NCBI GenBank assembly: GCA_018664075.1
Contig: JABJOY010000044.1
Coordinates: 1-62,577 of the forward strand
Source of the DNA: Porticoccaceae bacterium
Lineage (GTDB): Bacteria; Pseudomonadota; Gammaproteobacteria; Pseudomonadales; Porticoccaceae
DNA: 62,577 bases
Direction of reading: 5' to 3'
The position numbers were made by a program, and so were the translations under genes. Below, piece by piece: positions 1-62,577 of the stretch; within the stretch, counting starts at the first letter, position 1; every line of letters begins with the position of its first letter. The notes under the pieces are model-generated. The model saw only the letters and a list, made by a program, of their open reading frames with translations, had not been told where the DNA came from and did no database searches.

Positions 1-1
1 C

Positions 2-1375
2 GTGGATGTGGGTTCCACTACCATTGCCGCCCATCTCTGTGACTTGGGTTCCGGCGAGGTGCTGGCCAGCGCCAGTCTGATGAATCCGCAGATTCGCTTT
101 GGCGAAGACCTAATGAGTCGCGTGTCTTATGTGATGATGCACCCCGAGGGTGCCGAAGAGATGACCACAGTGATCCGCCAAGCCCTCAATCAGCTGTTTG
201 TTGAAGTGGCCAGACAAATTGATGCCAGTGTTGAGGATATTGTTGAAATCACCTTGGTTGCCAACCCGGTTATGCATCATATTTTGCTGGGTATTAGTCC
301 GGTTGAATTGGGCGGTGCACCTTTTGCCCTGACCACAGATGCAGCAGTGGAAGTGCCAGCCGTTGAAATGGGCTTAACTATTAACCAGGGTGGCCGACTC
401 TATGTACTGCCCTGTATTGCCGGTCATGTTGGCGCCGATACCGCCGGCGTTATTCTTGCCGAAGAACCCCAGAATCAGGACAGCATGACCCTGCTGGTGG
501 ATGTGGGTACCAATGCTGAAATTGTCCTCGGTAATCGACACCGCCTGCTGGCCTGTTCCAGTCCCACTGGCCCCGCCTTCGAGGGTGCTCAGATCAGCTG
601 TGGACAGCGCGCCGCCACCGGAGCAATAGAGCGCGTGCGCATTGACCCGCAAACCTTACAGCCGCGCTTTAAAGTAATTGGTTCAGATCTGTGGTCCGAT
701 GAAGATGGCTTTTTCGAGGCCATTGTCGACCATGGGGTTACCGGCATCTGTGGCTCGGGCATTATCGAAGTGGTGGCCGAGATGTATCTGGCAGGCATAG
801 TCACTGAGGACGGTATTGTTGATGGTGACCTCAGTAGCCGCACTGATCGCGTGATTCAAAACGATCGCACCTGGTCCTATGTTTTACACAGTCCTGAAAA
901 TGACGAAGCGCCAATTGTGGTCACGCAAAATGATATTCGCCAGATACAGTTGGCCAAGGCGGCACTCTATGCCGGGGTCAAATTATTGATGGATCATATT
1001 GGCACAGAAACCGTTGAGCGAATTCGTCTCGCAGGTGCCTTTGGCAGCCATATCAATGTGCAGCATGCTATGGTGTTGGGGTTGATTCCCGATGCGGTTT
1101 TAGAGCAGGTTTCATCTGCGGGCAATGCGGCTGGCACCGGTGCCCGCATCGCACTATTAAATGCCCAGTCCCGAAATACCATTGAAAATCTGGTCAACAA
1201 TATCGAGAAAATTGAAACTGCGATGGAGCCAAAATTCCAAGATTATTTTGTCGATGCTATGGCCTTTCCCAATAAAACCGACGCTTTTCCCAACCTGTTT
1301 TCTGTGGTTGTCAGGCCTGAGCCCAAGGTGGTTGCTGAAAATTCCGGAACCGGTCGCAAACGCCGCCGCCGATAA
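2..1375 (+). CDS. RACo-like corrinoid reductive activator (ASKHA ATPase, DUF4445), 5' partial
   Basis: The reading frame is open at the left edge, so the GTG at 2 is probably an internal Val codon and the N-terminus, where this family usually carries a 2Fe-2S ferredoxin domain, lies outside the window. The visible 457 residues are an ASKHA-fold ATPase: a phosphate loop VDVGSTT at the very start, a second DVGTN loop at residues 167-171, and a GICGSGI motif near 248-254. Family members use ATP to reduce Co(II) corrinoid proteins to the active Co(I) state for methyl transfer. The protein ends in an Arg-rich tail. The next genes are GbdR/GlxA-type regulators and sarcosine oxidase, so I infer a role in corrinoid-dependent demethylation of glycine betaine or a similar methylamine. 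The family call is firm; the substrate is inferred from context. Confidence 0.8.
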   Translation: MDVGSTTIAAHLCDLGSGEVLASASLMNPQIRFGEDLMSRVSYVMMHPEGAEEMTTVIRQALNQLFVEVARQIDASVEDIVEITLVANPVMHHILLGISPVELGGAPFALTTDAAVEVPAVEMGLTINQGGRLYVLPCIAGHVGADTAGVILAEEPQNQDSMTLLVDVGTNAEIVLGNRHRLLACSSPTGPAFEGAQISCGQRAATGAIERVRIDPQTLQPRFKVIGSDLWSDEDGFFEAIVDHGVTGICGSGIIEVVAEMYLAGIVTEDGIVDGDLSSRTDRVIQNDRTWSYVLHSPENDEAPIVVTQNDIRQIQLAKAALYAGVKLLMDHIGTETVERIRLAGAFGSHINVQHAMVLGLIPDAVLEQVSSAGNAAGTGARIALLNAQSRNTIENLVNNIEKIETAMEPKFQDYFVDAMAFPNKTDAFPNLFSVVVRPEPKVVAENSGTGRKRRRR

Positions 1376-1398
1376 ATTGTATCGCGGCAAAATATTTT

Positions 1399-1424
1399 GG
1401 CTTTTGACACAAAAAAGCCTTTTT
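1399..1424 (+). terminator. Probable intrinsic terminator after the RACo-like gene
   Basis: A 7-bp stem GGCTTTT/AAAAGCC (1399-1405 with 1413-1419) is followed directly by five T. It lies 23 bases after the stop codon. The stem is AT-rich, so its strength is uncertain. Confidence 0.5.
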
Positions 1425-1470
1425 ATACAGCAGGTTATGGGCCTATAATCGCGAAATATTGCAAGCTGAA

Positions 1471-1493
1471 TTAAGGCTTTTTTAAAGCCTTAA
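1471..1493 (+). other. Perfect 10-bp inverted repeat in the leader of the GbdR-like gene
   Basis: TTAAGGCTTT (1471-1480), a TTT loop, then AAAGCCTTAA (1484-1493). It lies 54 bases before the regulator's ATG and downstream of a TATAAT-like hexamer at 1444-1449. It could be a second terminator, an RNA hairpin in the leader, or a protein-binding dyad; the sequence does not decide which. The GGCTTT/AAAGCC core is the same as in the hairpin at 1399-1424. Confidence 0.5.
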
Positions 1494-1547
1494 TAAATAA
1501 TAATAAACGCAGTTAATAAAGCGAACTCCCGCGAAAGGATTGTTGAT

Positions 1548-2540
1548 ATGGTCGATACCGTAGATGCAGTTGAGGCCGAATACCCGGATGCAAATGTAAC
1601 CTTGCATGTCGGCTTTCTTATGATGCCTGAGTACACTCTGAGTACCTTTTCCAATGCTATTTCAGTACTGCGTATGGCCAACCGGCTAAGCGGCAGAGAG
1701 CTTTATCGCTACTCTGTATTCAGTCTAGATGGTGAGCCTTTGAGCTCCAGTTCGGGCATTGAAATAAGGCTCGATGGCAGCCTTAAATCAGTGGACGACA
1801 TTAATGTGCTGATTGTGTGCGGTGGCTACAACGTCAAAGATTACTGCACCAAGCCTGTTCTAGATGAACTGCGCGCCATGGCCAAGAAAAAATTTCCTCT
1901 GGGGGGTATGTGCACCGGCAGCTATGTATTGGCTGCCGCCGGTTTGCTGGATGGTTATCGCAGCACCATCCACTGGGAAAATATTGCCAGCATGCGCGAG
2001 CAGTTTCCCAAACTTAATATTTCCTCGAGCCTGTTTGTGATTGACCGCGATCGCTACACCTGCTCCGGTGGCATTAGCTCCATTGATTTGATGCTTAATT
2101 TGGTGGCCAGTATTCACGGCCATCAACTGGTGCAACAGATCTCCGAGCAGTTTACCTGTGACCGGGTGCGCACCGAGAAAGATCCCCAGCGCGCGCCACT
2201 GCAGTATCTGATTGGCGCCAGTCAGCCGCGACTGGTTGATGCCGTCACATTGATGGAAGCCAATATTGAAGAGCCATTAAGTCTCGATGAAGTGGCGGAT
2301 TATGTGGGCATTTCAAGGCGCCAGTTAGAGCGGTTATTTAATCGCTATCTGCACTGTGCGCCGTCCCGCTACTATCTGGAATTGCGACTGTCTCGGGCCA
2401 GATTGCTGCTGTTGCAAACCTCGATACCGGTGATTGATGTGGCTATCAGTTGCGGGTTTTCTACCGCGCCCCATTTCAGTAAATGTTACAGCGACCTGTA
2501 TGGCAAGCCACCGAGCAATGAGCGGCGGGCATTGGCCTAG
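1548..2540 (+). CDS. GbdR-like transcriptional regulator (GATase1 domain plus AraC HTH)
   Basis: This 330-residue protein has the GlxA-family layout: an N-terminal DJ-1/PfpI (class I glutamine amidotransferase-like) domain at about residues 20-190, with a GGMCTGSY nucleophile-elbow-like segment, and a C-terminal AraC/XylS double helix-turn-helix at about 230-325, with ISRRQLERLF and a second helix pair around FSTAPHFSKCY. The C-terminus reads closely like GbdR, the glycine betaine/dimethylglycine-responsive activator of pseudomonads (recognised by eye). An AAAGGA ribosome site precedes ATG 1548. It sits between the RACo-like gene and the sarcosine oxidase operon, so control of both is plausible. 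The family is certain; the ligand is inferred. Confidence 0.85.
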   Translation: MVDTVDAVEAEYPDANVTLHVGFLMMPEYTLSTFSNAISVLRMANRLSGRELYRYSVFSLDGEPLSSSSGIEIRLDGSLKSVDDINVLIVCGGYNVKDYCTKPVLDELRAMAKKKFPLGGMCTGSYVLAAAGLLDGYRSTIHWENIASMREQFPKLNISSSLFVIDRDRYTCSGGISSIDLMLNLVASIHGHQLVQQISEQFTCDRVRTEKDPQRAPLQYLIGASQPRLVDAVTLMEANIEEPLSLDEVADYVGISRRQLERLFNRYLHCAPSRYYLELRLSRARLLLLQTSIPVIDVAISCGFSTAPHFSKCYSDLYGKPPSNERRALA

Positions 2541-2548
2541 GGCACTTG

Positions 2549-3535
2549 TTAGTGCTGGCGATACTCAGTCGGCCTTTTATCAAACTTCCCGCGAAAGGCA
2601 CGGGAGAAGTGTGCCGTATCGGCAAAGCCACATTCCTGGGCAATATCCGTAATCGAACGCTGGGTATTCTGCAGCAGCCACAGCCCGTAACTCAGGCGAA
2701 TCACCCGATAAAACTTTTGCAGGCTCTCGCCGGTGTCGCCAATAAACAGACGTTCAAGTTGGCGTCTGGAAATATTTAATCGCTCGGCAATATCATTGGT
2801 CGACAGGGGCCGACTAAGATTCTGTTCCATCAATAGCAGAGCGCGTTTTACCCATTTATTTTCCACATGATAATCCGAAGTGGGATGAGGCTGTGGTGCA
2901 CTGGCTGGCCTCGGGTTATCCATCACCAGAATGCGCAGACTCTTGCGCGCCCAGCTCTGCCCCAAATGGCGCTCAATAATATAGGCCGCCAGATCCGCAG
3001 CCACTGCACCACCGGCACAAGTAATACGGTCACCATCATCCACAAACAGCTGATCCGCTACCGGCGTAACATCGGTGTAGCGGTCAGTCAGATCCTTGTG
3101 GTGAAACCAGCTGACACAGCAGCGGCGGTTGTGCATCAGCCCGGCGCGGATCATGGCAAATGAACCAGTGCAGAGACCAATAATGGGAATGTGGGCCTGA
3201 TCGGCGCTCTGCAAATAATCAACTAGGTGCTGACTGCCATTTAAGGTCTCTGGCAGCAGTCCGCCGACCACCACAATATAGTCAAATTCCGCCGGGTCGC
3301 GATAGGTTTCCCAGGGTTGTACGGTCACTCCGGAACTGGAGTTAATAGGGTTTAGATTGGGGCCCATAATCGTCCAGCGGCAGTGGACCTGTTCACTGTG
3401 ATCCCCTTCGTCAGCAGCCAGGCGCAGTGCATCAATAAACGCGGAAAAAGGCAGCAGGGTAAAGCTTGGCATCAGCACAAAACCCACGGATAAACTGGGG
3501 GAGGCCTGGGGGCTACTGGGGGCGGATTTGGGCAT
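2549..3535 (-). CDS. Second GlxA-family AraC-type regulator, divergent from soxBDAG
   Basis: From ATG 3535 this gives 328 residues with an N-terminal DJ-1/PfpI-like domain (SVGFVLMPSF start, GLCTGSF elbow) and a C-terminal AraC HTH (LNISRRQLERLF, FADTAHFSRAF). The frame stays open upstream to a GTG at 3649, adding 38 residues, but these are unlike the family N-terminus, so the internal ATG is preferred. It is transcribed divergently from soxB and convergently with the GbdR-like gene, from which it is only 8 bp away. Its position suggests a local regulator of sarcosine oxidase, comparable to SouR of Pseudomonas; that role is inferred. The two GlxA proteins are clearly different and not a recent duplication. 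Confidence 0.8.
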   Translation of the reverse strand: MPKSAPSSPQASPSLSVGFVLMPSFTLLPFSAFIDALRLAADEGDHSEQVHCRWTIMGPNLNPINSSSGVTVQPWETYRDPAEFDYIVVVGGLLPETLNGSQHLVDYLQSADQAHIPIIGLCTGSFAMIRAGLMHNRRCCVSWFHHKDLTDRYTDVTPVADQLFVDDGDRITCAGGAVAADLAAYIIERHLGQSWARKSLRILVMDNPRPASAPQPHPTSDYHVENKWVKRALLLMEQNLSRPLSTNDIAERLNISRRQLERLFIGDTGESLQKFYRVIRLSYGLWLLQNTQRSITDIAQECGFADTAHFSRAFRGKFDKRPTEYRQH

Positions 3536-3756
3536 AACTTGAATATCTGGTAAAAGGAACATTTTAGGTTTGCCGACGCGTATATACAACAGATTCCCCG
3601 CCGCTGTTGAATCAAAGTGCCATTTTGCCCAATTTTTAACCGATTTCACTGGTTTTTGTCGTTTTTAGCACTGTGATTGTCAGTTTTGTTCTATCGACCT
3701 CCCTTATAAATTGCTCCAATGCCGGTCATCACCAGTCATTCCGTAGAGTTGAGACA

Positions 3757-5007
3757 ATGAAAAAATACTCTGGCTTTAGCCTGTTTAAAAATGCCCTGAG
3801 CTACCATGAAAACTGGCAGAAACTATGGCGCAGTCCCAAGCCCAAAGACTACTACGATGTGATCGTGGTAGGCGGTGGAGGTCATGGTCTGGCCACGGCT
3901 TATTACCTGGCCAAAGTCCACGGCATTACCAAAGTCGCAGTGATCGAAAAAGGCTATCTGGGCGGCGGTAATACAGCGCGCAATACCACCATTATTCGCT
4001 CCAACTATCTGTGGGACGAGGCAGCCCAGCTCTACGAACTGTCCCTTAAGCTCTGGGAAGGGCTGAGTCAGGAGCTTAACTATAATGTGATGTTCAGTCA
4101 GCGGGGTGTGCTTAACCTTGGCCACAATCTGCAGGATATGCGGGATATTGAGCGCCGGGTCAATGCCAATCGCCTCAATGGCATCGACGGGGAAGTGGTA
4201 ACGCCGGAGCGCGTTAAAGAAATTGCCCCATTAATAAATATTTCAAAAGATTGCCGCTATCCGATTCTCGGTGCCTCTTGGCAGCCACGGGGCGGCACCG
4301 CCCGCCACGATGCCGTGGCCTGGGGTTATGCCCGGGGCGCAGATGCCCTGGGAGTGGATCTGATTCAAGAGACCGAAGTCATCGGCATCCGCCGCAAAAA
4401 CGGTTCTGTGGTGGGGGTTGAAACCACCCAGGGCTTTATTGGATCGCGCAAAGTGGCCTGTGTTACCGCCGGCAACTCTGGGGTGGTAGCTGCAATGGCT
4501 GGCCTGCGACTGCCCGTGGAGTCGCGGCCATTGCAGGCGCTGGTCTCTGAGCCGGTCAAACCCTGCCTAGATACAGTGGTTATGTCCAATGCCGTGCACG
4601 GCTATATCAGTCAGTCTGACAAGGGAGATCTGGTGATTGGCGCCGGTGTCGACGGCTACAACGGCTACGGCCAGCGCGGTTCATTCCATGTTATTGAACA
4701 TACATTGCAGGCGATCTGCGAACTGTTTCCAGCTTTTAGCCGGGTGCGCATGAATCGCCAGTGGGGCGGCGTGGTGGATACCTGCCCGGATGCCTGCCCT
4801 ATTATCAGCAAGACCTCGGTCGACGGGCTTTACTTTAACTGCGGCTGGGGCACCGGCGGTTTTAAAGCCACCCCAGGCTCTGGCTATGTGTTTGCCGACA
4901 CCGTGGCCAATGACCATCCCCACCCCTTGGCGGCGGCCTTTAATGTTGACCGATTTAATACTGGAGCGCTGATTGATGAACATGGCGCTGCCGGTGTGGC
5001 TCACTGA
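3757..5007 (+). CDS. soxB: Sarcosine oxidase, beta subunit
   Basis: The beta subunit of heterotetrameric sarcosine oxidase oxidatively demethylates sarcosine to glycine, passing the one-carbon unit to tetrahydrofolate and making H2O2. The 416 residues from ATG 3757 equal the usual SoxB length; the frame extends upstream to 3673, but that region contains the promoter and matches nothing in the family. An FAD-binding [14 protein letters not shown] loop lies near residues 38-52. His184, in the [12 protein letters not shown] motif, is the likely site of covalent flavin attachment by family analogy. The C-terminal [14 protein letters not shown] motif is typical. It is the first gene of soxBDAG, 14 bp before soxD. 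The divergent GlxA regulator probably controls it. Confidence 0.95.
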
Positions 5008-5021
5008 GAGAACTATTTCCT

Positions 5022-5318
5022 ATGCTATTAATTCACTGTCCCCATTGCCGGGAAGATCGCGAAGAAGAAGAGTACAGCTACAGTGGCGAAGCCCATATTG
5101 TGCGGCCTCTGGAGCCAGAGGCCCTGAGTGATCAAGAATGGGGCGACTACCTGTTTTTCCGCAAAAACCCCAAAGGTATTCACCATGAAATGTGGTACCA
5201 CGCTGTGGGCTGTCGGCGCTACTTTTACGCCACCCGCAATACTTTGAGCTACGAGATAATAGAGACCTACAAAGTAGGTGAGCAGCCTCAGGTCAGCGCC
5301 CAGGGAGCAGCACAATGA
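5022..5318 (+). CDS. soxD: Sarcosine oxidase, delta subunit
   Basis: This 98-residue protein opens with a CPHC zinc ligand pair (residues 6-9) and the GEAHIVRP segment of SoxD; a later Cys/His pair in WYHAVGCRRYF completes the usual zinc site. The delta subunit is a small structural zinc subunit of the heterotetramer. Its TGA stop overlaps the soxA ATG in an ATGA junction (5315-5318), so translation is probably coupled. The identification is firm from length, motifs and position. Confidence 0.95.
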   Translation: MLLIHCPHCREDREEEEYSYSGEAHIVRPLEPEALSDQEWGDYLFFRKNPKGIHHEMWYHAVGCRRYFYATRNTLSYEIIETYKVGEQPQVSAQGAAQ

Positions 5319-8300
5319 GTCAGATCAATCGTCTCAACACCGGCGCGCGCACAGACAGCACCAGTCGAATCAACTTTACCTACAACGGCAAACAGATGCA
5401 GGGGGTGGTAGGCGATACCCTGGCCTCGGCCCTATTAGCCAATGGCGTTAATGTGGTGGGTCGCAGCTTCAAGTACTCCCGCCCAAGGGGCATAGTCGGC
5501 CATGGTGCCGAAGAGCCCAATGCCATTATGCAGATCGGTTCCGGCGCAGCCACTGTGCCCAATTTAAAAGCCACTCAGGTTGAACTCTACGAAGGGCTTG
5601 AATCTGCATCGGTCAATGGCTGGCCCAATGTAAACTTTGATTTGATGAGCATCACCGGCTGGTTTGGGCGCATGATGCCACCGGGGTTTTACTACAAAAC
5701 CTTTATGTATCCCGCCAAACTATGGATGACTTACGAGCATTTTATTCGCAAGGCAGCAGGTCTGGGCAGCGCACCGGTTCAGGATGACCCGGACAGCTAC
5801 GACAAACTGAATCAGCACTGCGATGTGCTGGTCGTGGGCGCAGGTCCTGCCGGACTGGTCGCGGCCCGTGAAGCGGCCCGGGCTGGAGCCAGAGTGATTA
5901 TTGCCGACGAACAAAGTGAATTTGGCGGCAGTTTGCTCGCCTCAATTAACAGTATTGATGGCCAGGTAGCCACCAGCTGGGTCGATGAACTGGTCGCCGA
6001 GCTAGAGAGCTTTAGCAATGTGCAAACATTGCCCCGCAGCACAGCATTTGGCTATTACGATCATAACTTCCTCGGTATTTTGCAGCGCCGCACCGACCAT
6101 CTGGGCATCAGTGCGGACTCAGGCTCCCGCCAGCGTCTGCACCGTGTGCGTGCCAAGCGAGTAATACTGGCCACCGGCGCCTTTGAGCGGCCGCTGGTAT
6201 TTGCGCAAAATGATATTCCCGGGGTGATGCAGGCATCCTCCGTGTCCACCTATATCAATCGCTACGGCGTGGCTCCGGGCAACAGAATGATACTGTTTAC
6301 CACCAATGATAACGCCTACCAGACTGCTATCGATTGGCACAGAGCTGGTCGCGCCGTAGTCGCAGTGGTCGATAGCAGATCTGCACCCAGTGGCGAGATT
6401 GTGGCAGTGGCACAGGAAATGGGTATTCGAGTAATAGCAGGCTCCGGGGTGATTGAAGCCCAGGGCGGCAAGCGGGTCAGACGCGCATTGGTGGCACCCC
6501 TCAATGGAGATGGCACAGAGATTACCGGCGTTGTCGAGAAATTAGCCTGTGATCTGATAGCCTGTTCCGGCGGCTGGAGCCCGGCCATTCATCTCAGCTC
6601 CCACACTGGTGCCAAGCCAGTCTGGGATGAGACTATTATTGGCTTTAAGCCAGGTCAGTCAGTACAAAAAGAACGCTCCGCAGGGGCCTGTGGCGGCACC
6701 TATAGTCTTGCGGGCTGTATTGCCGAAGGCGCCAGTGCAGGGGCAGAGGCGGCTAAATTAGCAGGCTGTGGTGATGGTACTGTGCATTTCCCCATGCCCC
6801 AGATTAAAGAATTTAGTGAACAGCCAGCCCAGGCATTATTTCTGGTGCCCCATACCAAGGCTACCAGCAGAGCTCCCAGTCAGTTTGTCGATATGCAGCT
6901 GGATGTCAGTGCCAGTGGCATTGAACTGGCCGTGCGCGAAGGCTTTAAGTCGGTGGAGCATATTAAACGCTATACCGCCATGGGCTTTGGTACGGATCAG
7001 GGCAAGCTGGGTAATATCAATGGTATGGCGATACTGGCCAATGCCCTGGGCCAGAGTATTGAACAGACTGGTACCACCATCTTTCGTCCATCCTATAGCC
7101 CGACCACCTTTGGCGCTATTGCCGGGGCCGATGTCGGTGCATTGTTTGATCCCGAACGCTACACCGCCGTGCATCGCTGGCACCAGGAGCAGGGCGCAGC
7201 GTTTGAGGATGTGGGCCAGTGGAAGAGGCCCTGGTACTTCCCTCGGGGCGGTGAGTCCATGCAGGATGCGGTTAATCGCGAATGCCTGGCGGTGCGCAAC
7301 AGCGTCGGCATACTAGATGCCAGCACCTTGGGCAAAATTGATATTCAGGGTCCGGATGCAGCGGAATTTATTACCCGCATGTACACCAACTCCTACCTTA
7401 AATTAGCGCCGGGCAAGTGCCGCTACGGAGTGATGCTAAAAGAAGATGGTATGATCTTCGATGATGGCGTCTGCGCCTGCATCGGCGACAACCATTACCT
7501 GATGTTTACCACCACCGGTGGAGCTGCTGGCGTATTGGCCTGGTTGGAGCTCTGGCAGCAGACCGAATGGCCAGACTTGCAAGTCTACTTCACCTCCGTC
7601 ACCGACCATTGGACAACCGCCACTATCACTGGCCCCAACGCCCGCAAAGTGCTGGCTAAAGTCTGTGACGATATAGAGTTAGCCAATGATGCATTTCAGT
7701 TTATGGACTGGCGTGATGGCACGGTTGCCGGCGTAGCGGCGCGGGTCTTCCGCATCAGCTTTACCGGCGAGCTAACCTACGAAATAAATGTGCCTGCCCA
7801 TTATGGCCGCCATGTCTGGGAAGCCCTGATTGCAGCTGGTGAAGAATTTGATATTACCCCCTACGGCACCGAGAGTATGCATGTGCTGCGCGCAGAGAAG
7901 GGCTTTATTATTGTCGGTCAGGATACAGATGGTTCTATGACCCCCGCGGATATGAATATGGACTGGGTGGTGGGCAAAAATAAAACCTTTAGTTTTATTG
8001 GCAAACGCTCATTGCAGCGCAGTGACTCGGTGCGTAAAAACCGCAAGCAGCTGGTAGGTCTAAAAACAGTTAATGGTACTCAGGTTCTGCCCGAGGGCGC
8101 GCAGGTGGTATTTGACCCTGAGCAAAAAATCCCCATGTCCATGCAGGGGCATGTGACGTCCAGTTACTTTAGCTCTAATCTGGGGCATTCCATTGCGCTG
8201 GCCGTGGTAAAAGGAGGTCATGGTCTGCTGGGCAAGACAGTGTACTGTCCATTGGCCGATGGTCGCACCATAGCCGCTGAAATTGTGAGTTCGGTTTTCT

Positions 8301-8335
8301 ACGATCCAAAAGGGGAGCGTCAAAATGTCGAATAA
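5315..8335 (+). CDS. soxA: Sarcosine oxidase, alpha subunit
   Basis: A 1006-residue protein of standard SoxA length. The first 110 residues have a ferredoxin-like fold signature without cluster cysteines, as in other SoxA proteins. A dinucleotide-binding motif VVGAGPAGLVAAREAARAG lies near residues 172-190 and leads the NAD/FAD domain. The C-terminal 400 residues form a GcvT-like folate-binding aminomethyltransferase domain (SVGILDASTLGKIDIQGP onward), which transfers the methylene group to tetrahydrofolate. It overlaps soxD by 4 bp and soxG by 11 bp. Nothing is broken or truncated. Confidence 0.95.
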   Translation: MSQINRLNTGARTDSTSRINFTYNGKQMQGVVGDTLASALLANGVNVVGRSFKYSRPRGIVGHGAEEPNAIMQIGSGAATVPNLKATQVELYEGLESASVNGWPNVNFDLMSITGWFGRMMPPGFYYKTFMYPAKLWMTYEHFIRKAAGLGSAPVQDDPDSYDKLNQHCDVLVVGAGPAGLVAAREAARAGARVIIADEQSEFGGSLLASINSIDGQVATSWVDELVAELESFSNVQTLPRSTAFGYYDHNFLGILQRRTDHLGISADSGSRQRLHRVRAKRVILATGAFERPLVFAQNDIPGVMQASSVSTYINRYGVAPGNRMILFTTNDNAYQTAIDWHRAGRAVVAVVDSRSAPSGEIVAVAQEMGIRVIAGSGVIEAQGGKRVRRALVAPLNGDGTEITGVVEKLACDLIACSGGWSPAIHLSSHTGAKPVWDETIIGFKPGQSVQKERSAGACGGTYSLAGCIAEGASAGAEAAKLAGCGDGTVHFPMPQIKEFSEQPAQALFLVPHTKATSRAPSQFVDMQLDVSASGIELAVREGFKSVEHIKRYTAMGFGTDQGKLGNINGMAILANALGQSIEQTGTTIFRPSYSPTTFGAIAGADVGALFDPERYTAVHRWHQEQGAAFEDVGQWKRPWYFPRGGESMQDAVNRECLAVRNSVGILDASTLGKIDIQGPDAAEFITRMYTNSYLKLAPGKCRYGVMLKEDGMIFDDGVCACIGDNHYLMFTTTGGAAGVLAWLELWQQTEWPDLQVYFTSVTDHWTTATITGPNARKVLAKVCDDIELANDAFQFMDWRDGTVAGVAARVFRISFTGELTYEINVPAHYGRHVWEALIAAGEEFDITPYGTESMHVLRAEKGFIIVGQDTDGSMTPADMNMDWVVGKNKTFSFIGKRSLQRSDSVRKNRKQLVGLKTVNGTQVLPEGAQVVFDPEQKIPMSMQGHVTSSYFSSNLGHSIALAVVKGGHGLLGKTVYCPLADGRTIAAEIVSSVFYDPKGERQNVE

Positions 8336-8963
8336 TATTAAACAGGAAACGCCCCTGCAGTATTTCCACAAGCTGTCCAGTCATGCCAACAGCCAAAGAG
8401 CAGAGCTATTTAATGGCGAGGTGGAGTTTGCTCTGGTGGTTAAAGAGGCTCCAATCAGCACCTTCCTAAGTCTGCGGGGCAATGGCGCCGATAATGCCTT
8501 TTGTGCAGCGGTTGCCGAGGTACTTGGGGTTCCAGTCCCCACAGAGCCGGGTACCTATCACAGCAGTAAAGAAGCTAGTATTTATTGGCTGGGGCCAGAT
8601 GAATGGATGCTGTTCAGTTCCATGGACGCCAGCAGCCTGGAAGCCAGACTAAGAGCAAGTCTGTCTGGGCATATTGCCATTGCCGATATCAGCGGCGGGC
8701 AGACATTGATCAATCTGCGAGGTGACCAGCTGGCCTTGGAAGTCGTGCTTAAAAAATCTTCAGTCTATGATTTTGGCGCCTGGGCAGATGCCAGTGCTAA
8801 TGCTGGCCGCTGTGTCCAGAGCTCCTTTGGCAAAGCATCGGCTGTGGTAGCGAATAAATCTGACGGCTCCTACGATCTTATTTTCCGGCGCAGTTATGCC
8901 GACTATATAGCCCAGTGGCTGCTCCATGCAGGAGAGGAGTTCGGTTGTCGCATTGAGAGTTGA
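8325..8963 (+). CDS. soxG: Sarcosine oxidase, gamma subunit
   Basis: This 212-residue protein is the folate-domain-like gamma subunit that packs against SoxA. It starts 11 bp inside soxA and closes the operon. The IYWLGPDEWMLF segment at about residues 86-97 and the C-terminal FRRSYADYIAQWLLHAGEEFG are characteristic. No serine hydroxymethyltransferase, formyl-THF deformylase or folD follows, so the one-carbon unit must be handled by genes elsewhere. Confidence 0.92.
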   Translation: MSNNIKQETPLQYFHKLSSHANSQRAELFNGEVEFALVVKEAPISTFLSLRGNGADNAFCAAVAEVLGVPVPTEPGTYHSSKEASIYWLGPDEWMLFSSMDASSLEARLRASLSGHIAIADISGGQTLINLRGDQLALEVVLKKSSVYDFGAWADASANAGRCVQSSFGKASAVVANKSDGSYDLIFRRSYADYIAQWLLHAGEEFGCRIES

Positions 8964-8978
8964 GCGAGGACGCCGAGT

Positions 8979-9037
8979 AAAAAAATGACCCCAATACTGC
9001 CGCGGTTAGCTAAGGCGTGAGCTGTGCGCTCGGGGTC
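8979..9037 (-). terminator. Possible long-loop terminator for the Cys-rich lipoprotein gene
   Basis: Read on the minus strand, GACCCC (9037-9032) can pair with GGGGTC (8992-8987), followed by an A and then a T-run (the A-run at 8979-8985 on the plus strand). The loop is about 39 bases, which is long for an intrinsic terminator, so this is tentative. Confidence 0.35.
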
Positions 9038-9038
9038 C

Positions 9039-9071
9039 AAAGTACTACAGGTTAAAAAGTACTACAGGTTA
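9039..9071. repeat. Tandem 16-bp direct repeat
   Basis: AAAGTACTACAGGTTA occurs at 9039-9054 and again at 9056-9071, one base apart. The stop codon of the minus-strand lipoprotein gene (9069-9071) lies in the second copy. It looks like a recent small duplication at the 3' end of the gene. Confidence 0.85.
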
Positions 9072-9491
9072 TCCAGCCTCCCATCCGCCACAGCTCATCG
9101 CAGGCTGCTCACAGCGGCGGCATTCCTGACTGCGCAACTGGCAGGTTTTCAGGCACCGATGAAATCTACTGATACAGGAACGATTTAACGCCCCCAATTC
9201 CCTGCAGCTCTCAGGCTGGTTTGCCGCATAAATAGTGCGCCGATCAATAAGATCGCAATAGCTGCGCAACAACAGCTGTTGCCGCTGGCTGCTTGTTTGG
9301 GGGTTCGGGTTAAGTCCGATATTGATTAATTCTCGCTGGGTATAAACCGCACTGCGCACCAGATTGTAGTGGTCAACGGAGTGATCCGTTGATGCTAGAT
9401 TTTTTGAACAGCCTGATAGTATGATGATCGATAGTCCTGGGATTATTAGACTTGGGACTAACAACAGCTTAAAAAAAATATCCTTTCGCAC
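9069..9491 (-). CDS. Small Cys-rich putative lipoprotein, unknown function
   Basis: I do not recognise a family. The 140 residues from a GTG start at 9491 (GGAG ribosome site about 9 bases upstream) begin with a positively charged then hydrophobic signal peptide ending in a lipobox LSGC at about residues 25-28, so the mature protein should be a lipid-anchored envelope protein. The mature part holds eight cysteines, mostly in the last 60 residues (including ESCREL, RCLKTC, ECRRC, MSCGG), which suggests disulphides or metal binding. It is divergent from the first XRE-type gene and shares its upstream region. The lipobox and the ribosome site support it as a real gene. Confidence 0.6.
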   Translation of the reverse strand: MRKDIFFKLLLVPSLIIPGLSIIILSGCSKNLASTDHSVDHYNLVRSAVYTQRELINIGLNPNPQTSSQRQQLLLRSYCDLIDRRTIYAANQPESCRELGALNRSCISRFHRCLKTCQLRSQECRRCEQPAMSCGGWEAG

Positions 9492-9624
9492 ATTGACGCT
9501 CCTTGCTAAACTTTCCGTTCAATTCCATTCCATTCGGCGCCATAGTCAAGCTAGGCGGTTTGATCACAGGAGGAATATGCCAAGCTTGGCCATCAAGGTC
9601 AAGGCAGAAAGTCGACAAAATGTT

Positions 9625-9873
9625 ATGCAACGCCCAAATCCAGACTCAATTTATTATCAGGAATTTATCCAACTGCAAAACAAATTGCGCGACAGAGTCC
9701 TGTCGTTACGCAAAAGCCGCGGCTTAGTTCAGGAAGATATGGCTGAATATGAACTATCGGTTCGCCAGTACCAACGGATGGAGCAAGATCCCACCGCCAT
9801 TGTTTCCCTGTGGCAAGTATTCAAGCTGGCTAAGGCCCATAACCTCAATATCCATGAGCTGCTCGACCTATAG
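9625..9873 (+). CDS. Small XRE-type helix-turn-helix protein, copy 1
   Basis: An 82-residue protein, almost all of it an XRE/Cro-like helix-turn-helix: a predicted helix at about residues 15-33, VQEDMAEYELSVRQYQRMEQ as the core, and the ending LAKAHNLNIHELLDL. The start at ATG 9625 was chosen because the paralogue at 10024 begins at the same MQRPN sequence. An in-frame ATG at 9577, preceded by AGGAGG only 3 bases away, would add 16 residues and cannot be excluded. The protein has no other domain, so it is probably a small DNA-binding regulator. It is divergent from the lipoprotein gene and 150 bp before its paralogue. Confidence 0.75.
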   Translation: MQRPNPDSIYYQEFIQLQNKLRDRVLSLRKSRGLVQEDMAEYELSVRQYQRMEQDPTAIVSLWQVFKLAKAHNLNIHELLDL

Positions 9874-9941
9874 CCATTGATGAGGCTATTGTTAGACGCC
9901 GATTAATACGGCAATGTTTGATAGGCCCTGATTTTTTATTA

Positions 9942-9961
9942 ACGCGTCAAGCTAGACGTGT
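9942..9961. promoter_or_regulatory. Operator-like dyad before XRE copy 2, half of it repeated before copy 1
   Basis: ACGCGTC-AAGCTA-GACGTGT is an imperfect 20-bp dyad (6 of 7 arm pairs). Its core GTCAAGCTAGACG (9946-9958) recurs with one change at 9545-9557 (GTCAAGCTAGGCG) before copy 1. The two elements lie 78 and 80 bases before the respective ATGs. That matched spacing suggests a shared binding site, perhaps for the XRE proteins themselves; this is inference. Confidence 0.45.
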
Positions 9962-10023
9962 CGATTGCCATAGGGCTATGCCAATCTCGCTTCACTGCGA
10001 TAAAGGGAGATTAGAGCACAGTC

Positions 10024-10272
10024 ATGCAACGTCCAAATTCAGACTCAGCCTACTACAGCGAATTTATAGAACTTCAGGTAAATCTGTGTAAGAAAATTGT
10101 CGATCTGCGCAAAAGCCGCAAACTGGTGCAGGAAGATATGGCCGACTATGAACTGTCGGTTCGTCAGTATCAGCGAATGGAGCAGGATCCCACGGCAATT
10201 GTCAGCCTGTGGCAGGTGTTTAAAATTGCCAAAGCCCACAATCTGGACTTGAAACAATTGTTTGATTTGTAA
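10024..10272 (+). CDS. Small XRE-type helix-turn-helix protein, copy 2
   Basis: A tandem paralogue of the gene at 9625: the same 82-residue length, the same MQRPN start, and a nearly invariant core ELSVRQYQRMEQDPTAIVSL. Differences cluster in the first helix (KLRDRVLSLRKSRG against NLCKKIVDLRKSRK) and in the last residues. The duplication is therefore old enough for divergence outside the recognition region, while the DNA-contact region stayed the same. Translation would start at ATG 10024 with a weak GAG ribosome site. It precedes the alkaline phosphatase gene by 150 bp on the same strand; whether it regulates that gene is unknown. Confidence 0.78.
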   Translation: MQRPNSDSAYYSEFIELQVNLCKKIVDLRKSRKLVQEDMADYELSVRQYQRMEQDPTAIVSLWQVFKIAKAHNLDLKQLFDL

Positions 10273-10277
10273 CCTGT

Positions 10278-10319
10278 AACTTATAGCCCTTAATTTATAG
10301 TCCGTAATTTATAAATTTT
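10278..10319. repeat. Three tandem 14-bp AT-rich repeats upstream of alkaline phosphatase
   Basis: AACTTATAGCCCTT (10278-10291), AATTTATAGTCCGT (10292-10305) and AATTTATAAATTTT (10306-10319): units 1 and 2 match at 11 of 14 positions, unit 3 less well. Nine bases further on, CTATCAT-AAAA-CTG (10328-10341) resembles the left half of a PhoB box (CTGTCAT-N4-CTGTCAT), but the right half is poor. Confidence 0.5.
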
Positions 10320-10352
10320 TATCAAAACTATCATAAAACTGGTGCACACTAG

Positions 10353-10401
10353 CGCCCTGGCTGGCAGCGGCCATATTTGCTTTTTACCAGGGCGGTTGCC
10401 C
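10353..10401 (+). other. Alternative hairpins in the alkaline phosphatase leader
   Basis: CGCCCTGG (10353-10360) can pair with CCAGGGCG (10387-10394). The same GGGC (10390-10393) can instead pair with GCCC (10398-10401) across a GGTT loop. The two folds exclude each other. The region ends 21 bases before the phosphatase ATG. It may be a structured 5' leader; no known class was recognised. Confidence 0.35.
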
Positions 10402-10422
10402 TAATGGCGGAAACGGACATCT

Positions 10423-12057
10423 ATGAAAAATTTACAGCGGGCCCCATGGCTTGTCTTTTTACTCGGGCTGACATCCTGCGATTCAGTCGACAGCGTTGCT
10501 ACCACCACTGACTTGGCTCATGCAGATAACAGCTGGTATCAGAATGCAGCAACCCAACTCCAGCAGCGTAACAAGGCATGGCAAAATATCAGCAGCACAG
10601 CAGGGGGAGCAAAAAATATTATCCTCTTTGTAGGCGACGGTATGAGCTTTGCCACGGTCACCGCCGCGCGCATATTAGAGGGTCAGCAGCGGGGAATGCC
10701 CGGTGAAGAGAACAGCCTTAGCTTTGGCAACTTCCCGTTTACCGGTCTGGCGAAAACTTATAATGTCGACTCCCAGACAGCAGATTCCGCCGGGGCCATG
10801 ACCGCCATTATCACTGGTGTCAAAACCGATAAAGGTCTGATTTCCGTGGATGAAAATACCAACCGAGGTGACTGCAGTTCGGCAGCCGGCAATGGTTTGA
10901 CCACTGCTCTGGAACTGGCGGAAATTGCTGGCCTTGCCACCGGCATCGTATCCACCACAAGAATCACACATGCCACACCGGCAGCCACCTATGCCAAATC
11001 AGCGGACCGTGACTGGGAAGATAATTCCGTTATGCCAGCAAAGGCGATAGCGCAGGGCTGCGAAGATATTGCCTCCCAGCTGGTTAATTTTGAAAGCAAC
11101 CTTGAGGCTCGCTTTGAAGGTTTGGACACCAATGGTATTGAAGTCATGATGGGCGGCGGGCGGCGGCATTTTCTGCCCGCGCAGGCCGCGGCCAATAGCC
11201 ATGACGCCAGCTCAGCCATTGAAGGTGACCGCACCGATGGGCGCAACCTGATCACCGAATGGAAAACCAGCTATCCAGCGGGCAACTATGTGGATGACCA
11301 AAAAGGCTTTGATGCCCTGCAACCGGATGCGGTAGAGCAAGTCTTTGCCCTGTTCAATGAATCCCATATGCTCTACGAGGCAGATCGGGGTAATGATATA
11401 GCCGGAGAGCCGTCCTTGACCGAGATGACCACCAAGGCAATCGATATTCTCGACAGCAACCAGCAGGGCTTTTTTCTCATGGTGGAATCTGGCCGTATCG
11501 ATCACGGCCACCATGCCAACAGTGCTTACAATGCACTGACCGACACCATTGAATTCTCCCGTGCCGTGCAGGCCGCTGTGGACAATACAGACTCCAGTGA
11601 AACATTGATTATCGTCACCGCAGACCATGGCCATGTATTTACTATTGCCGGTTACCCGAAGCGCGGCAATCCCATTCTCGGCAAGGTCATTAAAATTGAT
11701 GCAGACAGCCCGGCACTGGCCCATGACGGCATGCCCTACAGCACCCTAGGCTATGCCAGCGGCCCGGGCTTCCATGATTTTGGCAACGAGACTAATGCTG
11801 ACAAAGTGTATTACAGCAAGGTCCATAAAGGGCGGGCTGATCTTACTGAAGTTGATACCCAGGCCAGTGGCTTTCATCAAGAGGCATTGGTGCCCATGGG
11901 GTGGGAAACCCATTCCGGTGAAGATGTGGCTATCTATGCCACAGGCCCGGGCGCGCACCTGGTGTCAGGTACCCATGAGCAGAGCGTTATTTTTCATATT
12001 ATGAATTTTGCCGGCAACCTGGTGCCCAGAGCAGAGACGGCTCTGCAAACGCCCTGA
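10423..12057 (+). CDS. Alkaline phosphatase, PhoA superfamily, lipoprotein
   Basis: A 544-residue phosphomonoesterase. The signal peptide ends in LTSC (residues 16-19), so it is probably lipid-anchored in the envelope. The metal and catalytic motifs of the alkaline phosphatase family are present in order: FVGDGM (first metal Asp), TADSAGAMTA (catalytic Ser in DSA), SGRIDHGHHAN (metal Asp/His) and TADHGH (metal Asp/His). It is longer than E. coli PhoA (about 470), like many marine family members. It would release phosphate from organic esters outside the cytoplasm. A half-matching Pho box and structured DNA lie upstream. It converges with the acyltransferase gene 35 bp away. Confidence 0.9.
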   Translation: MKNLQRAPWLVFLLGLTSCDSVDSVATTTDLAHADNSWYQNAATQLQQRNKAWQNISSTAGGAKNIILFVGDGMSFATVTAARILEGQQRGMPGEENSLSFGNFPFTGLAKTYNVDSQTADSAGAMTAIITGVKTDKGLISVDENTNRGDCSSAAGNGLTTALELAEIAGLATGIVSTTRITHATPAATYAKSADRDWEDNSVMPAKAIAQGCEDIASQLVNFESNLEARFEGLDTNGIEVMMGGGRRHFLPAQAAANSHDASSAIEGDRTDGRNLITEWKTSYPAGNYVDDQKGFDALQPDAVEQVFALFNESHMLYEADRGNDIAGEPSLTEMTTKAIDILDSNQQGFFLMVESGRIDHGHHANSAYNALTDTIEFSRAVQAAVDNTDSSETLIIVTADHGHVFTIAGYPKRGNPILGKVIKIDADSPALAHDGMPYSTLGYASGPGFHDFGNETNADKVYYSKVHKGRADLTEVDTQASGFHQEALVPMGWETHSGEDVAIYATGPGAHLVSGTHEQSVIFHIMNFAGNLVPRAETALQTP

Positions 12058-12092
12058 TGGTTAATTAGTGACTAAGGGCGGGTGCTAAAAAA

Positions 12093-12977
12093 TCAGGTGC
12101 CCTTGGGGTAATAATTCAGATTGCCATCAGGCCGTATGCGATAGCGCTTATATTCCCACTGATATTGCTCAGGCTTGAGCAGGGCAACAGATTCAAGTTC
12201 CCGGTTTAGGGCCACCAGATGAGTCTGTTGATCGGCACTGTAAAGATCCTTAGACACAGGTTTGAATATTATCTTCCAACCGCCGGGCACCAGCTCAGCC
12301 AGACAGATAATTGCCTGGCTGCCAGTGCGCTGAATAAGATTGTGAATCAGCGTCATGGTCAACGCCGGGAAGTCAAAATAGGGCGCAAAATTACCACTGC
12401 CCAGGGGCGGCTGGTGGTCCGGCAATATGCCCGTTACCTCACCGCGCTTTAAAGCCTTCATGACAGCACTGACACCGCGCACACTGGTTGGCACCAGGGT
12501 AGCGCCAGCCACCTCGCGGGAATCTTTTACCCATTGTTCAATCAATGGCTGTTTCGGCGGCTTGTAGAGAGAGGTCATTGGCGCCCGGCGGGACAGCCAC
12601 ATGCCAATCACTTCCCAGTTGCCGTAATGGGGAATAATCACAATGGTGCCCCTGTCATTGGCCAGAGCAGCTTCGATATATTCCAGCCCCTCAATCTCAA
12701 CAATTTTTTTGTCGAGCCACTTATTGCTCATGCGCCAGATTTTCGGTGTTTCGCAGAACATCTTGCCAATATGGGTCAGCCGTTTGCGGCCCAGTTTTTC
12801 TACGTCTCTGTCCGACAATTGGGGCTGCGCAAGGCGCAAGTTAATGCGCGCCACCTTCATAGGCCGCATATTCAGCCAACCGGCACAGGCGCCAAGTGCA
12901 CCACCAACAAGCCTGAGCAGCCACAGGGGCAAAAATGACATCAGCATAGCCATGCGCCAGATAATATTATTTTTCAA
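12093..12977 (-). CDS. LpxL/HtrB-family lysophospholipid/lipid A acyltransferase
   Basis: A 294-residue protein with one N-terminal membrane segment (about residues 9-30), the catalytic HYGNWE (H-x4-E) motif near residues 115-120 and the LPDHQP segment near 187. The C-terminus PEQYQWEYKRYRIRPDG is typical of late acyltransferases, which add a secondary acyl chain to lipid A at the inner membrane. The frame starts at TTG 12977; an in-frame ATG at 12953 would remove eight residues. Which position or acyl chain it uses cannot be told. It stands alone, in front of a 321-bp gap. Confidence 0.85.
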   Translation of the reverse strand: MKNNIIWRMAMLMSFLPLWLLRLVGGALGACAGWLNMRPMKVARINLRLAQPQLSDRDVEKLGRKRLTHIGKMFCETPKIWRMSNKWLDKKIVEIEGLEYIEAALANDRGTIVIIPHYGNWEVIGMWLSRRAPMTSLYKPPKQPLIEQWVKDSREVAGATLVPTSVRGVSAVMKALKRGEVTGILPDHQPPLGSGNFAPYFDFPALTMTLIHNLIQRTGSQAIICLAELVPGGWKIIFKPVSKDLYSADQQTHLVALNRELESVALLKPEQYQWEYKRYRIRPDGNLNYYPKGT

Positions 12978-13298
12978 CGGTGGCCCCGCTTGTTGTAGTT
13001 GCTAGTTGATTGTCTCTCATGACTAAGCCTGAAAAGGGCTCTGTATTTTTAAAGGCATTATTTTAGCGACAGCGCAGAGTAAATGCATTAACAAATCTCA
13101 CGACGGGTTTGCTTACAAAACATACCATGCAACGTCACAGCATAAGAAAATAACCCTTCTCAAGAAACCCTCCATTATATGTGCCTGTTACCGACCTAAG
13201 ATACCAACGCTAGCTGCCCAATCGTGCCTCTCGTAAAGTCCGATTTCCCTATTTGACGGGGTACGGCACAGCCGTATACGCTGGGCGACAACAGTTAG
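12978..13298. other. Intergenic region without a recognisable gene
   Basis: These 321 bases between the acyltransferase start and the end of rep hold no convincing reading frame or RNA gene. A small hairpin TACGGC-ACA-GCCGTA lies at 13262-13276, without a T-run in either direction. AGCC-TGAAAA-GGGCT near 13026-13040 could form a weak hairpin in the leader of the acyltransferase. Confidence 0.5.
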
Positions 13299-15332
13299 TT
13301 ACCCAAACAACTCCTTCAAAGCCGCCAGCGATTCCGCACCTTTCACCTGATTCTCCTCCGCACTTGCCGTGGCATCCCCACCACCAATCCGAATTAAATC
13401 GTCCTCCGGCAGCTCATCAATAAACCGGCTAGGCGTAGTCGCCGATGTATCCCCAAACTGCGTCCGCTGTCTGGCGCTGGTCATGGTTAAGGTGCGCTGT
13501 GCTCTGGTAATGCCCACATAGGCCAGCCGTCGCTCTTCCTCAATTTGCCCACCTTCCACACTGTTTTTGTGGGGCAATATATCTTCTTCCATGCCGATCA
13601 TAAACACGTGCAAAAACTCCAGGCCTTTGGCGGCATGTAGTGTTAGTAGTTGCACTTTGTCGTCAGCGGATTCTTCCTCTTCGCGATCCAGCAGATCTCT
13701 TAGTATCAGTTTGGCGATGGCGTTTTCGATTTTGCTGTCGCCATTTTCTTCGGCGGTTTCGCTGTCGTCGTTCTTTAAAACCTGGGCTAGCTGGCTTAGG
13801 AGAAACTGGACATTCTCCCAGCGCTTTTGCGCCACATGGTCGCCGCTGGCGTTTTGATGGAGCCAGCCTATGTAGTCGGCGTCGTCGAGCATTTCATTGA
13901 TAGCGGTCATGGGGTTGCCGCCATACACATTGTGGTTAACGTTTTGTATCCAGCCTTTAAAGCGTTTTAGGCGCTCGAGATTGTTGGCAGGCATGGTGGC
14001 GGTAAGGCCGACTTCGTCGATGGCGCTGTAGAGTGACAGGTTGCGTTTATTGGCGTACTCACCGAGTTTTTCTAGGGTGGTGGGGCCGATCTGTCGCCTT
14101 GGGGTGTTGATGATTCTGAGTAGGGCGTTGTCGTCGTCTGGGTTAATAATTAACCGCAGGTAGGCCATCACATCTTTGATTTCGGTTTTGGCATAAAAGC
14201 TTTGGCCTCCGGTTATTTCGTAGGGAATATTCTGGGATTGCAGCTTTATTTCTACTAGCTTGGCTTGGTAGTTGCCACGGTAAAGCACGGCAAAGTCACT
14301 GTATTTACAGCGCCGTTTGAGGCGCATATCGATTATTTCATTGACCACCCGTTCGCATTCGCCCTCTTCGTTTTCGCTGCTGATAAAGCGCAGTGGGTCG
14401 CCTGGGCCCAGTTCGCTCCAAAGTGCTTTGCTGATCAGATGGGGGTTGTTGTCGATCAAGGTGTTGGCAGCTTTGAGGATGCGGCCGGTGGATCTGTAGT
14501 TCTGTTCCAGCTTGATAATATTGAGGCTGGGGAAGTCCTCCTGCAGCTGCATCAGGTTTTCGGGTCGGGCGCCGCGCCAGGCATAGATGGACTGATCGTC
14601 GTCGCCTACGACAGTGAGGGCCTGTTTATCATTGACCAATGTTTTCACCAGCTCGTACTGGGCCAGATTGGTGTCTTGGTACTCGTCCACCAATAGGTAG
14701 CGGATGCGCTTTTGCCATTTGGCGAGGATCTCTGTTTGCTGCCTGAACAGCATGACCGGCGTCATTATCAGGTCATCAAAGTCTACGGCGTTATAGGCCT
14801 TGAGTGCTCTTTGATAGCGTTCATAGAGCATGGCTATGCCTTGCTCGCCAGTGCTGTTGGCGGCGCCGACTACTTGGCCGGGTTCGAGCAGGCTGTTTTT
14901 CCAGTTGCTGATGGTGTTCTGTGCGGTGTCGATCAGTTTTTCGTCGAGTTCGGTGTGGCGCACCAGCAGTTCTTTAATCAGGTTGCGGCAGTCTTCCTGG
15001 TCGAGTATGGAGAAGCCGGGTTTAAAGCCTAAGGCTTTGATCTCGGTACGGATTATGGTCAGGCCGAGATTGTGGAAGGTGGAGACGGTAAGGCCTTTGC
15101 CGTTTTCTTTGCCGAGCAGGCTGCTGACCCGAGCTTTCATTTCCCGGGCGGCTTTGTTGGTGAAGGTGACGGCGGCGATATTGCGCGCTGGGATGCCGCA
15201 GTCTTCAACCAGATAGGCAATCTTTTTAGTGATTACACTGGTTTTGCCACTGCCGGCACCGGCCAGCACTAATAATGGGCCATCGATATATTTCAGCGCG
15301 GCCTGCTGTTGGGAGTTGAGGTTTTGTACCAT
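13299..15332 (-). CDS. rep: ATP-dependent DNA helicase Rep (UvrD/Rep, superfamily 1A)
   Basis: A 677-residue 3'-5' helicase that helps forks pass protein barriers. Walker A AGAGSGKT at residues 24-31, TFTNKAAREMK (motif Ia) following, the DEYQDTN Walker B at about 218, QNYRST (motif IV region) and LTLHAAKGLEF (motif V) near the C-terminal third are all in order. The length matches E. coli Rep (673). It starts 7 bp after valS and is the last gene of the minus-strand pepA-holC-valS-rep run. Confidence 0.95.
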   Translation of the reverse strand: MVQNLNSQQQAALKYIDGPLLVLAGAGSGKTSVITKKIAYLVEDCGIPARNIAAVTFTNKAAREMKARVSSLLGKENGKGLTVSTFHNLGLTIIRTEIKALGFKPGFSILDQEDCRNLIKELLVRHTELDEKLIDTAQNTISNWKNSLLEPGQVVGAANSTGEQGIAMLYERYQRALKAYNAVDFDDLIMTPVMLFRQQTEILAKWQKRIRYLLVDEYQDTNLAQYELVKTLVNDKQALTVVGDDDQSIYAWRGARPENLMQLQEDFPSLNIIKLEQNYRSTGRILKAANTLIDNNPHLISKALWSELGPGDPLRFISSENEEGECERVVNEIIDMRLKRRCKYSDFAVLYRGNYQAKLVEIKLQSQNIPYEITGGQSFYAKTEIKDVMAYLRLIINPDDDNALLRIINTPRRQIGPTTLEKLGEYANKRNLSLYSAIDEVGLTATMPANNLERLKRFKGWIQNVNHNVYGGNPMTAINEMLDDADYIGWLHQNASGDHVAQKRWENVQFLLSQLAQVLKNDDSETAEENGDSKIENAIAKLILRDLLDREEEESADDKVQLLTLHAAKGLEFLHVFMIGMEEDILPHKNSVEGGQIEEERRLAYVGITRAQRTLTMTSARQRTQFGDTSATTPSRFIDELPEDDLIRIGGGDATASAEENQVKGAESLAALKELFG

Positions 15333-15339
15333 CTGCGAC

Positions 15340-18228
15340 TTATGCCATCTCGGCTATGGCGCTGCGTTTCTCTTGGAGCTGAGACACGGAGCCTTCAAAT
15401 TCCTCTAGTTTTTGGCGTTCTTTGGTCACCACTTCGGCGGGGGCATTATCTACAAATTTGGCATTGCTGAGTTTGCCGCTCAGTTTTTTCACTTCGATAC
15501 TGATCTTGTCGATCTCGCGGTCGAGGCGAGCCAGTTCGGCATCCACATCAATCAGGCCGGCCATGGGCACCAAGATTTCCAGATCACCTGCCAGGGCGGT
15601 GGCGCACAGTGGTGCTTCGGCTGGGTCATCCAGCCAGGTGATAGATTCCAGGCTGGCCAGCTTACTAAGGAACTGGCGGTTTTCTTCTAGGCGGCGTTTG
15701 TCTTCGGCATCGCCGCGGGCCAGGTAGATGGGCAGTGCTTTGGCGGGGCTGATATTCATTTCACCGCGCACATTGCGCACCCCTACGATAACGTTTTTAA
15801 CCCACTCAATATCGGCGTCGGCGTCGGTATCAGTTTGGGACTCTTCGGCTACGGGGAAGGGCTGCAACATGATGGTGTCGCCTACCGGGTTTACTTTTAC
15901 ACCGGCTAGCGGCGCGATATTTTGCCAGATCTCTTCGGTGATAAAGGGCAGCATGGGGTGGGCGAGACGCAAGGTGGCTTCCAGTACGCGCACCAATGTG
16001 CGTCTGGTGCCTTTTTGAATGGCGGGGTCGCCATTCTCGTCCCAGAGTACGGGCTTGGACAGTTCCAGGTACCAGTCGCAGTATTCATTCCACACAAAGT
16101 CGTAGAGGGCTTGGGCGGCCAGGTCGAACCTGTAGCTGTCGATGGCGGCGGTGACTTCGCTCTCGGCGGATTGCAGGCGCGAGATTATCCAGCGGTCGGC
16201 CAGGGTGAGTTTGTAGTCGTCGGAATTATCTTGGCCACAGTCTTGGTCGCCATCTTCGCCGGTGGCGTTCATCAGCACATAGCGAGAGGCATTCCAAATT
16301 TTATTACAGAAGTTTCTGTAGCCCTCCAGGCGCTTCATATCCCAGTTAATATCGCGGCCGGTGGAGGCCAGGGCGCAGAGAGTAAAGCGCAGGGCGTCGG
16401 CACCATGGGGCTCTATGCCATCGGGGAACTGTTTTCTGGTGCGGCTGGCAATCTTGGCGGCCTGCTGGGGCTGCATCATATTGCCGGTGCGTTTTTCCAG
16501 CAGTGACTCAATATCAATGCCGTCAATCATATCCAGTGGGTCCAGCACATTGCCTTTGGACTTAGACATTTTCTGGCCCTGCTCGTCGCGAATTAGGCCG
16601 GTCACATAGACTGTTTTAAACGGTACCTCTGGCTGGCCATTGTTGTCTTTGATCAGGTGCATGCTCATCATAATCATGCGCGCTACCCAGAAGAAAATAA
16701 TATCGAAACCAGTTACCAGCACATCGGTGGGGTGAAAGGTTTTGAGGCGTTCGGTATCTTCTGGCCAACCTAATGTGCCAAAGGTCCAGAGGGCTGAGGA
16801 GAACCAGGTGTCTAGTACATCTTCGTCCTGGTGCAGCTGGGTATCTCCCAGATTGTATTTGGCGCGCACATCCTCTTCGCTGCTGCCCACATAGGCTTTG
16901 CCTGCTTCATCGTACCAGGCGGGAATACGGTGGCCCCACCAGAGCTGGCGTGAGATACACCAGTCTTGAATATTGCGCATCCAGCTAAAGTACATATTTT
17001 CGTACTGCTGGGGGACAAATTTTATGCGGCCGTCTTCTACGGCTTCGATGGCTGGGCCTGCGAGTTTTTTCGCATCTACATACCATTGGTTGGTGAGCAG
17101 GGGCTCAATGACCACACCGCCACGATCGCCGTAGGGTACGGTCATATCGTTTTCTTCAATGCTTTCCAGCAGGCCCAGAGCTTCAAAGTCGGCGACTATT
17201 TCGCGGCGCGCCGCAAAGCGTTCCATGCCCCGGTACTTCTCTGGCAAGCTGGCGTCCATTTCTTCGTTGTCGCTGCCATCGCTATTAACGCACTCGGCGC
17301 TGTGGCGAATATCGGCATTGGTGGTAAGGATATTGATCATGGGCAGCTGTTGGCGCTGGCCCACTTCGTAGTCATTAAAGTCATGGGCTGGAGTGATCTT
17401 TACACAGCCTGTGCCTTTTTCCATGTCGGCATATTCATCGGCGACGATGGGAATTAGTCTGCCCACCAAGGGTAATTCAATATGCTTGCCGACCAGTGTT
17501 TTAAATCTGGGATCTTCGGGGTTCACGGCTACGCCGGTATCGCCAAGCATAGTTTCCGGTCTGGTGGTGGCGACCACTATGTAGTCTTTGCCATCTTCTG
17601 TGGTGGCGCCATTAGCTAGCGGATAGCGCAGGTGCCACATCTTGCCTTTCACTTCGCGATTCTCGACTTCAAGGTCGGAGATGGCGGTGTGCAGTTTGGG
17701 GTCCCAGTTGACTAGGCGTTTGCCGCGATAGATCAGGCCGTCCCCATGCAGACGCACAAAGGCTTCTTGCACCCCTTTGTAAAAGCCGTCGTCCATGGTG
17801 AAACGCTCGGTATCCCAGTCTACGCTGTTACCCAGGCGGCGCATCTGGCGCATAATGGTATCGCCAGATTCCTCTTTCCACTCCCAGGTTTTTTCAATAA
17901 ATTTTTCTCGGCCCAGCTCTTCGCGGCCGGGCTGGCCTTCGGCGGCCAGTTTGCGCTCTACCACCATTTGTGTGGCAATACCCGCATGGTCGCTGCCCAC
18001 TTGCCACAGGGCATTTTTGCCTTTCATGCGGTTGTAGCGGGTCAGGGCGTCCATTATGCCGTGCTGCAAGGCGTGGCCTATATGCAGGCTGCCGGTAACA
18101 TTGGGGGGTGGAATCACTATGGAATAGGGGTCTTTATCGCTGCCGTCTTTAGGGGCAAAGTAACCGCTTTCTTCCCAGGTTTTATACCATTTGGTTTCGA
18201 TGTCCTGGGGGGCAAATGTTTTTTCCAT
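15340..18228 (-). CDS. valS: Valyl-tRNA synthetase
   Basis: A 962-residue class I synthetase charging tRNA-Val. The HIGH motif appears as HIGH at residues 49-52 (GSLHIGHAL), KMSKS as [10 protein letters not shown] at about 560, the editing domain lies between them, and a C-terminal coiled-coil runs through the last 70 residues ([19 protein letters not shown]). The length is that of the bacterial enzyme. It lies between a conserved hypothetical gene and rep on the same strand. Confidence 0.97.
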
Positions 18229-18308
18229 TATGTACTCAGTGATTCAAATAGGTGCTGCTGGGGATAATTTTTTATTGCCGCAGATTATAGGGCTGGGAGC
18301 TTTTGGGG

Positions 18309-18731
18309 CTAGTTCTGCCGGTTAAATCGCTCGATTACTTTGGCGCGAATTTTCTCCCGCAGTAGCTGTTCTACTTTGGGCCGAATTTTGCTCATCAGTC
18401 GATTGACGATGGCGTTGACCTGCTCCTGGTTAATCTGTGTCGGATCCTCTGCGGGCTGGTCATCGGGGTTTTCAAATAGAATATGCTGGGCTTCATCGAA
18501 GGCTTTGCGGGACTGGTGCTCGTCATCGATTTCACGATTGAGGCTCTGGGTCAGAATGGGAATTTCTAGGCTGTCAAAGTCGGCTTCTGTATCGGTCTCT
18601 GGAAGGTCCAGTTCTTGTGCTTTGTTGAATTCGTCGTGGAGCAGGTTTTTTTGCAGTGCGTAGAGGTCATCCAGCAACTGATCAAGGTGCTCTTGGTCGG
18701 CGTCTGGACCCTGTGGCTTGGGTTCTTTCAC
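18309..18731 (-). CDS. Conserved acidic hypothetical protein between holC and valS
   Basis: A 140-residue soluble, very acidic protein (many Asp/Glu in the first 100 residues) ending in a basic segment, REKIRAKVIERFNRQN, that looks helical. No signal peptide, membrane segment or known domain is visible. A gene of similar size sits between holC and valS in pseudomonads, which supports it as real. It overlaps holC by 4 bp, so it is probably co-translated. I cannot assign a function; a role linked to the chi subunit would be speculation. Confidence 0.75.
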   Translation of the reverse strand: MKEPKPQGPDADQEHLDQLLDDLYALQKNLLHDEFNKAQELDLPETDTEADFDSLEIPILTQSLNREIDDEHQSRKAFDEAQHILFENPDDQPAEDPTQINQEQVNAIVNRLMSKIRPKVEQLLREKIRAKVIERFNRQN

Positions 18732-19156
18732 GGCTTAAATTTCTCACTGAGGTCGTGAAAGCTAAGGGCGTAGCCGCGCTCTTTGTAAAAGCTAAAGTTA
18801 TCTCGCTTGGCCTGTTCGTACTCTGGCTGGGGGTAGATAATTTCCATAACTCGGTCAAAGCGGCTAAACCATGTGGGTATTTCTGCCTGCAGGTTGATCA
18901 GTATCTGGTGGTGATCCCCTGGTTCTGCATCTACTGTGATGGCCACTGGGGCATGCTCTGACCCCAGTGCATGGGGAACAAAGGCGGTGTCTTGAAAGCC
19001 CCAGAGTTTTTCATCCAGTTGCTGGGCTGTGGCATGGTCGGGGACCAGGCACAGGACCTGCTGCTGGGCCTGCAGTGATTTTTGGATCAGCTGGCAGGCC
19101 AGGGCCAGGGCGACCTGCTGGTCGCCGGCTAATTTATAAAAGGAGACGCTGGTCAA
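18728..19156 (-). CDS. holC: DNA polymerase III, chi subunit
   Basis: A 142-residue protein with the HolC pattern: VSFYKLAG at the start, ALALACQLIQKSLQAQQQVLCLV, then the LDEKLWGFQDTAFVPHAL segment and a C-terminal RFDRVMEIIYP. Chi links the clamp-loader psi subunit to SSB at the fork. It lies 4 bp after pepA. Its predicted partners psi (40690) and SSB (53493) are also in this window. Confidence 0.92.
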   Translation of the reverse strand: MTSVSFYKLAGDQQVALALACQLIQKSLQAQQQVLCLVPDHATAQQLDEKLWGFQDTAFVPHALGSEHAPVAITVDAEPGDHHQILINLQAEIPTWFSRFDRVMEIIYPQPEYEQAKRDNFSFYKERGYALSFHDLSEKFKP

Positions 19157-19160
19157 CGGG

Positions 19161-20630
19161 TCAGCTCGCTGTGCTGCGCAGGTATTCCATCAGCATCGGC
19201 ACTGGCCGACCTGTGGCGCCTTTTTGTGGACCGCTGATCCAGGCTGTGCCTGCAACATCCAGATGTGCCCATTTATATTTTTTGGTGAAGCGGGCGAGGA
19301 AACAGGCGGCGGTGATGGTGCCGGCCTGGGGGCCGCCAATATTGGCCATATCGGCAAAGTTGCTTTTCAGTAGCTGGTCGTATTCTTCCCAAAGGGGTAG
19401 GCGCCAAGCGCGGTCGCCACTCTGTGTGCCGCTGGCCAGCAGTTGCTCGGCCAACCCGTCGTCGTTGGACAGGACCCCGGCGGCGACTTTGCCCAGGGCT
19501 CCTATCACGGCGCCGGTAAGGGTGGCGATATCAACGACTGCAGCTGGTTTAAAGCGCTCTGCATAGGTCAATGCGTCACAGAGTATCAGCCTACCTTCGG
19601 CGTCGGTGTTGAGAATTTCAATGGTCTGGCCGGACATGCTGGTGACTACATCTCCCGGTTTGGTGGCCTGTCCATTGGGCATATTTTCGGTGGCGGGAAT
19701 TATGCCTACTACGTTTACCGGTAGCTGGTTTTCAATCAGGCCGTTCATCACCCCCATCACTGAGGCGCCCCCGCACATATCATATTTCATTTCGTCCATG
19801 CCGTTACCGCCCTTAAGGCTGATGCCACCGGTATCAAAGGTTACGGCTTTGCCCACTAAAACTGTGGGCTTAACAGCGGCTTTGGTGCCTTGGTATTTTA
19901 GGATAATCAGTTTGGCTGGTTGGTCACTACCGGCGGAAACTGAGAGCAATGAGCCCATTTTCAGTTTCTTCATATCGGCTTCGCTGAGCACGGTAGTGGT
20001 GAGGTTCTTCTGCCCTTTGGCGAGGGCTTTGGCCTGGTTGGCTAAATAGCTCGGTGTGCAGATGTTGGCGGGCAGGTTGCCCAGCTGGCGGGCGACATTC
20101 ATGCCGTTGCCTACGGAGGCGCCGTAGGTCAAGCCTTTTTTGGCGGCATTGGCATTGGCTTTGCTGCTGGCCCAGTAGCATAGGGTTTTAAGTTTGGCTG
20201 GTTTGGATTTTTTGACCATTTTGGGCTGGGGGGCATATTTGTAGCTGGCGGCCTTTATGCTCCGTGCCACTATGCTGGCTTCCCATTCACTGTCGTCGGA
20301 GAGACCTTCGCCAACCCAGACGGCTTTGCTGCTGGGGGTTTTTAGCAGTGCGTTAGCACCGGCGTTTATGACATTGATTTGTTTCTGCGGGGTGGAAGCA
20401 CCTTCGGTGCCAAGCAGAATAATACGTTTGCCTGCAGCGCCTGGAATATGGATAACCAATGTCTCACCGGATTTGCCGCCGAAGTCGCCCGCTTTGATCA
20501 GGGAGGATATTGCTCCGTCGAGGGATTTATCCAAGTCTGCTGCGCTGTTTTGTAGTTGTGACCCGGTCGCGAGAATGAGAGAATCCGCCTTAATATTTAA
20601 CAGGTTGGCGGAAGATGCAGTAAACTCCAT
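19161..20630 (-). CDS. pepA: Leucyl aminopeptidase (PepA, M17 family)
   Basis: A 489-residue cytosolic di-zinc (or Mn) aminopeptidase. The C-terminal catalytic domain carries the M17 signature NTDAEGRL near residues 342-349 and the metal ligands in VGKAVTFDTGGISLKGG and MKYDMCGG. The N-terminal macro-like domain precedes it. The start ATG 20630 has a GGAG ribosome site. PepA in enterobacteria also binds DNA in site-specific recombination and carAB control; that is not evident here. It is divergent from lptF and heads pepA-holC-(hypothetical)-valS-rep. Confidence 0.95.
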   Translation of the reverse strand: MEFTASSANLLNIKADSLILATGSQLQNSAADLDKSLDGAISSLIKAGDFGGKSGETLVIHIPGAAGKRIILLGTEGASTPQKQINVINAGANALLKTPSSKAVWVGEGLSDDSEWEASIVARSIKAASYKYAPQPKMVKKSKPAKLKTLCYWASSKANANAAKKGLTYGASVGNGMNVARQLGNLPANICTPSYLANQAKALAKGQKNLTTTVLSEADMKKLKMGSLLSVSAGSDQPAKLIILKYQGTKAAVKPTVLVGKAVTFDTGGISLKGGNGMDEMKYDMCGGASVMGVMNGLIENQLPVNVVGIIPATENMPNGQATKPGDVVTSMSGQTIEILNTDAEGRLILCDALTYAERFKPAAVVDIATLTGAVIGALGKVAAGVLSNDDGLAEQLLASGTQSGDRAWRLPLWEEYDQLLKSNFADMANIGGPQAGTITAACFLARFTKKYKWAHLDVAGTAWISGPQKGATGRPVPMLMEYLRSTAS

Positions 20631-20723
20631 ATTAGCTCCAAAATTTGATGTTTGTTTTAGTCCGTTGACCGCCGAAGGATACCATTCCGTGCTACCAAGC
20701 CCAATAGCAGCAAGCTTTTTACT

Positions 20724-21833
20724 TTGATTATTTTCCGTTACATTTGCCGTGAGATTCTGTCCAGCGCTGTGGCTGTTTGCTTGGTGTTGCTGATGATTCT
20801 GATGAGTGGGCGCTTTGTGAAATATCTGGCTCAGGCGGTATCTGGTGAGATGGAACCCGGGGCTATTTTTGCTCTGATCGGCTACCGTATTCCCGGCTTT
20901 CTGGAGCTGGTTTTGCCTCTGGCTTTTTTCCTTGCGGTGCTGCTGACCTTTGGTCGCCTGTATGTGGAAAACGAAATGAGTGTGCTGCGGGCCTGTGGTA
21001 TCTCTGAGCGCAGGCTGATGGCGTACACGTTGGTGTTGGCGCTATGCTTTGCTGGGGTTGGCGGCTGGCTGAGTTTGTCTATGGCGCCCACTGGTATGGC
21101 GAAGGCGGATACTCTGCTCAAGGCGCAGCAGTCCCGCAGTGAACTGGATAAGCTGATGCCGAAGAAGTTTTACAATATAAGAGGTGGCAGCGGGGTGACC
21201 TATTCCGAGGGGGTGGATGAAAACCGCGAGCTGCAGGATGTATTTTTGGCCATAACCACGGGCCAGACTGATGATTCTAATCGCAGTCTGGTGTTGGTGC
21301 TGGCGGAGACCGGTCAACAGCAGGAGGCGGAGGGCAGCCTGGATCGCTATCTGGTGCTGAATAAAGGTTACCGTATTGAGGGTGTGCCAGGTCAGCACGA
21401 TTATCAGATTACCCATTTTGAAGAATATGGCTCGCGACTGGCGAGCAAGCGTATTGATACCAGAACCAATATGGAGACGGTGCCGACCTCTGTGTTGTTT
21501 GCGGCGGATGATCTCAAGTCTCAGGCGATGTTGCAGTGGCGTCTTTCTATTCCGGTGCTGGTGCTTGTGGTGACTATGCTGGCGGTGCCTCTGAGTCGCA
21601 CTAATCATCGCAAGGGGCGGTTTGGTAAGTTGCTGCCGGCCATTGTGCTGTATTTCACTTATCTGGTGGCTCTGAATGCTATGCGCGATGCTCTGGAGTC
21701 TGGCTCCGTGCCGATGGCGGTGACTATTTTGCCTGTGCATCTGGTGTATCTGGGGATTGCGGTTGCTCTGTTGCTCCAGGGTCGGCCGAAGAAATCTGTT
21801 GCGGCTAGCAGCAATAATGGGGAGCTGGCCTGA
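20724..21833 (+). CDS. lptF: LPS export ABC transporter permease LptF
   Basis: A 369-residue inner-membrane permease with six predicted membrane helices (three at the start, three after residue 270) around a periplasmic jellyroll domain (about 115-265). With LptG and the ATPase LptB it extracts LPS from the inner membrane. Translation starts at a TTG (20724), MIIFRYICREIL, the normal N-terminus; no ATG is available nearby. Its TGA overlaps the lptG ATG by one base. It is divergent from pepA, the common arrangement in gammaproteobacteria. Confidence 0.93.
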   Translation: MIIFRYICREILSSAVAVCLVLLMILMSGRFVKYLAQAVSGEMEPGAIFALIGYRIPGFLELVLPLAFFLAVLLTFGRLYVENEMSVLRACGISERRLMAYTLVLALCFAGVGGWLSLSMAPTGMAKADTLLKAQQSRSELDKLMPKKFYNIRGGSGVTYSEGVDENRELQDVFLAITTGQTDDSNRSLVLVLAETGQQQEAEGSLDRYLVLNKGYRIEGVPGQHDYQITHFEEYGSRLASKRIDTRTNMETVPTSVLFAADDLKSQAMLQWRLSIPVLVLVVTMLAVPLSRTNHRKGRFGKLLPAIVLYFTYLVALNAMRDALESGSVPMAVTILPVHLVYLGIAVALLLQGRPKKSVAASSNNGELA

Positions 21834-22900
21834 TGCGCAGGCTTTCTAACCATGTGGGCACTACGGTTTTTGCCTCTATCTGTGTGGCGCTGGTGGTGCT
21901 GGTGGGCCTGGATGCGGTGGGGGCTATTATTGATCAGAGCGCTGATCTTGGGCGCAATTATCAGTTTTCTGACATGCTGGTTTATATCGTTACTCTTATC
22001 CCCTCGAAGCTCTATGATTTTATGCCTTTTGGCTGTTTGATTGGCTGTCTGGTGGGGCTGGGTATTTTGCAGGGCAATAGCGAGGTTGTTGTGATGCGCG
22101 CCTCTGGTGTGTCGCCTCTCAGGGTGGTGGGTTTTGTACTTAAGCCGGTGCTGTTGTTTATTCTCTTGGCGGTCACCATTGGTGAGTATTTTTCTCCCTA
22201 TCTGGACCAGTTGGCTGAGGGGCGGCGCGAGTATTTGCGCAAGGGCGAGAGCGCTCAGGATTCGACCTCTGGATTCTGGAATCGCGAGGGCAATGAGTTT
22301 ATGCATTTCAATGCGGTGTTCCCTGGGGGTGTGCTCTATGGGGTGACCCGCTATCGCTTTGATGACGACAAAACGATTGAGGAGGCGAGTTTCTCCTCGA
22401 GGGCCACCTACAATGCGGTGGATGGTCATTGGACTGAGGAGAATGTGTCAATCACCAGGTTCTTCGGTGATCGTACTGAGGTGGATAAAAAGGTCACCAG
22501 GTACTGGGGTTCGGAGTTGACGCCCAATGTGCTGACGGTAAACATTCTGCCGGCGGATTCTCTGCCTATTGCCAGTCTGTCGGACTATATTCGTTTTCTG
22601 CGGCAACAGAATGCGGACAGTGCTGATTACGAGGTGGCTTACTGGCGCAAGTTGTTGCAGCCGCTGATTATTATTGGTCTGGTGTTGATTGGTATTTCTT
22701 TTGTGTTTGGGCCGCTGCGTGAGTCGACTATGGGCTTTCGTGTCTTTGTTGGAGTGGTGGCTGGGGTGGCCTTTAGGATTATTCAGGATATGCTTGGGCC
22801 GCTGAGTATTGTGTTTGGGTTTCCCCCGTTTTTGGCGGTGATTACGCCGGTGGTTTTTTGTGTGGTGGTTGGGGTTTATTTGTTGCGGCGGAGTGGGTAG
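21833..22900 (+). CDS. lptG: LPS export ABC transporter permease LptG
   Basis: The 355-residue partner of LptF with the same plan: MRRLSNHVGTTVFASICVALVVLVGLDAV as the first helix, a periplasmic domain in the middle (about 120-260) and three C-terminal helices (LLQPLIIIGLVLIGISFVFGP onward). It starts at the overlapping TGATG junction with lptF, so the two are co-translated. The lptA/B/C genes are not in the window. Confidence 0.93.
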   Translation: MRRLSNHVGTTVFASICVALVVLVGLDAVGAIIDQSADLGRNYQFSDMLVYIVTLIPSKLYDFMPFGCLIGCLVGLGILQGNSEVVVMRASGVSPLRVVGFVLKPVLLFILLAVTIGEYFSPYLDQLAEGRREYLRKGESAQDSTSGFWNREGNEFMHFNAVFPGGVLYGVTRYRFDDDKTIEEASFSSRATYNAVDGHWTEENVSITRFFGDRTEVDKKVTRYWGSELTPNVLTVNILPADSLPIASLSDYIRFLRQQNADSADYEVAYWRKLLQPLIIIGLVLIGISFVFGPLRESTMGFRVFVGVVAGVAFRIIQDMLGPLSIVFGFPPFLAVITPVVFCVVVGVYLLRRSG

Positions 22901-22944
22901 TTAGTTCGCGGGTACGTTTCTGTGAACCCTTGGGGTGGGCCCTC

Positions 22945-23090
22945 GCGGAAGGATCCCGAAGGCTTAAGCACAACTATGGAGACTTTGCTTGAGTATTCCT
23001 TTGTGGCTTTAGCTCGGGTTGTACCTTCATGGTCATATTAAGCCCCACATTGTTATGTTGAGCAAAGCGCAACATCTTTAGATCCTTCGC
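22945..23090. repeat. Possible dispersed palindromic element, degenerate
   Basis: The gap between lptG and the metallo-beta-lactamase gene holds GCGGAAGGATC (22945-22955) and its near complement GATCCTTCGC (23081-23090) as outer arms, and an inner hairpin ATGTTG-N9-CAACAT (23055-23075). The inner part resembles the short repeat palindromes scattered between genes in many bacteria. I cannot tell whether other copies exist in this genome. Confidence 0.35.
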
Positions 23091-23139
23091 TCTGTTTGGC
23101 ATGCCCGGCGCCAGTATGTTTTTTATATTATCTAAAATC

Positions 23140-23976
23140 TTATTGTAAAAAGTCGGGGGCCACCGGCAGCGTCGCAACGTCTTTGGGCTCATGCTGAATG
23201 ATTACTCTGGCGCCACTCGCTGTGGCCAGGGCTTCAAATCTGTCCATGGACAATCTGGTTGTGGGCTCATCTGTATTAAATCTTGGTACATGCTTTTGTT
23301 CGCGACTCAGGGTGCGGTGATAGAGGTCGCCAGTCAGTAATATTGGGCCTGCTTGGGCGAGATTAACCTGCAGTGCTGTATGGCCCGGGGTGTGGCCGGG
23401 CAGATCGAGTATGGTCACTGAGCCATCGCCAAAGATGTCGTGATCGCCGTTGATTATGGTTTTGTTAAGGTCGGCAAAGGCGGCATTCTGGGCGCTGCTC
23501 TCTGGGCTGGCGAACATATGGGCAAATTCATTTTGATTAACTAGCCACTGGCTATTGCTGAACAGGGCGGCTTGGCCGCTGTGATCAAAGTGGCTGTGGG
23601 AGATTGAGATAAACTCGATTTCGTCTGTGCTGAGACCAATGTCGGCCAGTTGGTCGGCCAGTGACCTTTCCACTGTCAGGGTGAAAACATCATTGGTTTG
23701 CGGACCTGTACCTACCATGGCCACTGGCAACCCAAGATCCCATACAAGGTCACCTTGGGGGTGGCGCACTAGATAGCAGGTGTTGGTCAGGGTGCCCTGG
23801 ATACCGGCGTAGTCGCCGCTGGAGGAGAAGCTATCTAGGTCGGACACGGCTATGGTGCCGCAGTCGAAGGTGTAGAGTTTGAGACTGGCTGCTGTGTCAT
23901 TTGGCTGGGGGGTGCAGCCAGCTATTAATGCGCTGCCGGCGGCCAGTAAGCTTGTTGCTGTAAGTTGTTTAAACAT
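23140..23976 (-). CDS. Metallo-beta-lactamase-fold lipoprotein, AHL-lactonase-like
   Basis: A 278-residue protein with a lipoprotein signal ending in LIAGC (about residues 17-21) and an MBL fold. The metal motif SHSHFDH (H-x-H-x-D-H) lies near residue 131, LPGHTPGH near 194, and LLTGDLYHR near 218 supplies the bridging Asp. Family members include N-acyl-homoserine lactonases and other esterases/lactonases. It is likely periplasmic or outer-membrane-anchored. It lies 12 bp after glpK as the last gene of an RDD-glpK-MBL run, so the substrate may have nothing to do with quorum sensing. Confidence 0.8.
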   Translation of the reverse strand: MFKQLTATSLLAAGSALIAGCTPQPNDTAASLKLYTFDCGTIAVSDLDSFSSSGDYAGIQGTLTNTCYLVRHPQGDLVWDLGLPVAMVGTGPQTNDVFTLTVERSLADQLADIGLSTDEIEFISISHSHFDHSGQAALFSNSQWLVNQNEFAHMFASPESSAQNAAFADLNKTIINGDHDIFGDGSVTILDLPGHTPGHTALQVNLAQAGPILLTGDLYHRTLSREQKHVPRFNTDEPTTRLSMDRFEALATASGARVIIQHEPKDVATLPVAPDFLQ

Positions 23977-23988
23977 TTTATTAACCCT

Positions 23989-25473
23989 CTATTGCGTCAG
24001 TACTCGTTTAACTGCGTTGTCCCAGCCTGCTACTTTGCAATCGCGCTCGCTCGGGGGCATCTGTGGGGCGAAGTTTTTATCCAGTTGCCAGCTTGCGGCA
24101 AAGCCCTGTTGATCTGGCCATATGCCTGCTCTTGAGCCGGCCAGCCAGGCGGCGCCAAGGGCGGTGGTTTCGGCAATAATCGGGCGATCGACCGGTGACT
24201 GTAAAATATCGGCGAGGCGCTGCATGGTCCAGTCGCTGGCGACCATGCCGCCGTCGACGCGGAGCACTGTGTCACCGGATTGCTGCCAGTCTGCTTGCAT
24301 GGCTTTAAGCAGATCCAATGTTTGATAGCACACGGATTCCAGTGCGGCGCGGGAGATTTCCGCCGGGCCTGTGCCTCTGGTTAGGCCGATTAGTGCGCCA
24401 CGGGCCTCGGCGTCCCACCAGGGGGCGCCGAGGCCGGTAAAGGCGGGAATCATGTATACCTGTTGGTTGTCGTCGGCCTGGGCTGCCAGTTCGCCGGACT
24501 GTTTGGCGGACTCGATGATGCCCAGCCCATCGCGCAACCATTGCACAGCGGCACCGGCGATAAAGATCGAGCCTTCCAGTGCGTAGGTGGTTTTGCCATC
24601 CAGCTGGTAGGCGATGGTGGTGAGCAGTCTGTTGCTTGAGGCGACGGCTTGCTCGCCGGTGTTGAGCAGGGCAAAACAGCCGGTGCCATAGGTGGATTTC
24701 ATCATGCCTGTGGTGAAGCAGGCCTGGCCCAATGTTGCTGCCTGCTGGTCGCCAGCGATGCCGAGAATGGCGATATCGCCGCCCAGCAGGCTGGTGGTCC
24801 CGTAGTGGGCAGCGCAGTCTTTGACCTCTGGCAGCAATGCGGCGGGAATATTAAACAGTGCCAGCAGTTCCCTGTCCCAGTCGCCCTGATGAATATTGTA
24901 GAGCATGGTTCTGGAGGCATTGGTGGCGTCGGTGGCATGGGCGCTACCCTGGGTCAGGTTCCACAGCAGCCAGCTGTCCATGGTGCCAAAGGCCAGTTCG
25001 CCAGCCTCTGCTCTGGCCCGGGCTCCCTCGACATTGTCCAGTATCCAGGCAATTTTGGTGGCGGAGAAATAGGGATCTAACAGCAGGCCTGTCTTGCTAT
25101 TGACCATGGCTTCGTGGCCCTGGTCTTTGAGGCTGTTGCAGTAGTCGGCGGTACGGCGGTCTTGCCAGACGATGGCGTTATACACCGGTTCGCCGGTTGC
25201 GCGGTCCCAGATCAAGGTGGTTTCCCGCTGATTGGTGATGCCTATGCCGGCAATCTGCTCCGGGGTTATGTTGGCCTGGGCGATGGCGGCTCGGGCTGTT
25301 TCCAGACTGGTCTGCCAAATATCGGTGGCGCTGTGTTCGACCCAGCCTGAGTCGGGAAAGTGCTGGGTAAATTCTTGCTGGGCCTGTTCGACTATGCTGT
25401 AGCTGGTATCAAAAATAATCGCTCTGGAGGAGGTGGTTCCCTGATCCATGGCTAGTATATAGGTGGCACTCAT
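23989..25473 (-). CDS. glpK: Glycerol kinase
   Basis: A 494-residue FGGY-family kinase making sn-glycerol 3-phosphate. It has the N-terminal ATP-binding [22 protein letters not shown] and WQDRRT motifs, [14 protein letters not shown] in the middle, and the C-terminal [21 protein letters not shown] signature. The length fits the family (about 500). No glpF, glpD or glpR is adjacent, which is unusual. It is preceded by an RDD membrane protein gene (14-bp gap) and followed by a lipoprotein hydrolase gene. Confidence 0.95.
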
Positions 25474-25487
25474 AGGCTGCAGTCCTG

Positions 25488-25949
25488 TTATTTTTTTTCT
25501 TTGGGTGTTACCACTACTTGAGTCTGGGTGAGAATATCATGCAGGCACCCGCTGGCTTTTGGCCACAGCAGCCACAGATAACCTATGCCCAGTATTAAGA
25601 AGGATAGGGGGGCCAGACCGCAACGCTGGATACATTGCTCTGGGCTGGCCATGGAGCCGTCGGCCTGTTGCAGGCGAATGCGCCAGGCTTTCATGCCTAA
25701 TGTCTGGCCCTGCTTGCGCCAGCATATAAAGTAATAGCCGCACAGGGCAATAATCCAGCCGGCCATGCTGAGCAACTGCTCTGCCAGTCCCGGCTGCACG
25801 GCTTCCAGGTTTTCTGTGCCGTTAAATATTATTTTAATAATGGTGAGCAGTCCCCCGTAGGTCAATGTAATGGCGAACAGCAGGAATAGGTCATAGATTA
25901 ATGCAGCCATTCGTCGCATTAGGCTGGCTGTGGGTAATGGCTCGATCAT
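25488..25949 (-). CDS. RDD-family membrane protein
   Basis: A 153-residue inner-membrane protein. It begins [20 protein letters not shown], an RDD-domain first helix with Arg and Asp in register, and has a second helix at about 60-80 and a third near 115-135. The [18 protein letters not shown] loop is the typical second half of the domain. RDD proteins are poorly understood; some act in ion exchange. It is probably first in the operon with glpK. Confidence 0.85.
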
Positions 25950-26043
25950 TTGTATGTGGTCCGGATTATTTATGCTGGAATTTTGCCTAAAGCCAGTACA
26001 ATGCGCAATCGACGTTTTTGTTATCAGTGCTTAGGAGAGGTTT

Positions 26044-26775
26044 GTGGATTGGATTTATGGTATTCATGCGGTGCAGACCATGCTTAAGTCGGCCCCTGGC
26101 CGGGTGCGGGAGTTGCATGTGCAGCGGGGGCGGCAGGATGACCGTCTGCAAAAGATCCATAAGCTGGCGGAGCAGCATGGTGTGGCTCTGCAGTGGACTG
26201 CGGTTAAGCAGCTGGATAAAAGGGCTGAGGGTCGCCATCAGGGGGTCATGGCTCTGTGCAGCCCCGGTGAGACCCACGATGAAAACTATCTGTTAAAGCT
26301 GGCGGAGGAAAAGGGCAAAGAGGCGTTTTTTCTGATGCTGGATGGGGTGACTGATCCCCATAATTTAGGTGCCTGTCTGCGCTCGGCGGACGGTGCAGGT
26401 GTCCATGGGGTGATTGTGCCCAAGGACAATTCTGTGGGTCTGACGCCGGTGGTGACCAAGGTGGCCTGTGGTGCTGCGGAGACTGTACCGCTGATTATGG
26501 TGACTAATCTGAGCCGCACGCTGGAGAAGCTGCAAAAGCAGGGGGCCTGGGTGGTGGGCACTGCTGGTGAGGCGGAGCAGTTCATCTATGACTTGGATTT
26601 AACCGGGCCTCTGGTGCTGGTGATGGGGGCTGAGGGTTCTGGTATGCGCCAGTTGACCCGCAAGCAATGTGATTTTTTGGCCAAGTTGCCTATGGCGGGG
26701 GAGGTCAGCAGCCTCAATGTGTCGGTGGCAACTGGTGTGTGCCTGTTTGAGGTGGTGCGTCAGCGCCGCAGTTGA
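26044..26775 (+). CDS. rlmB: 23S rRNA (guanosine-2'-O)-methyltransferase RlmB
   Basis: A 243-residue SPOUT-class (TrmH/SpoU) methyltransferase modifying G2251 in the 23S P loop. An N-terminal L30e-like substrate domain (1-75) precedes the catalytic domain with LDGVTDPHNLGACLRSAD, PLVLVMGAEGSGM and the C-terminal knot NVSVATGVCLFEVVRQR. It starts at GTG 26044 after an AGGAG-like ribosome site. In relatives it is followed closely by rpsF; here a phosphatidyltransferase gene lies between. rnr is not upstream. Confidence 0.95.
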   Translation: MDWIYGIHAVQTMLKSAPGRVRELHVQRGRQDDRLQKIHKLAEQHGVALQWTAVKQLDKRAEGRHQGVMALCSPGETHDENYLLKLAEEKGKEAFFLMLDGVTDPHNLGACLRSADGAGVHGVIVPKDNSVGLTPVVTKVACGAAETVPLIMVTNLSRTLEKLQKQGAWVVGTAGEAEQFIYDLDLTGPLVLVMGAEGSGMRQLTRKQCDFLAKLPMAGEVSSLNVSVATGVCLFEVVRQRRS

Positions 26776-26922
26776 GTTGGCTGTTTTGGCCTCCAGTTGA
26801 TCTGGGTGGTTGTATTTTGGGTTGGCTAAGGGTTAATCTTAGATAGTGAGACGATAGTGTAAAGGCGGTACAAAAGGATAGTTGTACCGAGCTGTTTATT
26901 CATAATATAACGGGAGTTACTG

Positions 26923-27510
26923 ATGCAAATTATGGAGCCTACTATTTACTCTATACCTAATATGTTGAGTCTGCTGCGTCTGGGTCTGGTGCCTGTGCTG
27001 GTTGGTCTTGCACTGGCTGGTTTGGGTGATGTGTTTTTGTTGATTCTGGTGATTTCTCTGGTTAGTGATGTGCTGGATGGTTATCTGGCGCGTAAGCTCA
27101 ATCAGACCTCTGAGCTGGGTGCCAAGCTGGATAGCTGGGGGGATGTGCTCACCTATGCCAGCATGATCCTGGGGCTCTATCTTATCTGGCCGGCAATATT
27201 TTCTGAGCAGGCGGCCTATCTGTTTGCCGCCATGTTGTCGTTTACTGTGCCTGTGGCGTTGGCGCTGCGTAAGTTTGGTGCCTATCCCAGCTACCATACC
27301 TGGGGCGCTAAAGCTGCTGCGGTACTGATTGCCCCTGCTTATTATGTGCTGATTCTGTATGCGGCGGATGATTTCTTTCGCCTGGTGATTATGTTCCATG
27401 TGCTGGTGGCTGTGGAGGAGATGGCGATCACGTTGATGCTTAAGCAGCAGCGCACCAATGTGGGTTCTGTCCTCAGTCTGGCCCGGGAGTTTTCCCAGCG
27501 GGACAGGTAG
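26923..27510 (+). CDS. CDP-alcohol phosphatidyltransferase family membrane protein
   Basis: A 195-residue integral membrane enzyme with about five to six helices. The family motif DG-x2-AR-x8-G-x3-D-x3-D is complete at about residues 50-73 (DGYLARKLNQTSELGAKLDSWGD), with the metal and catalytic aspartates. It transfers a phosphatidyl or similar group from a CDP-alcohol to an acceptor alcohol. It is not the usual PgsA by sequence feel, and its substrate is unknown. Its insertion between rlmB and rpsF is unusual. Confidence 0.85.
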   Translation: MQIMEPTIYSIPNMLSLLRLGLVPVLVGLALAGLGDVFLLILVISLVSDVLDGYLARKLNQTSELGAKLDSWGDVLTYASMILGLYLIWPAIFSEQAAYLFAAMLSFTVPVALALRKFGAYPSYHTWGAKAAAVLIAPAYYVLILYAADDFFRLVIMFHVLVAVEEMAITLMLKQQRTNVGSVLSLAREFSQRDR

Positions 27511-27558
27511 ACTTTTAACTCGTGCTTTTGAGCAGAGATTTACGGCTTTAAAACGCTA

Positions 27559-27587
27559 TTGCAACCCTGGCTTCAACTCTCTATAAT
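27559..27587 (+). promoter_or_regulatory. Sigma-70 promoter of the rpsF operon
   Basis: TTGCAA (27559-27564), a 17-base spacer, then a perfect TATAAT (27582-27587). Transcription would begin near 27594, giving a leader of about 113 bases before rpsF. Confidence 0.7.
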
Positions 27588-27647
27588 CCCGCGCCACAAA
27601 GCGTCCGAACGACTTTTTTTAGTTTTAATGTTGTCCGGGCACTCCTT

Positions 27648-27683
27648 GTCTCACCTGGATGGCTAAATGGCCGATAGGGAGAC
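27648..27683 (+). promoter_or_regulatory. Candidate S6:S18 autoregulatory leader RNA
   Basis: GTCTC (27648-27652) pairs with GAGAC (27679-27683); after a bulged A, CCT pairs with AGG, and an inner GGC-N-GCC pair presents a CCG (27671-27673) at the top of the structure. A stem with an exposed CCG just before rpsF is the published hallmark of the bacterial S6:S18 binding motif, through which the S6-S18 complex represses its own operon. It ends 23 bases before the rpsF start. The identification is by eye. Confidence 0.6.
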
Positions 27684-27706
27684 TTTTAAATCCACGAGGA
27701 GATACA

Positions 27707-28189
27707 ATGCGTCACTACGAAATAGTGTTTCTGGTCCATCCAGACCAGAGTGAACAGGTTGCCGGTATGGTTGAACGTTACTCTGCATCTGTTGCAGCTG
27801 GTAACGGTACTGTTCACAGATTGGAAGACTGGGGCCGTCGTCAACTGGCTTACCCTATCAACAAAATTCACAAAGCTCATTATGTCCTGATGAATATCGA
27901 ATGCGGTCAGGAAGTTCTTGATGAGTTGAACTCCACTTTCCGTTACAACGATGCTGTTTTGCGTAGCATGGTTATCCGTCGCGATGAGGCTGTTACTGCT
28001 GAATCACCGATCATGAAGCAGGAAAATGCCGAGAAAGCGGACAAAGAAGCCCGCGAACGTCGCAATGCCGCTAAAGCCAAGGCTGATGAAGCCAAAGCTG
28101 CTGCTGAGGCCGCTCAGGCGCCTGCAGCTGAAGAGGCTGCTGCTGAAGCACCAGCAGAAGAAACTGCTGAAGCGGATAAAGGAGAATAA
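27707..28189 (+). CDS. rpsF: 30S ribosomal protein S6
   Basis: From ATG 27707 (GAGGAG ribosome site) the protein has 160 residues, starting [18 protein letters not shown], with the S6 fold in residues 1-100 ([27 protein letters not shown]). The frame is open upstream to 27659, but that part belongs to the leader RNA. The last 50 residues are an Ala/Glu/Lys-rich, low-complexity tail longer than in E. coli S6 (131-135 residues). S6 binds S18 on the small-subunit platform. Confidence 0.95.
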
Positions 28190-28191
28190 TC

Positions 28192-28419
28192 ATGGCTAGA
28201 TTTGTACGTCGTAGAAAATTTTGTCGTTTCACCGCCGAAGGCGCCACTGAAATCGATTATAAAGATTTAGATACCTTGAAAGGTTATGTGTCTGAGAGCG
28301 GCAAGATCGTTCCCAGCCGTATCACTGGCACCAAGGCGCGCTACCAGCGCGAGCTGTCTGAAGCCATCAAGCGCGCTCGTTACATTGCGCTGTTGCCTTA
28401 CACAGATAGCCATAAGTAA
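28192..28419 (+). CDS. rpsR: 30S ribosomal protein S18
   Basis: A 75-residue basic protein, the full length of bacterial S18, starting [17 protein letters not shown] and containing [39 protein letters not shown]. It lies 2 bp after rpsF. The single Cys near residue 11 is not part of a zinc set, so this is the zinc-free type. Confidence 0.97.
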
Positions 28420-28431
28420 TTAGGAATACCA

Positions 28432-29313
28432 TTGCGTGCCCTGGCTGAGTTTATTATGCGCGGGCGTGCACAGGCCTGCGGTGTAGCCTTATTGGGGACT
28501 TTTTTCCCCTTTGTCAGTCCGGCTACTATAGGGCTGGTAACACTGCGCAAAGGCAGTACCGAAGGATTGGTAATTTTGCTTTGGGCGGCTCTGCCGTCAA
28601 TTGTGAGTTACTACTTTGGTCAGGGCAGCGGATTGCTCACCTTGGTTTCTGTGGTGTCCCTGCTGATGATGGTGGTCTCGGCCAATGTGTTGAGAGTAAC
28701 CAGTTCATGGCAGGCCACAATGTTGGCTACTATGCTGTTGGCCATTGCGGTGACATTGGGTTTTGGGCTGCTGCTGAGCGCTGAGGTCGACCTGCTTATA
28801 GCCAAGGTCAGTGAGATTTTTGCTGAGATTGCAGCTTCGCAGGGTCAACAGCAGGCTGAAGGGCAGGAACCTGTGGTTCCTACCCGGCCGCTGGTACTGG
28901 GTCTGGTTGCGCTGATGTTATCGATCAGTGCCATTGTAAGTTTGCTGTTGTCCCGTTGGTGGCAGGCAATGCTTTACAACCCAGGCGGATTTGGAGAGGA
29001 GTTCCACAACCTGAGGCTTGATATCAGGGTTGCCGGGGGTTCATTGCTGGCCTTTACGCTGCTGCTGTATCTGCCCGGTGACTTCAGGTTTTGGGCTGAG
29101 CTGATGGCTCTGCCGCTGCTGATATCTGGTCTGTCCCTGGTGCACTATGGGGTCAAGGCATTATCTCAGGGCAGGCAGTGGTTGGTATTTATGTATGTTG
29201 GGCTGGTGGTTTCTGGCCCTGTAATAGGTGGCTTGTTGGTTGGATTGGGTATCGCTGACAGCATTTTGAATTTACGCTTAAGATTGACGGCGAATAAAGA
29301 CCGCGATCAATAG
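28432..29313 (+). CDS. DUF2232-like integral membrane protein
   Basis: A 293-residue protein with about eight hydrophobic helices and a polar, Gln-rich loop around residues 135-150 (SQGQQQAEGQE). It starts at TTG 28432, 12 bp after rpsR, with TAGGA as the ribosome site. A membrane protein of this kind is commonly found between rpsR and rplI in gammaproteobacteria and resembles the DUF2232/YybS group. Its function is unknown; the position suggests only co-transcription with ribosomal genes. Confidence 0.75.
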   Translation: MRALAEFIMRGRAQACGVALLGTFFPFVSPATIGLVTLRKGSTEGLVILLWAALPSIVSYYFGQGSGLLTLVSVVSLLMMVVSANVLRVTSSWQATMLATMLLAIAVTLGFGLLLSAEVDLLIAKVSEIFAEIAASQGQQQAEGQEPVVPTRPLVLGLVALMLSISAIVSLLLSRWWQAMLYNPGGFGEEFHNLRLDIRVAGGSLLAFTLLLYLPGDFRFWAELMALPLLISGLSLVHYGVKALSQGRQWLVFMYVGLVVSGPVIGGLLVGLGIADSILNLRLRLTANKDRDQ

Positions 29314-29342
29314 GCAGAGCTGGTTAACAAGAGGTTATTGAG

Positions 29343-29792
29343 ATGGAAGTTATTCTTCTGGAGAAAGTAGGCAAGTTGGGTGGTATTGGTGACACTGCTA
29401 ATGTTAAAGCTGGTTTTGGCCGCAACTACCTAATCCCTCAGGGCAAGGCTGTATTTGCCACTGAAGCTAATATCGCTGATTTTGAGCTGCGCCGCGCTGA
29501 TTTAGAAGCTGCTGCCGATGCCAAGCTGGCTGAAGCCACTGGCCGCGCTGCCAAGCTGGCGGAGATTGGTACTGTGACTATCAGTGCCATTGCTGGTGAT
29601 GAAGGTAAGCTGTTCGGTTCTGTGGGTACCCGCGAACTCGAAGCTGCAATCAATGCTGCTGGCGGCGAAATCACCAAGAGCGAAATTAACTTGCCTGAAG
29701 GTGCGCTGCGCAATGTTGGTGAGTTTGCTGTTGAAGTTCAGCTGCACTCTGATGTGACTCAATCTGTCACCGTGGTAATTGAAGCAGAGTAA
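29343..29792 (+). CDS. rplI: 50S ribosomal protein L9
   Basis: 149 residues, full length: an N-terminal domain [32 protein letters not shown] with the L9 signature, a central connecting helix (about 40-75) and a C-terminal domain with [14 protein letters not shown]. It is followed by a strong terminator, so the rpsF operon ends here and dnaB is transcribed separately. Confidence 0.97.
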
Positions 29793-29841
29793 TTTTGCTG
29801 GCTAAACACCGTTTAGCTTGAATACCGCAAAGTATTTGCAT

Positions 29842-29885
29842 AACGGCACTGCTTCTTAATAAGATGCAGTGCCGTTTTTGTTTTT
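29842..29885 (+). terminator. Intrinsic terminator after rplI
   Basis: A perfect 11-bp stem AACGGCACTGC / GCAGTGCCGTT (29842-29852 with 29866-29876) runs straight into a T-rich tract to 29885. One of the clearest terminators in the window. Confidence 0.93.
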
Positions 29886-29938
29886 AGTGACGGCTATTTC
29901 AGTCATTTTTATACCTAACAACAGGTCGATATACCGGC

Positions 29939-31387
29939 ATGAACGAAGCGCTTTTTGCAGAACCTACTATCAGCCAGCCGCTGCCCCATTCTATTGAGGC
30001 AGAGCAGGCGGTACTCGGCGGGTTGATGCTGAAAAATGATGCCTTTGATTCGATTGCCGAAATTCTTAGCGACAGCGATTTCTACAGCACTGATCACCAG
30101 CTGATCTTTACCGCCATGTCCCGGCTGTCCGCCGATGGCCAGCCCTTTGACCCTATTACCCTGACTGAATCTCTGCAGAACTCCAATGAGCTGAATGCTG
30201 TTGGGGGTGCGGAATATCTGGTAGACCTGGCCCACAACACTCCCAGCTCTGCTAATGTTAAGGCCTATACCCAGATTGTGCTGGAGCGCTCTATTGTTCG
30301 CCAACTGATCAGTGCGTCCAGTGATATTGTGCGCAAAGGTTACAACCCACTGGGTTGGGACAGCGCTAAGCTGCTTGAGGAAGCAGAGCAGCGGCTGCAG
30401 GAGATTATTGAAAATCGCCCGAAAAAAGGTGGTTTTAAAGAGGTTAACTCGCTGATTCGAGAAGCGGTTGAGCGTCTCGATGAGCTATTTAAAAACGATG
30501 CGGATATCACTGGTCTGAGCACCGGATTTTCTGATCTGGACCAGATGACCAGCGGCTGGCAGAAGTCGGATCTGATTATTATTGCCGGCCGACCCTCCAT
30601 GGGTAAAACCTCCTTTGCCATGAATATGGTGGAGCATGCCACATTAAATCAGGATCGCCCGGTTCTGGTATTTAGCCTAGAGATGCCAGCCAGCAGCCTG
30701 GTGACTCGTATGCTGTCATCCATTGGTAAAATTGACGCGACGAGAATGCGCTCTGGCAATCTGCTTGAAGATGATTGGCCGCGCCTGAGCAGTGCGGCTC
30801 AGCGCCTTAAAGACCGGCCTCTGTTTATTGATGACTCTGCGGGCATTACCCCGCTGGAGATGCGTAATCGCATCAAGCAGTTTACCCGGGAGCGGGTGGA
30901 GCAGCTGCGTGCTCAGTGGCATCAGGAGCACGGGGCTAACACCCCGGCCGACACTGAGTCTCTGTATGAGGCGGCTCAGCCGGGCATGATTATGGTGGAT
31001 TACCTGCAGCTGATGAGCGGTACCAATAGTTCCGAGGGTCGTGTGCAGGAAATCTCGCAGATCTCCCGTGAGCTAAAAGGTCTGGCCAGAGAATATGAAT
31101 GCCCGATGATTGCCCTGTCCCAGCTCAGTCGTAATGTTGAACAGCGCCCTAATAAGCGTCCGGTAAACGCGGACTTGCGTGAATCTGGTGCCATTGAGCA
31201 GGATGCGGATGTGATTACCTTTATCTACCGGGATGAGGTCTACAACGAGGACAGCCCGGATAAAGGCACTGCCGAGATTATTATTGGCAAGCAGCGAAAT
31301 GGTCCCATTGGTACCTGCCGTCTGATGTTTATGGGCAAGTACACGCGCTTTGAGAATCTGGCTGGCGACCATTTCGCCGACAATTAG
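29939..31387 (+). CDS. dnaB: Replicative DNA helicase DnaB
   Basis: A 482-residue hexameric 5'-3' fork helicase. The N-terminal domain (LPHSIEAEQAVLGGLM) occupies about residues 15-120 and binds primase; the RecA-like C-terminal domain has Walker A GRPSMGKTSFAMN near 218-230, DYLQLM (Walker B region) near 354, and SQLSRNVEQRPNKRP near 393. The start ATG 29939 follows the rplI terminator. No intein is visible. Confidence 0.97.
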   Translation: MNEALFAEPTISQPLPHSIEAEQAVLGGLMLKNDAFDSIAEILSDSDFYSTDHQLIFTAMSRLSADGQPFDPITLTESLQNSNELNAVGGAEYLVDLAHNTPSSANVKAYTQIVLERSIVRQLISASSDIVRKGYNPLGWDSAKLLEEAEQRLQEIIENRPKKGGFKEVNSLIREAVERLDELFKNDADITGLSTGFSDLDQMTSGWQKSDLIIIAGRPSMGKTSFAMNMVEHATLNQDRPVLVFSLEMPASSLVTRMLSSIGKIDATRMRSGNLLEDDWPRLSSAAQRLKDRPLFIDDSAGITPLEMRNRIKQFTRERVEQLRAQWHQEHGANTPADTESLYEAAQPGMIMVDYLQLMSGTNSSEGRVQEISQISRELKGLAREYECPMIALSQLSRNVEQRPNKRPVNADLRESGAIEQDADVITFIYRDEVYNEDSPDKGTAEIIIGKQRNGPIGTCRLMFMGKYTRFENLAGDHFADN

Positions 31388-31444
31388 CTACAGCAACTGC
31401 ATAAGCCAGCCAGTCTGTAAATTAACTACTTTAAGGTTTCGTTA

Positions 31445-32296
31445 ATGAAGGTTTTTCACACCGTCAGTGGACTTCGAGATGATCTTAATAAAGATCGCCG
31501 TAAGGGCTTGCGCATTGGCTTTGTGCCGACCATGGGCAATCTTCACGATGGCCATCTGGCGCTGATTACTCAGGCCAGGGAAACCAGCGATATTGTGGTC
31601 TGTTCGATTTTTGTCAATGCGCTACAGTTTGGTTTGAATGAAGACTGGGATAAGTATCCCCGCACCTATGAGTCCGATTGCGACAAGCTTCGCGAAGCAG
31701 GCTGTGACTATCTGTTTCACCCGGACGATATTGAGATGTACCCCAATGGCCTGGACACCCAGAGCCGGGTGATTTGCCCGACCATGACAGATGTGTTGTG
31801 CGGTGCCAGCCGCCCCGGGCATTTTGAGGGTGTAACCACGGTGGTCAGCAAGCTGTTTAATATTGTGCAGCCGGACGAGGCTATTTTTGGCATCAAAGAT
31901 TATCAGCAGCTAGCGGTGATCCGTCGCATGGCTGAAGACCTGTGCATGCCGGTGCAGATCAGCGCCGCTCCTATTCACCGTGAGTCCGATGGCCTGGCCA
32001 TGAGTTCGCGCAATAGCTATATCACTGATGATGAGCGCCCGCGGGTCACTGTGCTCAAGCAGAGCCTGGAATGGATTGCTGAGCAGATAGGGGCGGGCAA
32101 CAAGGACTTCAATCAGCTTGAAGCCTCGGCCAGGCAGAAAATTATTGAGGCTGGCTTTAGCATAGATTATGTCACCATCAGCAACAGCAAGACATTGGAT
32201 CCGGCCGCCAACGATGATCTTGAAATTACTATTCTGGGTGCTATGTTTACTGAAGCTGCAAGACTTATTGATAACTTGTCAGTGGATTTGAAGTAG
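31445..32296 (+). CDS. panC: Pantothenate synthetase
   Basis: A 283-residue enzyme joining pantoate and beta-alanine with ATP. It has the N-terminal [16 protein letters not shown] nucleotide-binding HxGH motif at about 25-41, SIFVNALQF, the central [14 protein letters not shown], and the KMSKS-like [11 protein letters not shown] near 181. The length is typical. panB is not adjacent; panD, which supplies beta-alanine, follows by 59 bp on the same strand. Confidence 0.96.
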
Positions 32297-32355
32297 GTAT
32301 TACAACCCCGTTTGGGGCTGGATTTAAATAGGAATTAGTCGAAAGGGAGTTTTCT

Positions 32356-32739
32356 ATGCAATCAAATTTTCTTAAAGCCAAGCTGCATATGGCCTGTATC
32401 ACTCAGGCGGAGCTGTGGTATGACGGTTCCTGCGCTATTGACGCCGATCTTCTCGAACTGGCTGGTATGCGCGAGTTTGAGCAGATCGATATTTACAACG
32501 TCAGCAATGGTGAGCGCCTGACCACTTATATTATTGCCGCCGAGGCAGGCTCTGGGGTTATCTCCATGAACGGTGCTGCAGCGCGCAAATGTGAGGTTGG
32601 CGATCGCATTATTATCGCTGCCTATGCGGGGCTCTCCGACACCGAAGCTTCGACCCATAAACCCAGACTGGTCTATCTCAATCAGGATAATTCAGTTGAG
32701 CGCACCGCCAATACCATTCCGGTGCAGCTGGCTGTTTGA
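32356..32739 (+). CDS. panD: Aspartate 1-decarboxylase precursor
   Basis: A 127-residue proenzyme that cleaves itself between Gly24 and Ser25 (YDGSCAID) to form the pyruvoyl group that decarboxylates aspartate to beta-alanine. [17 protein letters not shown] and NGAAAR(K) motifs follow as in the E. coli enzyme. An AAAGGGAG ribosome site precedes ATG 32356. It ends immediately before the convergent amidohydrolase gene. Confidence 0.96.
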
Positions 32740-34440
32740 TTACGGGTCCTTGGCGTAAACCAGCTCCCCAGCCAACCAGGTTTCCAGCACCTGTGTCTTC
32801 CAAATATCCTCAGCTGGTATCTGGTAAATATCCTGATCAATAATAATAAAATCGGCCCATTTGCCCTGCGTTAAACCGCCGAGGCTGCCTTCTTGATGAG
32901 CCCCCCACGCGGCGTCAATAGAGAATGAGCGCATTGCTTCTTCAATAGTCATGGCCTCCTCGGGCAGCCAGCCACCTTGCGGCTGGTTGGCTTTGTTCTG
33001 GCGGGTTACTGCGGCATGAATTCCGTCAAAAGGGTTGGCCAGTTCTACCGGATAGTCGGAACCTGAGACCACTATGCTGCCCTGATCGAGAAAGGTGCGC
33101 CAGGCGTAGGCGCCTTTAAGTCGCTCCCGGCCAATTCTGTTCTCTGCCATATTCATATCGCTGGTGGCATGGGTGGGCTGCATGGAGGGAATTACATCCA
33201 GACTTTTAAATCTGGGGATATCATCAATAGCGACCACCTGGGAATGCTCAATTCGATGGCGCAGATGGCGACCACCCACTGTGGCGTAAGCATGTTCAAT
33301 TTCATCCAGTGCTATGCGATTACCTTTGTCGCCGATGGCGTGAATGGCCACCTGAAAGTCTGCTTCTGTGGCCAGTTTAAACAGCTTGCGCAACTGGGCG
33401 GCACTGGTCAGCAGCAGCCCGCTGTGGCCGGGGCGGTCGCTGTAGGGCTCTAGCATGGCTGCGCCGCGGCTGCCCAGGGCACCATCGGTGTAAATTTTAA
33501 TACTGCGTGCGCTGTATAGCTGATGCTCGTCTTCGCTGTGCCCAGCGGCCAGTATCTGTTCCAGGCTAGGTTCGGTTGAAGAGATCATGCCATAAACCCG
33601 CACGGGCATTTCGCCACTGTCAGCCAGCTGGCGATAGAGCTGATGTTCTGCCGCTGTGGTACCTGCATCATGGGTCGAGGTGATGCCCAGACTGAGAAGA
33701 TGGCTGCTGACGGCATCCAGCGCTGCGGCAATTTCGGACTGATCAGGTGCCGGAATCACTGTGGACACTAGATTCATAGCATTGTCGATGAGCACGCCTG
33801 TGGGTTCGCCATCGGCATCTTTGAGTATTTCGCCGCCCGCTGGGGATATTGTCTCTCTGGTAATGCCTGCCAGTTCAAGGGCTTTGCTGTTGCCCCAGCC
33901 AGCATGGCCGTCGATGCGCTCCAGCCATACTGGCCGATCACTAATTTCACTGTCGAGCTGGGCTGCGGTTGGAAACTGCTTGTCGGGCCAGAGCACCTGG
34001 TTCCAGCCGCGGCCGCGTATCCAGTTGAGGTACTGATTGCTGGCGGCATAGCCACCCACAGCTGCAGCGGCCTCTGCTGCGGAGTCTGCTTGGCGAACAT
34101 CAATGCGCTGCAGGGTGTAGCCGAGGCTGGAAACATGGCCATGGGCATCAATAATGCCGGGGATTAATGTTTTGCCCTGACCATCGATAATATTGGCCTC
34201 TGGGTAGTTGGCGCCGATTGAGGTCCCCGTCTCAAGCACTTTGCCTGCGACTATGGCCATGGAATCGAATTTAAATAGTTGGCGATTATTATCAAAGCTG
34301 TAGCCCTGAATATTATTTATCAGAGTGACTTCTGTAGTTGCTGAAGCGTCTGGGGATTTGGCTGGTTCTGTGCAGCCGATTATCAGGCTGGCCAAGGCGA
34401 TTAGCAGCAGCGCTGACAGGTATTGTTTAACTGGGTTCAC
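32740..34440 (-). CDS. Amidohydrolase-family lipoprotein (YtcJ-like)
   Basis: A 566-residue predicted metal-dependent hydrolase. The signal peptide ends in LIIGC (about residues 19-23), placing it in the envelope. The metal-binding HGH (GIIDAHGHVSS) is near residue 101, and later AIHAIGDKGN, RIEHSQ and SGSDYPVELANPFDGIHAAVTR match the YtcJ group of composite-domain hydrolases. The C-terminal part closes the beta-sandwich (GSLGGLTQGKWADFIIID). The substrate is unknown; no regulator or transporter is adjacent. Its stop abuts the panD stop. Confidence 0.85.
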   Translation of the reverse strand: MNPVKQYLSALLLIALASLIIGCTEPAKSPDASATTEVTLINNIQGYSFDNNRQLFKFDSMAIVAGKVLETGTSIGANYPEANIIDGQGKTLIPGIIDAHGHVSSLGYTLQRIDVRQADSAAEAAAAVGGYAASNQYLNWIRGRGWNQVLWPDKQFPTAAQLDSEISDRPVWLERIDGHAGWGNSKALELAGITRETISPAGGEILKDADGEPTGVLIDNAMNLVSTVIPAPDQSEIAAALDAVSSHLLSLGITSTHDAGTTAAEHQLYRQLADSGEMPVRVYGMISSTEPSLEQILAAGHSEDEHQLYSARSIKIYTDGALGSRGAAMLEPYSDRPGHSGLLLTSAAQLRKLFKLATEADFQVAIHAIGDKGNRIALDEIEHAYATVGGRHLRHRIEHSQVVAIDDIPRFKSLDVIPSMQPTHATSDMNMAENRIGRERLKGAYAWRTFLDQGSIVVSGSDYPVELANPFDGIHAAVTRQNKANQPQGGWLPEEAMTIEEAMRSFSIDAAWGAHQEGSLGGLTQGKWADFIIIDQDIYQIPAEDIWKTQVLETWLAGELVYAKDP

Positions 34441-34596
34441 GGCGGTAACTCCCGGCGGTTGTTTTAATTATTAGCGGCAATTAATGGGGATATTTTGTCT
34501 TATCTTGCAGCTTTATGCGATCTTTTCTTAGTCGGGTAGATATCTCATAGCGCCGGTTTTGGCGGCCTGCCGGTGTAGAGGAGGGTAATTGAATAG

Positions 34597-34624
34597 TTGA
34601 CTAATGCGCAAAAACTGATACATT
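34597..34624 (+). promoter_or_regulatory. Candidate promoter of ilvIH
   Basis: TTGACT (34597-34602), a 16-base spacer, TACATT (34619-34624). The match is moderate (5/6 and 4/6). It would give a leader of about 258 bases, long enough for attenuation. Confidence 0.35.
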
Positions 34625-34706
34625 GCCCGCAATCTTCGTCGTATTGACGGGATTATTAGTCCTAGTACCAGATTGGCGTAACCCGTGCCGCTGGTCATCA
34701 ATAGAG

Positions 34707-34733
34707 ATGGCGCTGCTTTTATCCAAAGCTTAA
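34707..34733 (+). CDS. Possible ilv leader peptide (MALLLSKA)
   Basis: ATG GCG CTG CTT TTA TCC AAA GCT TAA encodes eight residues with three consecutive Leu codons, preceded by GAG. It lies 156 bases before ilvI, followed by two candidate hairpins, the second with a short T-run. The order peptide, hairpin, hairpin is that of an attenuator, but the peptide is very short and contains no Ile or Val codon, so chance is possible. Confidence 0.25.
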   Translation: MALLLSKA

Positions 34734-34888
34734 TAAGTCGCCAACGACAGTCATAAGCACTTACCGGTGTGACTGAAATAGCCGCGATCTGTGGCGTCCC
34801 TTTTGATGTTTCAGTGTCTTCCGCCTCTGCGAACGGTTCTTTTGTCGTTACGATAGTTACGATAGCTTAATTTAGTTGAGGACATATT

Positions 34889-36625
34889 GTGGAACTCTTA
34901 TCTGGCGGTGATATTTTAATCCGCGCTTTAAAAGACGCAGGCGTTAAGGACGTTTGGGGTTATCCCGGCGGTGCCGCTCTGCATATCTATGACGCCCTGT
35001 ATCGACAGGATGACGTCTTTCATATTCTGGTTCGTCACGAGCAGGCCGCTGTGCATGCCGCGGACGGATTCTCCCGTGCCACTGGTGAAGTGGGCACTGC
35101 ACTGGTGACCTCCGGTCCAGGTGCGACCAATGCAATTACTGGTATTGCCACTGCCTATATGGATTCTATTCCAATGGTGGTTATCTCCGGTCAGGTGCCT
35201 CTCTCCAAGATTGGTCAGGATGCCTTTCAGGAAACCGATATGGTCGGTGTTTCTCGACCTATTGTTAAGCACAGCTTTCTGGTTACTCGCGCTGAAGATA
35301 TCGCTGAGACTATTGCCAAGGCTTATTATATTGCGGCTACTGGCCGACCTGGCCCTGTGGTCGTGGATATCCCCAAAGATGTCACCGACCCCAGTTACAA
35401 GGTTGCCTATGAATGGCCCACTGAGACCAAAATGCGCTCTTACCAGCCGACGGATAAGGGCCATCGCGGACAGATCAAGCGGGCGGTTAAAACCCTGCTG
35501 GGGGCTAAGCGTCCGGTTATTTATACCGGTGGGGGCATTGTTATAGACAATGCGGCGGAGCATTTGATTGCTCTGGCCAGGAAGCTTAATTTCCCGGTTA
35601 CCAATACGCTGATGGGTCTGGGTGGTTACCCGGGCACTGACCGTCAGTATCTGGGTATGCTGGGCATGCACGGGACCTACGAGGCCAATACGGCCATGCA
35701 CCATGCAGATGTTATTTTTGCTGTGGGCGCTCGCTTTGATGATCGGGTGACCAATGATCTGGAAAAATTCTGTCCCCATGCCACGATTATTCATATTGAT
35801 GTTGACCCGACCACTGTGTCGAAAAATATTGAGGCCCATATTCCTATCGTTGGCACCTGTACCTCAGTACTAACTGAGATGCTGAGCATTGCAGAGCAGC
35901 TGACTCTTGAGCCGGATGCAGAGGCACTGGCGGACTGGTGGCAGCAGATTGATCAATGGCGTGCGGACAAGGGTATCTACACTGAATCCCGTTATGAGCC
36001 TAGCTCCGGCACCTGCATCAAGCCTCAGGATGTGATCAAAATGCTGTACAAGATCACTGAGGGTGAGGCGATTATCACGTCGGATGTTGGTCAGCACCAG
36101 ATGTTTGCTGCCCAGTATTATCTGTTTGATAAGCCGCGCATGTGGATCAACTCCGGCGGTCTTGGCACCATGGGCTTTGGCCTGCCCGCGGCCATGGGTT
36201 GCAAGCGAGCATTTCCCGATACAGACGTAGCCTGTGTGACTGGTGAGGGCAGTATCCAGATGTGCATCCAGGAGCTGTCTACCTGCACCCAGCACAATCT
36301 GCCGGTAAAGATTATTAATCTCAATAATGCGGCGCTGGGTATGGTTCGCCAGTGGCAGGATATGAATTATAGCAGCCGTTACTCGGAATCCGTCTATGAG
36401 GACTCGTTGCCGGACTTTGTTAAGTTGGCCGAGGCCTATGGTCATGTGGGTATGAAAATTACCCATCTGGATGAACTGGAGGAGAAGATGCGCGAATGCT
36501 TTGCGATGAAAGATCGCACTGTATTTATGGATATCTGCGTGGATCGCTCTGAGCATGTTTATCCCATGCAAGTACCTGGTGGATCGATGCGCGATCTGTG
36601 GCTGAACAAGACGGAGAGAGCCTAA
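34889..36625 (+). CDS. ilvI: Acetolactate synthase, large catalytic subunit
   Basis: A 578-residue ThDP enzyme (also named ilvB in some annotations) for the first common step of valine, leucine and isoleucine synthesis. The N-terminal [13 protein letters not shown] and [19 protein letters not shown] carry the catalytic Glu, [13 protein letters not shown] follows, and the C-terminal ThDP/Mg motif reads [15 protein letters not shown]...[16 protein letters not shown]. Translation starts at GTG 34889 with GAGG upstream. It overlaps ilvH by one base. The GEG form of the ThDP motif is also found in Pseudomonas IlvI, so it is not a defect. Confidence 0.95.
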
Positions 36626-37119
36626 TGAAACGTATAATTTCTATACTACTGGAAAATGAATCCGGTGCGCTCTCGCGGGTTGTCGGACTGTTTTCCCAGC
36701 GCGGCTACAATATTGATACGCTGACCGTTGCGCCCACTGATGACGATACTCTGTCCCGTTTAACCCTGACCACACAGGGTGATGACCATATGGCGGAGCA
36801 GATTGTTAAGCAGCTGCACAAACTGATAGACACTATCAAGGTGGTGGATCTGACCGAAGGCGCCCACATTGAGCGAGAGCTGATGCTGGTTAAGCTGAAG
36901 GCGTCGGATAACGATATCCGCGCTGAAGTAAAAAGCTGCGCCGAGATTTTTCGCGGCACTATTGTGGATGTGACCCCTAATACTTATACGGTGCAACTGG
37001 CTGGTGACAGCGAGAAGCTGGATGCCTTTATTGAGGCGGTGCGCGAGATTGGCATTATGGAAGTGGTTCGGTCCGGTGTGTCTGGCATTGCTCGTGGTGA
37101 TAAATTCCTGCGTGTATAA
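36625..37119 (+). CDS. ilvH: Acetolactate synthase, small regulatory subunit
   Basis: From ATG 36625 (TAATG junction with ilvI) it has 164 residues, the length of E. coli IlvH. The N-terminal ACT domain [35 protein letters not shown] binds valine for feedback inhibition; the C-terminal domain ends GVSGIARGDKFLRV. The frame remains open upstream within ilvI, but those residues do not belong to the family. A terminator follows, and ilvC is not next as it is in pseudomonads. Confidence 0.96.
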   Translation: MKRIISILLENESGALSRVVGLFSQRGYNIDTLTVAPTDDDTLSRLTLTTQGDDHMAEQIVKQLHKLIDTIKVVDLTEGAHIERELMLVKLKASDNDIRAEVKSCAEIFRGTIVDVTPNTYTVQLAGDSEKLDAFIEAVREIGIMEVVRSGVSGIARGDKFLRV

Positions 37120-37146
37120 CAGAAGGGTATTGCAAACAGTTAGTCG

Positions 37147-37182
37147 GCGGCTCTCCTGCTAAATGGCGAGCCGCTTTGTTTT
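37147..37182 (+). terminator. Intrinsic terminator after ilvH
   Basis: A perfect 7-bp stem GCGGCTC/GAGCCGC (37147-37153 with 37168-37174), a 14-base loop, then TTTGTTTT. It closes the ilvIH unit. Confidence 0.75.
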
Positions 37183-37228
37183 ATAACCCGTAATTAGAAT
37201 ATTAATAATTAACCCAATGAGGGATTGA

Positions 37229-38017
37229 ATGAGCGCAGCACTGACAGAAACCCGACTGGTGCCACTGGATGGCGGTATTAACTTCCGCGATATTGGCGGT
37301 TACATCAATAATCAGGGGCGCACTGTTAAGTGGCGGAAAATAATGCGCTGCGGCCATCTGGCCAATCTGACCGATGCTGATCTGGATGTGCTGGAGGAAA
37401 TTGGTGTCAGCCAGATCCATGATTTCCGCCGTGTTGACGAGCAGACCCAGAATCCCAGCTGCGCCATTCGTGCGGAGTTTGTCGATGACTATCAGATTTC
37501 TATTGGTGATATCTCGCGGTTTTGGGAGTTTTTGTTTGAGGGTGAACTGAGTGCAGAGTCATCCCATCAGCTGGTGGTTAACTCTTACCGCTCCTGTATT
37601 CAGGTGGTGATCCCGGCCTTTAGTCGCTTTATGCGTCATATTGTCGACAATGCCCAGGGCGGTTCTGTGTTCCACTGTTCCGCTGGTAAAGATCGCACGG
37701 GCATGGCGGCGGCACTGATACTCTCTGCTCTGGATGTGCCCAGGCAGACTATTATTGATGATTATATGCTCACCATTGAGCATTACGATTCGTCGCGCTT
37801 GATCGATATTGTCGAGGGCCATCTGCGTGATGCCAAGGTGGAGAAATGGGACCGATCCTGGTTGGTCCCCTACTGCTCAGTGCATCAGGACAATATTGTT
37901 GCCTTTCTCGAGGCCATAGATGCCGAGTACGGAGATGTCAAAAGTTATCTGATCAATGCCCTTGGATTATCCCAGGCTGATCTAGACCTGATGCAAGACA
38001 GTTTTTTGCATCCTTGA
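37229..38017 (+). CDS. Tyrosine-protein phosphatase (Y_phosphatase3 family)
   Basis: A 262-residue predicted cytosolic phosphatase. The N-terminal motif GGINFRDIGGY (about residues 11-21) and the catalytic P-loop HCSAGKDRTG (about 148-157, Cys as nucleophile, Arg for phosphate binding) define the family, which contains dual protein-tyrosine/lipid phosphatases such as MptpB. It has its own short leader after the ilvH terminator and lies 49 bp before pssA. The pairing with a phospholipid synthase allows the idea of a phosphoinositide or lipid phosphatase role, but that is inference. Confidence 0.87.
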   Translation: MSAALTETRLVPLDGGINFRDIGGYINNQGRTVKWRKIMRCGHLANLTDADLDVLEEIGVSQIHDFRRVDEQTQNPSCAIRAEFVDDYQISIGDISRFWEFLFEGELSAESSHQLVVNSYRSCIQVVIPAFSRFMRHIVDNAQGGSVFHCSAGKDRTGMAAALILSALDVPRQTIIDDYMLTIEHYDSSRLIDIVEGHLRDAKVEKWDRSWLVPYCSVHQDNIVAFLEAIDAEYGDVKSYLINALGLSQADLDLMQDSFLHP

Positions 38018-38066
38018 TAGGCTATAATGCCGATCACTGTGATAAAGAGCGGCAAGGGTAATAACC

Positions 38067-38867
38067 ATGACCAAGAAGTCAGCAGTAGAAGAGAAGATCG
38101 TAGAGCTTAAGAGCTCAGCCTCTGGGGAGAGCCCGGTGCGGCGCAAAGGTATTTACTTGCTGCCCAACCTGCTTACCACCGGAGCGCTGTTTGCGGGCTT
38201 TTATGCGGTGCTTTCAGGCTTTAGCGGCAAGTATGAGCTGGCAGCAATCGCTATCTTTACGGCGATGGTTTTTGATGGTCTGGACGGTCGCGTGGCGCGC
38301 ATGACCAATACTCAGAGTGCCTTTGGTGTGCAGTATGACAGCCTCTCGGATATGGTGTCTTTTGGTGTTGCTCCTGCGGTAGTGGCCTATGGCTGGGGGG
38401 TGAGTGATCTGGGTACCTTGGGTCTGGCTGCTGCCTTTGTCTACGCTTCCTGCGGAGCGCTGCGTCTGGCGCGATTTAATGTTCAGGCTGAGTCCTCGGA
38501 TAGCAAAGTCTTTACAGGTTTGCCCAGTCCAGCTGCTGCTGCTCTGGTGGCTGGATTTGTCTGGTCCACCTATAGCCTGGAACCCTCTGTTGGCTTGTCT
38601 GTGTTGGGGGCTATTTTGACTGCCGTTGCTGGGCTGCTGATGGTGTCCAACTTTAAGTACCCAAGTTTTAAAGAAATTGATATGCGCGGCAAGGTGCCAT
38701 TTTTTGCGATTCTTGCTGTGGCTATGCTGTTTGTGGTCATTACCATTGATCCGCCGCGGATTCTGTTTGCTATGGCCATGGTGTTTAGCTTTTCTGCCCC
38801 GGTTATCTGGCTGGCGAAGCGACTGGGCTTTGGCTTGCCGACTAAGGATGAAAATAAAAAGGATTAA
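38067..38867 (+). CDS. pssA: CDP-diacylglycerol-serine O-phosphatidyltransferase
   Basis: A 266-residue inner-membrane enzyme, type II (Bacillus/Pseudomonas-like), with a cytosolic N-terminal tail of about 30 residues and roughly seven helices. The CDP-alcohol motif DGLDGRVARMTNTQSAFGVQYDSLSD is complete near residues 70-95. It makes phosphatidylserine, precursor of phosphatidylethanolamine. Its place between the ilv genes and leuA matches pseudomonads except that ilvC is absent. The start ATG 38067 has an AAGG ribosome site. Confidence 0.94.
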   Translation: MTKKSAVEEKIVELKSSASGESPVRRKGIYLLPNLLTTGALFAGFYAVLSGFSGKYELAAIAIFTAMVFDGLDGRVARMTNTQSAFGVQYDSLSDMVSFGVAPAVVAYGWGVSDLGTLGLAAAFVYASCGALRLARFNVQAESSDSKVFTGLPSPAAAALVAGFVWSTYSLEPSVGLSVLGAILTAVAGLLMVSNFKYPSFKEIDMRGKVPFFAILAVAMLFVVITIDPPRILFAMAMVFSFSAPVIWLAKRLGFGLPTKDENKKD

Positions 38868-38914
38868 TACAATTGCCCTTGGCATTGGGGCTAAAAACTG
38901 TTTGAATACGAGCC

Positions 38915-38998
38915 ATGAATAACTACAGCAACAGGTTTAACGCCAACAGCAGCACTCTGTCTGCTGCCTCTGCTCGTGGTCTACTTCTCCTGCCCTGA
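38915..38998 (+). CDS. leu leader peptide (27 residues, ends Leu-Leu-Leu-Leu-Pro)
   Basis: ATG 38915 to TGA 38998 encodes a Ser/Asn-rich peptide that ends ARGLLLLP, with consecutive Leu codons CTA CTT CTC CTG just before the stop. Such a run directly ahead of leuA is the hallmark of translation-coupled leucine attenuation: scarce charged tRNA-Leu stalls the ribosome in the run. The stop codon lies inside a small hairpin (38991-39004) that competes with later pairings. It would not be found by ordinary gene callers because of its size. Confidence 0.75.
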   Translation: MNNYSNRFNANSSTLSAASARGLLLLP

Positions 38999-39078
38999 GG
39001 GGCATCTATCGTTACACCTCATCCAAAATTTTCGTGCAGCGCATAAACATGCGTTGAATTTCGTCCCCTGCAGGGGGA
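38991..39078 (+). promoter_or_regulatory. Attenuator-like alternative RNA structures before leuA
   Basis: Three mutually exclusive pairings are visible: TGCCC/GGGCA around the leader stop codon (38991-39004), AGGGG/CCCCT (38998-39002 with 39065-39069), and TCCCC/GGGGA (39064-39068 with 39073-39078). Between them lies a separate 7-bp hairpin AGCGCAT/ATGCGTT (38 to 55 of the 39001 block: 39038-39044 with 39049-39055). No long T-run follows the last hairpin, so termination may be weak, Rho-dependent, or control may be on translation. Confidence 0.5.
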
Positions 39079-39142
39079 AAATACAGTTTGATTTAAAGTG
39101 CCGTTGAGAACAGTCTCGGCGACATAGAGGGAAGAGAAGATC

Positions 39143-40690
39143 ATGAGTTCAAAAGAGAAATTAGTCATTTTTGACACTACATTGCGCGACGGTGAGCAGA
39201 GCCCCGGTGCGTCGATGACCAAAGATGAGAAAGTTCGCATTGCCAAGGCCCTGGAAAAAATGCGCGTCGATGTGATCGAAGCGGGTTTTGCCATCTCTAG
39301 TCAGGGGGATTTTGAGGCGGTGCAGGCGATTGCCAATACTATTACTGAAAGCCGTATCTGTAGCCTTTCCCGTGCGGTCAGTGGCGATATTGAACGGGCT
39401 GCGGAGGCGCTGGCTGGGGCCAATGCCGGGCGTATTCATACCTTCATTGCCACCTCTCCAATTCATATGAAGCACAAGCTGCAAATGGAACCTGATCAGG
39501 TTCTGGAACAGGCGGTGGGGGCGGTAAAAATTGCCCGTGGTCTGATTGATGATGTGGAGTTTTCTCTGGAAGATGCCAGTCGCACAGAGTTTGAATTTAT
39601 GTGCCGCATCACTGAGGCGGTGATCAATGCCGGTGCGCGGACGATTAACCTGCCAGATACCGTGGGTTATTCCGACCCTGGTGAATATGGAGCAATGATT
39701 GAGCGCCTGTTAAACACTGTGCCCAATGCAGATAAAGCGATCTTCTCGGTCCATTGCCACAATGATTTGGGTCTGGCTGTGGCCAATAGCCTGAGTGCAG
39801 TGCAAGCTGGTGCCCGTCAGGTGGAGTGCACTATCAACGGTCTGGGTGAGCGGGCGGGTAATGCATCCCTTGAAGAGTTGGTGATGGCGATTCGCACCAG
39901 AAAGGATGTGTTCCCGGTCACTACTGATATAGACACCGTACATATAGTGCCGACCTCGCGTCTGGTGTCCAGTATTACTGGTTTCCCGGTGCAGCCCAAC
40001 AAAGCCATTGTTGGCGCCAATGCCTTTGCCCATGAATCCGGTATTCATCAGGATGGCATTTTAAAATTCCGAGAAACCTATGAAATTATGAAGGCTGAAG
40101 ATGTTGGCTGGAGCACCAATAAGTTGTCTCTGGGTAAACTGTCCGGGCGTGCCGCCTTTGCCGCCCGTCTCGAAGAGCTGGGCATTAACTTCGACAGCAA
40201 AGAAGAGTTTAATCAGGCCTTTGTGCGCTTTAAGGAATTGGCGGACAAGAAGCGTGAGATATTTGATGAGGATCTGCAGGCGCTGGTCTCCGATGTGCAA
40301 ATGGGCACCGAAGACGATGCATTGACCGTCACTGATTTGGAAGTGTTAAGCAAAAGTGGTCAGTCACCCCATGCCAAAATCGGGATTCGCTACCATGATA
40401 AGGACCACAGTGCTGAGGCCAGCGGTGATGGTGCTGTGGACGCGATTTTTAATGCTATTGAGAAGTTGGTAAATAGCGAAACCAACTTGCAGCTGTATTC
40501 AGTGAATGCGGTAACCCAGGGTACTGATTCCCAGGGTGAAGTGACTGTGCGGCTGGAGAAGGATGGCCGCATTATTAATGGTCAGGGTGCCGATACAGAT
40601 ATTCTTTTGGCCAGTGCCAAGGCCTATGTTAATGCGCTGACCCTGATGCGCAATCCCGGGCGCTTGCACCCGCAGCTTGGCGGGGTCTAA
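39143..40690 (+). CDS. leuA: 2-isopropylmalate synthase
   Basis: A 515-residue first enzyme of leucine synthesis, condensing 2-oxoisovalerate with acetyl-CoA. The TIM-barrel HMGL-like domain begins [17 protein letters not shown] (DTTLRDGEQ signature) and contains [14 protein letters not shown] with metal-binding His residues; [13 protein letters not shown] follows; the C-terminal LeuA allosteric domain (about 390-515), where leucine binds, is complete. Its GAAGAGAAG ribosome site lies 6-14 bases before ATG 39143. It overlaps the next gene by one base. Confidence 0.96.
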
Positions 40691-41478
40691 TGGTTAACGC
40701 GCTGCGCAACCAGTACCTGCAAAAATTGGGCATTGTCCAATATGTGGGCAAGGATTTGCCAGTGGTTGCGCCTGCTGCTGCACCAGCGGCAGAAGTTTCT
40801 GGCGTTGCGCCCGAGATCGGCCAGTCGGGAAGTGCTGATAAGCAGCGCAGATCCATGGCCGAGCTGGTCAATATCGGGCTTGGGGATAAGCCGCCTAAGG
40901 TGGCTACACCATCTGAGTCACCTGAGTCAGAGGCTCAGACGTTAATAGCACAGCAGGAAAGCAAACCAGCAAAGACCGAAACCTTGCAGCCAGCGGAAGA
41001 TATTAATCTGAAGTTCGCTCTTTGGCAGGCCAGTGAAAAGCTTCTGGTGTGCAGTTCCATCGATGATCAGCTGCCCGATCCGGCACAAATTTTATTGCTC
41101 GACAATATTCTGCTAGCCATGGGGCAGGGCGATGGCCCATTGCCCCAGATGGAAATGGTGGAATGGCCCCTCCATGCCAATATGAAGGGTGATGAAGCAG
41201 AGGTGCGCGGGTACCTGGCCACTATGCTTAAAGCGAGAATTGACAGTAAAGGTATCGAGCTTGTTCTGTTGCTTGGAGACCCGGCGTCCCAGTGGCTGTT
41301 AAATGAGCAGCAGCGAGGGGCGGTGAGCAATGGTCAGGTGGATATTCTGGGTCAGGTCACCGCGCTGCTGGTGCCATCATTGCAGGATATGATCGATAAG
41401 CCGGAGTGCAAGCGTCAAACCTGGCAGACCATTCGTTATCTCTCGCCCATGCGCCAAGTTCACAAAGCAGACTCTTGA
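40690..41478 (+). CDS. HolD-like DNA polymerase III psi subunit with a long linker
   Basis: 262 residues, about twice E. coli HolD. The N-terminus NQYLQKLGIVQY resembles the psi peptide WQLQQLGITQW that binds chi, and the C-terminal half (about 105-260) has the short alpha/beta pattern of HolD-type proteins (LLVCSSIDDQLPDPAQILLLDNILLAMG). Residues 22-105 are an Ala/Pro/Glu-rich, probably disordered linker. The gene is directly upstream of rimI, as holD is in E. coli, and the equivalent Pseudomonas gene has been identified as psi. I regard the assignment as probable. It would link the clamp loader to HolC-SSB. Confidence 0.6.
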   Translation: MVNALRNQYLQKLGIVQYVGKDLPVVAPAAAPAAEVSGVAPEIGQSGSADKQRRSMAELVNIGLGDKPPKVATPSESPESEAQTLIAQQESKPAKTETLQPAEDINLKFALWQASEKLLVCSSIDDQLPDPAQILLLDNILLAMGQGDGPLPQMEMVEWPLHANMKGDEAEVRGYLATMLKARIDSKGIELVLLLGDPASQWLLNEQQRGAVSNGQVDILGQVTALLVPSLQDMIDKPECKRQTWQTIRYLSPMRQVHKADS

Positions 41479-41927
41479 TTAGCCATTGTTCGATTCGCCA
41501 TATGCAGCCTGCCGACCTGGACCAGGTTCGTGCTATTGAGTTATCTACATCAGCTTCAGCCTGGAGCAAGCAACAGTTGCAACAGAGTCTGGATTCTGGC
41601 CATGTGCTGGTTGCAGAGAATAAGGTGCTGGGCTTTGCCATTGTTGCTACTGTGCTGGATCAGGCTGAGCTGCACAATATTGCTATCGACCCGGCCTTGC
41701 AGGGCCAGGGGCTGGGCCGCCAGCTGCTTGACGGGATGATTGAACAGCTGCCTGCCGAGGTAAAAAGTCTCTATCTGGAGGTGAGGGTCTCCAATATTGC
41801 AGCTATCAGGCTCTATCAGCAGACAGGCTTTGTGCAGATTGCAGAGCGGCGGGATTATTACAAAACAGAATTTGGTCGCGAAGATGCGCTGATTATGGGA
41901 TTGCAAACGGATGCCGCCGAAGGCTGA
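41475..41927 (+). CDS. rimI: Ribosomal protein S18-alanine N-acetyltransferase
   Basis: A GNAT-family enzyme that acetylates the N-terminal Ala of S18 (rpsR at 28192 is in the window). TTG 41475, which overlaps the upstream stop codon, gives 150 residues aligning with E. coli RimI (148); an ATG at 41502 would cut into the first strand. The acetyl-CoA-binding QGQGLGRQLL lies near residue 80, and LEVRVSNIAAIRLYQQTGFVQIAERRDYY is the typical RimI core. Confidence 0.9.
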   Translation: MISHCSIRHMQPADLDQVRAIELSTSASAWSKQQLQQSLDSGHVLVAENKVLGFAIVATVLDQAELHNIAIDPALQGQGLGRQLLDGMIEQLPAEVKSLYLEVRVSNIAAIRLYQQTGFVQIAERRDYYKTEFGREDALIMGLQTDAAEG

Positions 41928-41970
41928 AGTTTGTTATCCTTGGGTGATACTTCTTATAAGGGAACATTTA

Positions 41971-42423
41971 ATGGATATGCAGATGCTTTACTGGCACTGG
42001 CTGGTGTTTGGAATTTTATTGGTGATTGCGGAGATTTTTATCCCCAGCTTTACCATTATGTGGTTTGGCCTGGGCGCCATTCTGGTGGGGCTGGTCAGTC
42101 TGGTGGTGGAGATGAGTTTTAACTGGCAGGTGCTGCTGTGGACCCTTTCGTCTGTGGGTTTTACCCTGGTCTGGTTTATGCTGATTAAACCGAAACTGGC
42201 TGACCGCAATCAACAGGGGTTAGCCAGTGAGTCGGCGATTGGCGAAGCTGGTCAGGTGATCAAGCTGCCTACGGATACCAGCAATGGCAAAATGCGTTTT
42301 AGCACGCCGATACTGGGTTATGAGGAGTGGGAGTTTTCCTGTGATAGCGAGGTTGCTCTGGGTGATCGCCTGCATATCAAAGAGATTTCAGAAAATGTTT
42401 TGCTGGTTACCAAACTTAATTAA
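41971..42423 (+). CDS. NfeD-family membrane protein
   Basis: A 150-residue protein from ATG 41971 with three to four membrane helices in the first 75 residues and a C-terminal soluble OB-like NfeD domain (GEAGQVIKLPTDTSNGKMRFSTPILGYEEWEFSCD). It is the short NfeD1b type without a protease domain. It lies 21 bp before the slipin gene; NfeD and stomatin-like proteins are regular partners, thought to organise membrane microdomains. Confidence 0.88.
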   Translation: MDMQMLYWHWLVFGILLVIAEIFIPSFTIMWFGLGAILVGLVSLVVEMSFNWQVLLWTLSSVGFTLVWFMLIKPKLADRNQQGLASESAIGEAGQVIKLPTDTSNGKMRFSTPILGYEEWEFSCDSEVALGDRLHIKEISENVLLVTKLN

Positions 42424-42444
42424 ATAAAAAGAGAGAGATACAAG

Positions 42445-43296
42445 ATGGAAGGTTTGTTTGTTGTTGTTGCGGTTTTCTTGTTGGTTATTATTACTCTGTA
42501 CAAAGGCATTCGTCTGGTGCCACAGGGATCTAAATGGGTGGTGCAGCGGTTGGGTAAATACCATGGCTCTCTGAACCCTGGGCTCAATATTATTGTCCCC
42601 TATATCGATGATGTTGCATTCAAGATTACCACCAAAGATATTGTTCTGGATATTCCCTCTCAGGAAGTGATTACTCTGGATAATGTGGTGATCATTGCCA
42701 ATGCTGTGGCCTATATCAATATTGTCAGCCCTGAGAAGGCAGTTTACGGTGTTGAAGACTATGAGCTGGCTATTCGCACATTGGTGCAGACTTCACTGCG
42801 TTCTATTGTGGGTGAAATGGCCCTGGATGATGCGCTGTCTTCCAGAGACCAGATCAAGGCCAAGCTTAAAGATTCGATTTCAGACGATATTGCCGACTGG
42901 GGTATTACCCTGAAGACTGTAGAGATTCAGGATATTAATCCCAGTGGCACCATGCAGCAGGCTATGGAAGAGCAGGCGGCGGCAGAGCGTCAGCGCCGTG
43001 CCACCGTGACGCGTGCCGATGGCGAAAAAACCGCGGCAATTCTTGAGGCCGATGGCCGTCTGGAGGCTTCGCGCCGGGATGCTGAGGCTCAGGTAGTGCT
43101 GGCCGAAGCCACCAAGAGTGCACTGACCAAGGTCAATGATGCGATTCAGGACAAAGAATTGCCGGCAATGTACCTGTTGGGTGAGAAATATATTGAGGCT
43201 ATGAAGACCATGTCCACCTCTCCCAATTCGAAGCTGGTGGTATTGCCTGCCGACTTGCCAGCGGCAGTGCGCGGTATTATGAATAACGCTAAGTAA
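42445..43296 (+). CDS. SPFH/Band 7 protein (slipin/QmcA type)
   Basis: 283 residues: one N-terminal membrane helix (about 4-22), then a stomatin/prohibitin domain starting GIRLVPQGSKWVVQRLGKYHGSLNPGLNIIVPY, then a long Ala/Glu/Arg-rich coiled coil (MQQAMEEQAAAERQRRATVTRADGEK...) at about 170-240. Such proteins form large rings in the inner membrane and associate with proteases or NfeD. It forms an operon pair with the NfeD gene upstream. Confidence 0.92.
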   Translation: MEGLFVVVAVFLLVIITLYKGIRLVPQGSKWVVQRLGKYHGSLNPGLNIIVPYIDDVAFKITTKDIVLDIPSQEVITLDNVVIIANAVAYINIVSPEKAVYGVEDYELAIRTLVQTSLRSIVGEMALDDALSSRDQIKAKLKDSISDDIADWGITLKTVEIQDINPSGTMQQAMEEQAAAERQRRATVTRADGEKTAAILEADGRLEASRRDAEAQVVLAEATKSALTKVNDAIQDKELPAMYLLGEKYIEAMKTMSTSPNSKLVVLPADLPAAVRGIMNNAK

Positions 43297-43393
43297 CTGT
43301 AAGCCAAAGTCACTGTAAATCAAACTAGCGGTCAACCAAATTGGCTGACAGGCGTTTGGTTAACAAGATCTATTAATGGCCAAGGAAAATACC

Positions 43394-43771
43394 ATGCTCA
43401 AATTATGTCTGTCAGTTGTTGTTGCCCTGTTTCTCTCTGGTTGTGCCAATGGCCATCGCTATGGCGCGCCGGAGAAAGTGATTGTGGATACTCTGGGTGT
43501 CGACCCCTATGAGTATCAGGTCGATCTTGCGGACTGTGAAGAATATGCCGCCCAGATCAATGTGACCGAGCGTACGGTTGAAGGCGCTGTTGAAGGCGCA
43601 GTGGTTGGCGGTGTTCTAGGTGCCGTGCTGGGTAATCATGAAACTGCAGAGCGCAGCGCTGGTGCCGGTGCTGTGTTGGGCGGGGTCAAATCCAATAAGC
43701 GCAGTCGCCGTGAGCAGGACCGGATTGTTCGACGATGCCTGATAGGTCGAGGCTATAGGGTGCTTAATTAA
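43394..43771 (+). CDS. Glycine-zipper lipoprotein
   Basis: 125 residues from ATG 43394, which has AAGGAAA ahead of it; an ATG at 43376 would add six residues before the signal. The signal peptide ends LSGC (about residues 14-17). A glycine-zipper segment GAVVGGVLGAVLGNHETAERSAGAGAVLGGV follows at about 70-100 and could insert in the outer membrane, as in SlyB/Rcp-type proteins. The C-terminus is basic. Function is unknown beyond a likely envelope role. Confidence 0.8.
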   Translation: MLKLCLSVVVALFLSGCANGHRYGAPEKVIVDTLGVDPYEYQVDLADCEEYAAQINVTERTVEGAVEGAVVGGVLGAVLGNHETAERSAGAGAVLGGVKSNKRSRREQDRIVRRCLIGRGYRVLN

Positions 43772-43805
43772 GAGGCTCTATTACAGGTTTAGGTTAATAC
43801 TGCGG

Positions 43806-44330
43806 TCAGTTTTTTACTGGCCGTTTTTGTAGTTTTCTCTGCAATGTTCTGCGATGCATACCCAGACTTCTTGCGGTGGCAGAAATATTTCCCTGATTCT
43901 CATTTAGCACCCGCTGAATATGCTCCCATTCCAGTCTATTTACCGAGGGGGGTGAATCCTCCATTGGCACCTGAGCATTGGCCTCTGTATTGTCAAAGGC
44001 GGCAATAATTTCATCCGCTGAAGCTGGCTTGCACAGATAGTTGATGGCCCCGAGTTTAATGGCTTCCACTGCGGTAGAAATACTCGAGTAACCAGTCAGT
44101 ATCAGAATATCCATCTGTGGCTGCAGCTGCTTGAGCTGCTGAAGTATTGATAGCCCGGATTCCTGCTCCAGTTTTAGATCCAGTATCACCCGATCGAAGC
44201 TGGCAGCAGAGCATTGGACTGCGGCCTGTTCACCGTTGCTGGCGCAGGCAACGGAATTGCCGCGGCGGGTTAGGGCTCTCTCCAGAATGGCGCTAAAGCT
44301 GCCATCATCATCTACCAGCAGATAATTCAT
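43806..44330 (-). CDS. regA: Redox response regulator RegA/PrrA/ActR type
   Basis: 174 residues: a receiver domain with the acidic pocket VDDD (6-9), phospho-acceptor Asp51 (VILDLKL), Thr/Tyr switch LTGYSS and Lys in CKPAS, and a Fis-type helix-turn-helix at about 135-170 (ISATARSLGMHRRTLQRKLQKRP) that is nearly identical to the strongly conserved RegA family motif. It overlaps regB by 4 bp. Homologues control respiration, electron-transport and energy genes according to redox state. Confidence 0.92.
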   Translation of the reverse strand: MNYLLVDDDGSFSAILERALTRRGNSVACASNGEQAAVQCSAASFDRVILDLKLEQESGLSILQQLKQLQPQMDILILTGYSSISTAVEAIKLGAINYLCKPASADEIIAAFDNTEANAQVPMEDSPPSVNRLEWEHIQRVLNENQGNISATARSLGMHRRTLQRKLQKRPVKN

Positions 44331-45619
44331 TGGGCATTGCCTGGGGCTGACTTGTCATTTAGGGGCAGTATTATCTCTGTGATGGTGCCGCCCTCTGGGG
44401 CATTTTGCAGACTGACTGTGCCGCCAAATCTGGTCAGGGTGGCGCGGGATAAAAACAATCCCAGCCCCAACCCATCGGCTTTGTCAGTAACAAATGCCTG
44501 GCCCAGATCATCTACTTTGTCTGCATCCAAACCAGCGCCATAGTCGCGAATACTGATACGGGCCTGGTCATTGTCCCAGTCCACGATGATATCCATATTG
44601 TGGGGGCTGGCATCTGCAGCATTGTTAAGCAGATTAATAATCGACTGGTCGACGGTGGGGTGAAAGCTAGCGCTCTGCTCCCTGTCGGCGAGGGTGATAT
44701 TGGCGTTTGCTCTGGGCCGCATCAATAGCCAGCGCTGCAGCAAGCCGGAGAAATAGGCCTGCAACAGTTGTGTCTGCTGCTGGTGATGCTGGGATTGTTC
44801 GGCAGTCATCAATAGCTGTTTTAAAGTGGTTTTGCATAATTCCAGCTGTTGGTTAAGCAGTTGCAGATCTGCCTCTGGATGTTTGGCCTCGGCGGTCATT
44901 TCATCCACCAACAGCTTCATGGTATTTAATGGTGTGCCCAGTTCATGGGCTGTGCCTGCGGCCAACGTGCCGACTGCCAGCAACTGTTCGTCGCGCAACT
45001 GGGCTTCCCGCTGCTCGGCAATCTGTTGTTGCTGCCGTTTTAAGGCATTGGCCATGCGGCTAATAAAGTAGGTAATAATTAATGTGCTAATGGCAAAGTT
45101 GGCCCACATGCCGAGAATATGCAAATTATTGCTGCTGGCCTGATGATGCCCATGGCCGCTGGGGGCGATGGCGGCAATGGCGACAAAATAGTTGAGCAGC
45201 AGGCTGTAGCTCAGCAATGCGGCGAGACCGATAAGAATGCTGTAGTGGCGGGGCAGGGTAATGGCGGCAATACTGATGGGAATCAGATAGTAGGAGATAA
45301 ACGGATTGGAGGCGCCGCCGCTAAAGTACATTAGCATGGAAAAGAAAAAGATATCCGCCAGCAGGTGAATAAAGAATTCCCGCTGGGTAATGGGAATGCT
45401 TAGTCTGCTGCGCAACCAGCCTGCCACAGTGACTGAGGCATAGATTGCCAGTACCAGGGCAATGGCTTCTGTGGGCAGTCCTATAGGGTTGATCGAGGTA
45501 AAAAAGACCAGCGCCAGCAACTGCCCGAGCAGAGCCACACCGCGAATAATACTGAGGCGGTTAAGGTTCTGTCGGGCGGTTAAATGGGTTTGATAGATAC
45601 CATGTTCTGTCATGGGCAA
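44327..45619 (-). CDS. regB: Redox sensor histidine kinase RegB/PrrB/ActS type
   Basis: 430 residues with six predicted membrane helices (about 27-190). The quinone-binding heptapeptide GGASNPF is at 101-107. The H-box AAGTAHELGTPLNTM places the phospho-acceptor at His225, and a Cys at 262 (LELCKTTLKQ) sits where RegB has its redox-active Cys265. A complete ATPase domain follows (NLLNNAADASP, DYGAGLD, GLGLGLFLSRATL). It senses oxidised ubiquinone and thiol redox state. It lies 20 bp after the TonB receptor gene, which is an uncommon partner. Confidence 0.92.
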   Translation of the reverse strand: MPMTEHGIYQTHLTARQNLNRLSIIRGVALLGQLLALVFFTSINPIGLPTEAIALVLAIYASVTVAGWLRSRLSIPITQREFFIHLLADIFFFSMLMYFSGGASNPFISYYLIPISIAAITLPRHYSILIGLAALLSYSLLLNYFVAIAAIAPSGHGHHQASSNNLHILGMWANFAISTLIITYFISRMANALKRQQQQIAEQREAQLRDEQLLAVGTLAAGTAHELGTPLNTMKLLVDEMTAEAKHPEADLQLLNQQLELCKTTLKQLLMTAEQSQHHQQQTQLLQAYFSGLLQRWLLMRPRANANITLADREQSASFHPTVDQSIINLLNNAADASPHNMDIIVDWDNDQARISIRDYGAGLDADKVDDLGQAFVTDKADGLGLGLFLSRATLTRFGGTVSLQNAPEGGTITEIILPLNDKSAPGNAQ

Positions 45620-45639
45620 ATGGTATCAGAAATCCCGCC

Positions 45640-47727
45640 TTACCAGTTGATTTGCAGTGCGATATAAAGGTTTCTGCCAGTATCCGGTATGCCTGCACTC
45701 AGGGCAATATCACTGCCCATGGCGCGGTTGCGACCGCTGAGATGGTTGACCACCAGACGGTCAAACAGATTGGCTACGCCAGCCTGGATCTGCAGGGTTT
45801 TGCTCACTGACCACTGGCCAGTAAGGTTAATAATGCCGTAGCCTGCAGTTGCGGACTCACTATTAAAACTGGCCACTTTGCTCTGCTTGGCATAGATCTG
45901 CGACTCAATGCTGAGCTGCAACTTTTGCTCAAGGCTGGCGGGGCGATAGTGCAGACTGATGCGGTTGTTGGCTGGTGCAATGCGGTATAGGTTGTCGTCA
46001 ATATCTGTGCGCTTGCCGCGGACATAGCTAAACAGTCCATCCACAGACCAGCTGTCGTTGATGCTGTAGTTCCAGTTGGCGTCTAGCCCATAGATCTCGG
46101 CATCGACATTGTTGTGCATCAGTGCCGGTGCCCCTGACATCATATTGCTGACCATATTGGCGGTCATATTCATGGTGCTGGTGCCCTGAATATAGTTATC
46201 GATGCGGCGATAGAAAATCTGCGGTGCAATGCTGAAGTTACCACTGTTGTGACTGATCGCCAGATTAATCTCGTTGGCTGTCTCTGAGTCCAGCTGGGTG
46301 TTGCCCACATAGCTGCGACCATCCGCCAGACCGGCGGTAATCGGCAAGGGCAGCCACAAAAACAGTTCCTGATAAGAAGGGGCGCGGTTTTTAATACCCA
46401 GATCCACATTGAATGATGTGCTGGCATTGAGGGCGCGGCTCAGTTTAATTACCAGGTCGGTATTGTTGTGGCTGATATCCCGATCCTGTGTATTAAAGGC
46501 TGCTGCTAGATCGCTGGCGTTGCTACCCATCATACCTGCGGCACTGACTTCGCCTGCAAGTAGATCGATCTGATTAAAGCGCAGACCAGCTTCATAGTTC
46601 CAGCGGTTGGGGAGCTGGCCTTTCAGTTCGGCAAAGATACCCAGGCTGTCGCGCTCGATCTGATTAAAGTTTACCAGTTCAAACATGCCGTTCTCTGGGT
46701 TGTTGATCACTGAGTTATGGTCGGCCAGATTGCCGTCAGTACCCAATGTCAGGCTAGCCTGATCGATTGGCAGTACAGCTTTGAAGGTCCATGACAGATT
46801 CTCTGCCGTGGCCAGATTGGTTCTGTAACCCATGGTCATCATAGGGGGCTGACGCAGGCTGTGATTGTCCATGCTGTGGACCACATCGGCCCAGGCCAGG
46901 TCGGCAAATATCTTGATGTCATTGATCTCGGTGCTGAGATTAAAACCGGCCAGATCAGTTTCTACGCTGGTGATATCCATGGCCAGTGCAGGGGTGCCTG
47001 AGTTACTGATATCCATTTGGCCAATATGGAAGTCGGCATTGGTGACGCCGGACTGCAGCCCGTAGCTAAGATCCGTGCGGCTGCGCTGATACTGGGTTCC
47101 CGTCAGCTGCAGGTTATCGCCAGCTTCGCCGCTGTCGCCCTCATCATAGGAGGCAAGCAATGCAACTTTATGCTGTTTGTTGGCCGCTACCAGCTGCAGG
47201 TTGGAGGCAGACTGGTTGCCATTGTCGCCGTAGCGGCTATTGGCAAAACCACTCAGCTGCATACGTCGGCCATTGTTAAAGCTGCCGCGGTCAAAGTGAG
47301 CGCTGATATGGCCGCCAAGGCTCTCTTGAGCGGCGCTAACCGGGGCGATACCTCGATGCACTGAAAGCTCTTTAAGCAGTGAAGCTGGGGCGTAGGACAA
47401 TGGTGTATCCATGGCATTGGGGCCGCCGGTCAGGGCCGGGGAGCTGTCCAGCGACACTGCAACACGATCGCCAAAAAGGCCGCGGTACTGGGCTATACCG
47501 GTAATAGCGCCGTTGCTGTTAAAGCTGGCCCCGGGAATGGCGCGCAGCAGTTCGGCGGAATCTGGCTTGGCAAATAGCCCTTTATTAGAGCCGGAATTAG
47601 AGACTGTGGAGATCTGGGATACCGGTGGATAGGCCTGTACTGTAATTTCATTAATATTGTGACTGTGGTCCGCTATGGTGCTGTGAATCAGTAAAAAGCT
47701 GGCGGCGCAAATAAATGCAGATCTCAT
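45640..47727 (-). CDS. TonB-dependent outer-membrane receptor, probably for copper
   Basis: A 695-residue receptor: a signal peptide (about 1-19), an N-terminal plug with LLRAIPGASFNSNGAITGIAQYRGLFGDRVAVSLD, then a 22-strand barrel ending in aromatic-rich strands (IALQINW terminal). Short extracellular segments are strikingly rich in Met and His: DHSHN at the mature N-terminus, RQPPMMTMGYR, AAGMMGS, and STMNMTANMVSNMMSG followed by ALMHNN. Met-rich loops are a feature of OprC/NosA copper receptors, so copper is the best guess. It heads an operon with regB-regA. Confidence 0.82.
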   Translation of the reverse strand: MRSAFICAASFLLIHSTIADHSHNINEITVQAYPPVSQISTVSNSGSNKGLFAKPDSAELLRAIPGASFNSNGAITGIAQYRGLFGDRVAVSLDSSPALTGGPNAMDTPLSYAPASLLKELSVHRGIAPVSAAQESLGGHISAHFDRGSFNNGRRMQLSGFANSRYGDNGNQSASNLQLVAANKQHKVALLASYDEGDSGEAGDNLQLTGTQYQRSRTDLSYGLQSGVTNADFHIGQMDISNSGTPALAMDITSVETDLAGFNLSTEINDIKIFADLAWADVVHSMDNHSLRQPPMMTMGYRTNLATAENLSWTFKAVLPIDQASLTLGTDGNLADHNSVINNPENGMFELVNFNQIERDSLGIFAELKGQLPNRWNYEAGLRFNQIDLLAGEVSAAGMMGSNASDLAAAFNTQDRDISHNNTDLVIKLSRALNASTSFNVDLGIKNRAPSYQELFLWLPLPITAGLADGRSYVGNTQLDSETANEINLAISHNSGNFSIAPQIFYRRIDNYIQGTSTMNMTANMVSNMMSGAPALMHNNVDAEIYGLDANWNYSINDSWSVDGLFSYVRGKRTDIDDNLYRIAPANNRISLHYRPASLEQKLQLSIESQIYAKQSKVASFNSESATAGYGIINLTGQWSVSKTLQIQAGVANLFDRLVVNHLSGRNRAMGSDIALSAGIPDTGRNLYIALQINW

Positions 47728-47792
47728 GATTAAAAACCTATTGGCAGGGAAAATTCAGGCCGGGAGCTTAAAGTAATTAAGGGTTTAATCAA

Positions 47793-47809
47793 TGTGACAA
47801 ATTGTCGCA
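47793..47809. promoter_or_regulatory. RegA/PrrA/RegR-type palindrome before the TonB receptor-regBA operon
   Basis: TGTGACAAATTGTCGCA is a 17-bp palindrome with one mismatched pair besides the centre. It matches the reported RegR/RegA consensus GNGRCRTTNNGNCGC at all fixed positions except the two central T, and begins 66 bases before the receptor's ATG. It suggests the operon is controlled by its own response regulator. Confidence 0.55.
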
Positions 47810-47886
47810 TCTGGCCTGTGGTAGCAGTGGTGACTGACTGACAAAGCAGTTACCATGGCGGGCAATAAGCCTACTGAGTGTGAGTT

Positions 47887-48252
47887 ATGGATCCAGTCTC
47901 CGATGATATGCAGGAAAACCTCGATCGCCTGATTGTGGAATGTCTTGAAAATGGCTGTGTCTGGGGTCTGCAGGATACCAGCGACAACTGGGCGCTGGTG
48001 GGTTCAACGGAGAATGACAGTATTGATGTGATGCCGTTCTGGTCTGACCAGCGGCTGGCTCAGGCCCTGTGCAGTGGTGATTGGGATATTTATCGGCCTG
48101 TGGCCATTGAGCTGGAGGAGTTTCTCGATGACTGGCTGCCGGGCATGCATACAGATGTATTAATGGTAGGCGTCAACTGGAATGAAGCTCTTGAGGGTCA
48201 GGAAATGGAGCCCCTGGATCTGCTTGAAGAGTTTGAGTCGGAGCTGGATTAG
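47887..48252 (+). CDS. DUF2750-family protein
   Basis: A 121-residue acidic cytosolic protein. The VWGLQDTSDNWALVGSTENDSIDVMPFWSDQRLAQALC segment (about 25-62) and WDIYRPVAIELEEFLDDWLPGM (about 66-87) are the DUF2750 pattern. No catalytic residues are known for the family. It is divergent from the TonB receptor gene and stands 128 bp before the DUF3581 gene. Confidence 0.8.
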   Translation: MDPVSDDMQENLDRLIVECLENGCVWGLQDTSDNWALVGSTENDSIDVMPFWSDQRLAQALCSGDWDIYRPVAIELEEFLDDWLPGMHTDVLMVGVNWNEALEGQEMEPLDLLEEFESELD

Positions 48253-48380
48253 GAGGCTAGGCACTTGAACTTCTGGTCTAATCTGGCTGACTATTTGCAC
48301 CTTTCAGGGTCAGCGCGCCCTTGACCTGAGCCCCAAACCCATTAGTATGCGCGGCTTATCTAAACAGTGCCGGGCAAGTT

Positions 48381-49082
48381 ATGTTTCTTGATAATTTTTA
48401 CAATCAGAATCAATCAGAGTTAACCATCAGTGCCGAGCAGGGCAGTAGCTTTGCTAAGACTATCAGCAATGACTTCAATCCGATCCATGATCCGGATAGC
48501 AAGCGCTTCTGTGTGCCCGGGGATTTACTCTTTGCTCTGGTGCTGCAGCGCTACGGGCTGAGCCAGAATATGTCATTTAGCTTTGCGGGCATGGTGGCAA
48601 GAGATACTGGCCTGCTGTTTCCCTCGGCCCCCGGTAATCAGTTTGAGATTGTTGATGGGCGGGATAAATCCTATTTGCAGGTCAGTCGCAGCGGTGAGAC
48701 GGTTAATAACCAGCAAATAATAGAGCAGCTGGTGAGAAACTATGTGGTGTTTTCCGGGCAGAATTTTCCCCATCTGCTGGTGCCATTAATGGCTGAGCAT
48801 CAGGTGATGATTAATCCCCAGCGCCCGCTGGTGATCTATGAGTCTATGTCTCTGCACTTTGATTCTCTGGACCTGACTGCACCAACGGTGGAGCTGGCTG
48901 GTACCAGCCTTGAGGTTAATGGCAAGCGCGGTGATGCAGAATTTCAGTTCCGCCTTGTGGACAAGGGTGAAACCCTGGGTTGTGGTGTGAAGACGTTAAT
49001 TCTTAGCGGCTTGCGGGAGTACCAGCAAGCCGCTGTTGATAGCATGGTTGCCGAGTACTCAGCCCGCCAAAATACTCTTTAG
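48381..49082 (+). CDS. DUF3581-family protein
   Basis: A 233-residue protein that I recognise as the DUF3581 family of gammaproteobacteria. [33 protein letters not shown] (about 28-60) is reminiscent of a hotdog/MaoC-like hydratase helix, but no function is established. Its 3' end overlaps uvrA, which converges, by 24 bp. Confidence 0.8.
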
Positions 49083-51881
49083 GAAATGCCCGGTGTGGGA
49101 GCCTTTGACTTTGGCGACGTCCTCCGGGGTGCCGCTGGCGACAATCTGACCACCCCCTGAACCTCCCTCGGGACCCAGGTCGACAATCCAGTCTGCGGTC
49201 TTGATCACATCGAGATTATGCTCAATCACCACCACTGTGTTGCCATGGTCGCGCAGGCGATGAAGCACGGCTAACAGCTGCTCAATATCATGGAAGTGCA
49301 GCCCGGTGGTTGGCTCGTCGAGAATATACAGGGTCTTGCCTGTATCCCGTTTGGAGAGTTCCTTGGACAGTTTGACCCGCTGGGCTTCACCGCCAGATAA
49401 GGTAGTGGCTGACTGGCCGAGGCTGATATAGGACAGACCCACATCAATTAACGTCTGCAGTTTGCGGGCGATAGCTGGAATAGCGTCAAAGAATTCCCGC
49501 GCATCTTCAATGGTCATCTCCAGCACCTGATGGATATTCTTGCCTTTAAAGTGCACATCCAGAGTCTCGCGGTTGTAGCGCTTGCCTTTGCACACATCGC
49601 AGGGCACATAGACATCGGGCAAAAAGTGCATCTCGACCTTGGTGACACCATCCCCCTGGCAGGCTTCACAGCGACCGCCCTTAACATTAAAGCTAAAGCG
49701 CCCCGGGTTGTAGCCCCGTGAACGGGCTTCCTGGGTGCCGGCGAACAGCTCCCGCACCGGAGTAAAAATCCCGGTGTAGGTGGCGGGGTTGGAGCGCGGA
49801 GTGCGGCCAATGGGACTCTGGTTGATGTCGATGCATTTATCCAGATGGCTGAGGCCGGTAATTTTGCTGTGGGCCGCGGGCTTTAATGTGGTGGCTTTGT
49901 TGAGGGCCACTGCAGCTGCCGGGTACAGGGTTTCATTGATCAGCGTCGATTTGCCTGAGCCGGAGACGCCAGTAATACAGGTAAACACGCCCTGGGGTAT
50001 TTCCAGATCAATTTTTTGCAGGTTATTACCTGTAGCGCCGGTAATTTTTAATGTTTTACCCTTCCCTTTGTTGCGCACTTTGGGAATAACAATGCCGCGC
50101 TTGCCGGACATAAACTGTCCGGTAATAGAGTTTTTGTTGGCTTTAATCTGCCTGGCGGTACCTTCGGCAACGATCTCGCCACCATGGATACCGGCTCCGG
50201 GGCCTATATCGATAATATGGTCGGCGGAGGCGATAGCGTCTTCATCATGTTCAACCACAATCACTGTATTGCCCAGATCCCGAAGGCGAATCAATGTTTT
50301 AAGCAGTCGCTCGTTGTCGCGCTGGTGCAGGCCAATGGAGGGCTCGTCGAGAATATACATAACCCCCACCAGACCGGCACCGATCTGGCTGGCCAGTCTA
50401 ATTCGTTGGGCCTCACCACCGGACAGAGTGTCAGCACTGCGGTTTAGTGACAGATAATTCAGTCCCACATCAACCAGGAAGTTAAAGCGCTGGCGGATTT
50501 CTTTAATAATTTTCTCGGCAATCTCTCCCTGGCGTCCGGGTAGATCCAGATTTTCAAAATAGTCACTGCAGTCACCTACGGGCATGCACACAATATCTTC
50601 AATACGGCGATCGTCGATAAACACATTGCGGGCTGATTTACGCAGGCGGGTGCCCGAGCATTCCGGGCAGTTGGAGGTGGCCATATATTTGGTCAGTTCT
50701 TCCCGCACCGAGGTGGATTCAGTTTCCCGGTAGCGGCGCTCCATGTTGTGGATCACCCCTTCGAACTTGTGCTGGCGGCGGAAGACGGTGCCGCGATCAT
50801 TGACATAGTTAAAGGTAATTTCTTCGTCATCGCTGCCAAACAGAATTTTTTGCTGGTGGATGGCTGAGAGTTTTTCCCAGGGCTGTTCTATATCAAAGTC
50901 GTAGTGCTCGGCCAGGCTGGTGAGCATATTGTAATAAAACAATGTGCGGCGATCCCAGCCGCGAATGGCGCCCTCGGAGATAGAAGCCTCTGGATGCTGA
51001 ATTACCCGGTCAATATCAAAGAACTGATGCACACCCAGACCGTCACAGGTAGGGCAGGCGCCAGCCGGGTTATTAAACGAGAAAAGCCTGGGTTCCAGCT
51101 CATTGAGACTGTAGTTACAGATCGGGCAGGCAAACTTGGCGCTGAGAATCTGGTCTGGCTGGTCGCCGTCCATATAGCTGATCATTGCCAGGCCCTCTGC
51201 CAGAGCCAGCGCAGTTTCAAAGGACTCCGCCAGGCGCAGACCAATATCTGCTTTGACCTTGAAGCGGTCAACCACCACTTCGATGGTATGTTTTTTCTTT
51301 TTATCCAGTGCCGGGGCTTCGTCCAGATCACAGACCAGCCCGTCAATTCTGGCGCGGATAAAGCCCTGTCGGCGCAGGCTGTCAAACAGATGCAGATGCT
51401 CGCCTTTGCGATCTTTAATTACCGGCGCCAGCAGCATCAGCTTGCTGCCCTCGGGCAGGGCCAAAACCTGGTCGACCATCTGGCTTACAGTCTGAGCATT
51501 GAGCGGCTGGCCATGGTCCGGGCAGCGGGGCTCACCGGCGCGGGCAAATAACAGTCGCAGATAATCATAGATTTCGGTGATGGTGCCCACGGTTGAGCGA
51601 GGGTTGTGGGAGGTGGACTTCTGTTCAATGGAGATGGCCGGAGACAGTCCTTCCACATGGTCGACATCGGGTTTTTCCATCATCGATAGAAATTGCCGCG
51701 CATAGGTGGACAGCGACTCTACATAGCGGCGCTGTCCCTCCGCATACAATGTGTCAAATGCCAGAGATGATTTTCCTGAACCCGACAGGCCAGTGATCAC
51801 AATGAGCTTGTCACGGGGAATATCAAGATCAATATTTTTAAGATTGTGGGTGCGTGCGCCGCGAACCTGAATGGTATCCAT
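49059..51881 (-). CDS. uvrA: Excinuclease ABC subunit A
   Basis: A 940-residue damage-recognition ATPase of nucleotide excision repair. Walker [29 protein letters not shown] at about 31-58, a first zinc module CPICNYSL...[10 protein letters not shown] near 253-283, two ABC signatures [16 protein letters not shown] and [16 protein letters not shown], a second Walker [11 protein letters not shown] and a second zinc module CEACQGDG...CDVCKGKRY are all present in the right order. Its length equals E. coli UvrA. I see no LexA box upstream. Confidence 0.97.
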
Positions 51882-52094
51882 TGCTGCTTCTTATCTCTGA
51901 GTTAAACCAATAATTATAGAGCTCATCTGCGAGCTTGGGCAAAATCAATTGATGAATATTTAGATGCCTGACTAAAGAATACGGCCCAGACCCAGCGACA
52001 GACCCTTATTGAAAAATAATTGTGATAAATATTTTCGCCACTGCGCTGCGCTGTTAACATAAGCCGTTGACCACCTGACAGATTTGATACCGCC

Positions 52095-53462
52095 TTGAGC
52101 CGACCTCCCCAATCCAGCAAGCCTTTCTCGGCTATAGAGCGCCGTGCCGTGGCCTCTCTCGCCAGCCTCTATGGCTTTCGCATGCTCGGTCTGTTTATGG
52201 TGCTGCCGGTGTTGGCGCTTTATCAACATCAGTATGTCGATGCCAGCCCTCTGCTGCTTGGCCTGGCGTTGGGTATCTATGGCCTGACCCAGGCTGTCTT
52301 GCAAATTCCTCTGGGGCTGCTGTCGGACAAAATTGGCCGACGACCGGTGATTGTGGCTGGCTTGCTGATGTTTGTGCTCGGCAGTCTGGTGGCGGCAATG
52401 GCCGATACTATGATTGGGCTGGTGATAGGTCGGGGTCTCCAGGGTATGGGAGCAATTGCCAGCACATTGATGGCCATGGTGACGGACCTGACATCTGAGG
52501 AAAAGCGCACTGTGGCTATGGCCAGCATTGGTGCCAGTATAGGTCTGTCCTTTGTTCTGGCTATGATTGTCGGCCCGCTGGTGGCGGCCGCGTTGGGGCT
52601 GTCGGGGATCTTCTGGTTTACAGCACTGTTGGGTGTGGCGGGGATAATGATCTTTTTGCGCTTTGTTCCCAATGTGGTCAGCAGCCACAGGAACCGGGAA
52701 ACTCGGGCAGATCTCAGCCAGGTTGGCAGCCTGCTGCGGGAGCCTGCATTGATGCGTCTGAACTTTGGTGTTTTTGCGCTGCATCTAGCGCTTATGGCGG
52801 CCTTTGTGGTGATACCGGATATTCTGGCCAATGAACTGGGGTTGGGGGGCGATCAACTCTGGTGGGTGTATCTGGCGCTATTGGGTGGTGGTTTTGTGCT
52901 GATGATTCCTGCCATGGTGTTGGGTGAAAAATTTCAGCGCCAAAAACTCAGTTTCTGCTCTGCCGTGGTTCTGTTGGCTGTGTCTGTGCTGGTGCTTGGC
53001 TGGCAGCGCTCTGCATTGTTAACACCGCTGATGTTGCTGCTGTTCTTTGCTGCTTTTAATCTGCTAGAGGCTTCATTGCCCTCCTGGCTGAGCAAGGCCT
53101 GTCCCGCTGGCAGTCGCGGCACTGCTATGGGAATTTATTCTACCTGCCAGTTCTTTGGTGCCTTTGTTGGCGGCACATTGGGTGGCTGGAGTCTGCAGCA
53201 GTTTGGTGTCGATGGATTATTTATTGTGCTGGGTATTGTTTTGCTGGGTTGGTGGCTGTTGGCGCTGGGGCTACAGAGTCCGCGCCCAATGCAAACCCTG
53301 GTATTGCAAATAGGTGATCGAGAGCACGAGGATTTTGCAAAAATAATTTCAACTATAACTGGTGTTGAAGATATACTGATTGTCAAAGGCGAGCAGCTGG
53401 CCTATATCAAAGTCGACAAGCAGACTGTGGATATGCCAAGTCTGAAACCGTATTTTAACTGA
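52095..53462 (+). CDS. Major facilitator transporter, YajR-like with C-terminal soluble domain
   Basis: 455 residues: twelve predicted helices (about 15-395) with the motif-A loop GLLSDKIGRRPVI near residues 75-87, and a C-terminal cytosolic domain of about 60 residues with an alternating beta-alpha pattern (VLQIGDREHEDFAKIISTITGVEDILIVKGEQLAYIKVD) as in YajR. It starts at TTG 52095; the next in-frame ATG would cut the first helix. uvrA-MFS-ssb is a conserved order in Pseudomonas. The substrate is unknown. Confidence 0.88.
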   Translation: MSRPPQSSKPFSAIERRAVASLASLYGFRMLGLFMVLPVLALYQHQYVDASPLLLGLALGIYGLTQAVLQIPLGLLSDKIGRRPVIVAGLLMFVLGSLVAAMADTMIGLVIGRGLQGMGAIASTLMAMVTDLTSEEKRTVAMASIGASIGLSFVLAMIVGPLVAAALGLSGIFWFTALLGVAGIMIFLRFVPNVVSSHRNRETRADLSQVGSLLREPALMRLNFGVFALHLALMAAFVVIPDILANELGLGGDQLWWVYLALLGGGFVLMIPAMVLGEKFQRQKLSFCSAVVLLAVSVLVLGWQRSALLTPLMLLLFFAAFNLLEASLPSWLSKACPAGSRGTAMGIYSTCQFFGAFVGGTLGGWSLQQFGVDGLFIVLGIVLLGWWLLALGLQSPRPMQTLVLQIGDREHEDFAKIISTITGVEDILIVKGEQLAYIKVDKQTVDMPSLKPYFN

Positions 53463-53492
53463 ACGTAAATTAGCAGAGAACAGGGGAACAAA

Positions 53493-53984
53493 ATGGCACG
53501 CGGAGTCAATAAAGTCATCATTGTAGGCAACTGTGGGCAGGACCCGGAAACGCGTTTTATGCCGTCTGGCGGTGCCTTGACTAATCTCAGTATCGCTACA
53601 TCTGAGTCATGGAAGGACAAAAACACTGGTGACCAGCAGGAGCGCACTGAATGGCACCGGGTGGTATTTTTTAATCGTCTGGCAGAGATTGCCGGGGAAT
53701 ATGTGAAAAAGGGCTCCAAGCTCTATGTTGAGGGTTCTCTGCGCACTCGCAAATGGCAGGGTCAGGATGGTCAAGACCGCTACACAACCGAGATTGTTGC
53801 CAGCGAAATGCAAATGCTGGACAGCCGTGGCGGCCAACAGGGTGGTGGTATGGGAGATTATTCCCAGCAGTCTGCGCCCCAGGCTCCCCAACAGCAGGCT
53901 CCTCAGCAACAGCAACAGCAGCAGGCACCTCAGCAGCAGGCGCCAGCTGGCGGCTTTATCAATGATGATGAGATTCCGTTTTAA
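53493..53984 (+). CDS. ssb: Single-stranded DNA-binding protein
   Basis: 163 residues: an OB-fold domain ([20 protein letters not shown] to about 110), a Gln/Pro-rich disordered linker containing repeated APQQQ and a run of seven Q, and the C-terminal acidic tip DDEIPF that binds HolC and other repair proteins. The start ATG 53493 has an AGGGGA ribosome site. All three parts of the psi-chi-SSB bridge are encoded in this window. Confidence 0.97.
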
Positions 53985-54058
53985 GCCACAGCTACAGACT
54001 TTGTAAAACGGCGCGACAGTTCGCGCCGCTAACTAACAATAAACAATTAGAGGTTGAT

Positions 54059-54535
54059 ATGACGATTCAAGTTGGCGATAAAATTCCTGAGGGGATGTTT
54101 ACAGTAATGGGAGCAGAGGGCCCCACCGGCCTCAGCACTGGCGATCTTTTTGCCGGTAAAAAAGTTGTGCTGTTTGCGGTTCCTGGCGCATTTACACCCA
54201 CTTGCTCTGCAGCTCATCTGCCTGGCTTTGTGGTTCATGTGGACGATATTAAAGCCAAGGGCGTAGATACAGTTGCCTGTATGTCGGTGAATGATGTGTT
54301 TGTTATGCATGCCTGGGGCCAGTCAGCTAATGCCGAGCATATTCAGATGCTTGCGGATGGCAATGGTACTTTCACCGAAGCTCTGGGTCTGGTACTGGAT
54401 GGCTCTGGTTTTGGTATGGGCGCGCGCAGTAAACGCTTTGCCATGGTTGTTGATGACGGGGTTGTGACTCTGCTGAATGTAGACGAGTCAGCTCTTGAGG
54501 GTTCCAGCGCCGAGGCGATTTTAGCTGCTCTGTAA
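54059..54535 (+). CDS. Peroxiredoxin of the Prx5 type
   Basis: 158 residues with the peroxidatic Cys49 in VPGAFTPTCSAAHLPGF, Thr46 and Arg (in ARSKRFAMVVDDG, about 122-127) completing the active site. CMSVNDVFVMHAWG follows at about 79-92 as in Prx5 proteins. There is no glutaredoxin fusion. It would reduce H2O2 or organic peroxides. The gene stands alone between ssb and two terminators. Confidence 0.92.
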   Translation: MTIQVGDKIPEGMFTVMGAEGPTGLSTGDLFAGKKVVLFAVPGAFTPTCSAAHLPGFVVHVDDIKAKGVDTVACMSVNDVFVMHAWGQSANAEHIQMLADGNGTFTEALGLVLDGSGFGMGARSKRFAMVVDDGVVTLLNVDESALEGSSAEAILAAL

Positions 54536-54559
54536 TCTTTGCAGTTGGGTTGAGAAGAG

Positions 54560-54588
54560 GGGAGCCAAATTGTTGGTTCCCTTTTTTT
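54560..54588 (+). terminator. Intrinsic terminator after the peroxiredoxin gene
   Basis: GGGAGCCAA (54560-54568) pairs with TTGGTTCCC (54573-54581) with one G-U pair, loop ATTG, followed by seven T. Confidence 0.85.
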
Positions 54589-54642
54589 ACGACCTGATTT
54601 TGTTACGACCTGGTTTTTTGCGAGTTGGTTTTTAAGGCGTAT

Positions 54643-54671
54643 AAAAAAAGGCGACCTAAGTCGCCTTTTTT
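54643..54671. terminator. Bidirectional terminator between peroxiredoxin and fabB
   Basis: AAAAAAAGGCGAC (54643-54655), loop CTAA, GTCGCCTTTTTT (54660-54671). The A-run and T-run make it work for both convergent genes. Confidence 0.93.
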
Positions 54672-54686
54672 CACAGCTGGTTAGGA

Positions 54687-55901
54687 CTAGCCATTGTAGC
54701 GTTCCATTACCAATGTGGCGTTGGTGCCGCCAAAGCCAAAGCTGTTGCTCATAACACGGTTGAGCTGCTTATCTTTGGTCTCAAGCAATATTGGCAGGCC
54801 TGCGGCATGTTCATCGAGGTTGTCAATATTGGCAGAGCCAGCGACAAAGTCACCCTGCATCATCAGCATGCAGTAGATTGCTTCATGGACACCTGCCGCG
54901 CCCAGGCTGTGACCCGAGAGTGATTTGGTTGAACTGATATCCGGGCAGTTGTTGCCAAAGGTGTTGCGAATAGCGCCCAGCTCGGCAATATCACCTACCG
55001 GGGTGCTGGTGCCATGGGTATTGATATAGTCGATAGGGCCTGGCGCAGTCTCCATGGCCATTTTCATGCAGCGCTCTGCACCTTCCCCTGAGGGCGATAC
55101 CATATCCGCACCATCTGAGGTAGCGCCGTAGCCGGTCACTTCACAGATAATATTGGCACCGCGGGCCAATGCATGTTCCAGTTCTTCCACAACCACTGTC
55201 CCGGCACCCAGACCAGGAGCAAACCCATCCCGGTCTGCATCATAGGCGCGGGAGGCAATTTCCGGGCTGTCATTGTATTTGCTGGTCAGTGCACCCATGG
55301 CGTCAAACATACCGGCCATGGACCAATGCATATCGTCGGAGCCACCAGCCAGCAGCACATCCTGTTTGCCCAGCTGAATCAGTTCCACCGCGTGGCCAAT
55401 ACAGTGGGCACTGGTGGCACAGGCTGAGGCCAAGCTATAGTTGACGCCTTTGATCTTAAACGGCGTGGCCACGTTGGCTGAAACAGCACTGGCCATAATC
55501 TGGGTCACTCTGTAGGGGCCGGCGCGTTTAATGCCGCGCTCGCGCATGACATCAATACTTTCGACAAACATCTCGCCGGAGACACCGCCGGAACCCATTA
55601 CTAGCCCTGTGCGAGGATTGGATACCTGCTCTTCGCTGAGACCTGCATCGGCGATGGCGCGGTCTGTGGCTATATAGGCATAGGCGGATGAAGGGCCCAT
55701 AAAGCGCAGAATTTTGCGATCTATATGGTCTTTGGGGTCAATATCCAGTACGGCGCCAACATTGCAACGCAACCCCATTTCCGCAAAATCCTCGCGGCGA
55801 CGAATGCCTGAAATTCCTTCTCTTAGGGACTTAGTTACAGCCTCTCTATCGTTTCCCAAGCAGGAAACAATACCAAGCCCTGTAATAACTGCGCGTTTCA
55901 T
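54687..55901 (-). CDS. fabB: 3-oxoacyl-ACP synthase I
   Basis: A 404-residue KAS I needed for unsaturated fatty acid elongation. Catalytic Cys lies in [16 protein letters not shown] (about 163), the two His in [11 protein letters not shown] (about 298) and [15 protein letters not shown] (about 333), and the C-terminal [13 protein letters not shown] is complete. It follows fabA on the minus strand with a 53-bp gap and ends at the bidirectional terminator. Confidence 0.96.
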
Positions 55902-55954
55902 TGGTCATCCTCTCATTGATTTAAGCGAATAGTTTTAGGTTACGGCGTTTAAAA

Positions 55955-56476
55955 CTAAAAATTATCTGTGCTTTCGAACAGCCCGACTTTCAAGTCTTTG
56001 GCGGTGTATATCTCGCGGCCATCGACTTCAACCGAACCATCGGCAATGCCCATAACCAGCTTGCGCTGAATCAGTCGGGTCAGATCAAGCTTGTAAGTCA
56101 CTTTTTTGGCGGTGGGAAGGATCTGGCCAAAGAATTTAACATTGCCAGCACCCAGAGCGCGGCCACGGCCAGAATTGCCATTCCACACCAAAAAGAAACC
56201 GACTAGCTGCCACAGGGCGTCGAGACCCAGGCAACCAGGCATTACTGGATCGCCTTCAAAGTGGCAATCAAAGAACCACAGGTCGGGGGTAATGTCTATT
56301 TCGGCAATAATCTGTCCCAGGCCATGTTTGCCGCCATCGTTGCTAATTTCAACAATACGGTCGATCATCAACATGTTCGGAGCTGGTAGCTTAGCGTTGC
56401 CGGGACCGAATAATTCACCGCGGCTGCTGGCCAGGAGTTGTTCTTTTGTGTAGGAGGATTGGGGCGTAAAAGACAT
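55955..56476 (-). CDS. fabA: 3-hydroxydecanoyl-ACP dehydratase/isomerase
   Basis: A 173-residue hotdog enzyme that introduces the cis double bond in the anaerobic unsaturated fatty acid pathway. Catalytic His is in [30 protein letters not shown] (about residues 66-95), with the partner Asp in GLDALWQ. The length is that of E. coli FabA (172). It heads fabA-fabB and is divergent from ispB. Confidence 0.96.
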
Positions 56477-56506
56477 GTGGGCCTTGAAGGTTATGGTAAG
56501 GGCCGC

Positions 56507-56551
56507 ATCGTACCCAGTTCTGCACGCTGCTTCAACTCTTTAACCGGTGAA
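56507..56551 (-). promoter_or_regulatory. Candidate fabA promoter with an upstream dyad
   Basis: On the minus strand, TTGAAG (56535-56530), 17 bases, TACGAT (56512-56507). Just upstream lies TTAACCGGTGAA (56540-56551), a 10-of-12 palindrome that touches the -35 region and could bind a FabR- or FadR-like regulator. I see no exact match to either known operator. Confidence 0.4.
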
Positions 56552-56589
56552 CTGCGGGTTTTGAGGGTTGTGATGGATCATGATTTTTG

Positions 56590-56618
56590 TTGACAGGCAG
56601 GCACTGGCTGCCTAGCAT
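56590..56618 (+). promoter_or_regulatory. ispB promoter
   Basis: TTGACA (56590-56595), a 17-base spacer, TAGCAT (56613-56618): a perfect -35 and a fair -10. Transcription should begin near 56625, which argues against start codons before that point. Confidence 0.65.
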
Positions 56619-56655
56619 GCCGCGTGAACAACAATTAGTCGTGTCCCCCAAATTT

Positions 56656-57609
56656 ATGCTCTCTTTCCATCGCGCTGTCGAAAAAGATTTCTCTGCTGTC
56701 AATCAGCTGATTGTGGATCAACTGCAATCTGACGTTGGTCTGGTTGAGAATATTGGTCAGTATATCGTCGAGTCTGGCGGTAAAAGGCTGCGTCCTGTGG
56801 TAGTTCTGCTCAGTGCGCTGGCCAATAGCTATGCTGGGGACAAGCATATTAAGCTGGCTGCAGTGATCGAGTTTATCCACACTGCAACTCTGTTGCACGA
56901 TGATGTGGTGGATGTGTCGACACTGCGTCGGGGCCGGGTAACGGCCAATGCCCAGTGGGGCAATGCACCCAGTGTGCTGGTGGGGGACTTTATCTACTCC
57001 CGTGCTTTTCAGATTTTGGTGGAGATTGGTGATTTGGCGATTATGGGCCTGATGGCTGATGCCACCAATGTGATTTCCGAGGGCGAGGTTCAGCAGCTGG
57101 CCAATGCGGGCAATGCTGAGGTGAGCGAAGATATTTATCTGCAGGTTATCTATCGCAAGACCGCCAAACTGTTTGAAGCAGCCGCTGAAGCTGGTGCTGT
57201 GTTGACTGGCGGTGATCGTGCTGCGATGGCCAGCTATGGCAAACACCTGGGTATGGCCTTCCAGATTGCCGATGATGTGCTGGACTATCTGGGTGATGTT
57301 GCGCTGATTGGCAAAAATGTCGGTGATGATTTGGCTGAGGGCAAGATGACCATGCCACTTATCTATGCTCGTGATAATGGTGACAGTGCCCAGCGCTTGT
57401 TGATTGCCGAGACTATCAATAATAAGAGTGCCGAAAGTTTTGCCGAGATTCTCAGTCTGGTTCAGGGCTCTGGCGGCATCGATTACAGCATGGATTGTGC
57501 CCGCCAGGAAGCACTGCTGGCCAAGCAGGCGCTCAATGACCTGCCAGAGAGCACATTTAAAACCCAGCTTGTCGATCTGGCCGACTTTTCTGTTTCCCGC
57601 CTTAATTAA
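56656..57609 (+). CDS. ispB: Octaprenyl (polyprenyl) diphosphate synthase
   Basis: A 317-residue trans-prenyltransferase for the ubiquinone side chain. First Asp-rich motif LLHDDVVD and second FQIADDVLDYLGD are intact, with GGKRLRP and GKNVGDDLAEGK. Start choice: the frame runs up to 56587, but the promoter places the transcript start near 56625, leaving GTG 56641 or ATG 56656; ATG 56656 aligns best with E. coli IspB. It is divergent from fabA, whereas rplU-rpmA usually flanks ispB. Confidence 0.92.
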   Translation: MLSFHRAVEKDFSAVNQLIVDQLQSDVGLVENIGQYIVESGGKRLRPVVVLLSALANSYAGDKHIKLAAVIEFIHTATLLHDDVVDVSTLRRGRVTANAQWGNAPSVLVGDFIYSRAFQILVEIGDLAIMGLMADATNVISEGEVQQLANAGNAEVSEDIYLQVIYRKTAKLFEAAAEAGAVLTGGDRAAMASYGKHLGMAFQIADDVLDYLGDVALIGKNVGDDLAEGKMTMPLIYARDNGDSAQRLLIAETINNKSAESFAEILSLVQGSGGIDYSMDCARQEALLAKQALNDLPESTFKTQLVDLADFSVSRLN

Positions 57610-57659
57610 GGCTGATTAACCTCCAGCTCCCATTTTTTGATTCACTGCACAGCCTGCGC

Positions 57660-57684
57660 AAAGCCCCGCAACCATTGGGGCTTT
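57660..57684 (+). terminator. Possible terminator after ispB
   Basis: AAAGCCCC (57660-57667) pairs with GGGGCTTT (57677-57684). Only three T end the stem and no longer T-run follows, so strength is uncertain. Confidence 0.5.
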
Positions 57685-57820
57685 AGGACTATCATTAATT
57701 TGTAATAGCTATTATTCCTAATTCGATTACGCGAAAGTGACTTTATTTGTTAGCATTCACGTAGCTTATAGAAATGTATTTTTCCATAACTAACGAAAAG
57801 CCAATAAAAAGGAGAATTGA

Positions 57821-59011
57821 GTGATTATCGGAATTCCCTCGGAAATCAAAGCCGGTGAAAAACGTGTCGCCATGTCCCCTGCCAATGTCCAGTCTCTCAC
57901 GGACAAAAGTGCCAAGGTACTTATTCAGGCAGACGCAGGTAGTGCAGCAGGCTACCCGGATGCAGAATACACCGCTGCAGGAGCAACAGTGACAGCAGAC
58001 CGCGCAGAGATCTTTGCCAGTGCAGATATTATTTTGCAAGTCCAGAGCTTTGGCTCAAACAATGACAACAGTGACGGTGATCTTGCCCTGCTACGCAGCG
58101 GGCAATTGGTTATCGGCATGATGGATCCACTGGCCTCACCCCAGGCCGCTCAGGCGGTGGCCAAGACCGGTGCAACTGCTATTGCCCTTGAACTGGTGCC
58201 GCGCATCAGTCGCGCCCAGAGTATGGATGTACTTTCATCCATGGCCACATTGGCTGGCTACAAAGCGGTGCTTATGGGCGCCTCTGCCGCGCCGAGAATT
58301 TTCCCTATGTTGATGACTGCCGCAGGCACACTGCAGCCAGCGCGGGTGTTAATTATGGGTGTGGGTGTTGCTGGCTTGCAGGCCTGTGCCACCGCCAAGC
58401 GCCTCGGTGCTGTGGTAGAGGCCTACGATGTGCGTCCCGCTGCCCGCGAGCAGATACTCTCGGTAGGCGCCAAACCTGTGGAACTGGATCTGGATACCGG
58501 TGAGTCTGAAGGCGCCGGTGGCTACGCCAAAGAGCAGGGCGAAGACTTTTTGCGTCGCCAGCGGGAGCTGATGACTGAAGTAGTGGCCCAGCAGGATATT
58601 ATTATTACCACGGCGGCTATTCCCGGTGCCAAGTCGCCGATTCTGGTGACAGAGGATATGGTTAAAGCCATGAAGCCAGGTGCCGTGATTGTAGATCTGG
58701 CTGCTGAGCGGGGTGGCAACTGTGATCTCACCAAGCAAGGGGAGACAGTTGTTGCCCATGATGTGACTATTTTGGGGCCAGAAAATGTGCCCTCGGATCT
58801 GGCTTTTCACGCCAGTCAGATGCTGGGCAAAAATATGCAGACCCTGCTTGAGTTAATTGTCGACGAGGCAGGTAATCTCAACCTCGACTTTAATGACGAG
58901 ATTGTCGCGGGCACTGTTGTTGCCCATGAGGGTGAGATTCCTCATCCCCATATGCGCAAGTTACTCAATCTGCCAGAGCTAGCGTCACAAACTCAGCCGG
59001 AAGGAGCATAA
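57821..59011 (+). CDS. pntA: NAD(P) transhydrogenase, alpha-1 subunit (dI)
   Basis: A 396-residue NAD(H)-binding subunit of the proton-translocating transhydrogenase. It starts at GTG 57821 (AAGGAG ribosome site), MIIGIPSEIKAGEKRVAMSP, with the nucleotide-binding loop MGVGVAGLQACATAKRLGAVV at about 179-199 and the flexible QD-loop REQG(ED)FL segment near 230. It corresponds to the first 400 residues of E. coli PntA, the membrane part being a separate gene here. It is the first of three genes. Confidence 0.95.
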   Translation: MIIGIPSEIKAGEKRVAMSPANVQSLTDKSAKVLIQADAGSAAGYPDAEYTAAGATVTADRAEIFASADIILQVQSFGSNNDNSDGDLALLRSGQLVIGMMDPLASPQAAQAVAKTGATAIALELVPRISRAQSMDVLSSMATLAGYKAVLMGASAAPRIFPMLMTAAGTLQPARVLIMGVGVAGLQACATAKRLGAVVEAYDVRPAAREQILSVGAKPVELDLDTGESEGAGGYAKEQGEDFLRRQRELMTEVVAQQDIIITTAAIPGAKSPILVTEDMVKAMKPGAVIVDLAAERGGNCDLTKQGETVVAHDVTILGPENVPSDLAFHASQMLGKNMQTLLELIVDEAGNLNLDFNDEIVAGTVVAHEGEIPHPHMRKLLNLPELASQTQPEGA

Positions 59012-59014
59012 ACC

Positions 59015-59296
59015 ATGGAAATTCTAATTCTATTATTAGCGCTATTTGTGCTGTCGCTATTTCTTGGCGTCGAGCTGATCACCAAGGTACCCCCTACATT
59101 GCACACGCCTTTAATGTCCGGTACCAATGCTGTCTCCGGTATTACATTGGTTGGTGCGCTGCTGGCAGCTGGGTCTGACAGCTCTCCGATTCTGGTCAAT
59201 GTTCTGGGCTTTATTGCTGTGACACTGGCGACGATCAATGTAGTTGGTGGTTATTTGGTTACTAATCGCATGCTTGCCATGTTTAAGAGGAAGTAA
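59015..59296 (+). CDS. NAD(P) transhydrogenase, alpha-2 subunit
   Basis: A 93-residue membrane protein with three predicted helices, corresponding to the C-terminal membrane part of fused PntA: ELITKVPPTLHTPLMSGTNAVSGITLVGAL is the conserved segment at about 23-52. It starts 3 bp after pntA and ends 3 bp before pntB. Together with pntB it forms the proton channel (dII). The symbol pntAB or pntA2 is used in other genomes. Confidence 0.93.
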   Translation: MEILILLLALFVLSLFLGVELITKVPPTLHTPLMSGTNAVSGITLVGALLAAGSDSSPILVNVLGFIAVTLATINVVGGYLVTNRMLAMFKRK

Positions 59297-59299
59297 GCG

Positions 59300-60745
59300 A
59301 TGAATCCTACTATTGTTAGTTTCGTTTATCTGGTTGCCGGTATTCTGTTTATTCTCGGTATTAAAGGTCTGACCAAACCCAAGACTGCTGTGCGCGGAAA
59401 TACATTATCTGCGCTGGGTATGTTAATTGCGGTGGTGGTGACATTGCTCGATAGCAGCATTGTTAACTTCAGCTATATTATTGCCGGTGTGTTGGTGGGC
59501 GGTATTGTGGGTGCAACCATGGCCCTGAGAATCCAGATGACCTCCATGCCGCAAATGGTGGCACTGCTCAATGGCTTTGGTGGTGGTGCTTCACTGACGA
59601 TCGCTCTGGCGGAATACTATTCCAAGCTGGGTCAGGCGCCTACGTCTTTTGCCGATATTCTTACTCCTATAGCAATCAGTACCAGTGCCTTTGGGCAGGG
59701 TGCCGAGGGCACTATTGCGCTGATATCCATTGGCCTGACAGTACTGATTGGTGCAGTGACCCTGACCGGTAGCTTTGTCGCCTTTGCCAAGTTGCAAGAG
59801 CTGATGAAAAAGAGCTACGGCTTGCCCGGAGGCCCCATTGGTAATGCTATCTTCCTGATCGCTGCATTGGCTGCGGTGGTTTCTCTAGTTATGAATCCAG
59901 GCAATACAGTGGCTATGGTCAGTATTGTGGGTCTGGCTCTGATGCTGGGTCTGTTCCTAGTGATGCCTATTGGTGGCGCGGATATGCCGGTGGTGATTGC
60001 TCTGCTTAACTCCTACTCTGGTATAGCTGCGGCACTGGCGGGCTTTATCCTGGGCAATACGGTACTGATTGTCGCCGGTTCTCTGGTGGGTACCTCAGGT
60101 CTGATTTTGACCCAGATTATGTGTGTGGCCATGAACCGTTCACTGGCCAATGTGTTGTTTGGCAAGATGGCGGCCGGTGGCGAAACCGTAGATGCGGATG
60201 AAATCTATGCCGGTAAGGTCACCAGCGCCCAGCCAGATGAAGTGGCTTTGATGCTGGAAATGGCCGAGCGTGTGGTGATTGTGCCCGGCTATGGTATGGC
60301 GATGGCTCAGGCCCAGCACGCGGTGCGGGAACTAGCCGATGCGATGGAGGCCAAGGGCACAGAGGTCGAGTATGGTATTCACCCGGTAGCCGGGCGTATG
60401 CCTGGCCATATGAATGTGCTGTTAGCCGAGGCTGAGGTTCCCTACGACAAGCTCGTGGAGATGGATAGAATCAATCCCACTTTTGAAGATACCGATGTGG
60501 TGATTATTATCGGTGCCAATGATGTGACCAACCCAATGGCCCGCGAGTCCGAGGGCAGCCCAATCTATGGTATGCCAATTCTGAATGTGGATAAGGCCAA
60601 AAATGTGGTGGTGATCAAGCGATCACTGAGTCCTGGCTTTGCCGGATTGCCTAATCCTCTATTCGCAATGGACCACACATTGATGGTCTATGGCGATGGC
60701 AAGAAAGCGGTGATTGAGATGACGACGGCGCTCAACCAGGCTTAA
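59300..60745 (+). CDS. pntB: NAD(P) transhydrogenase, beta subunit
   Basis: A 481-residue protein with about nine membrane helices (1-270) and a C-terminal NADP(H)-binding dIII domain: PGYGMAMAQAQHAVRELAD (nucleotide loop) near residue 328, HPVAGRMPGHMNVLLAEAEVPYD, and NDVTNPMARESEGSPIYGMPILNVDKAK. It uses the proton gradient to make NADPH. A strong terminator follows. Confidence 0.96.
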   Translation: MNPTIVSFVYLVAGILFILGIKGLTKPKTAVRGNTLSALGMLIAVVVTLLDSSIVNFSYIIAGVLVGGIVGATMALRIQMTSMPQMVALLNGFGGGASLTIALAEYYSKLGQAPTSFADILTPIAISTSAFGQGAEGTIALISIGLTVLIGAVTLTGSFVAFAKLQELMKKSYGLPGGPIGNAIFLIAALAAVVSLVMNPGNTVAMVSIVGLALMLGLFLVMPIGGADMPVVIALLNSYSGIAAALAGFILGNTVLIVAGSLVGTSGLILTQIMCVAMNRSLANVLFGKMAAGGETVDADEIYAGKVTSAQPDEVALMLEMAERVVIVPGYGMAMAQAQHAVRELADAMEAKGTEVEYGIHPVAGRMPGHMNVLLAEAEVPYDKLVEMDRINPTFEDTDVVIIIGANDVTNPMARESEGSPIYGMPILNVDKAKNVVVIKRSLSPGFAGLPNPLFAMDHTLMVYGDGKKAVIEMTTALNQA

Positions 60746-60763
60746 ATAACTGAATCACCGAGC

Positions 60764-60794
60764 AAAAAAAACCCGCTTTTAGCGGGTTTTTTTT
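60764..60794 (+). terminator. Intrinsic terminator after pntB
   Basis: AAAAAAAACCCGC (60764-60776), loop TTTTA, GCGGGTTTTTTTT (60782-60794): a 13-bp stem ending in eight T. Confidence 0.95.
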
Positions 60795-60954
60795 GGCTGT
60801 CGCCTTTGTTTTATCTATTGCACTGCCCAGGCCATGGGTTTGCGTTTTTGCATAAATCCCTACATAGTAGAATCGCTGGTAAATTGAGGTGTCGGAAAAA
60901 GCTGATTTTTACAGGCAACTAAAAAATAATAATTACTTTCTAGAGGGGTATAAA

Positions 60955-61365
60955 ATGACTGAATTAGATATCTGGCAAACGTATAATATGGGTCAAACTG
61001 CTGCTGGTGCGCAGTTTATTGCAGTGGCATTTCTGGCTTGGGTAGCACTTCGAGTGGCACTCAGTATCAGAAATACTGAAGATTCCAACCTTTTGCTGAA
61101 ACTGGCGGGAACTGGTTTCTGTCTTTCAGTGGCTTACTTTATTGCTATAAACACTGGCTGGTATGAGTGGAATAACAACAGCATTGCTGCTGGTCTGGCT
61201 TATCTTCAGTCAACAGATGTGGCTATTAGTCCCGTTGCCCAGAGCTTTGTTGAGAATATGGATCCAGGTGCTGCATTCAATCTAGTGCCTAATCTTGCCC
61301 AGGGCGTATTTATTGCCTCTTTACTGGTTATGCAATTGGGTTCAATCTGGTTGCCGAAGAAGTAA
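60955..61365 (+). CDS. Small membrane protein of unknown function
   Basis: 136 residues from ATG 60955 with a good TAGAGGGG ribosome site; the frame is open upstream to 60889 but without such a site. Three hydrophobic segments are visible: about 18-38 (AGAQFIAVAFLAWVALRVAL), 46-68 (LLLKLAGTGFCLSVAYFIAI) and 112-131 (AQGVFIASLLVMQLGSIWLP). The polar stretch 73-105 is Asn/Ser/Asp-rich and probably outside the membrane. No family is recognised. Terminators on both sides make it a single-gene transcript. Confidence 0.75.
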   Translation: MTELDIWQTYNMGQTAAGAQFIAVAFLAWVALRVALSIRNTEDSNLLLKLAGTGFCLSVAYFIAINTGWYEWNNNSIAAGLAYLQSTDVAISPVAQSFVENMDPGAAFNLVPNLAQGVFIASLLVMQLGSIWLPKK

Positions 61366-61380
61366 TTTTTTCTGCTATTC

Positions 61381-61417
61381 AAAAAACCCTGCAACTGTTC
61401 AGTTGCGGGGTTTTTTT
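61381..61417 (+). terminator. Intrinsic terminator after the small membrane protein
   Basis: AAAAAACCCTGCAACT (61381-61396), loop GTTC, AGTTGCGGGGTTTTTTT (61401-61417): a 12-bp or longer stem with one T-G pair and a seven-T tail. Confidence 0.92.
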
Positions 61418-61456
61418 ATGTTCATTGATTTTGATCAACTCTGTTGCGTGACCCTA

Positions 61457-61484
61457 TTGAAAAGTCTGGTTTCTATCCCCAACT
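61457..61484 (+). promoter_or_regulatory. Heat-shock (sigma-32 type) promoter of clpB
   Basis: TTGAAA (61457-61462), a 14-base spacer, CCCCAACT (61477-61484), close to the sigma-32 consensus CTTGAAA-N13-15-CCCCATNT. It lies 36 bases before the clpB ATG. Confidence 0.65.
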
Positions 61485-61519
61485 TATAAAACAGGCAATA
61501 ATTTTAACCGGGGTATCCC

Positions 61520-62577
61520 ATGCGAATCGATAAGTTAACTAACCAACTGCAAAATGCGCTTGCTGAAGCTCAGTCAATTGCCGTGGGCAATGATCATTCT
61601 GCTATTGAGCCCGCCCATCTACTCTTGGCTCTGCTGAATCAGCAGGGTGGCTCGGTACGGCCGATTCTCAACCGTGCGGGCTTCGATGCCAATGGTTTGC
61701 AGGAAGCGTTAAACAGTCAGCTTGATAAGTTAGCCAAGGTGACCACACCCACGGGCGATGCCAATCTGTCTCAGGATCTGGGCCGACTGATGAATATGGC
61801 TGACCGTGCGGCTCAACAAAAAGGTGATCAGTTTATCTCCAGTGAGATGATACTTTGGGCTGCTCTTGAAGACTCTGGTTTGCTGGGTAAAACCCTTGCC
61901 AAGTTTGGTGATATAAATAAAGCCAAGGTGGCGATTGAAACTGTTCGAGGGGGTGAGGCTGTGACTGATGCTGATGCGGAAGGTCAGCGTGAGGCTCTGG
62001 ATAAATACACGATTGATCTGACCGAGAGAGCGGAGCAGGGCAAGCTGGATCCGGTGATTGGTCGAGACGATGAGATTCGCCGCACTATTCAGGTGTTGCA
62101 GCGCCGCACTAAAAATAATCCGGTATTAATCGGTGAGCCCGGTGTGGGTAAAACCGCAATTGTTGAGGGTCTGGCCCAGCGGATTGTCAATGGTGAAGTG
62201 CCTGAGGGCCTCAAGAGCAAGCGGGTTTTGACTCTGGATCTGGGTGCTCTGTTGGCGGGTGCTAAATTTCGCGGTGACTTTGAAGAGCGCTTGAAGGCGG
62301 TACTTAAAGATCTGTCCAAACAGGAGGGGCAGATTATTCTGTTTATTGATGAAATTCATACCATGGTGGGTGCGGGCAAGGCTGAGGGTTCGCTGGATGC
62401 GGGCAACATGTTAAAACCTGCTCTGGCCCGGGGTGAATTGCACTGCGTAGGTGCTACTACTCTGGATGAGTATCGCCAGAATATTGAGAAGGATGCTGCT
62501 CTGGAGCGGCGTTTTCAAAAGGTATTGGTGGAGGAGCCGAGCGAGGAGGACACTATTGCGATTCTTAGTGGCTTGAA
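61520..62577 (+). CDS. clpB: ATP-dependent chaperone ClpB, 3' truncated by window edge
   Basis: The first 352 residues of the Hsp100 disaggregase. The N-terminal Clp_N double repeat (about 1-145: [31 protein letters not shown]) is followed by the first AAA domain with Walker A GEPGVGKT at about 205-212, Walker [15 protein letters not shown] and the arginine-finger region ALERRFQKV. The rest, including the middle coiled coil and second AAA domain, lies beyond the window. With DnaK it rescues aggregated proteins; a sigma-32 type promoter fits that. Confidence 0.95.

What the first reader, a model, noticed from the sequence alone, without database searches (positions are those of the whole stretch)
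2..8963. RACo-like corrinoid activator next to GbdR-type regulators and sarcosine oxidase: possible aerobic corrinoid route for glycine betaine
Seen: an ASKHA/DUF4445 protein, two GlxA/GbdR-like regulators and soxBDAG are contiguous. Known: RACo proteins reactivate corrinoid methyltransferase partners, mostly in anaerobes, and GbdR and Sox act in betaine to sarcosine to glycine catabolism, in which aerobic pseudomonads use the Rieske-type oxygenase GbcAB instead. Inference: this organism may demethylate glycine betaine (or another methylamine) with a cobalamin methyltransferase while living aerobically, with one-carbon units going to folate both there and in sarcosine oxidase. The missing methyltransferase and corrinoid protein should lie just left of the window.
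Basis: partly seen in the sequence, partly recalled or inferred. Interest (0 to 1): 0.75.

Follow-up and report, generated by a model that had tools for sequence, protein, structure and literature searches.

The report
Aerobic B12-dependent glycine betaine demethylation operon
This ocean bacterium's DNA carries the right-hand end of a vitamin-B12-based gene set that probably strips methyl groups from the common algal osmolyte glycine betaine in oxygenated water; the route was shown in another marine bacterium in 2025, so this is a new case with some new twists rather than a new system.

Summary
In detail: the window is a contig end of a SAR92-clade genome that cuts a RACo gene, followed by a GbdR-like regulator, a second AraC/GlxA-type regulator and soxBDAG. 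The predicted left side exists: MttB/MtgB and corrinoid-protein genes precede RACo in 28 of 32 SAR92 relatives (the other four contigs end too early). This genome has mttB and a DMG-dehydrogenase-like gene on contig C23 and fhs on C66; about 4.8 kb before the window is unassembled. No GbcA reaches its cut-off in the genus (0 of 47). But the idea is no longer new: Mausz et al. (PNAS 2025, PMC12478193) showed this MtgBCD route in Ruegeria pomeroyi. Added here: (1) a GbdR-type 21/22-bp direct repeat in both mtg and sox promoters; (2) canonical MetH beside Mtg in 25 of 34 MttB-bearing SAR92 genomes, this one included, so probably a catabolic module uncoupled from methionine synthesis; (3) in-place swapping of the methyl-THF oxidase; (4) no CbiC over cut-off (0 of 47), so B12 is probably imported. 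Function is inferred; nothing was assayed.

The parts
2..1375 (+). RACo-type reductive activator of corrinoid protein, 3' part (middle + ASKHA C-terminal domain); N-terminal [2Fe-2S] and linker parts lie beyond the contig edge
   Evidence: Pfam PF17651 155.8 bits, PF14574 313.5 bits; closest solved relative of the full-length H231 homologue is 3ZYY, 307.5 bits
1548..2540 (+). GbdR-like AraC/DJ-1 regulator, probable activator of the mtg and sox operons
   Evidence: NF052371 GbdR 431.1 bits, curated cut-off 480
2549..3649 (-). second GlxA/GbdR-like AraC regulator, divergent from soxB (start may be internal, near 3535)
   Evidence: NF052371 183 bits; PF01965 + PF12833
3658..3682 (+). predicted GbdR-type operator: direct repeat GTCG / GTCA with 21-bp period, between the divergent regulator and soxB
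   Evidence: only match of GTCG[TC]TTT-N13-GNCR in the 62.6 kb window; same element in the fhs/DMG intergenic region of this genome, C66:605; 30 of 33 SAR92 sox promoters tested have it at 21 or 22 bp, all but the deep-branching L088, L089, L096
3757..5007 (+). soxB, sarcosine oxidase beta
   Evidence: TIGR01373 717 bits, cut-off 529
5022..5318 (+). soxD, sarcosine oxidase delta
   Evidence: TIGR01374 120 bits, cut-off 116.5
5315..8335 (+). soxA, sarcosine oxidase alpha (folate-binding GCV_T domain)
   Evidence: TIGR01372 1471 bits, cut-off 1164
8325..8963 (+). soxG, sarcosine oxidase gamma
   Evidence: PF04268 89.7 bits, over cut-off 21; TIGR01375 90.5 bits, under its cut-off 144

Best explanation
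The window holds the distal half of one glycine-betaine (GB) regulon. Glycine betaine is demethylated by a pyrrolysine-free MttB-family enzyme (MtgB) onto a corrinoid protein (MtgC). A pterin-binding methyltransferase (MtgD) passes the methyl group to tetrahydrofolate. RACo, probably with DUF1638, re-reduces corrinoid that has oxidised to the Co(II) state, which should happen often in an aerobe. A MetF-type enzyme oxidises CH3-THF to CH2-THF, and Fhs, encoded divergently upstream, can release formate with ATP gain. Dimethylglycine is taken to sarcosine by the DAO+GCV_T protein and sarcosine to glycine by SoxBDAG, both loading CH2-THF. A GbdR-like activator probably switches on both operons through a shared 21/22-bp direct-repeat operator. 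In this genome canonical MetH is also present and no separate homocysteine methyltransferase (MtgE/BHMT) is found, so the module is probably purely catabolic. Shown here by sequence: gene content and order (own genome or relatives, as stated), domain families, co-occurrence, repeat element. Inferred: substrate, reaction order, direction of the MetF step, B12 import, control by GbdR, and mtgC/mtgD/metF in this genome.
For: MttB in the own genome at C23:4-1365, 692 bits. C66, C23 and C94 align colinearly to H231 at 1-1621, 1481-5188 and 10000-11400. MtgB and MtgC are left of RACo in 28 of 32 SAR92 loci and the 4 exceptions end too early on the left. Domain assignments. MtgB matches the solved 'Glycine betaine methyltransferase' 9YCE at 429 bits and 4YYC at 758 bits. 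RACo is found in 31 of 47 genus genomes, all of which also have MttB (34 of 47); SoxA in 32 of 34 MttB+ against 1 of 13 MttB-. GbcA: 0 of 47 over cut-off, against the positive control G072 at 688 bits. Repeat element: mtg promoters 25 of 27, sox promoters 20 of 33 at 21 bp plus 10 of 33 at 22 bp, 4 elsewhere in 639 kb, 5 of 12,000 shuffled promoters; the architecture matches P. aeruginosa CdhR half-sites with a 15-bp spacer, said to be very similar to GbdR's (PMC5806209). MetH in own genome, and the only PF02574 match there is MetH itself. The same pathway is supported by genetics and proteomics in R. pomeroyi (PMC12478193).
Against: mtgC, mtgD, metF and the RACo N-terminus of this genome are not in the assembly. 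No biochemical test of a SAR92 protein came up in my searches. The GbdR-like protein is below the curated GbdR cut-off. Fifteen of 47 genus genomes, not this one, carry a nearly full-length GbcA-like Rieske protein at 267-338 bits, far below the 670 cut-off, whose substrate is unknown. One order-level relative, G063, has a distant RACo relative (42% identity) but no MttB. The repeat was found in the same promoters in which it is counted, and related loci are not independent; it is absent upstream of gbdR itself (0 of 31) and near the second sox cluster.
Confidence: 0.86

Rival explanations
1. The corrinoid module demethylates another quaternary amine (proline betaine, carnitine, choline, trimethylamine), and its neighbourhood with sox is only a convenience of C1 metabolism.
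For: MttB-superfamily members with other substrates are known (PMC8604678, PMC12155760: search listing only). Some genus members carry a second, divergent MttB of 356-365 bits.
Against: The adjacent DAO+GCV_T and SoxBDAG genes fit the next two demethylations of GB. MtgB matches the GB methyltransferase 9YCE at 429 bits and the TMA enzyme 7XCL at only 119 bits. A GbdR-like regulator and a shared repeat element join both operons. This genome shows only one MttB.
Confidence: 0.09
2. The module is mainly a split methionine synthase (dual-function form of Mausz et al.), with GB demethylation secondary.
For: MtgC and MtgD are dual-function in R. pomeroyi (PMC12478193). No MetE hit in this genome; in the genus only three weak hits of 26-31 bits, in G007, G016, G019. 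G032 and G042 (92 and 94% complete) lack a MetH match, have MttB and RACo, and a 294-aa homocysteine-methyltransferase-like gene.
Against: This genome and 24 further of the 34 MttB+ genus members (25 of 34 in all) have the MetH activation domain; the own MetH shows all MetH domains. A BHMT/MtgE-like length class was seen in only six genus members.
Confidence: 0.06
3. RACo here serves the canonical MetH, and its place next to sox is incidental.
For: MetH needs reductive reactivation (recalled); MetH is present in the genome.
Against: The MetH carries its own PF02965 reactivation domain. Twelve MetH+ genus members lack both MttB and RACo. In the genus RACo always co-occurs with MttB (31 of 31).
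Confidence: 0.02
4. GB is demethylated by a Rieske oxygenase in this organism and the corrinoid cluster is vestigial.
For: Seven Rieske-type oxygenase hits in the genome.
Against: The best scores 134 bits against the 670-bit GbcA cut-off, and the six listed hits align to the first half of the model only. The corrinoid operon is conserved across the clade.
Confidence: 0.03

Closest known systems
MtgBCD glycine betaine demethylase of aerobic marine bacteria (Ruegeria pomeroyi DSS-3; Mausz et al. 2025, PMC12478193)
   Same: PF06253 MtgB, PF02310 MtgC, pterin-binding MtgD, RamA and DUF1638 reactivation proteins, MetF2 for CH3-THF, DMG and sarcosine demethylation; that paper reports co-location of the later demethylation genes with mtgBCD in marine Alpha-, Gamma- and Deltaproteobacteria
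   Different: All genes in two neighbouring operons with a GbdR-like regulator and a shared repeat element; divergent fhs; canonical MetH kept and no MtgE found in this genome; CH3-THF oxidase of two exchangeable kinds. SAR92 and HTCC2207, Porticoccaceae, GbdR have no hit in its main text; its supplement was not seen
MtgABC of Desulfitobacterium hafniense (anaerobe; described in PMC12478193)
   Same: MttB-family GB:corrinoid methyltransferase, corrinoid protein, CH3-cob:THF methyltransferase; PDB 9YCE/2QNE at 429-430 bits (that these are the D. hafniense protein is recalled)
   Different: Probably an aerobe here; different MtgC lineage for the marine forms according to PMC12478193; coupled to oxidative sox and DMG steps
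RACo / AcsV (3ZYY; Carboxydothermus origin recalled)
   Same: Fer2, linker, middle and ASKHA domains in order in H231
   Different: Acts, by context, on a methyltransferase corrinoid protein and not on the CO dehydrogenase/acetyl-CoA synthase corrinoid protein; 386 bits against a cut-off of 800 for AcsV
GbdR regulon of Pseudomonas aeruginosa
   Same: GbdR-like protein; direct-repeat half-sites with a period of 21 bp; control of GB and sarcosine genes
   Different: Would control a corrinoid demethylase in place of GbcAB; half-sites GTCG/GNCR; below the curated GbdR score
MTHFR of Sphingobium SYK-6 that runs towards CH2-THF (review PMC13001107; PDB 7XG9, source organism recalled)
   Same: Slot-B protein of some SAR92 operons matches 7XG9 at 159 bits
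   Different: Here it would take methyl groups from GB and not from lignin aromatics; not in the window's own nearest relatives, which have slot A

Membership tests
Aerobic corrinoid GB demethylase (MtgBCD kind) | MttB-family methyltransferase without pyrrolysine codon | tested here: met
   own C23, 692 bits over 90% of the model, no internal stop; full 517-aa frame in H231 and HTCC2207
Aerobic corrinoid GB demethylase (MtgBCD kind) | Dedicated corrinoid protein (MtgC) and CH3-THF methyltransferase (MtgD) beside it | tested here: inconclusive
   present in relatives, but the stretch is unassembled in this genome
Aerobic corrinoid GB demethylase (MtgBCD kind) | Reductive activator | tested here: met
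   RACo 2-1375
Aerobic corrinoid GB demethylase (MtgBCD kind) | No GbcA oxygenase | tested here: met
   0 of 47 genus genomes over the 670-bit cut-off; G072 is the positive control
Aerobic corrinoid GB demethylase (MtgBCD kind) | Activity: growth on GB that depends on these genes | not testable with these tools
   needs an experiment
Dual-function MtgBCDE (methionine synthase + GB demethylase) | MetH absent and separate homocysteine-binding MtgE present | tested here: not met
   MetH on C7; only PF02574 match in the genome is MetH
RACo | Middle and ASKHA C-terminal domains | tested here: met
RACo | N-terminal [2Fe-2S] domain | tested here: inconclusive
   beyond the contig edge here; present in H231 (Fer2 23.0 bits, cut-off 21)
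Heterotetrameric sarcosine oxidase | SoxB, SoxD, SoxA, SoxG in one operon | tested here: met
   SoxG passes Pfam but not the NCBIfam cut-off
GbdR (NCBIfam equivalog NF052371) | Curated score cut-off 480 bits | tested here: not met
   431 bits, best family by far; filed as GbdR-like only

The most novel reading that the evidence does not exclude
In SAR92 the corrinoid GB demethylase is a purely catabolic module, uncoupled from methionine synthesis and wired by a GbdR-type operator to sarcosine oxidase. Its CH3-THF-oxidising slot has been refilled at least twice within the clade, by a PF12225+MetF pair (MetV/MetF-like, recalled) or by an SYK-6-like MTHFR. In one subclade that lost MetH and has no MetE, the same module has probably taken over methionine synthesis with a 291-305 aa homocysteine methyltransferase. 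The genus would then be a natural experiment on how the dual-function enzyme arises, in organisms that must import B12.
Probability: 0.4. Interest if true: 0.6.

Novelty: new member of a known kind. Interest (0 to 1): 0.45.

Why it matters
Glycine betaine is a major algal osmolyte, and SAR92 is a phytoplankton-bloom clade, so B12-dependent demethylation links betaine turnover to B12 supply. The genus has members with and without a detected MetH that carry the same operon, which makes the proposed link between GB demethylation and methionine synthesis testable among close relatives, some of them cultured (recalled). The repeat element gives a direct, cheap test of whether the corrinoid and oxidative steps are one regulon.

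Tried and rejected
Rejected: GbcA in this genome (7 Rieske hits; six scanned one by one; the listed six score 99-134 bits over the first half of the model, the seventh falls below that capped list, and the tally shows G072 as the only genome over cut-off). Rejected: RamA-type activator; the protein scores better to the RACo/AcsV model than to TIGR04270. Led nowhere: folds of DUF1638 (pLDDT 87; 50 of 62 candidate sequences aligned) and of the PF13769 protein (pLDDT 93; 51 of 63 aligned) gave no solved-structure match at E <= 0.001, so their roles stay unknown. The second sox cluster (C71) shows no match of the strict pattern. A first promoter alignment failed through a coordinate error, and one search counted some truncated loci wrongly (regions assigned to the wrong gene in L045, L053, L054, L060), with strict hit thresholds, replace its counts. 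dgcAB, transporters, choline oxidation and MetF copy number were not searched. The literature search for SYK-6 MetF by name found nothing; one search found a review.
Full report
What is in the window. The window is contig C94, 1-62577, of a 2.06 Mb, 104-contig, 92.8%-complete genome. Its nearest named relatives are SAR92-clade Porticoccaceae: H231 at 95% identity in RACo, HTCC2207 at 85% and MOLA455 at 84%.

What lies to the left. The contig ends inside RACo, so relatives were used. In H231 (L031) and HTCC2207 (L037) the order is: divergent fhs, a DAO+GCV_T protein of 837 aa (DMG-dehydrogenase-like), MttB 517 aa, corrinoid protein 232 aa, DUF1638, PF13769, a PF12225 protein, a PF02219 MetF, a pterin-binding methyltransferase, RACo, GbdR-like, GlxA-like (-), soxBDAG (the operon domain scans were run on H231, the fhs scans on the own genome and HTCC2207). 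One search confirmed 106 relatives and kept the best 80; 32 of these 80 belong to the main SAR92 group (L031-L061, L108). Of the 32, 28 carry MtgB and MtgC left of RACo and 27 the DMG-dehydrogenase-like gene; L033, L034, L035 and L060, without MtgB, end within about 3.7 kb upstream of the RACo match. Over all 80 loci, truncated ones included, the tally was MtgD 73, PF13769 67, MtgB 66, DUF1638 66, MtgC 59, DMG-like 54, SoxB 47, slot-A MetF 45, GbdR-like 43, SoxA 43; two Roseovarius loci (L109, L110) show RACo alone.

The same genes in this genome. Searching the whole genome with 11.4 kb of H231 gave three contigs whose ends fall in order: C66 (H231 1-1621, with fhs), C23 (1481-5188, with the DMG-dehydrogenase-like gene and about 90% of mttB) and C94, the window (10000-11400). 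H231 positions 5189-9999 have no match, so mtgC, DUF1638, PF13769, the MetF slot, mtgD and the RACo N-terminus are missing from the assembly. That the genome has them is inferred from synteny.

Co-occurrence in the genus. Of 47 genomes of the genus (own included), RACo is in 31, MttB in 34, SoxA in 33. All 31 RACo genomes have MttB; the three MttB genomes without RACo (G001, G006, G030) are 74-84% complete. SoxA is in 32 of 34 MttB+ and 1 of 13 MttB- genomes (Fisher p = 2e-8, not corrected for relatedness). Among the 30 genus genomes at 90% completeness or more, 21 have MttB and all 21 have RACo. Outside the genus, of 29 order-level genomes G049, G054 and G056 have both, and G063 has a 42%-identical RACo relative without MttB.

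Substrate. MtgB scores 758 bits with 4YYC (deposited as putative trimethylamine methyltransferase; S. meliloti origin recalled), 429 bits with 9YCE, deposited as glycine betaine methyltransferase, and 119 bits with 7XCL, a trimethylamine methyltransferase. With DMG-dehydrogenase-like and sox genes as neighbours, GB is the most economical substrate. GbcA is not found: with NF058607 no genus genome passes 670 bits (0 of 47), while the order-level genome G072 does at 688. Against this reading, 15 of 47 genus genomes, not this one and all of them MttB+, carry a Rieske protein that aligns to nearly the full GbcA model at 267-338 bits. Its substrate is unknown.

A shared repeat element. The soxB/regulator intergenic region and the fhs/DMG intergenic region share a direct repeat, GTCG[TC]TTT-N13-GNCR, with a 21-bp period. 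Thirty-five loci were given. It occurs in 25 of 27 usable mtg promoters and 20 of 33 sox promoters at 21 bp; 10 further sox promoters have it at 22 bp, and the three without either are the deep-branching L088, L089 and L096. It occurs in 0 of 31 gbdR promoters and 4 times in 639 kb elsewhere. Other periods from 13 to 29 bp gave 0 in these promoters except 14 bp (2 sox), 15 bp (6 mtg) and 25 bp (2 mtg). Mononucleotide-shuffled promoters matched the 21-bp form in 5 of 12,000 trials. In this genome it is at window 3658-3682, its only match in the window, and at C66:605. P. aeruginosa CdhR half-sites contain GGTCGC with a 15-bp spacer, a 21-bp period, and are described as very similar to those of GbdR, SouR and ArgR (PMC5806209, passages read). 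The motif was found in these promoters before being counted in them, so the spacing decoys and the low background carry the weight.

Relation to methionine synthesis. Mausz et al. report that MtgC and MtgD double as methionine synthase in R. [quoted passage not shown] abstract, sections 5, 7, 8 and passages read). In SAR92, 25 of 34 MttB+ genomes have the MetH activation domain, the own genome included (C7, all MetH domains, cut at a contig end), and 9 do not (G024, G026, G030, G031, G032, G036, G037, G040, G042; of these only G032 and G042 are at least 90% complete, so some absences may be assembly gaps, and G036 has a PF02574 fragment that may be a MetH start). PF01717 (MetE) gave hits in only three genus genomes, 26-31 bits in 381-386 aa frames of G007, G016 and G019, over the 21-bit cut-off but far from the 490-530 bits of canonical MetE; none is in a MetH-less genome. 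A 291-305 aa homocysteine-methyltransferase-like protein is in G020, G024, G030, G032, G042 and G045; the two scanned (G042, G045) score 119 bits against a 215-bit cut-off. A BHMT-like class of 351-368 aa is in G003, G006, G007, G015, G020 and G027; the one scanned (G003) passes PRK07534 at 441 bits against 338, G006 and G020 are 87-96% identical to it or each other, and the other three are assigned by length and PF02574 score alone. So the module looks uncoupled from methionine synthesis in this lineage and possibly recoupled in a MetH-less subclade.

The CH3-THF oxidation slot. Between PF13769 and mtgD most SAR92 operons hold a PF12225 + PF02219 pair (slot A). L052, L054-L058, L060, L061, L088, L096 and L108 hold instead, at the same place, a 311-337 aa protein (slot B; L089 is cut by its contig end). 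The slot-B protein has no BLAST hit to the slot-A MetF at E 0.001 and weak MTHFR scores (three scanned: 24.6 and 26.5 bits in Pfam, none for L052); the one from L061 matches 7XG9, a 5,10-methylenetetrahydrofolate reductase, at 159 bits. 7XG9 is, from memory, the SYK-6 enzyme; a review describes the SYK-6 MTHFR as preferring CH3-THF oxidation (PMC13001107, one passage read). On a tree of 66 of the 80 loci built from MtgB, MtgC, MtgD and RACo, slot B needs 4 changes, at least 3 forced by starred branches; one of them, L093, is a Chloroflexota locus where the hit is not in the slot. Inside SAR92 that leaves at least two swaps, because L052/L054/L108 nest within slot-A rows (quick search, SH-aLRT only, operon genes only, odd letter make-up flagged for L088 and L096). 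Two Halieaceae loci, L086 and L091, keep only C-terminal remnants of the slot-A MetF. Replacement of an enzyme by a distant relative in one fixed slot argues that CH3-THF oxidation is a working step of the operon.

Cobalamin. CbiC (PF02570), a marker of corrin-ring synthesis, is over cut-off in 0 of 47 genus genomes; the own genome has one sub-threshold 19-bit hit. A SAR92 draft genome from the Amundsen Sea was reported without B12 synthesis genes (PMC4620155, passages). On the other side, PMC6383258 lists cobalamin synthesis among properties that abundant polar Gammaproteobacteria clades, SAR92 being one of three named, largely share with a Roseobacter cluster (passage). GB use by these bacteria should probably depend on imported B12; one marker does not show it.

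What is known and what is new. The central idea of the finding, aerobic corrinoid demethylation of GB feeding folate, is established in another organism since 2025, and co-location of such genes in Gammaproteobacteria is reported there. Searches for SAR92 with glycine betaine, demethylation or sarcosine oxidase and for marine Gammaproteobacteria with these terms (12 of 40 papers listed) found no paper, in the open-licence library held here, whose listing or passages describe this operon in SAR92. PMC6383258 says that assimilation of GB is described in its supplement, which I did not see, so prior mention is possible. I file it as a new member of a known kind, with a variant reading in the novel case.

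Noticed in passing
G000:C71 26521-31882 (L202:6522-11883): A second soxBDA-type cluster with a formyltransferase-domain (PurU-like) gene, without a match of the strict repeat pattern; its substrate is unknown.
   Followed up: partly
L052, L054-L058, L060, L061, L088, L096, L108 (about 7400-8450 in most): In-place replacement of the PF12225+MetF pair by a distant SYK-6-like MTHFR.
   Followed up: partly
L086:8216-8404 and L091:3775-3888: C-terminal remnants (63 and 38 aa) of the slot-A MetF between PF13769 and mtgD: apparent gene loss in Halieaceae.
   Followed up: no
G006, G015, G020, G023, G027, G049: A second, divergent MttB-family protein (356-366 bits); several of the same genomes carry a BHMT-like protein. 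Possibly another quaternary amine.
   Followed up: no
A1 (DUF1638, 50 sequences), L031:6064-6681: DUF1638 in these operons has four invariant cysteines and two invariant histidines (C17, C40, H46, C77, H99, C100 in L031); a metal or redox role in corrinoid reactivation would fit. Predicted fold has no clear solved relative.
   Followed up: partly
A2 (PF13769, 51 sequences), L031:6696-7001: 'Virulence factor' PF13769 is a conserved companion of the corrinoid operon (67 of 80 loci), with an invariant WRDIP motif; the family name is probably misleading here.
   Followed up: partly
G021:C6:75818-76072: A SoxA gene in a genus member (75% complete) without MttB or RACo.
   Followed up: no
15 genus genomes, e.g. 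G023:C82:31609-32823: Nearly full-length GbcA-like Rieske proteins well below the GbcA cut-off, all in MttB-bearing genomes; substrate unknown.
   Followed up: no
L090, L093 (Chloroflexota MAGs), L054 (record titled Flavobacteriaceae): Operon pieces in records labelled Chloroflexota may mean wide transfer; L054 is SAR92-like DNA in a record labelled Flavobacteriaceae, probably a mislabelled or mixed bin.
   Followed up: no
10423-12057: Alkaline phosphatase (PF00245, 420 bits) downstream of the sox operon, not part of it.
   Followed up: no
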